From contig JAGAYZ010000064.1 of assembly GCA_017940245.1 (NCBI GenBank), forward strand, positions 1 to 42,266: a stretch of 42,266 nt of DNA, read 5' to 3'. The DNA is from Muribaculaceae bacterium. GTDB taxonomy: Bacteria > Bacteroidota > Bacteroidia > Bacteroidales > Muribaculaceae. The notes under the pieces are model-generated. The model did no database searches and had not been told where the DNA came from. It saw only the letters and a program-made list of their open reading frames with translations. The position numbers and the translations under genes are program-made. Within the stretch, counting starts at the first letter, position 1. The number at the start of each line of letters is the position of its first letter. Shown piece after piece: positions 1 to 42,266 of this stretch.

Positions 1-102
1 GCCGAGTCCCTAAACGCCAAGATAAAGAACTTCAGGGCGCAGGTAAGGGGCGTAGTCGACACCAAGTTCTTCCTCTACAGAGTCTCTCTCATCTTTGGCT
101 GA
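1..102 (+). mobile_element. ISL3-family transposase, C-terminal end (partial)
   Basis: The window opens inside a reading frame that encodes 33 residues and stops with TGA. The peptide begins AESLNAKIKNFRAQ and ends FFLYRVSLIFG, which matches the well conserved C-terminus of DDE transposases of the ISL3 (IS204/IS1001/IS1096/IS1165) family, including the catalytic-region Glu followed by SxNAKIKxFR. The rest of the element lies outside the window, so its completeness cannot be judged. It reads directly towards a PIN-toxin fragment in another frame, so this insertion probably removed the 5' part of that gene. The terminal inverted repeat could not be identified because the other end is missing. 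Confidence 0.8.
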
Positions 103-425
103 ACAGTGTCACCCAAACACAGGTTTTTGCAGGTGACCCAGAAATTATTAGAGAATACATTGATGTTCTGAATCGCCCGATATTTCGTTTTAGCCCATCC
201 TTGGTCCAGCGTTTTATAGAAGCGTGGACCGAGTTGGGTGTTAATGCGTTGCGCATTCATAGTAATGAATATTTTCCCGATTCAAGCGATGCTGTTTTTT
301 ATGAAATAACGCTTTCAAAACGAGGTGCCTATTTGGTGACAGGTAACAAAAAACATTTTCCGCAGTCGCCCATTGTGGTGTTGCCCGCTGAAATGCTTAC
401 CATCATGGGTGAGATGGCTCAATGA
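103..425 (+). pseudogene. PIN-domain toxin, 5'-truncated remnant
   Basis: A frame open from before the IS junction to the stop encodes a PIN-like C-terminal part: a segment ending EYIDVLNRPIFRF, then PDSSDAVFYE and LVTGNKKHFP, and finally VVLPAEML. These match the second half of single-domain PIN toxins of the 'putative toxin-antitoxin system toxin component, PIN family' group. The expected start (M-x-V-hydrophobic-D-T-N-V-L with the first metal-binding Asp) is absent, and the recognisable part begins within about 30 nt of the transposase stop. The only in-frame start is a TTG at 201, which would give 74 residues. I read it as a gene cut by the IS element and inactive, since a PIN nuclease needs its first Asp. 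No antitoxin gene is visible. Confidence 0.7.
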
Positions 426-443
426 AAACCACTCAATAAGCGG

Positions 444-1805
444 TTACTTGGTCATGTGGCGGGTGTAGGTCTGCTCGCCCCACGTGATGGCGTCGTAGAG
501 CAGGCGTGCCAGGCGGTGACCACCACGGAAGTTGATGTGGGTGTAGTCGAGATTGGCCTCGTGGTTCTGCACCATGCTCACGATACTGCCCTGCCCGCCC
601 ATGGCGGTGTAGAGGTTCCAGAAGGCTACGCGCGTGTCGTAGGCCATCTGCTGCTGCACGTTGATGAGGCTGAGCACGCCACGCAGGGTGCGATAACTGC
701 CGCCCGACTTTTGCTCACGGTCGCCCACACTCACGATGAGGAACCCGGTGCTGGGCATGGCAGCCTTCATGTGCTCGATAGCGTCGGTCATGGCCTTGCG
801 ATAGCTGGCAAATTCACTGGCCTGTTTCCCGGCCACGTTCAGGCCATACATGACGATGACCAAGTCGTAGTGCCGCACCTGGTCGAGATCGGCCAGCATC
901 TTCTGGCTCACCTGGCGCAGGTGCAATCCGCTGGCCGAGCGCAGGGCGAAGTTGTCGACCACCACGCCGCTCTCGGTTTCCATCGATGCACCCAGATAGA
1001 CCATTCCGCCGGCGGGGCGGTCGATGGTCCAGCGCACACGTCCCATGCGTCCCGTGACGGTGAGCATGCCCACGTTGCCGGCAGCCGATGCCGTGAAGTA
1101 TTGTTCATTACCGCCGTTGATGCGTGCTCGCACACCCGCCGACCCTGTCCCGGCAAAGTAGAACGACGACGTGGTGCAGGTGTCGAGCAGGCTCAAGTAG
1201 TTTTTCACACCGCTCAGTTCCACATAGGCACCATTGCCGGCCGTGAAGTAATGACCGGTGAGGTTGGCCCAAGTGGTGGAGTAGCCGTGGTGCTCGTTGG
1301 CACTGTATTCAGTCCAGCCGCGAGCCACTTGGCGCACACTGCGCCGGAATCCCGGGTTCTGCGAGCTGGCCGGCACAAATCCCGCACCGCTGCCGCCATA
1401 GTGGCGTTGCAGCAGTTCGCGCAGGTCGGCCGTGAAGATGTCGCCCTCGATGTAGGAGTCGCCCAGCACGGCGATGCGCACGGGCCGTCCCAGCTCGTTG
1501 CGTCGCATGAGGGCATCGTAGAGCGGTGTCATGCCACGGTCGGTGGTGTCGCTCATGTCGTTGATACAAGTGATGCCTGCTTTGCATGTGTCGGCATAGG
1601 CTTTAGCCGCTTGCGCTTTGGCCGGAACCGAGTCGAGTTGTTCGCTCTCGTTGTCCACACTGTCGGGACGCAGGTCGGCCAGCAAGTCGATGCGACGCAT
1701 CTGCCAGTCACCCACCTTGACGGCAGGTAACCAGTAAAGTCCCAGCAGTGCCAGCACCGTGACCAGCACCACCCAAACTACCGAATGTAAGTAGCCCCTT
1801 TTCAA
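444..1805 (-). CDS. SGNH/GDSL-hydrolase-like membrane-anchored protein
   Basis: This 453-residue protein has an N-terminal membrane anchor (about residues 8-27) and an exported SGNH-like domain. Block I is visible as VLGDSYIEGD (Ser117) and block V as DYTHINFRGG (Asp420, His423), which gives the Ser-Asp-His set of GDSL esterases. A YGLN segment may be the block III Asn. In Bacteroidota such proteins are often encoded beside MBOAT acyltransferases and may act on acylated cell-envelope glycans, but no MBOAT gene is visible here and the substrate is unknown. The start is a TTG because the codon before it is a stop and the next Met is residue 36. An AT-rich repeat touches the start codon. It is convergent with the PIN remnant. 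Confidence 0.7.
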   Translation of the reverse strand: MKRGYLHSVVWVVLVTVLALLGLYWLPAVKVGDWQMRRIDLLADLRPDSVDNESEQLDSVPAKAQAAKAYADTCKAGITCINDMSDTTDRGMTPLYDALMRRNELGRPVRIAVLGDSYIEGDIFTADLRELLQRHYGGSGAGFVPASSQNPGFRRSVRQVARGWTEYSANEHHGYSTTWANLTGHYFTAGNGAYVELSGVKNYLSLLDTCTTSSFYFAGTGSAGVRARINGGNEQYFTASAAGNVGMLTVTGRMGRVRWTIDRPAGGMVYLGASMETESGVVVDNFALRSASGLHLRQVSQKMLADLDQVRHYDLVIVMYGLNVAGKQASEFASYRKAMTDAIEHMKAAMPSTGFLIVSVGDREQKSGGSYRTLRGVLSLINVQQQMAYDTRVAFWNLYTAMGGQGSIVSMVQNHEANLDYTHINFRGGHRLARLLYDAITWGEQTYTRHMTK

Positions 1806-1867
1806 TTATGAATTAAGAATTATGAATTAAGAATTAACAATGAATAATTAATAATGAATAATTAATT
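1803..1867. repeat. AT-rich dispersed repeat, left side of S23 gene
   Basis: The segment is built from variants of AATTATGAATTAAGAATTA followed by AATGAATAATTAATAATG. Its last 29 nt (1839-1867) are the reverse complement of 2266-2294 at 27 of 29 positions, so the four-helix-bundle gene sits between inverted AT-rich arms. The repeat overlaps the stop of that gene and touches the TTG start of the SGNH gene. Confidence 0.7.
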
Positions 1868-2227
1868 CTGAGCCGAGTTCTTTGATGTTTTGATGATTGA
1901 AGTCAAGAGTTTGACGATTTCATTACAATCACCGGTCATACTTTCGAATTGCTTGTCATTTAGATAGCCGGTTTCATGCAATAATTCCAGCCAATATTGT
2001 GTCTCACTGGCTTCTTTTAGTGCAGTGGTCATCTTAAAAGTGAAATCGGATTTTGAATAACCATAGACGGCTTCTCTCACATTTGCACCGATACTGGTTC
2101 CGCTGCGCAGAACTTGTTCAGCTAAAGCATATATTCGCTTTGAGCCAAGGTATTGATATAAATTGATGATGCGAACGGCAAAAGCCTTTGATTTACTTGC
2201 AATAGAATTACTGTCAAGTTCTTTCAT
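1862..2227 (-). CDS. Four-helix bundle protein (S23 / rRNA intervening-sequence family)
   Basis: The 121-residue product matches the four-helix bundle family (TIGR02436, the 'S23' proteins first seen in 23S rRNA intervening sequences). Typical marks are FAVRIINLYQYL, LAEQVLRSGTSIGANVREA, a basic-aromatic helix, and ALKEASETQYWLELL. The length is normal for the family. Members form homopentamers; their function is not established. Here the gene stands alone between deoC and the SGNH gene, bracketed by AT-rich inverted repeats, and is richer in A+T than both neighbours, which suggests an inserted unit. No promoter is evident. Confidence 0.88.
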   Translation of the reverse strand: MKELDSNSIASKSKAFAVRIINLYQYLGSKRIYALAEQVLRSGTSIGANVREAVYGYSKSDFTFKMTTALKEASETQYWLELLHETGYLNDKQFESMTGDCNEIVKLLTSIIKTSKNSAQN

Positions 2228-2255
2228 GACTCAAAAGACGAGGTGCGCAGAGTCT

Positions 2256-2295
2256 AATTATTAATTATTAATTATTCATTATTAATTATTAATTA
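2256..2295. repeat. AT-rich repeat, right side of S23 gene
   Basis: About 40 nt made only of A and T except for one C, built from TTAATTATTAATT and ATTCATT. Positions 2266-2294 pair with 1839-1867 (27/29). It ends on the deoC stop codon. Confidence 0.7.
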
Positions 2296-3237
2296 GAAAG
2301 GCTTCTCGGTGCTGCCAGTGAAAGATTGGAACAGGGCGTTGGCCAGGCTGCTGGCACCGATGCGGAATCGCTCGTTGGTGAGCCACTCCTCGCCCAGCAC
2401 TTCCTTGACGATGGTGTAGTATTTCACTGCGTCTTCGGTGGTGCGAATACCACCTGATGCCTTGAATCCTACCACATTGCCTGTGCGCTGATAGAATTCC
2501 TTGATGCACTGGCACATCACGTATGCGGCCTCGAGCGAAGCGCCTGGATAGCCCTTGCCGGTGCTGGTCTTGATGAAGTCGGCACCCGAGTACATGGCCA
2601 GGATGCTGGCGCGGCGAATGGCTTCGGGTGTCTTGAGCAGTCCGGTTTCCAAAATCACCTTCAGGTGGCGGTCGCGCAGCACCTCTTTGAGCTCGGCAAT
2701 CTCATCGCAGAGCTCTTCCCAAGCTTCATCACGGAAGTAGCCCACATTGAGCACCACATCCACCTCATCGGCCCCATCCTGCACGGCAAGTGCCGTTTCG
2801 GCAATCTTGGTCTCCAGGTGAGCCTGCGACGACGGGAAGCACGCGCTGCACACGGCGATGTTCACATCGCTCACTTCGAGTTGGGCACGGGCAATCTGTG
2901 CAAAATTGCTATACACGCACACGGCAGCCACGTTCTTGAATTGCGGATACTGGTTGTCGAAGTCGTTTACGCGTTGCACAAATCGGGCAACACTGCCCTC
3001 GCTGTCGTCGGTGTTGAGCGTGGTCAGGTCTACACAGTTGAGCAAGAACTGGTAAACCTGTTCGTTGTCGTTCTCGGCCAGATGGTCGGTCAGAATGTGG
3101 TCGATAGCTGCAGCAATTTCGGCCTCATCGATGGTTACCTCGCTGTGATTGACAACGGTTTCATATTTACTCTCGTGATGGTGGTGGTCATGACCGCAAT
3201 CGCAGTGGTCATGCTCGTGGTCGTGATGGTTGTGCAT
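2293..3237 (-). CDS. deoC: Deoxyribose-phosphate aldolase with histidine-rich N-terminus
   Basis: DeoC cleaves 2-deoxyribose 5-phosphate into glyceraldehyde 3-phosphate and acetaldehyde in deoxynucleoside breakdown. The 314-residue protein shows the class I aldolase motifs: DEVDVVLNVG (Asp160), VILETGLL, the Schiff-base lysine in FIKTSTGKG (Lys223), and the partner lysine in GFKASGG (Lys259). Residues 1-24 are unusual: 11 of 24 are His, with two Cys in HCDCGH. No Met follows before the conserved KYET segment, so the extension is likely translated. A -7 box TACCTTTG (minus strand, 3269-3276) lies 31 nt upstream of the start. Confidence 0.95.
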   Translation of the reverse strand: MHNHHDHEHDHCDCGHDHHHHESKYETVVNHSEVTIDEAEIAAAIDHILTDHLAENDNEQVYQFLLNCVDLTTLNTDDSEGSVARFVQRVNDFDNQYPQFKNVAAVCVYSNFAQIARAQLEVSDVNIAVCSACFPSSQAHLETKIAETALAVQDGADEVDVVLNVGYFRDEAWEELCDEIAELKEVLRDRHLKVILETGLLKTPEAIRRASILAMYSGADFIKTSTGKGYPGASLEAAYVMCQCIKEFYQRTGNVVGFKASGGIRTTEDAVKYYTIVKEVLGEEWLTNERFRIGASSLANALFQSFTGSTEKPF

Positions 3238-3268
3238 AATATTCTAAGACTAAAAGATTTTCAGGCTG

Positions 3269-3276
3269 CAAAGGTA
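3269..3276 (-). promoter_or_regulatory. Bacteroidota -7 box upstream of deoC
   Basis: On the minus strand the sequence reads TACCTTTG, a full match to TAnnTTTG. No TTTG is found 19-20 nt further upstream; that position is taken by the AT-rich repeat. Confidence 0.5.
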
Positions 3277-3320
3277 CGAATTAATGATGAATAAAGAATG
3301 ATGAATGATGAATTATTTGA
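3277..3320. repeat. AT-rich dispersed repeat upstream of deoC
   Basis: GAATGATGAATGATGAATT followed by ATTTGACTT, a degenerate member of the AATTATGAATTAAGAATTA family also seen at 1803, 6533 and 22445. It abuts the -7 box of deoC. Confidence 0.5.
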
Positions 3321-3360
3321 CTTGGACATTCACATCTGCGACATCCTGGAGCGTCACGCT

Positions 3361-3415
3361 GGATAAAAAGAATGCCGAAGAGGGTGTGTCATTACGGCGA
3401 CACATGCTCTTCGGC
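3361..3415 (-). terminator. Rho-independent terminator after the lipoprotein gene
   Basis: Nine bases GCCGAAGAG (3374-3382) pair with CTCTTCGGC (3407-3415), then after a 2-nt internal loop six more pairs (3385-3390 with 3399-3404) close an 8-nt loop. On the minus strand the stem is followed by ATTCTTTTTATCC. It lies 34 nt past the stop of the lipoprotein gene and closes the SDR-ribF-upp-lipoprotein run. Confidence 0.85.
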
Positions 3416-3448
3416 GTGTGGGTATCGGCACGGGGTGCCGTTACGGGG

Positions 3449-3970
3449 TCAGAATACAGGAGTGTAGGGCGATGGGGTGCCGTCCTTGGTCAGTCGGTAG
3501 CCATAGCTCTTCTCTTTGTTGCTCTTGAGCCACTGCACCACGGTGGCCTTATCGCCCGTCTTGCTCATCATGGTCTGCTGGTTGTTGTACTTGAACGACT
3601 CTTTGTCGAGCGACATGCTCATGTAGCCGTCAACAGTGATTTCATAATTGGCCTCGGCTAATTTGGCGATGTCTTCATCGTCTTTAGGCTCGGCCACAAT
3701 TTTATAGGCCAGTTCTGCCGGGAACTTGGTGGTGGTGATGGTCTTTTTCCACTCGGTTCCGCTGGTCATGACATCGTTTTTGTTCTCGCCATTAGTGCCC
3801 TTGTAGTAGATGTTGACGTGCTTGACCATCTTGAAGAAGTCGGGGCTGAATTTGATGGTATATTCGGCCGTTGCTGTGACTTGTGTCTTAGGCTCGTCGT
3901 CGCTGCCGCATGCAGAGAAAGTGAGCAGGCAACAAATGAGTGTTGCCAAGAGGATAAAATTCTTTTTCAT
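3449..3970 (-). CDS. Small lipoprotein of unknown function
   Basis: The 173-residue product has a lipoprotein signal peptide with lipobox FSAC and is followed by GSDDEP, an acidic patch after the Cys of the kind that directs Bacteroidota lipoproteins to the cell surface. The rest looks like a beta-rich domain with alternating polar and hydrophobic residues; I recognise no family. It begins 30 nt after upp, in the same orientation, and is followed by a strong terminator, so it may be the last gene of the ribF-upp operon. A link to pyrimidine or flavin metabolism cannot be claimed from position alone. Confidence 0.75.
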   Translation of the reverse strand: MKKNFILLATLICCLLTFSACGSDDEPKTQVTATAEYTIKFSPDFFKMVKHVNIYYKGTNGENKNDVMTSGTEWKKTITTTKFPAELAYKIVAEPKDDEDIAKLAEANYEITVDGYMSMSLDKESFKYNNQQTMMSKTGDKATVVQWLKSNKEKSYGYRLTKDGTPSPYTPVF

Positions 3971-4000
3971 TGTAGTAGGAAATTATATAATGATAATACG

Positions 4001-4696
4001 TTATTTGGACATGATTGCTGAATCGCGGGTCTTGTCCCAGTCTATTTTCTGTCCGTAGAGCAGGTCGCCGGCATCGCCCAGTCCTGGCACGATGTAGCTG
4101 TGACTGTTGAGCTGATGATCGGTGTCGCACGTCCACACGGTGGTGCGGTCGGCCGGCAGAATGGTCTTGATGAAGTCAATGGCCTGGTCGGTGGCAATCA
4201 CGCAAGCCACGTGCACATGACTGGGGGTGCCACGCGTGAGCAGGGCGTGGAAAGCTGTTTCCAGCGATGATCCGGTAGCCAGCATGGGGTCGGCGATGAC
4301 CAGTGTCTTGCCCTCGATGCTGGGGCATGCCATGTACTCTACATGGATGTCAAACTCGTCGCTGCCGGGGCGATATTTGCGAAACGCACTCACGAAAGCA
4401 TTCTCGGCATTGTCGAAGTAATTGAGAAAACCCTCGTGAAAAGGTAACCCGGCGCGCAAGATGGTGGCAAGAACCACAGGAGAGGCCAGCTTGTGTGTGG
4501 TGGCCATGCCTAGCGGCGTGGGTGTCTCAATGGCCTCATAGGTCAGTGTCTTGCTCATTTCATAGGCCACGATTTGCCCCAGGCGCTTGACGTTGGTGCG
4601 AAAGCGCATGCGGTCTTGTTGAATGTCTTTGTGGCGCAATTCGCTCATATACTGGCTCACCAGCGAGTGCTGGTCGCAGAGGTTGATAATTTCCAT
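4001..4696 (-). CDS. upp: Uracil phosphoribosyltransferase
   Basis: Upp makes UMP from uracil and PRPP in pyrimidine salvage. The 231-residue protein carries the PRPP loop as VIADPMLATGSS (Asp136 to Ser144) and the uracil-binding C-terminal segment YIVPGLGDAGD. RAGLPF, near residue 81, is the conserved flexible-loop region. Length is slightly above the usual 208-216 residues. It starts 5 nt after the ribF stop, so the two are likely cotranscribed. The PRPP loop ends GSS rather than the more common GGS, a mild change. Confidence 0.95.
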   Translation of the reverse strand: MEIINLCDQHSLVSQYMSELRHKDIQQDRMRFRTNVKRLGQIVAYEMSKTLTYEAIETPTPLGMATTHKLASPVVLATILRAGLPFHEGFLNYFDNAENAFVSAFRKYRPGSDEFDIHVEYMACPSIEGKTLVIADPMLATGSSLETAFHALLTRGTPSHVHVACVIATDQAIDFIKTILPADRTTVWTCDTDHQLNSHSYIVPGLGDAGDLLYGQKIDWDKTRDSAIMSK

Positions 4697-4701
4697 GTGT
4701 G

Positions 4702-5643
4702 TTATTGTTTTTCGTTGATATACTTGGTTAAGACCGCCCGACTTTTCTCACGGTCGCGGGTGAGTTGCTCGCGCAATTCGTCTATGCTTCCCAGTTTGAA
4801 CTCCAGTCGCAGGAATCCTATGAATTCCAGTGTGATGTCGCAACCGTATATGTCGCTGTCGAAGTCGAAAATATTGACTTCCACCGAGAGTTGGGGTCCA
4901 TTGTCGAGAGTGGGGCGAGTGCCCACGTTCACCATGCCCTGCAGGCATTGTCCCTGCACATGCACCAGTACGGCATAAGCACCCTTATGGGGCAAGATGA
5001 TGTCGGAATCAATCTGGCCCACGTTGGCAGTGGGGAATCCTATTCCACGGCCATTGTGAAAACCGTGCACCACTTTGCCGTGGAGTCTGTAGGGTCGGTC
5101 CATGCAGTTCATGGCATCGGTAACCTTACCGGCGGCAATGAGCCCGCGCACGATAGTCGAGCTCACAGGCGCAAATTCGCCCAGGTATTCAGGTGCTTTA
5201 AGTACCGTTACGCCCACTTGCGAGCCCAGTGTGGCATAGTCAGCTAGTGTGCTCGGAGCATCATGGCCAAATCGGTGATTATATCCCACGATGAGAGTGG
5301 TCACTCCGTAGTGGTCGTGCAGCAGTTGCAGAAACTGGCAAGCAGTGGTGGCCGCCGTGTCGCGGGTGAAAGGCATCACCAGCAGCTCATCGGGTTGGAG
5401 AGCGGCGATAGCCTGGATGCGGTCGTCGAGCGTCTGCAGCATCTTGAGCGAGGACTGCTCGTTGAGCACACGCTGCGGGTGCCGGTCGAAGGTGATTACC
5501 ATGGAGTGCAGTCCGGTGCGTGCCGCCTCGTTGCGCAGGGCGGCAATGAGGGTGGCATGACCCAGATGCACGCCGTCGAACATGCCGATGGTGGCCACTC
5601 GGCTGGCTGCCGGCATCACCTCGTTACAGTTTACTAATCGCAT
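4702..5643 (-). CDS. ribF: Bifunctional riboflavin kinase / FAD synthetase
   Basis: RibF converts riboflavin to FMN and then FAD. The N-terminal nucleotidyltransferase half shows FDGVHLGH (residues 22-29) and GYNHRFG (120-126). The C-terminal kinase half shows GRGIGFPTANV, with the flavokinase signature at 202-208. The 313 residues are normal for the two-domain enzyme. Its start overlaps the end of the SDR gene by 20 nt, and upp follows after 5 nt, which supports translational coupling in one operon. Confidence 0.95.
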   Translation of the reverse strand: MRLVNCNEVMPAASRVATIGMFDGVHLGHATLIAALRNEAARTGLHSMVITFDRHPQRVLNEQSSLKMLQTLDDRIQAIAALQPDELLVMPFTRDTAATTACQFLQLLHDHYGVTTLIVGYNHRFGHDAPSTLADYATLGSQVGVTVLKAPEYLGEFAPVSSTIVRGLIAAGKVTDAMNCMDRPYRLHGKVVHGFHNGRGIGFPTANVGQIDSDIILPHKGAYAVLVHVQGQCLQGMVNVGTRPTLDNGPQLSVEVNIFDFDSDIYGCDITLEFIGFLRLEFKLGSIDELREQLTRDREKSRAVLTKYINEKQ

Positions 5644-6496
5644 CGGCAGGCAGGTGTTTCTTGAGGATGCGCATCGTGTCGTTGCACAGCTTGATGAACA
5701 CGTCGCGGTTTTTGAGCATCGACGATGTCTTGATTTGCTTGTCGTGACCTTCGAAGATGAATCCGGTGTCGTTCGACTCCAGCGCGCGCATGGTGGGAAT
5801 CACTCCGCTTTCGGGGTCGGGCAGGGGTTTGACCAGGTAATCGGCTGCGCGGTCGAGCCAGTTGTGCAGTGCTAGCACACCGGTCTTGATCACACCGGGA
5901 TTCACGCAGTTCACGTTCACGCGACCGGTCTTCATCACCGTAGACATGTAGATGGAAAACAGCGTGAGCGCCAGTTTGCTCTGTGCATAGGCCCCTATCT
6001 GTGTGAAGTGCGACACTGCGGGAAATTCATAAGGCAGCGACACAAGCCGGCGCGAGATGGAGGTCGACAGGATGATGCGTCCGCCGTCGGCCATCAGTGG
6101 ATAGGCAAGCATAGAAATGAGCGCGGTGCTCAAGAAGTTTACCTGGATGGTGTGTTCATAGCCATCGGGTGATATTTTGCTGTGGCGGGGCAGCGTGCTT
6201 GCATTGTTGACCAGTGCTGCAATGGGTCGGTTCAGGGTCTTGAATCGTTCGATAAAATCCTTTACCTGATCAAATGAACTCAGCACCAGTTGCATGGCCT
6301 GCAGGTCGCGGTTGCCCGTTGAGGCCCTAAGCGACTGAGCGTAGCGCTCGGCTTTTTCCACATTGCGGCATGCCAGCAGCACGGGTTTGCCCTGCTCGGC
6401 CAGTCGGCGGGTGATGAGTGAGCCCATGCTGTCGGTGGCTCCGGTCACGATATAGATGGGTTGAGCTTGAGGCTCAGAGATGTTTGTGTCGGTCAT
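5624..6496 (-). CDS. Short-chain dehydrogenase/reductase
   Basis: A 290-residue classical SDR with a Rossmann fold. Seen in order: the nucleotide loop TGATDSMG (18-25), the NNAS motif (97-100; NNAG in most members), a Ser-rich active-site strand (144-146), and the catalytic YAQSK (Tyr170, Lys174). CRN at 43-45 suggests NADPH preference. It resembles the retinol dehydrogenase/WWOX-like branch, but the substrate is unknown. It is first in the run with ribF and upp, with a -7 box TAACTTTG 28 nt upstream. Confidence 0.88.
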   Translation of the reverse strand: MTDTNISEPQAQPIYIVTGATDSMGSLITRRLAEQGKPVLLACRNVEKAERYAQSLRASTGNRDLQAMQLVLSSFDQVKDFIERFKTLNRPIAALVNNASTLPRHSKISPDGYEHTIQVNFLSTALISMLAYPLMADGGRIILSTSISRRLVSLPYEFPAVSHFTQIGAYAQSKLALTLFSIYMSTVMKTGRVNVNCVNPGVIKTGVLALHNWLDRAADYLVKPLPDPESGVIPTMRALESNDTGFIFEGHDKQIKTSSMLKNRDVFIKLCNDTMRILKKHLPADAISKL

Positions 6497-6524
6497 AACA
6501 ATACATGATTAGTTTCTCAAATGG

Positions 6525-6532
6525 CAAAGTTA
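6525..6532 (-). promoter_or_regulatory. Bacteroidota -7 box for the SDR-ribF-upp operon
   Basis: On the minus strand the box reads TAACTTTG, a full TAnnTTTG match, 28 nt from the ATG. The -33 position carries no TTTG and is occupied by the AT-rich repeat. Confidence 0.55.
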
Positions 6533-6585
6533 CGTATTAATTGTGAATTAAGAATTATGAATTAGGAATTATTTGATTCAGTAAT
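6533..6585. repeat. AT-rich dispersed repeat upstream of the SDR gene
   Basis: Contains GAATTAAGAATTATGAATTA then GGAATTATTTGATTC and GTAATG. The copy at 22445 has nearly the same order, ending ATTATTTGACTC and GTAATT. Both abut a -7 box. Confidence 0.65.
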
Positions 6586-6599
6586 GCCATTGAGTCGGT

Positions 6600-7397
6600 T
6601 TACACGTAGTGGATGGCGGCTTTGCGAGTGATGCGCCATGCGCCTTGCTCGAGGACGGCTTCGCCGGGCATGTCGGTGACGATGCGTGTCTTGCCGGTGG
6701 AGAGCTGGATGCTGTCGCCGCTGCAAGCGCGGGTAAGGTTGTCGGTGGGCATCATCAGTGCGAAGCGATGCACATCGGCATTGTCGATAACGGTAAATGT
6801 GCCGTGCACTCCATCGGCGGTAGTGAGCTCAAAAATAGAGTTGCCCAGTTCAAAGTGTTCGCTGGGGCGTGTGAAGCAGTCTTGAGCGTCGGGCTTGGCC
6901 AGGTAGATGGTGCGCGGCTCCTGTGGCCTGTGTGCCGAAGACGGCATCGCAGAGCGGGTTGTACTGCGCTGTTGAGTCTCGGTGTGGCGAGTAGCTTTCG
7001 GCTCGCGCGACTGCATTGCCCGCAGCGCATTCAATTCACGGGCGCTTTCCTGTGCCAATTGACGCAACGATTCGTTGGTTTCATCCAGGGCGGCCAGGTA
7101 CTGTTCACGCAGTTCAATCACTTCTCGCCGTGTGAGAAATGCCATCACGCCGGCGCCGATGGCCAGTAGGGCGGCGATGCCGCATGCCATCGCCAGCCAT
7201 CCCATCCCTGAGCCGGCCGACTTTACCGGAGTCTCCTGCACAGTGGCTTCGCTGGCCGTGGCGGTGACGCTGGGAATCTCTTCCACTTGCACGCTATCGG
7301 TCATCGCCATGGTGTCGTTCTCCCATTGTAAACTGTCTTGTGCTGTGGCGCAAAGGGCCATCGCGCACAACAGCGGCAATATTCTCTTTGTTTTCAT
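6600..7397 (-). CDS. Membrane-anchored coiled-coil protein, last gene of tubulin/actin-like cluster
   Basis: I do not recognise a family. The 265 residues comprise a signal peptide (to about Ala19), an acidic/Thr-rich stretch, a transmembrane segment near 66-88 (GWLAMACGIAALLAIGAGV), a heptad-rich coiled coil at about 91-128, a basic linker, and a C-terminal domain (about 160-265) that looks beta-rich and ends in AIHYV. It starts 12 nt after the actin/Hsp70-like gene and is the last gene of the run. The likely topology is two soluble parts either side of one membrane span, so it could tether the cytoplasmic NTPases to the envelope; that is inference. Confidence 0.65.
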   Translation of the reverse strand: MKTKRILPLLCAMALCATAQDSLQWENDTMAMTDSVQVEEIPSVTATASEATVQETPVKSAGSGMGWLAMACGIAALLAIGAGVMAFLTRREVIELREQYLAALDETNESLRQLAQESARELNALRAMQSREPKATRHTETQQRSTTRSAMPSSAHRPQEPRTIYLAKPDAQDCFTRPSEHFELGNSIFELTTADGVHGTFTVIDNADVHRFALMMPTDNLTRACSGDSIQLSTGKTRIVTDMPGEAVLEQGAWRITRKAAIHYV

Positions 7398-7409
7398 AGG
7401 TCTATCATT

Positions 7410-10400
7410 TTAATTGCTTGGCTTGAACTTGCTGATCACCTCGTTGGTGAGGTTCTTGAGCAGATTGTAGCGAATCACGCCCACTACCGGGTAGAAGAAT
7501 GGCACATCTTCCACCACATCGCTAGCCTCATAACGGCCTTGCAAAAATGTGTTGATGCCTGCTGTGAGGTAGTTGGCCACGTCATCGTCGAGCACGTTGC
7601 AGAAGAGCTGGAACACGCCGTTTTCGATGCCGAACTCGTCTTTGGTGACTTTGTCGCACAAATCGATGAAGAAGCGGTTATATTCCTTCACTTGCTGCAC
7701 AATGGCATCGCGCTGTGCCGGGTCGTTCATGTCGCCATAGGTGAGTTGGTCGGTGCCCACCATGGAGTAGCAGTACTTCATGGCGTTCACGTTGCGAGCC
7801 GTGTACAAGCTGGTGTCGGCGCGGCCGTCGAGGCGTTGATTTTCCAGGCGAATTCCACCACGGCAGGTGATTTGCTTGGGACACTCGGTCTCAATTTTTA
7901 TTTCAAAGCGCTCGCTGTAGCGCTGGCCAAAGACGCGCTCGATAATGGCCTGTGTGAACTCGGTGACCTGGCCGCGCGATCCCACGATGTTGAGTATCTT
8001 TGACCCGGTACCGCTAAAGTAAATCTGCTTGGGCATCACAAAATTGCGAGCCTTCATGGCGCGGGCAATGTAGTAGATGATGGCGGCATAGAAGTAGAGG
8101 AACACGAGTTTGCGCTGCCCGTCGTTGCGCAACAGCACGTTGTAGCTATACAGGTTGCGGTCTATCTCGCGCAGGTCGCGCAGTTCTTCCACGTTTTCGA
8201 TCGAGAACAGGAAGGCGTTGATGTCTTCGCTGCGCTTGCCGCGCATGATGTCCTGCATGATGCTGGTGAGGTAGGAGATGCCGGCCGACCGGTCGTTTTC
8301 GATGATTTGCTGGAAGTAGCGGGTGTAGTGCTGCAGCAATGGGTTGTTGTCGGCATCGCGGTCGCCAAAGGCATCACCGAAGATGGCATTGCCGGCAAAG
8401 CGGAACGATGAGATGGCCACCGGCTCGCTGCGCATACCGTCGGCCGAGGGCTGGTAAATGACCGTGTCGCTGGTTCCGCCACCGATGTCAATAGACACGT
8501 AGCTGCTGCCGGTGACATCGGCACTTTTGTAGTAATAGGCCGGAGCCACCGACTCGGGATAGGCCTGTAGGCGCTCAATGTCACCGCCGATGTAGGTGCG
8601 GTACAATTCCTCCCAGGTGTCTTGTAACTTGCGCCGGTCGCTGCCGCCCATGCTCACGGGGAAGAAATAGACCACCTGCACGTTGCGCAGGTCCACATTC
8701 TCGAGCAGGGCTTTTGCCTTGATGAGCAGTGTGAGTTCGCGCAGGAATTCCTTGGCCAAGGTGGTGTCGCCCATCCACTTGAGTCCCGTGGTCACGTCGT
8801 AACCGTCGAAGAACTTGCGCTCGTAGAGGAACGGGATGTTCACGTCGTGGAACAAGCGTCGACCGCCGTCGTTGCCCGTGTTGCTGGCCAGTGCCGAGCG
8901 CAACGGGAAACCATACACGTTGTCGATGTCGTGCGGCAGGAACTCGATGCGCTGCAGTTGCTCGGCGATGTCCAGGCCGCCTTGCTTGAGCAGTGACGCC
9001 ACGAGCACCTGCTCGGTGCCGCTGGCAAAGGTGAGCGGCTCGCTCATTTGTCCACGCTCGGCCCACTCCACATGAGTGTTGGTCGTTCCGAAGTCGACAG
9101 CAAATATCAGTTCGCGGGCCGATGGGGTATAGGGTTTCCACATGGGCAAGATGATGCCGGTGAAAGTGCCCAGGTTGTTGTGAACGGTGGCCTCGGCATA
9201 GTCCCAGGTGCCGTTCACATCGTAGTATTCTGTGGTGTAAACCAGGCGTGCACGTTGTTTGTTGGTCACCTTGATGGTGCTTGTGTCGCCGCCATTGCGC
9301 AGGAATCGCAGCGATGCACTGCCGTCGCCCAGCATGGAGAACAGTTGCACGGTGTAGTCGTCGTTGCGGTCGGTGCGCACAAACGGGAACACGGCGGCGC
9401 TCATGATGACGTCTACCACGCGCCCGGTGCCACGGCGCTCATCGAAGGTCCAGGTGTGGTCGGTGGTGGGATAGTAACGCCGGGTGAGTTCTATGTAGCG
9501 TTTCTTGACGGGGATGCGCAAGGTCACCAGCACGCTGCCGTCGCTGTTCTCCTCAATGTCGAGCATGTTGCGCCCCACGACGTGGCGCTTGAGGTCGTCG
9601 GCGGTAAACCACCGGAAGAATTCGGGCTTGAGAGGCAACAGATAGCCCTTGCTGGGCTCCAAATCCTTGCTCTTGAGGTTGCCGTCGAAGAAGTGGTTGC
9701 TGTCGATGGCATTGCTCACGCGCAAGATGGTGTCGGTGAGCAGGTCGGCGGTCGTGAGGAAGGGGTACTGGATGCTGGTGTCGGGCAGTTTGCGCTGGTC
9801 GAGAGGTACCGTGCCGGCCAGCACCTCGGTTGCGCTGTCCCATTCACGGTCGATGTAGCGGTAGTGTTCCACACTGCCGTTGAAACCGTTGCACAGCACC
9901 AGTGGCAACGCCTTGGCATCGGGTTGTGGCATGGTGGGTTGGATGACGAAGTCGCTTTCGCTGGCGCTGGTGCGGATGTCGGCCACGCGCTTGTGATAGA
10001 AACGCGCTCCGAGCACGCTCACATCGGCCGAGCCGTTGAAGCGGTCGTAGGTGTGTTCCAGCACTTCGAGCACCGCAGCGGCTCGCTCGCGGTCGAGAGC
10101 GCTGGGGTTGGGAATCACCTGTGTGATGCGCTGGTAGAGTGCGCTGCGTTCGCGGCGCAGGTATTCCAGGTTGTGCAGCATGTAGCTATACACCATGCCC
10201 ACTTTCTCGCGCAGCACGGGATAAGCGTTGAACAACAAGTACATGTAGTAGACAAACTCCTCGTCGCGACTCCACAGAGGACGGTCCACCGAGAACAAGG
10301 GCACTCCCTGCTCCACTTTGATGGCATCGATGGGGGCACTCACGGGAGCCGCCATCACCAGCGATGCTGGCGAAGTGCCGCCCACCACCTGGCTACCCCA

Positions 10401-10847
10401 CAACAAGATGTACCAGTCGTGCAGGTCGTCGAAATTATATACCTTGTCGGCGGCCAGAAACAGTTCCAGCGTTTCGCCGTAGAGGCGATGCTGGTTGCTG
10501 GCTTTGAGTTGGGCCAGTTGCTCGTCGCGGTTCCACCGCACCAGGCGCAAGTAATCTTTGTGGTTCTCAAAGTCAAACAGCAGCTGAGCCACGTCCAGTG
10601 CATTCGACACCAGTCGCTCGTTCATGGCTGCACCACGCAGATAGGGGTTGCTCAGAGCGGTGAAAGCATTTTTCACCAAATCGAGTTGCGCAAATGGACT
10701 GGGAATGGCAGTGCGCGGGTTGCGCGACAGTCCACCGTCGGGATCCTTGATACGCTGGATGTCGTCGTCGGTGTAAGGCTCCACGGCAATCCAGTCTTCT
10801 TCGCCGGTGTGTGCCGTCTTGTTGCTATAGGAAAGTATATTGCTCAT
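7410..10847 (-). CDS. Large protein with C-terminal actin/Hsp70-type ATPase core
   Basis: The 1145-residue product contains the actin/Hsp70/sugar-kinase ATPase motifs in its second half: phosphate-1 VDFGTTNTHVE (584-594), phosphate-2 SIDIGGGTSDTVI (785-797), and an adenosine-type loop YFSGTGSK (943-950). The first 570 residues contain helical regions and a later beta-rich part that I cannot assign. No signal peptide or membrane span is seen, so it should be cytoplasmic. It sits 28 nt after the tubulin-like gene. Length and domain order differ from DnaK, MreB, FtsA and ParM. An SrfB-type annotation was considered but the sequence alone does not settle it. Confidence 0.8.
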   Translation of the reverse strand: MSNILSYSNKTAHTGEEDWIAVEPYTDDDIQRIKDPDGGLSRNPRTAIPSPFAQLDLVKNAFTALSNPYLRGAAMNERLVSNALDVAQLLFDFENHKDYLRLVRWNRDEQLAQLKASNQHRLYGETLELFLAADKVYNFDDLHDWYILLWGSQVVGGTSPASLVMAAPVSAPIDAIKVEQGVPLFSVDRPLWSRDEEFVYYMYLLFNAYPVLREKVGMVYSYMLHNLEYLRRERSALYQRITQVIPNPSALDRERAAAVLEVLEHTYDRFNGSADVSVLGARFYHKRVADIRTSASESDFVIQPTMPQPDAKALPLVLCNGFNGSVEHYRYIDREWDSATEVLAGTVPLDQRKLPDTSIQYPFLTTADLLTDTILRVSNAIDSNHFFDGNLKSKDLEPSKGYLLPLKPEFFRWFTADDLKRHVVGRNMLDIEENSDGSVLVTLRIPVKKRYIELTRRYYPTTDHTWTFDERRGTGRVVDVIMSAAVFPFVRTDRNDDYTVQLFSMLGDGSASLRFLRNGGDTSTIKVTNKQRARLVYTTEYYDVNGTWDYAEATVHNNLGTFTGIILPMWKPYTPSARELIFAVDFGTTNTHVEWAERGQMSEPLTFASGTEQVLVASLLKQGGLDIAEQLQRIEFLPHDIDNVYGFPLRSALASNTGNDGGRRLFHDVNIPFLYERKFFDGYDVTTGLKWMGDTTLAKEFLRELTLLIKAKALLENVDLRNVQVVYFFPVSMGGSDRRKLQDTWEELYRTYIGGDIERLQAYPESVAPAYYYKSADVTGSSYVSIDIGGGTSDTVIYQPSADGMRSEPVAISSFRFAGNAIFGDAFGDRDADNNPLLQHYTRYFQQIIENDRSAGISYLTSIMQDIMRGKRSEDINAFLFSIENVEELRDLREIDRNLYSYNVLLRNDGQRKLVFLYFYAAIIYYIARAMKARNFVMPKQIYFSGTGSKILNIVGSRGQVTEFTQAIIERVFGQRYSERFEIKIETECPKQITCRGGIRLENQRLDGRADTSLYTARNVNAMKYCYSMVGTDQLTYGDMNDPAQRDAIVQQVKEYNRFFIDLCDKVTKDEFGIENGVFQLFCNVLDDDVANYLTAGINTFLQGRYEASDVVEDVPFFYPVVGVIRYNLLKNLTNEVISKFKPSN

Positions 10848-10875
10848 TGTCGGTTCAGATAGGGTGTGATGGTGA

Positions 10876-12390
10876 TTAGTTGATGTTCTCGTAGCGGTCG
10901 CGCACGATGGTGGTGGCGGCCCGGTTGAACAGGTCTAGCAGTTTGTATTCGGCAGTGCGGGTGCTGTACTTGGCATCCCGGCTCAGGCGGTTCATTTCGG
11001 CCTTGAAGGTGTTGTTGTCCACCGTCTTGCGGCCCAGCAGGCTTTTGCGCGTGTGCACGTGATGGATGGCGTTGCTCATGTCGTTCTCGCCCATGTTGAA
11101 CAACTGCACACTGCGGTTGTTGTCATACATCTCGCTGAGCCACTCCACATAGCCGCGCATGAACTGGTCGGTGAGTGTGCGGTAGAACTGCGAGGTGAGG
11201 AAGTCGCTCTTGAGTTTAGGCTCGTCTTCGGTGAATCCCTGGCCTATCATGCCGCGCAGACCCGTGCGCAAGAACAGGAACAGCAGGTGGAATCGCACCA
11301 GTGGCTCGTAGATGAGATGGCGTGTGCTGGAGCCAAAAGCCAGGAAATCTACATCTCTCACGTCCTTTTCCAGGCCAAACTCAAATGCCATTGTCGGCAT
11401 GGGGTAGCCATTCTGGTCGGTGAGCCGGCTGTCGGCGATACCGGCAAACTTGAGCGGAGCCATTGCTGCCACGAGTTCAACAAGATGGGCGCGGTTGCGC
11501 TGGCCATGTTCGCCGGGGTCGTAGGCATAGGGTTTCGACACCTCTTGGTCGCCCACGTAGAAGATGGCGTTCAACTCGCTGTCGTTGGACCCGGTGAGCG
11601 TCTCCTTGTAGTAGTAGAGTGCGCTCTGTGTCTTGACGATGAAGTCGGCCTTGTCGATGCGATGGTCGTCGTTGTGCTCGATGTTGAAGTAGGGAAGCAC
11701 GGTGATGCCACCTATAGGAGCCCGGCGCAACACATCGCGGTTGTTGATATCGAGGTTGCTGGCTTGGCGCAGATTTTTCACCATAATGGGGAATCCGGCA
11801 GCGCCAGTACCGCCAAAGATGGAACTGATGAAGAAGATGCGGTCGCCGGCATTGAACACATTGGCCAGTGCCTTAAACTCGTCGCTGTCTTTGATTTCGT
11901 TCAGAGCTACGCTACCTATGTTGGGCGAGCCCACGAAACCGATGTTCATGCGGTTTTCCAGCTGATAGTCGGCAAAGAGGAGCGACGTGAGTGCCTGGTT
12001 GGCCTCGTTCATAGTGTCGTAGCCGATGAAGTCGCGGAATTTTTCACGTTCCACGGCACTGAGGTTGAAGATAAACGTGTCGTTGAGCTGGATGGTGCTG
12101 TCGCTCATGATTTCGCGCAGGGTGACGATGCGGTTGGCAAAAAAGCCATCCACGTTCACCTCGTTGCCGTAGAGCCGATTGCGAATCGAGCGATAGTTGG
12201 TGAGCAAGGCCTCGGTGCGCTTGAGGTCTTCGTTACTCTTGTGCGGGTCGATGATGACGGGCACAATTTCAAGATTGGGAACGGGGTGGCCGTCTTCGTC
12301 GACGGGGCGTACACCGGCCGCCGAGAGCATCAGCAGCGACTTGAGCACGCGCGATCCGGTTCCTCCTATAGCAAGCAAAAATAAACGCAT
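10876..12390 (-). CDS. Tubulin/FtsZ-like GTPase-fold protein (Tubulin_2 type)
   Basis: The 504-residue protein starts with a strand and glycine loop AIGGTGSRV (7-15) and has a second glycine box FGGTGAAGFP (192-201), which corresponds to the GGGTGSG signature of tubulin/FtsZ. VIIDPHKSN (46-54) fits the next nucleotide-contact strand. This arrangement matches the 'tubulin-like' Pfam family PF13809 rather than cell-division FtsZ. It is 28 nt before the actin/Hsp70-like gene and behind a four-TM protein. Polymerisation and GTP use are predicted from the fold only. GAA in place of GSG in the signature is a mild departure. Confidence 0.8.
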   Translation of the reverse strand: MRLFLLAIGGTGSRVLKSLLMLSAAGVRPVDEDGHPVPNLEIVPVIIDPHKSNEDLKRTEALLTNYRSIRNRLYGNEVNVDGFFANRIVTLREIMSDSTIQLNDTFIFNLSAVEREKFRDFIGYDTMNEANQALTSLLFADYQLENRMNIGFVGSPNIGSVALNEIKDSDEFKALANVFNAGDRIFFISSIFGGTGAAGFPIMVKNLRQASNLDINNRDVLRRAPIGGITVLPYFNIEHNDDHRIDKADFIVKTQSALYYYKETLTGSNDSELNAIFYVGDQEVSKPYAYDPGEHGQRNRAHLVELVAAMAPLKFAGIADSRLTDQNGYPMPTMAFEFGLEKDVRDVDFLAFGSSTRHLIYEPLVRFHLLFLFLRTGLRGMIGQGFTEDEPKLKSDFLTSQFYRTLTDQFMRGYVEWLSEMYDNNRSVQLFNMGENDMSNAIHHVHTRKSLLGRKTVDNNTFKAEMNRLSRDAKYSTRTAEYKLLDLFNRAATTIVRDRYENIN

Positions 12391-12449
12391 CTTATCTAGA
12401 ATGAATTTTTAATTATGATGATGAATTGGGCTTCGGTGCCGCGCTTTCT

Positions 12450-12899
12450 TTATTGCGGGATGGGGGTGTGGCGGCAGTTGGTGCTCCACCAGCGCATGGA
12501 AAATGAAGCCACGATGAAGAGCAGTGCGGCCCACATCATGTTCACCAGTTCAAAGGTGAGCGACTCGGCCACATAGCTCAGCCCGTTCTCGTCAAAGATA
12601 CTGCTGTTCACCATGTATCCTGCAATGGGTGCCAGCATCACCGTCAGGGCCAGCATCACCAGCCAGTGATACCAGCGGTCGAAGCGCACAGAGTTGATGG
12701 CAAAATAATAGATGGCGGCCATAGCCCATGCCACCACTATGGTGATGAGCGGAATCATGTCATACAGGCCCAGGTTATAGAGCTGGTCGCTGTATCCGGC
12801 CACAGAGTAGATACTCTCGTAGGCATTGATGCGGAAGATGTAGAACAGCACGGTGACTACGATTCCGGCAATGAGATAAATGAGATGTTGCTGTTTCAT
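12450..12899 (-). CDS. Four-TM membrane protein of the tubulin/actin-like cluster
   Basis: A 149-residue protein with four predicted membrane segments (about 6-22, 47-69, 79-100, 118-136) and short loops; the second loop pair holds RFDRWYHW. No family is recognised. It lies between the vWA-like lipoprotein (100 nt upstream) and the tubulin-like gene (59 nt downstream), all on one strand. It could be the inner-membrane member that links the lipoprotein and the cytoplasmic NTPases, which is inference from order only. Confidence 0.7.
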   Translation of the reverse strand: MKQQHLIYLIAGIVVTVLFYIFRINAYESIYSVAGYSDQLYNLGLYDMIPLITIVVAWAMAAIYYFAINSVRFDRWYHWLVMLALTVMLAPIAGYMVNSSIFDENGLSYVAESLTFELVNMMWAALLFIVASFSMRWWSTNCRHTPIPQ

Positions 12900-12999
12900 A
12901 TCTAATCAATTATGAATTCAAAATAGCGATATATGGCGGAAACAATTTGTTGTTTTTTAACCATGCACTGCACATCACAAGGATTGATGCAGGGAAAAA

Positions 13000-14445
13000 C
13001 TAGCGTTCCAGTTTCAATTTGATGGTGGTGTAGTTGCCGCCCTGCCCAAAAGCGCTGGCAATGCCTCCCAAGAATTCTTTCAGTCCCAGGGTCGTTGTCG
13101 CAAAGCCGGGTTGCGATGGGTTGGTGTCGCTCATCGCTGTTGATTGCTCGATCCATGCAGGGAACTCATTGGCCAGTGAGATGGTCACTTCGTCGCGCGG
13201 CTCGGTGAGCTTTCCGGTGAGCGTGAGCAGATGGGTCTTGCCTTCGAGATAGGCACGGTTGTTGCCCGTGACCATGCTGTGGTCGATGGGTTGCACCTTG
13301 AGTGTGAAACCGCTGATTGACTTCAGCTGATAATGCGAAGCATCGGCCAGGAAAGCCGCCGGTTTCTGCAGCCCGTTCAAGTTGGCGGCCACACTGAAGC
13401 AGATGATGCCGGTGGTTTTGTCGCCTTCACACTTGGTGAGATGTGTGGCGTCGTGGTGGTCGACCCTGAATCGACCGGCATTGTCTTTCCAGTCGGGTAT
13501 CACGCAATAGTCGACCGAGGCTTCGGCCTGGTTGAAACGGTATGAATTGCGGACTCCAGCGGGACTCATCAACTGTGCATAAGCCGCATCGGCAGCCATG
13601 GCATCCATCACCTTGCTGTCGGCAATCACCAGCATGTAGAACGGTCGCTGGCCAGTGTAGTTGAAGGGGTTGTTGTTGTAGGGATAGTATTTCCCTTGAT
13701 AGTCGCCCATGAACTGGTGAACCAGTATGGATTTGCCCTTATACTGCCTGAAGATGCGAGTGGCCAGGCTGTTCTCCTCGTTGAAAATTTTTTCCACACT
13801 CACGTCGCGTGTGTCGGCCGGTGAGTAGATGAGATCGGTGACCAGCACGCTCACGTTTCCGGCGGTTTGTACCCGCAGAATATCGTTGAAAATCTTCTGG
13901 AAGTCGGTGAAAGCGGCATTGCCCACACCCTGTGTGCTGGCATAGATGTTGCGGTCTTGCAGGAACTGGTCTATGCTGCCTTGATAGGGATAGATGCCGT
14001 CGTTGACGATGTTGATGGCCACGTTGCCGGTAGCGGGAAAGTGGTTGATCATGTCGTTCACCGCCTTTTTGAGTTGGCCGCGTCCGCCGGGAGCGTCGTA
14101 GGGCACCATGGAGCCGCTGCGCTCAAAGTAGATGGTGAGGGAGAGTTGTTGCAGGCCATAGCGGGTCACGTCCCAGTGCATGGGCGGGCGCAGGTTGCTG
14201 CCGGTAGATTCAATCAGTTCGGCCAGTGCCGCCACATCCACCTCGCCACCGTCGGTGAGGTAGGTCTTGTAGCGCTCGGGATAGGCCTTGATGATGGCGC
14301 AGATGGAGTCGAAGCGCGCTTGTGTGGTGTCTTGCTGCACCAGGGCTTGCTTGATGGCTTTCTCCAGTGGAGATGTGCTGCATGAGTTCATCGTCAGAGC
14401 AATGGCGACCACCAACAGGGGAATGATGTAAAATATTTTTTTCAT
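13000..14445 (-). CDS. von Willebrand A-like lipoprotein
   Basis: The 481-residue product has a lipoprotein signal peptide (Cys22 in MNSC). A vWA-like domain follows: TIYFERSGSM (104-113) matches the first MIDAS strand, Thr180 fits the second metal-loop position, and VLVTDLIYSP (200-209) has the third-position Asp204. The first MIDAS acidic residue is Glu108 instead of Asp. The C-terminal 200 residues appear beta-rich. It is 39 nt after the DUF4834-like gene. By family knowledge vWA domains bind partner proteins through a metal ion; the partner here is unknown but the downstream cluster is the obvious candidate. Confidence 0.72.
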   Translation of the reverse strand: MKKIFYIIPLLVVAIALTMNSCSTSPLEKAIKQALVQQDTTQARFDSICAIIKAYPERYKTYLTDGGEVDVAALAELIESTGSNLRPPMHWDVTRYGLQQLSLTIYFERSGSMVPYDAPGGRGQLKKAVNDMINHFPATGNVAINIVNDGIYPYQGSIDQFLQDRNIYASTQGVGNAAFTDFQKIFNDILRVQTAGNVSVLVTDLIYSPADTRDVSVEKIFNEENSLATRIFRQYKGKSILVHQFMGDYQGKYYPYNNNPFNYTGQRPFYMLVIADSKVMDAMAADAAYAQLMSPAGVRNSYRFNQAEASVDYCVIPDWKDNAGRFRVDHHDATHLTKCEGDKTTGIICFSVAANLNGLQKPAAFLADASHYQLKSISGFTLKVQPIDHSMVTGNNRAYLEGKTHLLTLTGKLTEPRDEVTISLANEFPAWIEQSTAMSDTNPSQPGFATTTLGLKEFLGGIASAFGQGGNYTTIKLKLER

Positions 14446-14484
14446 TGTTTTTTCATGTTTTGTTTTTTTGTAGCAGTAGGATGG

Positions 14485-14769
14485 TTATAATTCTTCAAAG
14501 TCGGCATCCACTACTTGTTCCTCGGTTCTGACCGGTCCTGTCGATTCGGTGGCCGTTTCTCGGGTGGCCCCTCGCACCTCCTCATAGTCGGCATATTCTC
14601 CCACTTCGCTTCCGAAGCGTTTGTCGTCGGCATAGATCTCTTGCTCGCGCTGGCGCACACGGTTGTAGGTGTCCTCCATGTTGCGGCGGGCGCGACGCAT
14701 GAGCATCCACATCTTCACGATGGGAAAGAAGATGATGAACAGAACAATCAGTAATAGCAGTTTAATCAT
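14485..14769 (-). CDS. Small membrane protein, DUF4834-like
   Basis: A 94-residue protein with one N-terminal membrane segment (about 2-20, IKLLLLIVLFIIFFPIVKMW), a basic patch RRARR, then a charged, probably disordered tail ending in acidic residues. The layout and its place right behind pssA fit the DUF4834 proteins found beside pssA in other Bacteroidales. It starts 22 nt after the pssA stop. Function is not known. Confidence 0.6.
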   Translation of the reverse strand: MIKLLLLIVLFIIFFPIVKMWMLMRRARRNMEDTYNRVRQREQEIYADDKRFGSEVGEYADYEEVRGATRETATESTGPVRTEEQVVDADFEEL

Positions 14770-14791
14770 TTGCGTCTTTTATTATGTTGTG

Positions 14792-15508
14792 TCAGTGTGT
14801 GTCGGCCTGTGCAAAAGTGTTCTTGCACACGGCCAGTAGCACATATAGGGCAATGGTCACAGCCAGTCCGGGCAGTCCCATCAGCACCACACATGCCACT
14901 GCACCCACAACTAGCAAAAACTGTGCCCAATTTTCACGCAAACTCATGTTGTGTAGTTTAAGCGAGAACATGCGCAGGTTGCACACCATGAGCAGCGACA
15001 GAGCCACGATGCACGCTACCACCACCCACTGGCTGATGGTGTGGTGTGTGGCATACCATGCAGCGAAGCCAATCCAAAAGATGGCATTGGCCGGAATGGG
15101 CAGGCCGGTGAACGTGGTGGTCTGCTCGGTGTCGACATTGAACCGTGCCAGGCGCAGCGCGCCGAACACGGGCAGTAACATCGCCGTCAGGCTCCAGTGG
15201 CTGTCGGGAACTGCGGCATGCATCAAGTTGTATATCACCATGGCGGGAGCCAGCCCGAAGGTGACCAGGTCGCTCAGCGAGTCGAGTTCCTTACCGATAC
15301 CGCTCACTGCGTGCAGCATGCGTGCCGAAAAACCATCCAGAAAATCGGCTATCGCTCCCAGGGTTATAAGCAAGAAGGCCAGTTGGTAACCCTGCAGTCC
15401 CCACAATGTTTCATCGAAGCAGCTAAACGATGCCACGATGGCCAGCGAGCCGCACAGCAGGTTAAGGCAGGTTACCGCATTTGAAATGTTGTTTATAATC
15501 TTTTTCAT
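14792..15508 (-). CDS. pssA: CDP-diacylglycerol--serine O-phosphatidyltransferase
   Basis: PssA makes phosphatidylserine from CDP-diacylglycerol and serine in the inner membrane. The CDP-alcohol phosphotransferase signature D-G-x2-A-R-x8-G-x3-D-x3-D is complete (Asp58, Gly59, Ala62, Arg63, Gly72, Asp76, Asp80). Several membrane helices follow. I take the ATG that gives MKKIINNISN (238 residues) because the longer frame would run into psd and begins with a non-hydrophobic segment. psd ends 32 nt upstream, so the two enzymes of phosphatidylethanolamine synthesis are paired. Confidence 0.95.
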   Translation of the reverse strand: MKKIINNISNAVTCLNLLCGSLAIVASFSCFDETLWGLQGYQLAFLLITLGAIADFLDGFSARMLHAVSGIGKELDSLSDLVTFGLAPAMVIYNLMHAAVPDSHWSLTAMLLPVFGALRLARFNVDTEQTTTFTGLPIPANAIFWIGFAAWYATHHTISQWVVVACIVALSLLMVCNLRMFSLKLHNMSLRENWAQFLLVVGAVACVVLMGLPGLAVTIALYVLLAVCKNTFAQADTH

Positions 15509-15540
15509 TACACTGTACTGTCTAGATAAATTAAGGTTGA

Positions 15541-16215
15541 TCACTTGCGGGCCAGGCGAGCCACTTGTGTTTCTCCGCCCCATGTCTTGTCGCCCAGTTT
15601 CACCAGGATTTCGGTGTCGAGCGGCAGGAAGATGTCAACGCGCGAGCCAAACTTGATGAAACCCACGAAATCGTTGATGTCGACCTGGTCGCCCACTTCC
15701 ACGTAGGTGACTATGCGGCGGGCAATGGCCCCGGCTATCTGGCGCACCAGAATGTCGTCGCCGCCCGGGGTGGTGATGACCACGGTAGAGCGCTCGTTGT
15801 CGGTGCTCGATTTGGGCAGGTTGGCAGCCAGGAAGCGTCCTGAGTGATGCTTCACATATTTCACATCGCCGGCCACCGGCACCCAGTTGGCATGCACGTT
15901 GAACACGGTCATGAACACCGACAGTTGAATCACATTCTTGTGCAGGTATTCATCCTCATAGACTTCTTCAAGAGCCACCACGGTGCCGTCTACGCTCGAT
16001 ACCACCACCGAGCCGTCTTTTTCCCCCTTGAAGTGCCTGCGGGGCAGGCGGAAAAAGTTGAGCACCAGCATGAAAAGCAGCACCGACAGCACAATGAACG
16101 CGATGGGAATGGGTTTATATTCGATAAACATATATGCCGCCACGTTGACGACAACTAGTATGAGCAATACTACCGCAATGATGTTTTTACCCTCGTGATG
16201 TATCTTTACTTTCAT
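15541..16215 (-). CDS. psd: Phosphatidylserine decarboxylase (short form)
   Basis: Psd makes phosphatidylethanolamine. This is the short, membrane-anchored form (224 residues) with two hydrophobic helices near residues 11-30 and 37-55. The self-cleavage site is seen as FGSRVD, with Gly190-Ser191; the Ser becomes the pyruvoyl group. HANWVPVAG and VKHHSGRF are conserved core segments. It is the first gene of a run that leads into pssA and the tubulin/actin-like cluster, and a consensus promoter lies just upstream. Confidence 0.95.
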   Translation of the reverse strand: MKVKIHHEGKNIIAVVLLILVVVNVAAYMFIEYKPIPIAFIVLSVLLFMLVLNFFRLPRRHFKGEKDGSVVVSSVDGTVVALEEVYEDEYLHKNVIQLSVFMTVFNVHANWVPVAGDVKYVKHHSGRFLAANLPKSSTDNERSTVVITTPGGDDILVRQIAGAIARRIVTYVEVGDQVDINDFVGFIKFGSRVDIFLPLDTEILVKLGDKTWGGETQVARLARK

Positions 16216-16237
16216 ATCTTTATTCTAGTTTAATCTG

Positions 16238-16268
16238 CAAAATTAATGCAAACCGACCGCAATACAAA
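16238..16268 (-). promoter_or_regulatory. Promoter of the psd-pssA run
   Basis: On the minus strand TTTG (16265-16268) is followed after 19 nt by TAATTTTG (16238-16245), an exact Bacteroidota promoter. It lies 22 nt from the psd ATG. It may also drive the following vWA/tubulin/actin-like genes if no terminator intervenes; I see none. Confidence 0.8.
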
Positions 16269-16378
16269 ATGAAAACCAAAAATTTTCATTTTTATGGTCA
16301 AATGTGGAGTGATTTTGTCGAGTGCAATGAGGTTGCGATAAAGAAAACTGTGCAGAGGGCAAAATGAGAAACTAAGTT

Positions 16379-16410
16379 TTTCAATAATCGCTATTTTATG
16401 TGTAATTTTG
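16379..16410 (+). promoter_or_regulatory. Promoter of cutC
   Basis: TTTC (16379-16382), 20 nt, then TAATTTTG (16403-16410). The -7 box is exact and the -33 box has one mismatch. Transcription would start near 16417, which supports the ATG at 16432 and leaves a very short leader. Confidence 0.6.
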
Positions 16411-16431
16411 CCAGTGAACAAAATGTGTGCG

Positions 16432-17115
16432 ATGAAGAGTAAACGATTGCTTGAAGTGTGTGCCGGGAACATGGCGAGTGTGGAAGCTGCTGTGCAGGCC
16501 GGAGCCGAGCGCATAGAGTTGTGTCGCGCCTTGGATGTGGATGGGCTCACCCCCCGGCTCGACGTGTTGCGGCAGGTGAAAGAGCGCTTTCCGCGTCTCA
16601 CGGTCCATGTGCTCATCCGTCCCCGTGAGGGCGATTTTGTGTATAGTGCTGGCGAGGTGAGCGCCATGGTAGCTGCCATCGAGGCCGCGTTGCCGTGGGC
16701 CGATGGTGTGGTGTGCGGCGCTCTCACCGCCGATGGCGAGGTGGATGTGGTGGCCATGCGCCTACTGCTGGCTGCCGCACGGGGAAAACCGTTCACGTTC
16801 CACCGCGCCTATGATGTGTGTCGCCATCCTTTTAAGGCACTGGATGAGATTGTGGCACTGGGGTGCGACCGCTTGCTCACATCGGGACAGCAGGCTACGG
16901 CGATGCAAGGCATTCCGTTGCTCAGACAGTTGCGACAGCAGGCGGGCGGCCGCCTGGTGGTGATGCCTGGAGGGGGTGTCAATGCGAGCAATGCCGGCCA
17001 CATTGTGGATGCTACCGGCTGCCATGAGATTCACGGGTCGTGTTCTGCCGGAACGGGCATTACTCAGGCCGATGAAGTGCGTCGCGTGCTAGACGTTTTG
17101 GCTAGAAACCGTTAG
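16432..17115 (+). CDS. cutC: CutC family protein
   Basis: The product (227 residues from the chosen ATG) is a TIM-barrel CutC protein: LEVCAGNMASVEAA near the start, AGAERIELC, HVLIRPR, FHRAYDV, LLTSGQ and VMPGGGVN are all typical. CutC was named for copper homeostasis in E. coli, but the molecular role is not settled and copper binding is weakly supported. Two upstream in-frame starts exist (TTG 16408, ATG 16423); the promoter places the transcript start near 16417, so the second ATG fits best. It is divergent from psd, and its 3' end overlaps the transglutaminase gene by 4 nt on the opposite strand. Confidence 0.9.
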   Translation: MKSKRLLEVCAGNMASVEAAVQAGAERIELCRALDVDGLTPRLDVLRQVKERFPRLTVHVLIRPREGDFVYSAGEVSAMVAAIEAALPWADGVVCGALTADGEVDVVAMRLLLAAARGKPFTFHRAYDVCRHPFKALDEIVALGCDRLLTSGQQATAMQGIPLLRQLRQQAGGRLVVMPGGGVNASNAGHIVDATGCHEIHGSCSAGTGITQADEVRRVLDVLARNR

Positions 17116-19565
17116 AGTTTCTTGATGACTTGGAGCAGTTGCTCGCCCATGTGGATGGTGTAGCCTTGCTGGAGATAGACCACACGGTTGAACGAGTCGC
17201 ACACCAGAAAGATGGGGCGGGAATCGCTGGCGAGTTTCATGTTGTCTACCACTTCTTTCAAGATGGTGCCCTGCTTGTCGATTCCCCACACCACTGTGGA
17301 GGGTAGACCTGCAAATTCGGCATAGTTGAAGCGTTGTGCTTCGTCGGCACCTTCGAGCAGTATCACCATTTTGCGTCCCCACTGCTCAAGCTGGTCTTTG
17401 CAGGCGGCGATGTCGCGCAGGGTGTGGTTGGTGGGCTCGTGGTTGGGAGCCACGATAGCTAGCACATAATAGCCGCGGCCGGTGGTGGAGAGCAGGCTCG
17501 CGTCGGTGTCCGAAGCGATATTGTGATACGCGTTCTCGGCGTTGAGCGAGCCAATCACCTGCAGGTCTTGGCTGCTTTCGTGCAGGGTGATGGGTAACCA
17601 CTTGTCATGATCGCTGTCGACCGTGAACCGGCTCAGGTGGGAAAGCACCTTGCCGTTGGCCATGCGCGTGCCTGTGGTGAGCAGGTATTCTCCGGGTTCT
17701 AGTTGCGTGCCTTGTGCAAAGTCGTGTTGCCAGGTAGCCTCTTCGGGGTAGGTGAGCAGTTGGGTGCGCCCGTCGACGATTCGACTCAGAGTGAAGTGGA
17801 TGTAGTATTTAGGGTCATCTACATAGGGCGACTTGAGTTCATACCCCAAAGTCACTTTACGGGTAGAGGCAGTGGCTTGCAGGGTTGTTTTTTGCTCAAA
17901 ATCAACATCGATCCAAGTATTATGCCGGAAATATTGCAGACGGCCGTCCACCTCGTTGATGCGTGCGGGCCAGCCCAGACTGCGTGCAGCCGCCACAAAA
18001 AATATGTTGCGACCCAGCGCATCGGTTTTGCGGGTGCGATACACGCTGAGCGGTTGCTGGCGCAACTGTTGCGGGTTGGGTCCGTGCAGGGCTCCGTCGG
18101 GCGTGCGCCAGGGCTTGACGACGTTGATGTTGCGGCGACACCACATTGCCAGCGCCTCAGGACTGTCGATGCTGGCCAGTTGTTGCCGTAGAACGGCTTT
18201 GTAAGGCGTGAGCCACTCGTTTTCCACGCGTGGGTTGAGCACATAATGCAGATAGATGTAGCTGGTGTCGGTGTGGCTCACCTGGTTGTCCTGCAATACG
18301 CTGAGTTCTACATCGCGCAAGTCTTTGGCCGAAATCACGCTGAGCAATTTCTGGGCCATAAACTGATTAGGTGCTTGTTCTAGAAATTGCTTGATGGTGC
18401 TGTGGTTGCCGCGCCATTCTTCGACGGGCATTGTGGCTTCGTAGGCACGGCGCAGACTGTCTTCGTGCGCCAGCCGGCGGTTGTTCTCCCGTCGCTGGGC
18501 CTCGGTCACCACGGGCAATTGTCCGCTGGCTGCTGGGGGCACCACATCTAGGCGGCAGCTCTCGGGCAGGGAGTCTGTGCCCAGCCGCAGCGTGATGAGG
18601 TGGTCGGTGCCCACCGATGCTCGTTTTGCCGCCATTTTGCCGCCTTGCGAGGCCCACACCAGCAGGTCGCCGCGTCCGGCAGTGAGCGAGGCATGCCCGG
18701 CTGTGTCGGTGGCTTTCGATGCCACGGTATAGAACTCGGCGTAGTTATACAATTTGAATTCCACTAGTGCTCCCGCGGCGGGCAGGCCGTGCTCGTCGAG
18801 CACCTGCACGTCGAGCCGTGCGGTAGGGGCATAATTGGCGGTGATGTTGATTTCGGTATAGCAGTCGGTCAGGCTCACCACTTCTTCGGGACCGTCGTAG
18901 TGGCCATACACTTTGGTGTGCATGAGCATGGCACGGCTGGCGCTTTCGTTAAACCAGCCCAGGTCCAGCACCGGTTCGGGTTCGCAGGCTCCCAGGAAAT
19001 GCCATGCGCCGTCGGCCCATGCCTCTACCCAGGCGTGATTGTCGTCGGTGTGAGCCCATCGCGGTGTGTAGACCTGTCGTGCGGGAATGCCCACAGCTCG
19101 CAGTGCGGCCACCAGCAGGGTCGATTCTTCGCCACAACGTCCATAGGCGGTGCGCACAGTGGCCAGTGGGCTGCTGGTGCGAGCATCGCTGGGACGATAG
19201 GTGACGTGCTCGTGGCACCAATGGTTCACCTCCAGCACGGCCTGACTCATGCTCATGCCTTTCACGCGTGGCTTGAGTTGCTCATAAAATACCTCGCGAC
19301 TGCGGTCGAGATGCTCGTTGTTGACGCGCACCGGGAGCACGAAGTGCCGGAATTCACGTTCGGGAACCAGTTTCCCCCAGGGCATTTCCTGCCGTGCCTT
19401 CACCGCGAGTTCCACGTTCTGGCGGTAGAACTCGGGTGAGTAGTCGGCACTGTCGGGCAGAGCCATGTAGCGGTACAGGAAGTCGAGGTACTGCTGCGTG
19501 TGGGCAATTGCCGGCAGCACTGCTGATCCAAGCATCAGCACGATGAAAATGATGTTTTTCTTCAT
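17112..19565 (-). CDS. Exported transglutaminase-like protein with C-terminal thioredoxin-like region
   Basis: The 817-residue product has a signal peptide (to about Ala21). The first domain carries a transglutaminase/protease triad: GRCGEES (Cys144), DDNHAW (His177) and an acidic residue in ACEPEP (about 195-197). A beta-sandwich-like segment follows (about 245-330). Residues 510-560 repeat the first domain's core (VAAARSLGWPAR against VAALRAVGIPAR) but Ala516 replaces the Cys. The last 130 residues look like a thioredoxin fold without CxxC. Such proteins occur widely in Bacteroidota; substrates are not known. It lies 36 nt behind leuS. Confidence 0.78.
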   Translation of the reverse strand: MKKNIIFIVLMLGSAVLPAIAHTQQYLDFLYRYMALPDSADYSPEFYRQNVELAVKARQEMPWGKLVPEREFRHFVLPVRVNNEHLDRSREVFYEQLKPRVKGMSMSQAVLEVNHWCHEHVTYRPSDARTSSPLATVRTAYGRCGEESTLLVAALRAVGIPARQVYTPRWAHTDDNHAWVEAWADGAWHFLGACEPEPVLDLGWFNESASRAMLMHTKVYGHYDGPEEVVSLTDCYTEINITANYAPTARLDVQVLDEHGLPAAGALVEFKLYNYAEFYTVASKATDTAGHASLTAGRGDLLVWASQGGKMAAKRASVGTDHLITLRLGTDSLPESCRLDVVPPAASGQLPVVTEAQRRENNRRLAHEDSLRRAYEATMPVEEWRGNHSTIKQFLEQAPNQFMAQKLLSVISAKDLRDVELSVLQDNQVSHTDTSYIYLHYVLNPRVENEWLTPYKAVLRQQLASIDSPEALAMWCRRNINVVKPWRTPDGALHGPNPQQLRQQPLSVYRTRKTDALGRNIFFVAAARSLGWPARINEVDGRLQYFRHNTWIDVDFEQKTTLQATASTRKVTLGYELKSPYVDDPKYYIHFTLSRIVDGRTQLLTYPEEATWQHDFAQGTQLEPGEYLLTTGTRMANGKVLSHLSRFTVDSDHDKWLPITLHESSQDLQVIGSLNAENAYHNIASDTDASLLSTTGRGYYVLAIVAPNHEPTNHTLRDIAACKDQLEQWGRKMVILLEGADEAQRFNYAEFAGLPSTVVWGIDKQGTILKEVVDNMKLASDSRPIFLVCDSFNRVVYLQQGYTIHMGEQLLQVIKKL

Positions 19566-19601
19566 GTTACCGGCTGGTGGATGTTAGTGTCAATGATGTT
19601 T

Positions 19602-22373
19602 TTAGAGCACCACGTTGACCAGTTTGTTGGGAACAACGATGACTTTCTTGGGCGTTGCGCCTTCGAGCCACTTGGCGGCGCCCTCGTGGCTCAGTGCCAC
19701 TCGTTCCACTTCGGCAGCGTCGGTGCCGGCAGGCACTTCGATGTTGAAGCGCGGGCGACCCTTGATCATCACTGTGTATTTGATGGTGGATTCCTTCAGG
19801 TAGTCCTCGTTCCACTTGGGCCACTGCGCATCGCACACGGTGGTGTCATGACCCAGAGTGTGCCACAGTTCCTCAGCGATGTGTGGTGCAAACGGCGCGA
19901 GCAGCACCACCAGCGGTTCCAGCACCTCGCGGCTGGCGGTCTTCATGGCCGTGAGCTCGTTCACGCAAATCATGAAGGCGGCCACACTGGTGTTGTAGGA
20001 GAAAGTCTCAATATCGCCGCTCACCTTCTTGATGAGTTTGTGGATAGACTTGAGTTCATCGGCCGTGGCTTTATCGTCGGTCACACGCACGTCGTCGCCC
20101 TTGAAGAAAAGTGCCCAAGTGCGCTTCAGGAAGCGGTTCACGCCGTCGATGCCATTGGTGTCCCAGGGTTTGCTGGCTTCCACCGGCCCCAGGAACATCT
20201 CATACAGGCGCAACGTGTCGGCCCCGTAGCGCTCCACGATGTCGTCGGGGTTAACGACGTTGAACATGGACTTGGACATTTTTTCAATGGCCCAGCCACA
20301 GATATACTTGCCGTTTTCCAGAATGAACTCTGCATCCTGGAACTCGGGGCGCCACTGGCGGAACTTCTCAATGTCGAGAGCGTCGGCCTTGACGATGTTC
20401 ACATCCACATGGATGGGAGTCACATCGTAGTCTTTTTTGAGGTTGAGCGATACAAACTTGTTGGTGTCCTTGATGCGGTACACAAAGTTGCTCCGGCCCT
20501 GAATCATGCCCTGGTTGACCAGTTTCTTGAACGGCTCGGCTTCGCACACATAGCCATAGTCGTAGAGGAATTTGTTCCAAAAACGGCTGTAGATGAGGTG
20601 CCCGGTGGCGTGCTCGGTACCGCCCACGTAGAGGTCGACCTGCCGCCAGTATTCATCGACCTGCTTGTCGACGAGAGCATGGTCGTTGTGCGGATCCATG
20701 TAGCGCAGGTAATAGGCACTGGAGCCGGCAAAGCCCGGCATGGTGCACAATTCCAGTGGTTGTCCGTCGGCGGTGACCCAGTTTTTGGCGCGACCCAGAG
20801 GTGGTTCGCCGGTTTCGGTGGGCAGGAACTTATCCACTTCGGGCAGTTGCAGCGGCAGTTGGCTTTCGTCCAGAGCCTGCGGCTGTCCGTCGGCATCGTA
20901 ATAGATGGGGAACGGTTCGCCCCAGTAGCGCTGGCGGCTGAAGATGGCGTCGCGCAGGCGGTAATTCACTTTCACGCGGCCGATGCCGGTCTGCTCGATA
21001 TAGGCTTTGGTCTTGGCGATGGCTTCTTTCACCTGCAAGCCGTTGAGTTGCAGGCGGTCGTTGCTGGAGTTGGTCATGATGCCGTCTTTAGCGTCAAAAC
21101 TTTCCTCACTCACGTCGGCACCTTCGATGAGGGGCACGATGGGCAGGTCGAAGTGGCGCGCAAAGGCGTAGTCACGACTGTCGTGTGCAGGCACAGCCAT
21201 GATGGCACCTGTGCCGTATCCGGCCAGCACATAGTCGCTGATGTAGATGGGTATCTCGTTGCCGGTGATGGGATTCACGGCATAGCTGCCGGTGAACACG
21301 CCGCTCACCTTTTTCTCTATCATGCGTTCGCGCTCGGTTTTGTGTTTCACCTCGTCGAGGTAGGCATCCACGGCTGCACGCTGAGCCGGGGTGACCACCT
21401 GCTCCTCATATTCACTCTCGGGAGCCAGCACCATGAAAGTGACACCGAAGATGGTGTCGGCACGCGTGGTGAAGATGAGCAGTTGCAAGTCGCTGCCTGC
21501 CACGGGGAATAGCATCTCGGCACCCTCGCTGCGGCCGATCCAGTTGCGCTGGGTTTCCTTGATGGATTCTGTCCAGTCTACGGTATCCAGGTCGCGCAGC
21601 AAGCGTGCGGCGTAGGCACTCACGCGCAGGCACCACTGGCTCATCATTTTCTGTTCCACGGGGTATCCACCGCGAATGGAAACGCCCTCGCTCACCTCGT
21701 CGTTGGCCAGCACGGTGCCCAGCTGGGCGCACCAGTTCACCATCGTATTTCCGCGGTAGGCGATGCGGTAGTTCATCAGCACGTCGTTGCGTTCCACCTT
21801 GCTCATGGCGTTCCACTGCTGAGCAGTGAAGTGCTCCTCGGTGCCGCAAGCGGCGTTGCAGCCTTCGGTGCCGTGAGCCTCGAAATGAGCCACCAGCTCA
21901 TCGATGGGGCGTGCTTGCTCGCGGGCGGTGTTGTAGTAACTCTTGAACATCTTCAGGAAGGCCCACTGTGTCCACTTGTAGTAGGCCGGATCGCAGGTGC
22001 GCACCTCGCGGTCCCAGTCGTAGCAGAACCCAATCTTGTCTAGTTGCTCGCGATAGCGCGCAATGTTCTTGACGGTGGTCACCTCGGGATGTTGTCCCGT
22101 CTGGATGGCATATTGCTCGGCGGGAAGGCCATAGGCATCATATCCCATGGGGTGAAGCACGTTGAAGCCGCACTGGCGTTTGTAGCGGGCATAAATGTCG
22201 CTGGCGATGTAGCCTAGCGGGTGCCCCACATGCAGGCCGGCTCCACTGGGATAGGGGAACATGTCCAGCACATAGAACTTGGGTTTATTACGGTCGACCT
22301 CGGTTTTGTAGGTGCCATGTTCGCGCCAGTACTGCTGCCACTTCTGCTCAATTTCCTGATACTTGTATTCCAT
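19602..22373 (-). CDS. leuS: Leucyl-tRNA synthetase
   Basis: LeuRS charges tRNA-Leu. The 923-residue class I synthetase shows the HIGH-type motif HVGH (48-51), an editing insertion with [15 protein letters not shown]-type core segments, and KMSKS near residue 700. The start giving [10 protein letters not shown] is chosen; the frame continues 15 codons upstream but those residues are not conserved-looking. A TAATTTTG -7 box lies 64 nt upstream, next to an AT-rich repeat. The next gene on the same strand (transglutaminase-like) begins after 36 nt. Confidence 0.97.
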
Positions 22374-22436
22374 TATATAAAAGATATTTTTGATTTTTCG
22401 ATGCTTCAATGAGGACACACGACCTCAATTAACTTG

Positions 22437-22444
22437 CAAAATTA
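22437..22444 (-). promoter_or_regulatory. -7 box upstream of leuS
   Basis: On the minus strand it reads TAATTTTG, an exact match. The -33 position holds the AT-rich repeat and no TTTG. Confidence 0.5.
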
Positions 22445-22490
22445 GTAATTAATTATGAATTAAGAATTAAGAATTAAGAATTATTTGACT
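22445..22490. repeat. AT-rich dispersed repeat upstream of leuS
   Basis: AATTATGAATTAAGAATTA followed by two more AGAATTA units, then ATTTGACTCTGTAATT. Same family and same position relative to the -7 box as the copies at 6533 and 3277. Confidence 0.65.
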
Positions 22491-22497
22491 CTGTAAT

Positions 22498-22572
22498 TCA
22501 TTTGGTAATGGCATAAAGTGCTGCAGCAAGAACGGCCAAAAGAATGGCCATGTTTTGATTGCTCGTTTTCAT
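22498..22572 (-). CDS. Possible 24-residue single-span membrane peptide
   Basis: A short frame starting ATG AAA ACG encodes MKTSNQN, then a hydrophobic run of about 15 residues (MAILLAVLAAALYAI), then TK and a stop. A second ATG three codons upstream (22579-22581) would give 27 residues, or provide the GGAAG element 5 nt before the shorter start. It lies between the glycosyltransferase and leuS on the same strand. The composition is that of known small membrane proteins, but length alone makes chance possible. Confidence 0.4.
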   Translation of the reverse strand: MKTSNQNMAILLAVLAAALYAITK

Positions 22573-22612
22573 AACTTCCATGCGTTTAGCTTGGTTATAC
22601 AACTAAAGTGAG

Positions 22613-23623
22613 TCACTGCTGGGCGAGGAAACTGCGCAGGGCGGCAGTAATGGCTGTGAGGTAACGCTTGCGGCCGAAATAGGTGTCGAAGATGGCACGA
22701 TAAGATTCCAGCACCTGTTGCGGTTGGAAAGTGGTAGCCAGACATTGGTCGATGACATCGGCCGTGTTCCGGTAGTTGATTGTGTAGAGGAATGAGTGTT
22801 GCCTAGCCAGTTCGTTGAAGGGGAGCAGGGCCTCGCTGAAAATGGGAATGACGCCGCTTGCCAGGTAACTCGACATCTTGGTGGGAGTGGCCACGTGGTT
22901 CACCACGTGATCCTCGCGGATGATGAAGCCGAATTTGCAGGAGGCTATTTCTTGTGCCACTTGCTCGTGGGGAACGCACTTGATGGTATAGTGTTCCAGT
23001 TGTGCTCGCTGTGCGGCCTTGTGCGCTACTGTGCCGTCGGGGGTGAGGATTTTGAGGTGGCAATGGTTGTGCCGGCGCTCGATGTTCCGGTATATGGCCA
23101 GCATCTGGTCGAAACACTGCCAGGGGTCGGTTGCCGACCCCACGTAGCAGAAAGTGTTGTGATCATACTTGCCCTGTGTGAAGAAGTGCTGCGGATGCAG
23201 TACCTCATTGAAACAAGGCATGATGAAGTGGTGGCGGGGTGCAATGCCAAACTTGCTGCTGAGGTAGTCGCGTTGCTGTGAAGAGACAAAGAAACTGAAC
23301 CGGCTGTAACGCATAGACGCGCGGTCTAGAATGTTCATCGCTCGTTTGCGCCATTGTGAATGGGTGCGCATGAAGTCTTCCTCGGCAGGCAGACCCTGGA
23401 ACCAGTGGATGAAATGGCCGAAGCCCAACACTCGCAGTCGCAAGATGTCCTTATGCCCTGTGGTGAGAAACCATGAGTCTTTGGGTAGCCGCCACAAATG
23501 TGCCAGCCCGAAGTCGGGTAGGGGCACAACGTGAAAGCCGACATTTCTTAGCGCCTCAATGATGATGTTGAGGTAAAAGTCGGTGACCGTTCGGTGATTG
23601 CTTTCAAAATAATATATCGTCAT
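22613..23623 (-). CDS. Glycosyltransferase (GT-B type)
   Basis: A 336-residue protein without signal peptide. The C-terminal half has the layout of a GT-B sugar transferase: a strand and loop CYVGSATDPWQ, then LKILTPDG, then FGFIIREDHVVNH, and SSYLASGVIPIFSE, which fits the nucleotide-sugar-binding E-x7-E type region. The acceptor is unknown. It begins 15 nt after polA and may be cotranscribed with it; no other sugar-transfer genes are nearby, so a role in a surface polysaccharide is a guess. Confidence 0.65.
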   Translation of the reverse strand: MTIYYFESNHRTVTDFYLNIIIEALRNVGFHVVPLPDFGLAHLWRLPKDSWFLTTGHKDILRLRVLGFGHFIHWFQGLPAEEDFMRTHSQWRKRAMNILDRASMRYSRFSFFVSSQQRDYLSSKFGIAPRHHFIMPCFNEVLHPQHFFTQGKYDHNTFCYVGSATDPWQCFDQMLAIYRNIERRHNHCHLKILTPDGTVAHKAAQRAQLEHYTIKCVPHEQVAQEIASCKFGFIIREDHVVNHVATPTKMSSYLASGVIPIFSEALLPFNELARQHSFLYTINYRNTADVIDQCLATTFQPQQVLESYRAIFDTYFGRKRYLTAITAALRSFLAQQ

Positions 23624-23638
23624 CGGCCCACTGTATCT

Positions 23639-26479
23639 TTAATGGGCGTCGAGCCAGTTGGTGGCTGTGCCGTGACTGGCAGTGAGGCGCACGTGTCCCT
23701 GATAGGCTGCTTCCATCTGCTCGATGACGATGCGCTGCACGCGGTCGAGTTCGGCCGGAATCACATCGAAGTTGAGTTCGTCGTGTACTTGCAGAATCAT
23801 TTGCGAGCGGATGCCCTCAAGTTGGAACTGGCGGTAGATGGCCACCATGGCGCGCTTGATGACGTCGGCTGCGGTGCCCTGGATGGGAGCATTCACGGCA
23901 TTGCGCTCGCTGAATGCACGCACCACGGCGTTGCGCGAATTGATGTCGGGCAACATTCGCCGGCGGCCGTAAAGCGTGGTGACGTAACCCTGCTTGCGGG
24001 CTTGTTCCACGCTGCGGTCGATGTAGTCGCGCACTTGTGGAAATGTGGCGAAGTAACCGTCGATGAGCATCTTGGCCTCGCTGCGCGGAATGTTCAGACG
24101 TTCGCTTAGTCCGAAGGCCGAGATGCCGTAGAGGATGCCGAAATTGGCTGTCTTGGCTTTACGGCGCTGGTCGGGAGTGACGTTTTCCAGTGACTCGTGG
24201 TAAATTTTTGCGGCAGTGATAGCATGGATGTCGTGGTCGTGTGCAAAAGCGTCGAGCATGGTTTGGTCATGGCTCAGGTCGGCCACAAGGCGCAGTTCAA
24301 TCTGCGAGTAGTCGGCACTGAAAAACACATTGCCGTCGGCCGGTATAAAGGCTTTCCTGATTTCGCGCCCCTCATCGCTGCGCACGGGGATGTTCTGCAG
24401 GTTGGGATTGGTAGACGAGAGCCGTCCGGTGGCGGTCACCGTCTGGTTGTAGGTGGTGTGGATGCGGCCCGTGCGAGGGTTGATGAGCTGGGGCAGGGCG
24501 CTCACATAGGTGGAAAGCAACTTCCGCTTTCCGCGCAAGTCCAGAATCTTGTCTACCAGCGGGTGCCGGTCGCGCAGTTTGAGCAGGATTTCTTCTGTGG
24601 TGCTATATTGTCCGGTCTTGGTCTTTTTGGCCTTGTCGTCGAGGTGCAGGTGATCAAATAGCACATCGCCCACCTGCGCTGGCGAGGCGGTGTTGAACTG
24701 CATGCCAGCTAGTTCCCAGCACTGTTTCTCAATGGCCTCGATTTGGCTGGTGAGCGCAACGGCATATTCGTCGAGGGCGTGTTTGTCGATGCGTGCTCCA
24801 GCCATTTCCATGCTGGCCAGCACTTGCACCAGTGGCATTTCTATGTCGGTGAGCAGATGAGTCATGCCCTCGGCATCAATACTTGTGTTAAGCATCTCGG
24901 GCAGTTGCAGGGCGATGTCGGCCAGTTCGCAGGCGTAGTCGCACATGGCATCAGGCCGCAGCTGAGACCACCGCAGTTGCTTGCGGCCTTTGGCTCCCAG
25001 CACTTGTTCGGGGCGTATGGTGTCGTAGTGCAGCACGTCGGCCGCCATCTCAGTTGTGGAGTGGCCGCGCTCGGGCTGCAGCAGGTAGTGCGCCACGGCG
25101 GTGTCGTAATAGGGAGCGGTGAACTGTTGGCCAGCGGCATGAAGCATGACCATGAGGCGTTTCACGTCGTCGCACACAATAGAGGCACTGGCCGTGAACA
25201 GTGGCGCCACAGCATTCATCATCCATCCCATACCGTCGAGAGGCATGTAGAAGGCTTCACCAGCCTGGGCGCACAAGGCGAATCCCAGCAGGGTGGCCCG
25301 CATAGCTTCCTCGCCTTCGCTCATGGCGCACACAGCCACCCGTGGCTGCGAGATAAGTTGTTTTACGATGGCGGCAGCCTCGTCGAAGTCGGTCACTAGG
25401 CGGTAATGATGATCAGTGTCGGCCAGCGAGCGGCGAGTTTCAAGCTCGGGGTGGGGCGAAGCCGATGGCGACTCGTCATGGGAGTCGGCGATGTTGGTGT
25501 CGAATAGCGACAGTTGGTCGCCTGCTGTATGGGAGGGTTTCGATGCCGGTGAAGCGACAGGAGCGGTGGGCTTGATATGGGTGCCAGGTTGGGAATCATC
25601 GTCTAGTCCCACGTTGGCTTCGCCGCCATCTACCAGCCGGGTGGTGAACGAGCGGAACTCCAGTTCGGCAAACACGTAGCGCAGGGCATCCATGTCGACG
25701 GGCACACGTCGCAAGGCCTCCTCGTCAAGGGTTACTGGCACGTCGGTGATGATGGTGGCCAGAAACTTGGAGAACTTGATTTGCTCTACGTTGCTTTCCA
25801 CTTTGGTTTTGAGCGAGCCTTTCAGTTCGGCGGTGTGCTCGAGCAGGTTTTCGACCGAGTCATACTGCTGGATGAGTTTCTCGGCGGTCTTTGGACCCAC
25901 GCCGGGGCAACCAGGGATGTTGTCGGCCGAGTCGCCCATCAGTGCCAGGATGTCGATGACTTGTTTGGGATCGTGCAGACCATATTTCTCGTTCACTTCC
26001 TCCACCCCCATGATTTCGTTCTTGCCGGGGTTGAAAATTTTCACGTGTGGCGTGACCAGTTGTCCGAAGTCTTTGTCGCCTGTCACCATATAAGTGAAAA
26101 AGCCCTGCTCTTGTGCCTGGTGTGCCAGGGTGCCTATCACGTCGTCGGCCTCGTAGCCATCAACTTGATAAACGGGGATGCGGTAGGCTTCCAGGATGCG
26201 TTTGATGTAGGGCACTGCCACGAGAATGCCTTCGGGCGTGGCACTGCGGTTGGCCTTATACTCGGGATAGGCCTCGTGGCGGAATGTCTTGCCGCCGGGG
26301 TCAAAGCACACGGCAATGTGCGACGGGCGCTCGCGCTTGAGCAAGTCTTGCAGCGTGTTGACGAAGCCAAACACGGCACTGGTGTCGATTCCTGTCGTGG
26401 TCGTGCGCGGATTGCGCATCATTGCATAAAAGGCCCTGAAAATTAAGGCATAGGCATCAAGTAATAGAAGCTTTTTCAT
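23639..26479 (-). CDS. polA: DNA polymerase I with degenerate 3'-5' exonuclease domain
   Basis: The 946-residue protein has the 5'-3' exonuclease domain (about 1-290: YEADD 109-113, TGDKDFGQL, GDSADNIPG), a linker rich in Pro/Ser (295-355), a 3'-5' exonuclease-like domain (about 360-540), and the polymerase domain with motif A SADYSQIELR (Asp723), motif B RKAKTANFGILYG (Lys776, Tyr784) and motif C QVHDEL (Asp900). In the proofreading domain the DxE pair is replaced (Cys384, Met386) and the third-motif Asp by Leu519; Asp438 and Tyr515 remain. It should polymerise and remove primers but not proofread. Confidence 0.96.
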   Translation of the reverse strand: MKKLLLLDAYALIFRAFYAMMRNPRTTTTGIDTSAVFGFVNTLQDLLKRERPSHIAVCFDPGGKTFRHEAYPEYKANRSATPEGILVAVPYIKRILEAYRIPVYQVDGYEADDVIGTLAHQAQEQGFFTYMVTGDKDFGQLVTPHVKIFNPGKNEIMGVEEVNEKYGLHDPKQVIDILALMGDSADNIPGCPGVGPKTAEKLIQQYDSVENLLEHTAELKGSLKTKVESNVEQIKFSKFLATIITDVPVTLDEEALRRVPVDMDALRYVFAELEFRSFTTRLVDGGEANVGLDDDSQPGTHIKPTAPVASPASKPSHTAGDQLSLFDTNIADSHDESPSASPHPELETRRSLADTDHHYRLVTDFDEAAAIVKQLISQPRVAVCAMSEGEEAMRATLLGFALCAQAGEAFYMPLDGMGWMMNAVAPLFTASASIVCDDVKRLMVMLHAAGQQFTAPYYDTAVAHYLLQPERGHSTTEMAADVLHYDTIRPEQVLGAKGRKQLRWSQLRPDAMCDYACELADIALQLPEMLNTSIDAEGMTHLLTDIEMPLVQVLASMEMAGARIDKHALDEYAVALTSQIEAIEKQCWELAGMQFNTASPAQVGDVLFDHLHLDDKAKKTKTGQYSTTEEILLKLRDRHPLVDKILDLRGKRKLLSTYVSALPQLINPRTGRIHTTYNQTVTATGRLSSTNPNLQNIPVRSDEGREIRKAFIPADGNVFFSADYSQIELRLVADLSHDQTMLDAFAHDHDIHAITAAKIYHESLENVTPDQRRKAKTANFGILYGISAFGLSERLNIPRSEAKMLIDGYFATFPQVRDYIDRSVEQARKQGYVTTLYGRRRMLPDINSRNAVVRAFSERNAVNAPIQGTAADVIKRAMVAIYRQFQLEGIRSQMILQVHDELNFDVIPAELDRVQRIVIEQMEAAYQGHVRLTASHGTATNWLDAH

Positions 26480-26494
26480 CTTATTTCAATTTAT

Positions 26495-26515
26495 CTCTGA
26501 CTTCTCAGAGTTTTT
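26495..26515. other. Hairpin in the polA leader
   Basis: CTCTGA (26495-26500) pairs with TCAGAG (26505-26510) across a CTTC loop, followed by TTTTT on the plus strand. As a terminator it would act only on plus-strand transcripts, and no plus-strand gene ends here. On the polA/mscS strand it is a small hairpin 16 nt before the polA ATG. Confidence 0.3.
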
Positions 26516-26547
26516 GGAGATTTCCGAGTGATAACCAAGTCAAAAAA

Positions 26548-28890
26548 CTATTCGCTTTTCTCTATAATGTGCACATCGCGCTGCGGGAAAGGAATTTCGA
26601 TGCCGTTCTCGTTGAGCACGTCGTAGATGTTCTCCTTGATGCGCGCGATGTCGCGTAACCGTGTTGCCACGGGGGTCCACAGCACCACGTTGAGGTCGAC
26701 GCTGCTGTCGCCGAAGTTGTCAAACAGCACCTGGATGCCTTTCTTGTGGTCATAGCAGTCGAGCGCAGACAGGCGCTCGGTGATGAGACGGCGCACCTGG
26801 TTCACCTGCGACCCGTAGGCTACGCCCACGCTCACCTGCGCCAGCTCGTAGCCATGGTTCTGAGTCACATTCTTGAAATTCTTGTTGAAAAGCTGGCTGT
26901 TGAGGAAGGCGATGACCGAGCCGTCGAGTGTTTCCACCATGGTGCTCTGGTAGTTGATGTTGGTCACGCGGCCGCGGATGCCGTCGCACTCAATCATGTC
27001 GCCAATCTTCACGCGGCCGCTCATGAGCGACAATCCGTAGAACAGGTTTTCCAGCGTGTCTTTCATAGCGAAACCGATACCGGTTGACAGACCCGTGAGG
27101 ATGAGCGTGATGCCTGCGCGGTTCACGTGCAGGGTGACCATCACGATGTAGATGAACAGTCCCCAGCCCAGGTACTTCATCAGGTTCATGCTCAGCGACA
27201 CGGCTTTGTTCTTGGTTTTGGTCTTGTACTCCTTCCACATGATGTAGCCATTGATGCACAGGTAAATCAGATAGTGGAACACAAATCCCAGAGCCACCAG
27301 GGCAATGATGCGGTTGAGCGAAATGACAATCACGTCGGGAATGTCGATAATCTTGCTGGTAACCAATTCTTTGCACCACTCCGTGAGGTCAAACACACGA
27401 GCGGCCCAGTAGATAGATCCGGCCACGCTCAGTGTGGCGGCGATGGGGATAATCATCTTGTAGAGCGCGTCGAAGAACCAAGTGCGGCGCAGGTCGGCAT
27501 CGGCCGGGATGTGGGCGGCTTCGTAGCGGTGCAGCAGGTCGTAGATGAAGGTGATGCCCTGTATCATGGTAAGCTGGATAATCCACCAGATGAGCACCTG
27601 CACGCTCATGAGCGTGTAGCCGCACCATGCCATCACCAGCGACACCACCATGGCCAGCAGCGAGAACCAGGCATAGAACTTGTCGGAGCGTGGAACGCGC
27701 TTGCTGTGGCGGTGGGTGACCCACCACTGCCACAGGGTGCAAACGAGCAGGATGGCTGGGAAGGTGAGGTTGACCATGGTGTTGGGCATGAAGGTGATGC
27801 GATAGATAAACACCACCAGCCCCACCACCGTGATGGGGGTGTAGAGAATCAAGCCACTTTTCACCGAATCGCCCTTGAGACGAATGATGAGCGAGAGCAT
27901 GATGGCCACCAGCAGCCACGCGTACTCGCTGAGCAGCCGCGAGGCCATGATCATGAAGTTGTGGTCGGTGAGTGTGAGTGAAATCACTTGTGTGGCGATG
28001 GCAAACACAGCCGCGCTGGCGGCAATGTTGATGCAGGCGCGCTTCTTGAGGAATCCGGGGGTGACCCACCGTTTGGGAATCAGGAACCTGATTACCAGCG
28101 TGCTCAACGCGCCCGAAAGCACCACATACACCACGATGAAGATGAACAGAAACATCACCAGGTTGCCGCGCCATTCACTGTGCGTGCGACCCATGGGGCG
28201 ATATTTGCTGCGCAGGTCCATGGTGCCCTGGCGAGTGTATCGCGGCAGATTGGACAGGATGGAAAAGTAAGACTGGTCGCCGTTGATGAACACACTGCGG
28301 CGGATGTCGTCGTAGGCCTTGAGGGCAAAGGCGTTCAGCTCTTTTGCCTTGTCGAGCACCTGTTTTGAGCGCTCGTGGGTTTTCTCGATGTGCACTTGCT
28401 GGATGGCCATGTCCTTGGCCAGTTGGTTGGCCAGCACGATGCAACTGTCGCGGTCGGCGCGTGCCTGTTGCGTGGTCAGGAGCATGTCGGGCATCTTTTC
28501 CAGTGAGCGCACCAAGTGCACGTATTGTGTGACTTGGTCGTTATACTTTTGGGCAAACACCTCAAAGGGGAGCATACGCCGCTCCATCTGGTCGTGCAGC
28601 GAGGTGGCCTCGTTGCAGGCGTAGGCCAGGTCGAAGACGTAGTCGCTCTTCTGCGAGTAGAGCATCAGCTCTATCTGGTGACTGCGGTCCATGACCTGAA
28701 TCATCATTTTGTCGAAACGGCGGCTCATCTCATTGAACCGGGCCATGCGTTGCACCTCTTCCTTGTGCATCATGGTGAGCTCTGAGCGCAGCACGCTCAA
28801 CGCCTTCTCCATGTCTTGCTCCTTGAGCACAGCAGCGGCTTGCAGTGCGGTGATAAGTACCAGCAGTATGGCTAAAATCGTTTTCTTCAT
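26548..28890 (-). CDS. Large MscS-family mechanosensitive channel
   Basis: The 780-residue protein has a signal peptide (to about Ala19), a periplasmic helical/coiled-coil region (about 20-230), eight or more membrane segments, and the MscS core at the C-terminus: the pore-lining stretch GLSTGIGFAMKDTLENLF, then GDMIECDGIRGRVTNI and FNKNFKNVT of the beta domain, and a final alpha/beta part ending IPFPQRDVHII. This layout fits the long MscK/YbiO-like group that releases solutes on hypo-osmotic shock. It is 68 nt ahead of polA on the same strand. Confidence 0.9.
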   Translation of the reverse strand: MKKTILAILLVLITALQAAAVLKEQDMEKALSVLRSELTMMHKEEVQRMARFNEMSRRFDKMMIQVMDRSHQIELMLYSQKSDYVFDLAYACNEATSLHDQMERRMLPFEVFAQKYNDQVTQYVHLVRSLEKMPDMLLTTQQARADRDSCIVLANQLAKDMAIQQVHIEKTHERSKQVLDKAKELNAFALKAYDDIRRSVFINGDQSYFSILSNLPRYTRQGTMDLRSKYRPMGRTHSEWRGNLVMFLFIFIVVYVVLSGALSTLVIRFLIPKRWVTPGFLKKRACINIAASAAVFAIATQVISLTLTDHNFMIMASRLLSEYAWLLVAIMLSLIIRLKGDSVKSGLILYTPITVVGLVVFIYRITFMPNTMVNLTFPAILLVCTLWQWWVTHRHSKRVPRSDKFYAWFSLLAMVVSLVMAWCGYTLMSVQVLIWWIIQLTMIQGITFIYDLLHRYEAAHIPADADLRRTWFFDALYKMIIPIAATLSVAGSIYWAARVFDLTEWCKELVTSKIIDIPDVIVISLNRIIALVALGFVFHYLIYLCINGYIMWKEYKTKTKNKAVSLSMNLMKYLGWGLFIYIVMVTLHVNRAGITLILTGLSTGIGFAMKDTLENLFYGLSLMSGRVKIGDMIECDGIRGRVTNINYQSTMVETLDGSVIAFLNSQLFNKNFKNVTQNHGYELAQVSVGVAYGSQVNQVRRLITERLSALDCYDHKKGIQVLFDNFGDSSVDLNVVLWTPVATRLRDIARIKENIYDVLNENGIEIPFPQRDVHIIEKSE

Positions 28891-29027
28891 AGTCTGAACG
28901 GGATATTTGAGTGGCGAAATTACTGTTTTTTTGTGGAAAAAGCCGCCTTTGGAGTAAAAAATCTATCAATCCTCCACACGTTGGCACAAATTTTGCTATG
29001 ATTGGTGTGCGAGTGAGTTTTTTATTG

Positions 29028-29035
29028 TAATTTCG
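29028..29035 (+). promoter_or_regulatory. -7 box of panB
   Basis: TAATTTCG, one base from TAnnTTTG, 28 nt before the ATG. No good TTTG lies 19-20 nt upstream (TTGG at 29002 is the nearest). Confidence 0.35.
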
Positions 29036-29063
29036 TGCCGTAATTCTTAATCAAGCAAGAAAA

Positions 29064-29885
29064 ATGTCAACTTACACCGTTACCGACACCAAAAAGGTGA
29101 CCACCAAGCGCATCAAAGACATGATGCAAGCCGGTGAAAAAATTGCGATGCTCACCTCCTACGACTACACCATGGCCTCGCTCGTGGACCAGGCTGGCGT
29201 GGATATCATCCTGGTGGGCGACAGCGCCTCCAATGTGATGCAGGGCAATGCCACCACCATTCCCATCACCATCGACGACATGATAGTCTATGGGCGCACG
29301 GTGGCCCGCGCAGCCAAGCGTGCCATGGTCATTGTGGACATGCCTTTTGGCACTTATCAGGGCGACCCTATTGAGGCTCAGCGCAATGCCGTGCGCATCA
29401 TGCGAGAGACCGGGGCCGACGGTGTGAAACTCGAGGGTGGCCGCGAGATGCGCGGTGCCATCGAGATGATTCTGCGCGCCGGCATCCCCGTGATGGGGCA
29501 TCTGGGACTCACGCCGCAGTCAATCAACAAATTTGGCACCTATGCCACCCGCGCCACTGGCGAGAGCGAAGCGCTGCGTCTGATGAGCGACGCACGCGTG
29601 CTCGAAGAAGTGGGGTGCTTTGCCATTGTGCTCGAAAAGATTCCCGCCTTATTGGCCGCTAAGGTGACCGAGGCCATCCATGTGCCCACCATAGGCATTG
29701 GTGCCGGTCATGGCACCGACGGACAAGTGCTTGTGGCTCATGACATGTTGGGACTCAACACCGCTTTCAAGCCCAAGTTCCTGCGCCTATACAACAACCT
29801 GGGCGAGCAAATCGTGGACAGTGTGGGCAATTACATCAACGACGTGAAGCGCGGCGATTTCCCCAACGACAACGAGCAATACTAA
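29064..29885 (+). CDS. panB: 3-methyl-2-oxobutanoate hydroxymethyltransferase
   Basis: PanB adds a hydroxymethyl group from methylene-tetrahydrofolate to ketoisovalerate, the first step of pantothenate synthesis. The 273-residue TIM barrel shows MLTSYDYTMA, the metal-binding VGDSASNVMQG (52-62), DMPFGTYQ, VKLEGG, GHLGLTPQ and GIGAGHGTDGQVLV. It is a single plus-strand gene; panC and panD are not in the window. Confidence 0.97.
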   Translation: MSTYTVTDTKKVTTKRIKDMMQAGEKIAMLTSYDYTMASLVDQAGVDIILVGDSASNVMQGNATTIPITIDDMIVYGRTVARAAKRAMVIVDMPFGTYQGDPIEAQRNAVRIMRETGADGVKLEGGREMRGAIEMILRAGIPVMGHLGLTPQSINKFGTYATRATGESEALRLMSDARVLEEVGCFAIVLEKIPALLAAKVTEAIHVPTIGIGAGHGTDGQVLVAHDMLGLNTAFKPKFLRLYNNLGEQIVDSVGNYINDVKRGDFPNDNEQY

Positions 29886-29935
29886 TCCCCATGCGGCTGG
29901 CCTCCCCTAGCCCCTCCTGAATGAGGGGGATTGGG

Positions 29936-30021
29936 CTCACGCAGATCACGCAGATTTGCGCAGATTCTTTATAGGCTATAAGCTGTGGGCTATGAGGTCC
30001 TAGAAGCTGTTCTGGTGGATT
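29936..30021. repeat. 86-bp inverted repeat, left copy
   Basis: Begins CTCACGCAGATCACGCAGAT and ends TGTTCTGGTGGATT. The reverse complement of 33923-34008 matches it at 82 of 86 positions without gaps. The first part is a run of CGCAGAT heptamers. A degenerate hairpin (GGATT-GCA-AATTC) lies at its right edge, like the hairpins near the other copy. Just before it, CCCCTC and GAGGGG (29911-29928) form a further stem. Confidence 0.85.
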
Positions 30022-30051
30022 GCAAATTCAGCCGAACGCGTGATAATAGAA

Positions 30052-30082
30052 ACCGGAGGTGATGCTAGCGGTCACCCCCGGT
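30052..30082 (-). terminator. Terminator between panB and the prolyl oligopeptidase
   Basis: ACCGG-A-GGTGA (30052-30062) pairs with TCACC-C-CCGGT (30072-30082), 10 pairs and one A-C mismatch, loop 9 nt. On the minus strand it is followed by TTTCTATTATC. It lies 24 nt past the oligopeptidase stop and could also slow plus-strand transcription from panB. Confidence 0.6.
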
Positions 30083-30105
30083 AGGTTTGTTCTGTTGCAA
30101 AGCGG

Positions 30106-32229
30106 TTATTTGTGCTTGCGGTATTTGTACTTCACGCCCAGGTTATACATGATGAAGGCCTGAATGTCGGTGTACTCGTCGATGACCTTGGAGATGGGCT
30201 TGCCGTGGCCGTGGCCGGCATTGGTGTCGATGCGGATAATCTTGATGGCATCGCCGGTGTTGCTGGCCTGCAGCTGGGCGGCATACTTGAAGGAGTGTGC
30301 GGGCACCACGCGGTCGTCGTGGTCGCTGGTGGTGACCATCACGGGAGGGTAGGGGGTGCCGTCGTTGTGGATGGTGTGCAGCGGGCTGTAGCCCTTGAGG
30401 TACTCAAACATTTCGCGGCTGTCGTCGCTGCGACCGTAGTCGCGTGCCCAGTTCCAGCCGATGGTGAACAGGTGATAGCGCAGCATGTCCATCACGCCCA
30501 CTTGTGGCACTGCAGCTCCCCACAGGTCGGGACGCTGGTTGACCACTGCCCCCACCAGCAGGCCGCCGTTGCTGCCGCCGTTGCAGGCAATCTTGCCCTT
30601 GCTGGTGTAACCCTCGCGGATGAGGTATTCGCCCGCGGCGATGAAGTCGTCGAACACGTTCTGCTTTTTCATCTGTGTGCCGGCATCGTGCCATTGCTCG
30701 CCATATTCGCCACCGCCGCGCAGGTTGGTGTAGGCGCAGATGCCGCCCATGTCGAGCATGGCAAACGGAGTGCGTGAATAGCTGAACGCAGGGTTCATGC
30801 TCACGTTGAAGCCGCCGTAGCCGTAGAGGAACACGGGGCGCTTGCCGTCGCGCTTGAGCCCCTTCTTGTAGATGAGGAACATGGGGATGCGTGTGCCGTC
30901 TTTGCTGGGATAGAACACCTGTTCGGTGACGTAGTCGGTGGGATTGAGCGCCACCTGCGGAGCGAAGAGCTGACGCGACTTGCCGGTGGCCATGTCGTAG
31001 GCATAGATGGTGGTGGGGAAAGTGTAACTGGTGAAGCTGTAGAACACCTCACTGTCTTTCTTCTTGCAACTGATGCCCACCGAGCCGAACGTGGGCAGTG
31101 CAATCTCGCGCTCCAGCTTGCCGTCGAGGCTATAGACAGCGGGGTGGCTCGATGCGTCGCGGTCGTAGGTGAGAATAAACTTGTGGTTGGCCAACTGGGC
31201 ACCGCTGAGCACGGCATCGCTCTGGGCAATGACATCGTGACGCGAGGCGGCACTGAGGTGCTCGGCATCGAAGGCAATCACCTTCCAGCGCGGCGCGTCG
31301 TCGTTGGTGAACACAAAGAGCTTGCCGCCATCCACCCCGATGGGCGAATAGCTGTAGCGGTCGCTCGAGCACAGTTTCACGTAGTGCGGATTGCGGTCCT
31401 TGAGATCCTTCACATAGAGTGTGGTGGCCTCGCCGTCGCTCTGCTCGATGCACACATAGCGCTCGTCGTCCATCACGATGGCCTGGTGGAACAGTAGCGG
31501 CGCGGTCTTGTTTTCAAATTCCACATAGTCTTCGCTCTGCGGGGTGCCCAGACGGTGATAACACACGCGGTGATATTCATTCTTGGACGAGAGTTCCGAC
31601 TCGGGTTCGTCGTAGCAGCTGTAGAAGAAACCGTCGCCCAGCCATTGTGCGTCGGTAAACTTGGCCCAGCGGATGTGGTCGTCAAGCACTTGGCCTGTGG
31701 TGAGGTCTTTTACATAGATCTCGTTCCAGTCGCTGCCGTTGCGAGTGATGGTGTAGGCCAGATAGCGGCCGTCGTTGGAGAAATTGATCTGCTGCAGGGC
31801 CACGGTGCCGTCGGTGCTCAGCGTGTTGGGGTCGAGCGCCACGCGCGGCGTGCCGTCCATCGTGTCTTGCACGTAGAGCACGCTCTGGTTCTGCAGACCG
31901 TCGTTCTTAAAGTAGTAGTATTTGTCTTTCACCTTGAAGGGGGTGCCCCACTTGGTGTAGTTGGCCAGTTCGGTGATGCGTTTCTTGATGTCGGCTCGGA
32001 AGGGGATGCGGGCCAGATAGTCCTGCGTGACCTTGTTTTGTGCCTTGACCCACTGGGCGGTTTCCTGGCTGCGGTCATCTTCGAGCCAGCGGTAGGGGTC
32101 GGCAACACGGGTGCCGAAGTACACGTCGACGGTGTCGACGCGCTTCGTTGCCGGATAATTCACTTTGGCACTAGCGCCCATGGCTGTGCCAACAAGCAAT
32201 GCGCTACACATGATAATTGTCTTGTTCAT
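30106..32229 (-). CDS. Prolyl oligopeptidase (S9A family), exported
   Basis: A 707-residue serine peptidase that cuts short peptides after proline. A signal peptide (to about Ala21) sends it to the periplasm. An N-terminal beta-propeller is followed by the alpha/beta-hydrolase domain with the triad Ser553 (CNGGSNGG), Asp in TSDHDDRVV (about 638-639) and His673 (NAGHGHGKP). All triad residues are present, so it should be active. It is a single gene with its own terminator and lies inside the 86-bp inverted repeat pair. Confidence 0.95.
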   Translation of the reverse strand: MNKTIIMCSALLVGTAMGASAKVNYPATKRVDTVDVYFGTRVADPYRWLEDDRSQETAQWVKAQNKVTQDYLARIPFRADIKKRITELANYTKWGTPFKVKDKYYYFKNDGLQNQSVLYVQDTMDGTPRVALDPNTLSTDGTVALQQINFSNDGRYLAYTITRNGSDWNEIYVKDLTTGQVLDDHIRWAKFTDAQWLGDGFFYSCYDEPESELSSKNEYHRVCYHRLGTPQSEDYVEFENKTAPLLFHQAIVMDDERYVCIEQSDGEATTLYVKDLKDRNPHYVKLCSSDRYSYSPIGVDGGKLFVFTNDDAPRWKVIAFDAEHLSAASRHDVIAQSDAVLSGAQLANHKFILTYDRDASSHPAVYSLDGKLEREIALPTFGSVGISCKKKDSEVFYSFTSYTFPTTIYAYDMATGKSRQLFAPQVALNPTDYVTEQVFYPSKDGTRIPMFLIYKKGLKRDGKRPVFLYGYGGFNVSMNPAFSYSRTPFAMLDMGGICAYTNLRGGGEYGEQWHDAGTQMKKQNVFDDFIAAGEYLIREGYTSKGKIACNGGSNGGLLVGAVVNQRPDLWGAAVPQVGVMDMLRYHLFTIGWNWARDYGRSDDSREMFEYLKGYSPLHTIHNDGTPYPPVMVTTSDHDDRVVPAHSFKYAAQLQASNTGDAIKIIRIDTNAGHGHGKPISKVIDEYTDIQAFIMYNLGVKYKYRKHK

Positions 32230-32334
32230 ATTTTGTTAAAGGTTAGTTAGTTGAGTTCACTTGAAAAGGTCACAACAACAAATTAAACGAATTTTACGAA
32301 TTATATTTATACGAAAATCATTAATTAGCGGAAA

Positions 32335-32363
32335 ATTATAATAAAAATCAGGATTAATTCCTG
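32335..32363 (-). terminator. Weak terminator after the AAA ATPase gene
   Basis: CAGGA (32349-32353) pairs with TCCTG (32359-32363) around TTAAT; on the minus strand ATTTTTATTAT follows. The stem is only 5 pairs. It lies 67 nt past the stop. The rest of the space to the oligopeptidase start is AT-rich; no promoter match was found in it. Confidence 0.45.
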
Positions 32364-32430
32364 GTATATTTGTGTTCATCGCTTTGTAAAGTGGACTCTT
32401 AGTTTGCGTTTATAATAATTACATTCGTGG

Positions 32431-33579
32431 TCAAACCACTTTATCATTCCAAAGGCGTGAAAGGAACTGCTGCACAGGCCACACTTCTATTCCATTAAGC
32501 ATTCGAGGGCGTTCTTCAAGCGATAACAACATCAACTTGGCATCAGGATACTCCTCGCCAAAGGCCTTTAAGCCCTTTGTATCGGCTGAAAGGATATTCT
32601 TTGATGGCTTTACTTCTATGGCTACTTCTGCTTGTCCTATTATTGCGTCAACTTCATATTTGTTATCTAATGTATGCCAATACGATAACGACTTACCTTG
32701 CCGACAATATGAGAGATATGCTCTTAATTCCTGTATGACTAAATGCTCTAATGAGTGGCCATATACGTCGGTTCCTTGTTGTAATGGTACCCGGTTTAAC
32801 AGATGATTAGGTATTGCCACATCAAAATAATAAAACTTGGGTGACTGAATTACTCTGCGTTTTACAACTTTCATGAAAGATGGCAAATAGAACCCCAACA
32901 TAGTTTCCTCGAGAATAGTAAAATATTCTTTAACCGTTTTCGACGAAATTCCACAGTCTTGTGCGATATTGGCATAATTCACAATCTCGGAATTGGATAG
33001 TGCGGCTATTTGCAAAAACCTTGTAAAGGAGTCCAGCCTACGCACGATAGCTTCCTCCACAATTTCTTGCTGCAAATAGTCGCCTATATAAGATTGAATC
33101 CTCATCGTAGGATTTTCAACAAGATAATGACGAGGTAACATACCATTGTTTAACGCTCTATTTAGGTCAAAATCTGGAATCTCAGCACTTACGAGTGGAA
33201 ACAACGTTTTGCTAAGAGCCCTGCCACCCAGTAGATTAACACCACTGCGCCGCAACTTGCGAACACTCGAACCACTCAATATAAAACTCAGGCCCTTATT
33301 TTCAATTAACCAGTGAACCTCATCGAGCAAAGCCGGTACCTTTTGTACTTCATCTATAATGACCAATGTGCCTTCGTCAAGCATTTCACATTGCTCTCGG
33401 AGCAATGCAGGACGCATTTGCAGTGTCAAGCGCACATCACTCTTCAACAGGTCATACATTATAGCATCTGGAAAAAGCATCTTCAATAATGTGCTTTTCC
33501 CTGTTTGACGGGCTCCCCACAGGAAAACACTATCATCTCTAATCTCTTCTAACTTAAGTATTCGTTCCAGCATATTCAC
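32431..33579 (-). CDS. AAA ATPase with DUF4143 domain
   Basis: The 382-residue protein has Walker A GARQTGKST (22-30), Walker B LVIIDEVQ (Asp76, Glu77), and SGSSVRKLR as a sensor region. The C-terminal DUF4143 part ends with a nuclease-like fold: YEVDAII followed by VAIEVKPSKN. These AAA_14/DUF4143 proteins are common, multi-copy and often horizontally moved in Bacteroidota; their role is unknown. It is more AT-rich than its neighbours, has its own promoter and terminator, and borders a dense repeat region, which suggests it came as an independent unit. Confidence 0.92.
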   Translation of the reverse strand: MNMLERILKLEEIRDDSVFLWGARQTGKSTLLKMLFPDAIMYDLLKSDVRLTLQMRPALLREQCEMLDEGTLVIIDEVQKVPALLDEVHWLIENKGLSFILSGSSVRKLRRSGVNLLGGRALSKTLFPLVSAEIPDFDLNRALNNGMLPRHYLVENPTMRIQSYIGDYLQQEIVEEAIVRRLDSFTRFLQIAALSNSEIVNYANIAQDCGISSKTVKEYFTILEETMLGFYLPSFMKVVKRRVIQSPKFYYFDVAIPNHLLNRVPLQQGTDVYGHSLEHLVIQELRAYLSYCRQGKSLSYWHTLDNKYEVDAIIGQAEVAIEVKPSKNILSADTKGLKAFGEEYPDAKLMLLSLEERPRMLNGIEVWPVQQFLSRLWNDKVV

Positions 33580-33595
33580 TCATGATTAGTTGTCG

Positions 33596-33627
33596 CAAAA
33601 TTAATTTCAAAGAATGAAACCTGCAAG
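33596..33627 (-). promoter_or_regulatory. Promoter of the AAA ATPase gene
   Basis: On the minus strand CTTG (33624-33627), 20 nt, then TAATTTTG (33596-33603). The -7 box is exact and the -33 box has one mismatch. It is 16 nt from the ATG. Confidence 0.6.
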
Positions 33628-33636
33628 AAAAAAGCA

Positions 33637-33732
33637 GAAAATCTGAAGTAGTACTCCAAAAATTCGCCGAAAATCGGAAGTATCACTCCAAAAATTCACC
33701 GAAAAACTGAAGTGGAACTCCAAAAATTCATC
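33637..33732. repeat. Three tandem 32-bp units
   Basis: Units at 33637-33668, 33669-33700 and 33701-33732(33). Each has the plan GAAAA-x-CxGAAGT, a variable middle, and ACTCCAAAAATTC then a few bases. The variable positions differ in every copy. There are no spacers between units, so it is not a CRISPR array. Confidence 0.8.
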
Positions 33733-33777
33733 CCTGTTTGCCGGAAATTGCACTACACGTTCGGCTGGATTCTGGTT

Positions 33778-33914
33778 CGGCTGGATTTGCAATCCAGCCG
33801 CCGTCACATCGGCGGATTTACAATCCGCCAGCCCGTGAGGGCTACCATGCACTGTCCCAGTGCGGGGATTACAAATCCCCAACCCAACCTCCTGGCGGAT
33901 TATAAATCCGCCAG
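33778..33914. repeat. Array of six packed hairpins (REP-like palindromes)
   Basis: Four stems share the core GGATT-NNN-AATCC: 33778-33800 (10 pairs, loop TGC), 33811-33829 (8 pairs, TAC), 33864-33880 (7 pairs, ACA) and 33892-33914 (10 pairs, ATA). Outer bases differ between stems but stay paired (CTG/CAG, GCG/CGC, GGG/CCC). Two other stems fill the gap: AGCCC-GTGA-GGGCT (33830-33843) and GCACTG-TCC-CAGTGC (33849-33863). A weaker member is at 34042-34054. Confidence 0.85.
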
Positions 33915-33922
33915 AACAGCTG

Positions 33923-34008
33923 AATCCACCAGAACAGTTTCTGGGGCCTCATAGCCCACAGCTTATGGCCTATAAAGAATCTGCGCAAATCTGCGTGATC
34001 TGCGTGAG
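33923..34008. repeat. 86-bp inverted repeat, right copy
   Basis: Reverse complement of 29936-30021 with four mismatches. It starts AATCCACCAGAACAG and ends TGCGTGATCTGCGTGAG. Confidence 0.85.
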
Positions 34009-34085
34009 ACTACTCGAATCGATTCTTGCCAGTCGCCCCGCGGATTGCAAATCCACCAGAACAGCGCAAAAAATGTTCATTATTC

Positions 34086-34117
34086 ATTGTTCATTATTAA
34101 TTAAATGTGTACTTTTG
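34086..34117 (+). promoter_or_regulatory. Promoter of the TPR regulator
   Basis: ATTG (34086-34089), 20 nt, TACTTTTG (34110-34117). The -7 box is exact, -33 has one mismatch. The transcript would begin near 34124, two bases before the chosen ATG. Confidence 0.6.
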
Positions 34118-34125
34118 TCGGTAAT

Positions 34126-35892
34126 ATGAAACATTTGGTTTACATATTGCTCGGGTTGATGCTCGTGGGGGTGGCTTGCCGGCGCTCGACGCATGATGTC
34201 GAGGCGCGGCTCGTGGCCATCGACTCGCTGGTGAGTGCGCAGCCCGACAGTGCCCTGGCACTGCTGGCCGACATCAATGCCGACTCACTGCCTGCCGACC
34301 TGCGCGCCTACCACGACGTGCTCACCACGCAGGCCCTCTACAAGGCCTACATCCCCGCCACCACCGACACGCTCATCGCCCGAGCCTGGAGCTACTACCG
34401 CGACCACGGCCCATACGACCGACGCATCCGGGCCATGCTCTACAGCGGCACCACCGCCGAGGAACTCGGCCACCCCGACAGCGCCATGCGCTGGTACAAG
34501 CGCACCGAGCTCGAATCCCGCCCCGACGACCACTACCACCGCGCCTACGCCCAAATGTCAATGGGAATACTTTACCAACAATATATGGAATCTCGCCAGG
34601 CTATTGATAAATATCGCCAAGCCATAGATGTTTTCTATCAAACAGACACAAGTAGTTATCTTTTTTGTTGTCAACAACTTTCACAACTTTACCAAAATAA
34701 AAATTTAGCAATTGATAGCTCAAAATTCTACATAGAAATTGTAAAGCAAATTGCTAAACAACAAAAAGACAGTCTATATCAAGCACTCGCCCTTTACTCG
34801 CAGGCATGCCTTTTGTATTATGATTCATGTTTTAAAGAGGCAAAAGATATAGCTATAAGCGCAATTTCTGATTTTACCAATTTTACGCCTCACCAATGTT
34901 GGTATTACGCCTCACTGTGTTATGCTCATACAGGCCAAGTTGATTCTGCTGAATACTATTTTAATGCAGCCCCATTAGTAGAGTTTTCCGTTGATTCCAC
35001 CTATTACTTTCATGCGCTATCTCTAATTTCCTCACTTAAGGGAAATTGGCGTGATGCTCATAAATATGAGGTGTTGAGTGATAGCATAACTGAATGCAAG
35101 TTGCTGGTTTGCAAAGAATCATCAAAACGAATACAGGAAGATGCGATTGAGAAGGAAATAGTTAATAAATCGGCTGACACAAAATGGATTCACCTTTCAC
35201 TATATGCCATTATTGGTATTGCACTTGTATTTGTACTGACCATCATTATCATAAGAATCTTTATAAAGAGGTGGAGGAAAAATGAAAAAAACTTACTTTT
35301 AAAGGTGGAATGGTTAGAACAGAATTATAAAGAACATAAGGCTAATTTACATTCTCTTAAACTTCAGCAAGAAGAATCGGCTCAACTTTTGGCCACATAC
35401 GAAGAAACCTTGGAAGAAAAGAATCAGGAAATTATGACTTTGCGCCAAATGCATAGTGATACAGAATTAGTTAGAGTTCTCTATGCCCAACTTAGTGCGC
35501 TATTTGAAAAAAACTTTGTGCCATTGGAAAAAATGGCCTGTGATTTTTTTCAGCATGGCCAAAACGCTTCACTCTTTATGAAAGACTTCAGTAACCAGTT
35601 TAATCAAATATGGAAAAGCCAAAATATGTGGCGACAGATTGAAAGATATATCAATGAGAAGCATAACAATTGCCTTATTCGCTTTGCGCAAACCCATCCT
35701 AACATATCTGATGACCAGTTGCATCTTATTATGCTGGTAAAACTGGGATTCAGTTCAATGGCTATTGCCGTATGCATGGAATATGGCAGCCAAGAGGTGG
35801 TCTATGCGGTCAAAAGTAGGTTAAAGAAAAAATTAGGCATTAAAGATAGTATCGAAGAATACCTTCTTCAGTTAGAGAAATCAAATAATTAA
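34126..35892 (+). CDS. TPR - transmembrane - HTH regulator
   Basis: The 588-residue protein has a signal peptide with a possible lipoprotein Cys18 (VGVAC), TPR-like helical repeats (about 20-330), a membrane span (354-380), a coiled coil (about 385-440) and a C-terminal LuxR-like helix-turn-helix (about 530-588; ISDDQLHLIMLVKLGFSSMAI, then VKSRLKKKLG). This layout is known in Bacteroidota one-component regulators that sense outside the membrane and act on DNA inside. The start chosen fits the promoter; an upstream ATG at 34105 lies in the promoter itself. Base composition drops sharply near residue 143. It probably controls the exported-protein genes downstream. Confidence 0.78.
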   Translation: MKHLVYILLGLMLVGVACRRSTHDVEARLVAIDSLVSAQPDSALALLADINADSLPADLRAYHDVLTTQALYKAYIPATTDTLIARAWSYYRDHGPYDRRIRAMLYSGTTAEELGHPDSAMRWYKRTELESRPDDHYHRAYAQMSMGILYQQYMESRQAIDKYRQAIDVFYQTDTSSYLFCCQQLSQLYQNKNLAIDSSKFYIEIVKQIAKQQKDSLYQALALYSQACLLYYDSCFKEAKDIAISAISDFTNFTPHQCWYYASLCYAHTGQVDSAEYYFNAAPLVEFSVDSTYYFHALSLISSLKGNWRDAHKYEVLSDSITECKLLVCKESSKRIQEDAIEKEIVNKSADTKWIHLSLYAIIGIALVFVLTIIIIRIFIKRWRKNEKNLLLKVEWLEQNYKEHKANLHSLKLQQEESAQLLATYEETLEEKNQEIMTLRQMHSDTELVRVLYAQLSALFEKNFVPLEKMACDFFQHGQNASLFMKDFSNQFNQIWKSQNMWRQIERYINEKHNNCLIRFAQTHPNISDDQLHLIMLVKLGFSSMAIAVCMEYGSQEVVYAVKSRLKKKLGIKDSIEEYLLQLEKSNN

Positions 35893-36336
35893 TTCTAGCA
35901 GAATCTGTTCATTCTCTCCCACTTAGGTCAAGTCTAAGAAATAAACGATGATGCCATGCAATTGTGGAAAATCAGGTGAGACTATTACTGCGCTGGACAC
36001 TTGTCCAAGAAAAAAGTTCCACTTCCATACACCTTGATTTAATAAAGACTATAATCTGTTGCGTGATAGACAAGCAGAATTTTAACCAATAGAGATTCTA
36101 TTTTTGGATATTTATTGTCAATCATTTTACCGCAACTAAAGGTTGTTTAGGCATTAAATATCTGACAATCTGATAATTGGATAATTACTTGTTAAGGTTT
36201 TTCTTAAATGTAGTGATTAAGGCCCTACAATGATGATTTCCAAGCTGTTATAACAAATCTTGTTAAGATTATTTTTTTTGCATCTTAAATGCTAACAATT
36301 AATTTTGCGCTATCATAATCATTATATGACGAAACT
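35893..36336. other. AT-rich intergenic region before the exported-protein genes
   Basis: No gene seen. It contains a 14-bp palindrome TGGACA-CT-TGTCCA (35994-36007), which could be an operator, a small stem CTTAG/CTAAG near 35923, and the promoter described separately. Composition is strongly A+T. Confidence 0.6.
36277..36307 (+). promoter_or_regulatory. Consensus promoter of the exported-protein genes
   Basis: TTTG (36277-36280), 19 nt, TAATTTTG (36300-36307); both boxes exact. The start of transcription would be near 36314, giving a leader of about 23 nt. Confidence 0.8.
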
Positions 36337-36726
36337 ATGAAAAAGAATTTATTATTTTTAATAATCTTAATGATTGGTGCTATTTCCTATGCCCAAAACG
36401 AACCGAACGGAAATATCGGCCGACATGGTATTGATATTTCAGGAATGAAAGCCCCAAAGCCTCACATGGCCGAGGTGACTGAGCCGCAAGCCTATTACAC
36501 GGTCTCGACTGCCACGCTCAGCATTGAGCTGGATCCGGTGTACTATTCGCAGTACACCATCATCCTCCAGAGCGACTATGCCAGCCTGGATTATATCGTC
36601 ACTTCGCCCGTGGTGAACATACCTGTCGGTTCGCTTGACAGCGTCGTCGACATCTACATCGAGAGTGACGACTGCGGCTGTTACTACGGCACCCTCAACC
36701 AATCCGCCTACGGTAATACCTATTAA
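36337..36726 (+). CDS. Small secreted protein, DUF3244-like
   Basis: The 129-residue product has a signal peptide (to about Ala19) and a short beta-sandwich-like part: STATLSIELDP, YTIILQS, VVNIPVGSLDSVVDIYIES and a closing GTL. This resembles the DUF3244 and related small secreted proteins of Bacteroidota, but the match is by pattern only. Cys-Gly-Cys near the end is unusual. It is the first gene behind a consensus promoter; the S74 gene follows after 51 nt. Confidence 0.6.
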   Translation: MKKNLLFLIILMIGAISYAQNEPNGNIGRHGIDISGMKAPKPHMAEVTEPQAYYTVSTATLSIELDPVYYSQYTIILQSDYASLDYIVTSPVVNIPVGSLDSVVDIYIESDDCGCYYGTLNQSAYGNTY

Positions 36727-36777
36727 AATAATAGATATTATAAAATTTATTTATTAATTAACAAAATTCAAAGAAAA

Positions 36778-37908
36778 ATGAAAAAACTTATTTTTTTCGC
36801 AGCATTGGTTTGCTGCACAGTAATGAGCATTAATGCTCAATTGAAAGTGTTTAACAACGGTAATGTGCGCATCGGCTCTGACTACTGGGACGAGCATGGT
36901 TTTAACCTTCCGGGGATGATGGACACGACAACGATGCTACGCGTGTGGGGACCCACATACAGTGGATCCAATGCCCGCATGTCGTTTGGTTACCAAAGAT
37001 TATGCACTCACAAAACTGTGATGATTGGTGAGCGTTATTGTAATGATGATGATATTGACAGCGACATTCTTTGGTTACAAGGCAATAAAGGATTTTGTGT
37101 TACATATAACCAATTAGCCGGTGACACCATCATCAAGTTTGAGCCACTAGAAAATGATCTCATAGAGGTCTACAAACCTATCCAAAGCCCGCACTTCCTG
37201 GTAACGAGTGACGAACGGTTAAAAGAGGACGTGGAGCCGCTGGAGCAGTCGCTCGACGCGCTCTCAGCCCTGTCGAGCGTGAGCTACCGCTACAAGCCAG
37301 GCAAGACACCCGACTATGCCATCGACCCAGAAACCGAGCGGCTACTGGAGCAGGATGGGCACAAGAGCGACAATGAATTCTTTGCCAAATATTATGCCAA
37401 GGAAGCCCACGGCGAGCGTCATTATGGCTTCATCGCCCAGGAAGTGCAGAAGATATTCCCCGAACTGGTGCATACCGACAAAGACGGTTACCTGTCGGTG
37501 GACTACATCGGTGTGATTCCCCTGCTGGTCAACGCCGTACAGGAATTGCGCGGCCGCTTGGAGAAGGTGGAAGGCGGCGAGGATGCGACACCTACAGTGA
37601 ACCGCGCACCGCGCACCAGCGGCACCGACGAGCTGCTGGCCGACCGCACCACCGAAGTGCTGAGCCAGAACACGCCCAACCCGTTCTCGAGTGACACGAG
37701 CATCGGTTACCATCTGCCCGACGGCACCCAGCAGGCCGCCATCTACATCTACGACCTGCAAGGCAAGCAGGTCAAGCGCCTCGACGTGGATGCCAGCGCC
37801 ACCAGCGTGACGCTGCAAGGCGGCGACCTGCAGGCCGGCATGTACATCTACAGCCTCATCGCCGACGGACGCGAACTGGCCAGCAAGAAAATGATTCTCA
37901 CCAAGTAA
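36778..37908 (+). CDS. Secreted protein with S74 self-cleaving chaperone domain and T9SS tail
   Basis: 376 residues: signal peptide (to about Ala20), a variable part (21-135), a peptidase S74 (endosialidase-type intramolecular chaperone) domain (about 140-262) with the cleavage motif TSDERLKED (Ser144-Asp145), HYGFIAQEVQKIFPEL and a final VQEL helix, and a type IX secretion sorting domain (about 295-376: LSQNTPNPFSSDTSIGY, YDLQGKQVKRL, GMYIYSL, KMILTK). S74 domains trimerise and cut themselves off the passenger. The passenger is AT-rich (35% G+C at 37021-37080) and the tail GC-rich (67% at 37561-37620). The C25 peptidase gene follows after 12 nt. Confidence 0.85.
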   Translation: MKKLIFFAALVCCTVMSINAQLKVFNNGNVRIGSDYWDEHGFNLPGMMDTTTMLRVWGPTYSGSNARMSFGYQRLCTHKTVMIGERYCNDDDIDSDILWLQGNKGFCVTYNQLAGDTIIKFEPLENDLIEVYKPIQSPHFLVTSDERLKEDVEPLEQSLDALSALSSVSYRYKPGKTPDYAIDPETERLLEQDGHKSDNEFFAKYYAKEAHGERHYGFIAQEVQKIFPELVHTDKDGYLSVDYIGVIPLLVNAVQELRGRLEKVEGGEDATPTVNRAPRTSGTDELLADRTTEVLSQNTPNPFSSDTSIGYHLPDGTQQAAIYIYDLQGKQVKRLDVDASATSVTLQGGDLQAGMYIYSLIADGRELASKKMILTK

Positions 37909-37920
37909 AAATGCAACACC

Positions 37921-40212
37921 ATGAAAAAGTTTTTTTATATATTATGTTTTCTGGTCTCCCTATATTCCTGGGGCAGTCAGAGAACGGAAACCATCCAACT
38001 GAATTTCAGTGCGGGGGATTTCCAGTTCACGCAAATTGACGGAAAGACGCATATTTCGTCAAATGTCCATGACTTGCTTTTTGAAGAATCGGAATTATTT
38101 CCAAAAATTCCAAAAATTGGGATTGATGTTTTAATCGGGCCGAATGAACAATTTGACACTCTGACATACAGTTTTAGCAATTCCATCATGTGGAACAATA
38201 TAAATATTGCCGCATGCGAGGTCCCCATAAGAACTGATTCGGAAGGTGAAGGTGGTTCTTCCAACTCATCCAATTTCGATGGTATCTATCCGGCTACAGT
38301 AGAATATCAAGAGACAGCGACACTTGACGGATATAAAATGGTGAGGCTCATAGTCAACCCGTTTGCTTTTGACGGCCTACAGTCCACATTGGCACTAAAT
38401 CAATGTATCAATGTCAGTCTGTGCCTCAATCAGCCCAACCCAGTGCATGTTCCATCAAATAATCCTGTCCATGTAGGAGGGGCTTTTTTGAATGACTTTG
38501 TTGAGGATGTGGCCGTCAATGGCGACGACATGAGTTCACTTTATGGAGATCCTGTCGTAGCCATGTCGGCTTTGGACAGCATCAATTATTACACATATTT
38601 ACTCATTACAAATGAGAATCTGAAATCGTCTTTTGAACCATTGGCGCATTGGAAGACAAGAAAAGGTGTGCGAGCAAAGGTACTAACCGTAGAAGAAATT
38701 TGCTCTCAATATAATGGAAATTCCATTCCACTTAAAATAAATGCCGCCATTAAAGATTATCAAGAAAATCATTCTACGAAATATGTATTGCTGGGTGGAG
38801 ATGAACATGCAGTTCCCGCACAACCTTGTTACATACAAATGGATGCTAGATCTAATGGCGAGTATAAAACTCATAAGGATACAGTTCAAAGTGATTTTTT
38901 TTACGCATGCCTAAAAAAAATGGACTGGGATTCTAATGGTGATGGTATTGCGGCACAACTTGATTCTACTGGTTATGTGGGTGATTCTGCAATTAACATA
39001 GAGCATCAAGTAGTGATATCTCGTTTACCTGCCGAGAATACTGATGGTGCTCAAGCCATGGTCCAAAGAATAATCAATTATGAAATGGATCCGATACATG
39101 GAGAGTGGAATGATAATATTTTATTGACGGGTGTAGTTATTGATACAGTTTATACACTAAATGGGCGGCAAATCAGTGACACTGAAATTGTCGGGCAAAC
39201 AATATACGACCACTTACAATCAAATGGATGGAATGGTGACATTGTCCGATTCTTTGATACATATACTGACATGCCATCAGGCACAAATTATAAAGTCAAT
39301 AATGTCAATATGATTAAAGAGTTGAACAAAGGTTACACTTTGGTTCATGAAGAATCACATGGTTCAAGAAAGCGTTGGGTTCTTGATCATAATAGCTTTT
39401 ACCGTTCCCAAGCCAGAACGGTCGTTAACGAGAAAAAGGGGACTGTGATATTGACTGCTGCTTGCTCAACCAATGCTTTCGACGATGGGGAGACGTGTCT
39501 CAGTCAAGCTTTTTTAGAAAGCACAAAAAGTGGAGTTTTGGCTTATTACGGTTCTCAGCGTTTAGGATTAAGAGACCAATCAGCCACTTTAAATAAAAAG
39601 TTGTTAGAAAGGTTATTATCAGAAACCAATTGCTTGGGTAAGGCAGCGATGAATGCCCGTTTGCAATTTATGAAAAATAGTTATTACAAACATGGAGCGG
39701 CCCGATGGCTAGGTCTGGCTACCAACCTGATGGGTGACCCTGAAATGCCTGTTTATTTGAGTCGCCCATTGGAAAGAACTGATGTAAAATTCAATTTTCA
39801 CAACAATATTTTGACTGTTTCAACTCATAATAATGATCAGTTTAAGGTATGCGTGAGCAGTCTCAATGATTATGGCGAGCACTATTATTTGACTGGGAAT
39901 TCAATCAATGGCAGGGCTTCATTTCTTGGGGCAACCGATAACGTATACGTAAGCATAACAAGTCCTGGATACATTCCTTTCGTTCAGAATATTCAAAAAA
40001 ACACATATATTCAAAACGAAACTATTTCAGATAATAGGCTCATTGTTGCTGAAAACACCTATGTTGGCCAAAATGTGACCGGCACTTTATCACAAGGACC
40101 GGTGGTCGTCGAATCTGGCAATTTGGAGATTCAAAGTGCCGGTGGTGTTTTGTTGGCTCCCGGAACTGAAATCAAGAAAAATGCGTCATTGGAAGTCAAA
40201 ACTAATTTATAA
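37921..40212 (+). CDS. C25 (gingipain-type) cysteine peptidase
   Basis: The 763-residue exported protein has a signal peptide (to about Gly18), a profragment-like beta region, and a C25 caspase-like domain (about 225-615): YTYLLITNE at the first strand, YVLLGGDEHAVPA, VVISRLPA, the catalytic His480 in VHEESHGS and Cys515 in LTAACSTNAFDD, then LMGDPEMPVY at the end. The His-Cys spacing of 35 fits gingipains. The last 40 residues are a short beta repeat (VVVESGNLEIQSAGG, LLAPGTEI) and no T9SS sorting tail is seen. The gene is low in G+C (about 33% in 38881-38940). It follows the S74 gene by 12 nt. Confidence 0.88.
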   Translation: MKKFFYILCFLVSLYSWGSQRTETIQLNFSAGDFQFTQIDGKTHISSNVHDLLFEESELFPKIPKIGIDVLIGPNEQFDTLTYSFSNSIMWNNINIAACEVPIRTDSEGEGGSSNSSNFDGIYPATVEYQETATLDGYKMVRLIVNPFAFDGLQSTLALNQCINVSLCLNQPNPVHVPSNNPVHVGGAFLNDFVEDVAVNGDDMSSLYGDPVVAMSALDSINYYTYLLITNENLKSSFEPLAHWKTRKGVRAKVLTVEEICSQYNGNSIPLKINAAIKDYQENHSTKYVLLGGDEHAVPAQPCYIQMDARSNGEYKTHKDTVQSDFFYACLKKMDWDSNGDGIAAQLDSTGYVGDSAINIEHQVVISRLPAENTDGAQAMVQRIINYEMDPIHGEWNDNILLTGVVIDTVYTLNGRQISDTEIVGQTIYDHLQSNGWNGDIVRFFDTYTDMPSGTNYKVNNVNMIKELNKGYTLVHEESHGSRKRWVLDHNSFYRSQARTVVNEKKGTVILTAACSTNAFDDGETCLSQAFLESTKSGVLAYYGSQRLGLRDQSATLNKKLLERLLSETNCLGKAAMNARLQFMKNSYYKHGAARWLGLATNLMGDPEMPVYLSRPLERTDVKFNFHNNILTVSTHNNDQFKVCVSSLNDYGEHYYLTGNSINGRASFLGATDNVYVSITSPGYIPFVQNIQKNTYIQNETISDNRLIVAENTYVGQNVTGTLSQGPVVVESGNLEIQSAGGVLLAPGTEIKKNASLEVKTNL

Positions 40213-40215
40213 TCA

Positions 40216-40247
40216 TTTGCAAAATAGGGATTCTAATTATAATTTTG
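40216..40247 (+). promoter_or_regulatory. Consensus promoter of the LRR/dockerin gene
   Basis: TTTG (40216-40219), 20 nt, TAATTTTG (40240-40247), both exact. It begins 4 nt after the C25 stop, and the ATG is 28 nt downstream of the -7 box. Confidence 0.8.
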
Positions 40248-40274
40248 CTTGACTTAAACTTAAACAATTGACTT

Positions 40275-41381
40275 ATGAAATATTTCAACAAAAAGTTTTT
40301 GCTGTTCTTTATTGTCTGTTCAGTCATACTGTTAGCCAAGGCAGACAACTTTGTGGTGAATGGCAATGAATATGCAGTCAGTGACGACGGCAACTCGGTA
40401 ACTTTGAGGGCTTTCGTGGGTGACCCCGACACGCTCAAATGTTATGTCATCCCCGATGTGGTGGAGAATGAGGGTAAGATTTACCCGGTGACGATGCTTG
40501 ATTTTTATCAGGGATTCAGCGAGATAAGCCTCGATGAGCTCTATGTGGGAAGCAATCTGCAGTATTTGCTATATGATTCATTTTACAGCAACAGCGTCAG
40601 GCGTGTGGTGTGGAACGCACGAAATTGCGAGGTGCTGGATCTTGTCACTTCCTCAGCGCCGGCTAAGACAAGTGCCAGCCGCAGTCGCTACGTGGAACCA
40701 TATGGATTCGGTAAAATCAGAACCGAGAGGCTGGAAGAAGTGGTCATCGGCGATGAGGTGGTGAGTCTGCCGGAGCAATTTGTGCAAGGGGCAGTTATCA
40801 AGTCTCTGCACATTCCAGCTTCGTTAACCGATATTCACTCATCTTCGTTCTTTGGATGTGAAGGGTTGGAGTCCATCTCTGTGGATGCCGCCAATCCGTT
40901 CTTTGACTCTCGCGACGGCTGCAACGGTGTAGTGCGTACTGCCGATGACGCGCTGGTACTAGCTTGCGCCACGACACGTATTCCAGCCGGCATCAAGGTC
41001 ATCGAGACGCGGATTTATTGCTCTTTATCGGTTAAATCGGTTGTCCTTCCCAACTCCATCATCAAGATAGAAAGCGAAGCATTCGGCGATTGTGCCGAAC
41101 TGGAAAGACTGGAATGTCACGTAGCTGACCCGTCTGACATAGAGCTGAGTTCAACCTTGGACTTCTCCAGTTTCTACGGCATTCCGACCAAGACATGCGT
41201 TCTGTATGTGCCCAAAGGGTCTGCTGGCCTCTATCGCAGGGCAAACCAGTGGAAGGACTTCGCAAACATTGTAGAAATGGATGAGGAAACACCACCATTG
41301 AAGGGCGACCTCAACGGTGACGGGCGTGTGGATGTGGAGGATGTGAATGCTCTGGTCAACATCATCCTCAAGGTGGAGTGA
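40275..41381 (+). CDS. BspA-like LRR protein with a single dockerin repeat
   Basis: The 368-residue product has a signal peptide (to about Ala19), BspA-type leucine-rich units (LEEVVIGDEVVSLPEQF, IKSLHIPASLTDIHSSSF, VKSVVLPNSIIKIESEAF, CVLYVPKGSAGLYR), and a C-terminal GDLNGDGRVDVEDVNALV motif (about 344-361), which is the calcium-binding F-hand of type I dockerins. Only one repeat is present, where classical dockerins have two. BspA-like proteins bind host or bacterial surface ligands. The next gene carries a possible cohesin-like domain. Confidence 0.82.
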   Translation: MKYFNKKFLLFFIVCSVILLAKADNFVVNGNEYAVSDDGNSVTLRAFVGDPDTLKCYVIPDVVENEGKIYPVTMLDFYQGFSEISLDELYVGSNLQYLLYDSFYSNSVRRVVWNARNCEVLDLVTSSAPAKTSASRSRYVEPYGFGKIRTERLEEVVIGDEVVSLPEQFVQGAVIKSLHIPASLTDIHSSSFFGCEGLESISVDAANPFFDSRDGCNGVVRTADDALVLACATTRIPAGIKVIETRIYCSLSVKSVVLPNSIIKIESEAFGDCAELERLECHVADPSDIELSSTLDFSSFYGIPTKTCVLYVPKGSAGLYRRANQWKDFANIVEMDEETPPLKGDLNGDGRVDVEDVNALVNIILKVE

Positions 41382-41444
41382 CCTCACGGGGCGACTGACT
41401 CACACATTAATCAACCATATTGTTTTACTTTAAATTATAATCTT

Positions 41445-42248
41445 ATGAAAAAGAACTTTACTTTTAAGCTGCTGGCCCTGGCCATGTGCCTGGGCTGCGC
41501 ATGGGGCACTGCCAGTGCCGAGGAACCGGAAATCCCCATCATTCCCGACCGCGTGTTTATCAACGACTTCGCCATCAATCCCGGTGAAACCCAGCTCATG
41601 GAAGTGTGGCTGGAAAACACTGTGCCCTGGGAATGGATGTATGCCAAGTTCGAGCTCCCGAAAGGGCTGGAGATGGCGGCCATCGACGAGGGCGAACTGC
41701 CCGACGACTACACCTTCGATGTCGATGACAGCATGAAAGGCTATGAACGCATGGTGGCACTGTCGAAGAACTTCGCCAACCATGAGTTTTGGGACAAGGA
41801 TAAGATTGGTATGTATGAGGATGAGGAACCGGGGCACTACAGCCCTTACATGTGCCAAATCGGATACAGCACCGCTCCCGGATTCTTGATTACCGGCATC
41901 TGGGGCCACTTCTTTTTCAACGGCACCTACCCAATTGCACTGATGAAGGTGAAAGCCAACGATGAGTTCACTGAAGACGGCGTGATCAAGATGGTGGAGA
42001 GCTTCTTCTGGTGTCCTAGTAAGGACTTCCCCATGGGCGGGGCGCTCGGCTCGGAAGACCATACGCAGGTGAGCGGCGAACCCACGGTGGCGCGCGTGAA
42101 GCTCCGCACTCCCACGGCCATCACCGACATTGAGGCACAACCCGCACAGACTGGCGACGGACTGTACTACAACCTGATGGGCCAGCCCGTGGCACACCCC
42201 GCTGCCGGCATCTACATCCACAACGGCAAGAAGGTGGTGGTCAAGTAA
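41445..42248 (+). CDS. Secreted protein with possible cohesin-like domain
   Basis: 267 residues: signal peptide ending near ASA-EE (about 25), a beta-rich domain (about 30-190) beginning FAINPGETQLMEVWLEN, then YAKFELPKGLEM, and later PIALMKVKAND, and a C-terminal segment (about 230-267) with YYNLMGQPVAHPAAGIYI and NGKKVVVK. The first domain has the strand pattern of cohesin-like modules (PG-T-x-x-V-x-L, x-F-x-L-PxGL-x). The last segment is a common tail in gut Bacteroidales and may be a sorting or anchoring tail. I give the cohesin call as possible only. It lies 63 nt after the dockerin gene. Confidence 0.62.
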   Translation: MKKNFTFKLLALAMCLGCAWGTASAEEPEIPIIPDRVFINDFAINPGETQLMEVWLENTVPWEWMYAKFELPKGLEMAAIDEGELPDDYTFDVDDSMKGYERMVALSKNFANHEFWDKDKIGMYEDEEPGHYSPYMCQIGYSTAPGFLITGIWGHFFFNGTYPIALMKVKANDEFTEDGVIKMVESFFWCPSKDFPMGGALGSEDHTQVSGEPTVARVKLRTPTAITDIEAQPAQTGDGLYYNLMGQPVAHPAAGIYIHNGKKVVVK

Positions 42249-42266
42249 CGGCCATTTCGCCGCGGC

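Follow-up and report, generated by a model that had tools for sequence, protein, structure and literature searches.

Tubulin-superfamily proteins of the FtsZl1 family, encoded together with a vWA partner, were published in 2010 by Makarova and Koonin (PMC2875224), whose account of the family predicts a function in membrane remodelling. Although these proteins have been in print since 2010, no tested function is reported for FtsZl1-type tubulins among the matches listed in our literature searches. Gene sets with tubulin and vWA components are also predicted conflict systems in other phyla, in the account of GAP1-N2 systems by Kaur et al. 2020 (PMC7159879). In magnetotactic bacteria, a periplasmic MIDAS vWA protein, McaA, is described as working with the actin-like cytoskeleton of MamK (PMC9512821).

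The five-gene cluster analysed here falls among the FtsZl1/vWA systems set out in 2010 (PMC2875224), as one branch of them, so the novelty of the tubulin-like protein implied in an earlier note on this DNA is not supported as stated. As in the FtsZl1/PF13809 operons of that account, a tubulin-superfamily protein other than FtsZ is accompanied by a vWA partner and membrane proteins and is patchily distributed, and the described family includes Bacteroides and cyanobacteria, as here. The vWA gene expected in such an operon lies two genes upstream of the tubulin-like gene and encodes a vWA-like lipoprotein, the fold of which is weakly supported. In contrast to the operons as described, an almost constant actin/Hsp70-like ATPase is found here, while their frequent protein kinase or P-loop GTPase is absent from the cluster and from five nearby genes (Pfam, E up to 1), and their OmpA-type partner is found in some loci only, being ZorB-like in the two tested. 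GAP1-N2 systems (PMC7159879) likewise bring tubulin, vWA and Hsp70 parts into predicted NTP-dependent membrane systems, but as described they centre on another kind of GTPase, their tubulin and Hsp70 themes do not overlap, and they occur mainly in firmicutes and actinobacteria; no TRAFAC-type GTPase was recognised by Pfam in our five or the five nearby genes. McaA and MamK, likened here by description only, are presented without a tubulin-like partner (PMC9512821). In 11 of 109 loci, two proteins encoded downstream resemble those of Zorya (PMC11890865), one being a ZorB-like protein of the OmpA/MotB type and the other a membrane protein with a weak likeness to ZorA. Neither ZorA nor ZorB was found in the window, ZorC, ZorD and ZorE did not come to notice, and Zorya does not include the five core genes.

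Our best reading, held tentatively and at somewhat less than even confidence, is that the cluster encodes a sentinel, anchored in the membrane and built on two NTPases, that responds to attack or stress at the envelope and may act against phages. The five products would form one inner-membrane-anchored complex with two cytoplasmic NTPases, a GTPase of the tubulin superfamily and an ATPase of the actin/Hsp70 superfamily, both expected to hydrolyse nucleotide. The four-TM protein and the coiled-coil TM protein would provide the anchor, and the MIDAS-bearing vWA lipoprotein, on the periplasmic side, would sense a disturbance such as phage entry or damage; in other lineages, a peptidoglycan-anchored ZorAB-like channel may take over this task. 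Sensing would switch the NTPase pair, the assembly state of which would then turn on lineage-specific effectors (nucleases, proteases, TerD proteins). The tubulin and vWA conflict systems predicted in other phyla count in favour of this reading.

Gene layout and linkage

All five ORFs lie on the minus strand of the window, the whole 42,266-nucleotide stretch that was analysed (contig JAGAYZ010000064.1, from a Muribaculaceae bacterium of the gut or rumen), and their positions, order and spacing are as the earlier note gave them. From 5' to 3' of the cluster they encode the vWA lipoprotein, the four-TM protein, the tubulin-like protein, the actin/Hsp70-like protein and the coiled-coil protein, separated by 100, 59, 28 and 12 nt. 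The genes look real because dN/dS against three relatives is 0.025–0.457 in 15 of 15 comparisons, ratios that are rough since dS (1.0–2.1) is near saturation. Chance motifs are ruled out by conservation across relatives, dN/dS and shuffle controls. A Rfam search gave no match, the RNA fold 3' of the cluster has a z of -0.39, and a Bacteroidota promoter pattern matched three times against 0.73 expected, a number reached by 6 of 100 shuffles, with no match directly before the vWA gene.

Among the best 80 of 551 matches, mostly close relatives, 14 lacked enough flank and were left out of the order count; the exact five-gene order is present in 64 of the remaining 66 loci. In 20 more divergent regions, hand-picked from the matches, all five genes are recognised in the same order in nine, and the NTPase pair is kept in 18. 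In 102 of the 109 loci that were mapped, the actin/Hsp70-like gene lies immediately 3' of the tubulin-like one. Only 8 of 296 genomes of the phylum carry the tubulin-like gene and seven the ATPase gene, all seven within those eight. Near copies (L100 and L101, with L147 close to both; L016 and L077) were all counted, and alignment rows identical to another or outside the set length were left out. These observations support one linked system, in answer to the earlier note's question of whether the five genes stay together, and it is rare for either NTPase gene to occur apart from the other. Its idea of a single two-NTPase membrane system fits this linkage, the NTPase folds and the membrane and lipoprotein setting, but the full set of five is recognised in less than half of the divergent regions.

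The two NTPases diverge in close step with each other across 74 loci (r 0.987, against 0.20 for the best of 500 shuffles), which favours a sentinel complex, although shared descent alone could also yield this correlation. The variation of the flanks from clade to clade and the presence of the NTPase pair on five cyanobacterial plasmids point the same way. The plasmids, and relaxase genes near some loci (2 of 139 scanned neighbour proteins), would also be expected if the cluster were a TubZ- or ParM-like system that partitions or maintains mobile elements and that has become chromosomal. We consider such an origin very improbable, as the cluster is also found on large chromosomal contigs (e.g., 2.7 and 1.6 Mb) together with lipoprotein and membrane proteins, and no DNA-binding adaptor was recognised by Pfam among the five. 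All 16 own-genus genomes among the matches listed carry the cluster, which therefore looks more like a housekeeping than a patchy defence gene set; this weighs against a sentinel.

The two NTPase-like proteins

The tubulin-like protein (504 aa; 10876..12390, minus strand) is a putative GTPase of a divergent branch near FtsZl1/Tubulin_2. Its own Pfam scores are sub-threshold for PF00091 (17.2 bits) and do not reach the curated cut-off of 27 for PF13809 (14 bits), while 12 of 15 relatives match PF13809 (Tubulin_2) with E-values no higher than 0.01, the lowest being 2.3e-10. Placement in the tubulin superfamily is thus supported through the relatives, with the window protein alone below the Pfam cut-off, and the profile check proposed in the earlier note leaves the tubulin fold standing. 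An hhalign comparison of the family profile with FtsZ gave 0.2–0.3%, which speaks against an easy tubulin claim, and the matches in the PDB profile search included RAD50 (0.074) and colicin E1 (0.2) besides a Tubulin/FtsZ chain (0.041). The tubulin-type glycine boxes reported earlier are present in part as such: the T1-like loop (GGTGSR; residues 7–16, 12343..12372) and the T4 loop SIFGGTGAAGFP (residues 190–201, 11788..11823) are conserved, with G9, G10, G12 and FGGTG in 111 of 111 rows, but the signature is the variant FGGTGAAG rather than GGGTG[ST]G, the first G being replaced by F and [ST] by A. A candidate T7 region has invariant Q297 and E305, with H302 at 95%. FtsZl1 proteins are marked by an extended coiled coil and an alpha-helical domain at the C terminus; here a crude heptad score of 0.65 at residue 419 does not exceed the value for the ATPase (0.725), and by crude hydropathy one hydrophobic segment is seen in 32 of 111 relatives and none in the window protein. 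An ordinary FtsZ was rejected as an identity, canonical FtsZ being found by profile elsewhere in the genome.

The main rival to a sentinel is a membrane remodelling or vesicle machine, in which membrane-linked tubulin-like filaments would bend or pinch the membrane and the ATPase would anchor or regulate them, as FtsA does for FtsZ. We think this rather unlikely. In its favour, the tubulin-superfamily protein and vWA partner are of the same kind as in FtsZl1, for which the 2010 account makes this very prediction (PMC2875224), 6 of 35 ATPase relatives weakly match the FtsA profile (best 0.0021), every complete operon has a multi-TM protein, and all listed own-genus genomes carry the cluster. 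Set against this are the location of canonical FtsZ and, by eye, FtsA elsewhere in the genome, the nuclease, protease and TerD neighbours of some loci, which such a machine would not lead one to expect, and the placing of filament-forming residues as far as T4 only.

The second NTPase (1145 aa; 7410..10847, minus strand) has an N-terminal region of ~580 residues of no recognised fold, and its ATPase motifs lie within residues 584–952. These are PHOSPHATE-1 (VDFGTTNTHVE; residues 584–594, 9066..9098), PHOSPHATE-2 (YVSIDIGGGTSDT; residues 783–795, 8463..8501) and an ADENOSINE-like motif (IYFSGTGSKIL; residues 942–952, 7992..8024), in which D585, G587, D787, G789, G790, D794 and G946 are present in 101 of 101 rows. 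The hhalign comparison of the family with DnaK gave 95.3% (E 2.2e-8), against at most 0.3% in 20 shuffles. Relatives match Ppx-GppA at 4.6e-6, and also FtsA and EutA, while the window protein itself has no Pfam family match, PF00012 included. The three motifs and the profile similarity are those that define the actin/Hsp70 superfamily, and the profiles support this fold for the protein, in line with the phosphate motifs noted earlier. By crude hydropathy, one hydrophobic segment is seen in 18 of 101 relatives and none in the window protein. SrfB was rejected as an identity (5 of 35 members, best E 0.03), as were an ordinary DnaK and an ordinary FtsA, which are found elsewhere in the genome by profile and by eye, respectively. 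Four unrelated Pfam families also match at 0.005–0.1 in one or two members.

The Hsp70-type core is compatible with envelope protein quality control or assembly, in which the ATPase would provide the drive in the manner of a chaperone, the tubulin-like protein would serve as scaffold and the vWA lipoprotein would be an adaptor on the periplasmic side. The long N-terminal region could bind clients, and trypsin-like and aspartyl proteases adjoin some loci. The DnaK alignment spans only columns 42–242 of 681, however, with no substrate-binding domain seen, no Sec, Bam or Lol gene came to notice next to the cluster, and we judge this role improbable.

The lipoprotein and the membrane proteins

The vWA-like lipoprotein (481 aa; 13000..14445, minus strand) has a lipobox Cys22 and a MIDAS-like E108-x-S-G-S with D204; the motif IYFERSGSMVPY (residues 105–116, 14098..14133) is conserved across relatives. 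Cys22, Ser110 and Asp204 are present in 94 of 94 rows, and in 97% of them Glu takes the place of Asp as the first residue of the MIDAS-like motif. ExSGS, T180 (90%) and D204 (100%) are in register with PF13519 proteins, and hhalign of the family to PF13519 vWA proteins of relatives gave 44% (E 2.3e-4), compared with at most 0.7% in shuffles and 5.7% in a mismatched control (vWA versus FtsZ). A PDB profile search returned two matches only, both to integrin alpha-M (E 0.58 and 0.69). No Pfam vWA family was matched by the window protein or in 21 members. The vWA fold that the earlier note proposed to check by profile is weakly supported. Of six distant upstream proteins tried as vWA candidates, none had a family profile E-value below 0.09 or a clear MIDAS motif, and their pooled hhalign was 37.7%.

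The four-TM protein (149 aa; 12450..12899, minus strand) shows four segments by hydropathy, and its family is found in most loci. The 265-aa protein (6600..7397, minus strand) has what by eye looks like a signal segment at the N terminus, a single TM (70–88), a coiled-coil-like stretch and a conserved C-terminal domain; 22 of 94 relatives are without the TM, such as the 186-aa form in L016. PADLOC gave one weak match for the five proteins, the coiled-coil protein to LeoBC at 0.023, which counts against a defence role.

Variable neighbours and ZorAB-like genes

Relative to the tubulin-like gene, the ZorA-like gene of the downstream pair lies at +2 to +4 and the ZorB-like gene at +3 to +6, both on the strand of the cluster, and the presence of this ZorAB-like pair argues for a sentinel. 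The two loci tested match the ZorB profile at 2.3e-15 and 1.2e-5, and a TM Asp is kept in 11 of 11 rows. The ZorA profile E of only 0.0052 and 0.028 in the ZorA-like proteins and the lack of the pair in the window copy weigh on the other side. The ZorA-like protein of L131 is closer to LeoBC (6.2e-8) than to ZorA, that of L094 has no Pfam match, and comparison with ExbB/TolQ gave 9% over 20 columns. Three ZorAB loci (L131, L132 and L133) are not in the tree.

In a bolder form of the sentinel proposal, which we would not expect to hold, tubulin-fold and actin-fold NTPases would co-assemble at the inner membrane as a new envelope immune machine, acting through exchangeable effectors and switched by the vWA lipoprotein and, in some lineages and perhaps in the ancestral state, also by a proton motor like that of Zorya. 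We know of no earlier obligate tubulin–actin partnership in bacteria outside division, and such an immune machine would be the first. If true, it would unite both superfamilies in one membrane machine and tie them to ion-driven defence motors. The actin/Hsp70-like partner, present almost throughout, and the ZorAB-like pair of some loci, both new here, make the broad guess of membrane remodelling testable: one would expect the NTPases to interact physically and attack on the envelope to elicit a response from the cluster.

SNase, aspartyl protease, trypsin-like protease, TerD, an HsdR N-terminus and relaxase are among the proteins encoded next to distant loci, in favour of a sentinel. They come from 155 proteins, of which 11 were left out for length and five lay beyond the first 150. 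Most neighbour families are ordinary, the counts are raw and have no background set, and no nuclease or protease was found by Pfam among the five nearest tested neighbours of the window copy, all of which tell against that role. A gene set of known phages was rejected, as neither NTPase, nor the distant tubulin of L102, matches in 50,697 phage records; a first viral scan with a single protein had given nothing useful. In PADLOC, the ATPase family (35 members) matches PDC-M61B at 0.011 in two members and Cas5b at 0.018 in one.

The five proteins of the cluster

Five ORFs occupy positions 6600..14445 of the window, all on the minus strand and in the order that the earlier note had read: a vWA-like lipoprotein (481 aa), a four-TM protein (TM4, 149 aa), a tubulin-like protein (TUB, 504 aa), a protein bearing actin/Hsp70 phosphate motifs (HSP, 1145 aa), and a protein combining one coiled-coil-like stretch with a TM segment (CC, 265 aa). 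The intergenic gaps along the cluster are 100, 59, 28, and 12 nt. The dN/dS values in comparisons of the cluster with three relatives (0.025–0.457 in 15/15, rough because dS is 1.0–2.1) agree with purifying selection on the five genes.

The actin/Hsp70 fold of HSP is supported by profiles. Alignment to DnaK of relatives with hhalign gave 95.3% (E 2.2e-8, one comparison), 20 column shuffles reaching at most 0.3%, and all ten PDB chains matched by HSP (E 0.052–0.6) belong to Hsp70, MreB, or the actin family. Pfam matches among 35 HSP relatives comprise Ppx-GppA (4/35, best 4.6e-6), FtsA (6/35, best 0.0021), EutA (3/35), and SrfB (5/35), and exopolyphosphatase is matched by 4/35 (best 2.2e-6). 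The families matched by HSP and its relatives share one fold. Residues 1–580 of HSP gave no match in any database searched. Two HSP-like genes (1219 and 908 aa) stand side by side in a single cluster at L093 (9822–16236), one of 80 surveyed loci of relatives.

The tubulin fold proposed for TUB is supported through its relatives. TUB of the window itself falls under the Pfam cut-offs for both PF00091 and PF13809, but an E of 0.01 or better is reached against Tubulin_2 by 12 of 15 diverse relatives (best 2.3e-10) and against Tubulin by 11 (best 3.1e-9). Against PDB profiles, the TUB family matches a Tubulin/FtsZ GTPase chain at 0.041, FtsZ chains at 0.35 or worse, and unrelated chains at 0.074 and 0.2; hhalign of TUB with FtsZ of relatives failed (0.2–0.3%). 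All 111 aligned rows keep the glycines of the T1-like loop and the FGGTG signature. Judged by sequence, we call TUB a putative divergent branch of the tubulin superfamily, with FtsZl1/Tubulin_2 nearest. A second, divergent FtsZ-like ORF (343 aa) is found on contig C69 of genome G000 (L127, 1027–2058, minus strand), with a degenerate signature, GGETGTN, and two unknown adjoining genes. Second FtsZ-like matches are also present in genomes G696 and G687.

The proposed vWA fold is weakly supported. No vWA family of Pfam was matched by 21 members of the lipoprotein family, whereas hhalign reached 44% (E 2.3e-4) against PF13519 proteins of relatives and placed the MIDAS residues in register, compared with at most 0.7% for shuffles and 5.7% for mismatched controls. 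Cys22 is invariant in 94 rows, and a plain pattern finds a lipobox-like motif in 85 of them. At L022, a second small protein with the vWA-like motif DKSGSM is encoded 3' of the cluster (9572–10255), with no Pfam match at E 0.05.

CC lacks the N-terminal membrane part in some Prevotella relatives, and 22/94 relatives have no TM. From these forms we infer that its conserved C-terminal domain would be cytoplasmic, alongside the two NTPases.

Linkage of the five genes across relatives

A scan of the species-genome collection with a 15-row TUB alignment yielded at least 551 relatives among 595 candidate stretches, and the best 80 of these were surveyed, a set that leans to close relatives because the best matches were kept. 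The core genes lie on one strand in 80/80 loci, and the order vWA, TM4, TUB, HSP, CC is found in 69/80, or in 64/66 with enough flank. In 20 divergent regions, which we picked from the matches, HSP follows TUB in 18, but all five genes were recognized in only 9. Over all 109 mapped loci, HSP immediately follows TUB in 102. The five-gene cluster is real, conserved, and only partly known.

TUB occurs in 8 of 296 genomes of the phylum and HSP in 7, all among those 8; the eighth, G381, has a neighboring HSP gene by a local profile. HSP is also present on 5/5 cyanobacterial plasmids with TUB, and on three of five IMG/VR contigs with TUB, the other two by local profile. TUB and HSP diverge to matching degrees (r 0.987 over 74 loci; shuffles at most 0.20), a match that common descent alone could explain in part.

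Extra genes lie directly after TUB in four loci. In L019 (11528–12796), L032 (11589–12053), and L060 (9283–11914), all with the five-gene order, they stand between TUB and HSP; in L020 (11527 on), genes that look RHS-like by eye follow TUB, and the stretch covered includes neither HSP nor CC. Read by eye, the extra genes of the four loci encode a DUF1016-type nuclease, RHS-like proteins, a GxxExxY-type protein, and a Dam-type methyltransferase together with its partner. In L019, a 29-bp repeat of the start of the HSP gene flanks the insert at both ends, like an integration site.

A ZorAB-like pair and the relation to known systems

Downstream of the cluster, 11/109 loci carry a same-strand pair encoding a membrane protein of 494–565 aa and a protein of 202–266 aa. 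The small protein matches ZorB profiles (2.3e-15 and 1.2e-5, two tested), and one matches OmpA (6.7e-4) and MotB_plug (0.04) of Pfam. An Asp in its TM segment, which we take to be the proton-channel Asp of MotB, is kept in 11/11 rows. The membrane protein of the pair has weak similarity to ZorA (0.0052 in L094, along the tail; 0.028 in L131) and to ExbB/TolQ, where comparison with 8 sequences gave 9% over 20 columns and shuffles did not exceed 0.4%. LeoBC scores above ZorA in L131 (6.2e-8), and the L094 protein has no Pfam match. In a midpoint-rooted tree with long branches flagged and 3 of the 11 loci not included, the pair falls on three branches, all outside the window's clade. This pattern is compatible with an ancestral pair that the window's clade has lost, and equally with gain on several occasions.

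FtsZl1 systems with vWA partners have already been described in PMC2875224, where membrane remodelling was predicted and a reviewer suggested transport or signaling. The term 'Hsp70' is absent from its main text, and 'actin-like' occurs there in a reference only. PMC7159879 reports tubulin, Hsp70, and vWA components in GTPase-centred conflict systems from other phyla. Tubulin_2 was set aside as divergent in the available portion of PMC9871819, and no such operon was found in those of PMC9512821, PMC12505986, and PMC5898192. Among the titles and abstract openings listed in literature searches, mostly outside the subscription literature, no published description of the five-gene operon was found. 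The FtsZl1/vWA system itself is known; the new points are the HSP partner ATPase and the motor-like (ZorAB-like) association.

As parts of an envelope-disturbance sensor (the sentinel model), the lipoprotein would be exported and the four-TM and TM proteins would serve as membrane anchors, with TUB and HSP taken as cytoplasmic since neither has a TM segment in the window. The signal might then pass through the membrane proteins to the GTPase–ATPase pair, by analogy with Zorya; we infer all functional steps of this model. For Zorya, PMC11890865 gives evidence that ZorAB depends on ion flow and on binding to peptidoglycan; its authors propose that ZorAB detects phage entry and recruits a nuclease.

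Distribution and other neighbors

The cluster was found in 12/198 genomes of the order by a single-protein search and in 44/198 genomes of the family by a profile search. Own or same-genus genomes carry it in 16/16 cases among the matches listed, and none is present among the 20 listed misses (134 further misses).

In the window, psd and pssA lie upstream of the cluster, and an SDR enzyme, a RibF-type gene, and a UPRTase downstream. Few relatives share these flanks: only three have pssA and an adjoining 94-aa ORF, two the UPRTase, and one psd. Other flanking genes recur within small clades. The psd, pssA, and 94-aa ORFs (14485–16268) have the same orientation as the vWA gene and end 39 nt before it; with a match to a Bacteroidota-type promoter pattern at 16238–16268, they possibly form one transcript with it.

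A zinc-ribbon protein often takes the ZorAB position in the window's clade (74 proteins in 54 loci, 61 at +3 or +4); the window itself has none. By raw counts, aspartyl proteases are neighbors in 8 loci, and 139 neighbor proteins from 33 loci include trypsin-like protease (6), TerD (3), SNase (2), HsdR N-terminus (2), and relaxase (2). Acetyltransferase, TPR, and AAA domains equal TerD in frequency among the first 25 of 122 families listed.

By eye, the TUB–HSP pair on IMG/VR contigs is next to baseplate-like genes (L099), terminase-like and resolvase-like genes (L102), or a MobA-like relaxase (L103), neighbors suggesting that the pair may be carried by mobile elements. TerD-domain genes are found downstream of distant TUB–HSP pairs in L146 (2859–4063) and L103 (17688–18869); one in L146 matches Pfam at 1.4e-70, and the others were recognized by eye, beyond the three Pfam matches among the 139 proteins.
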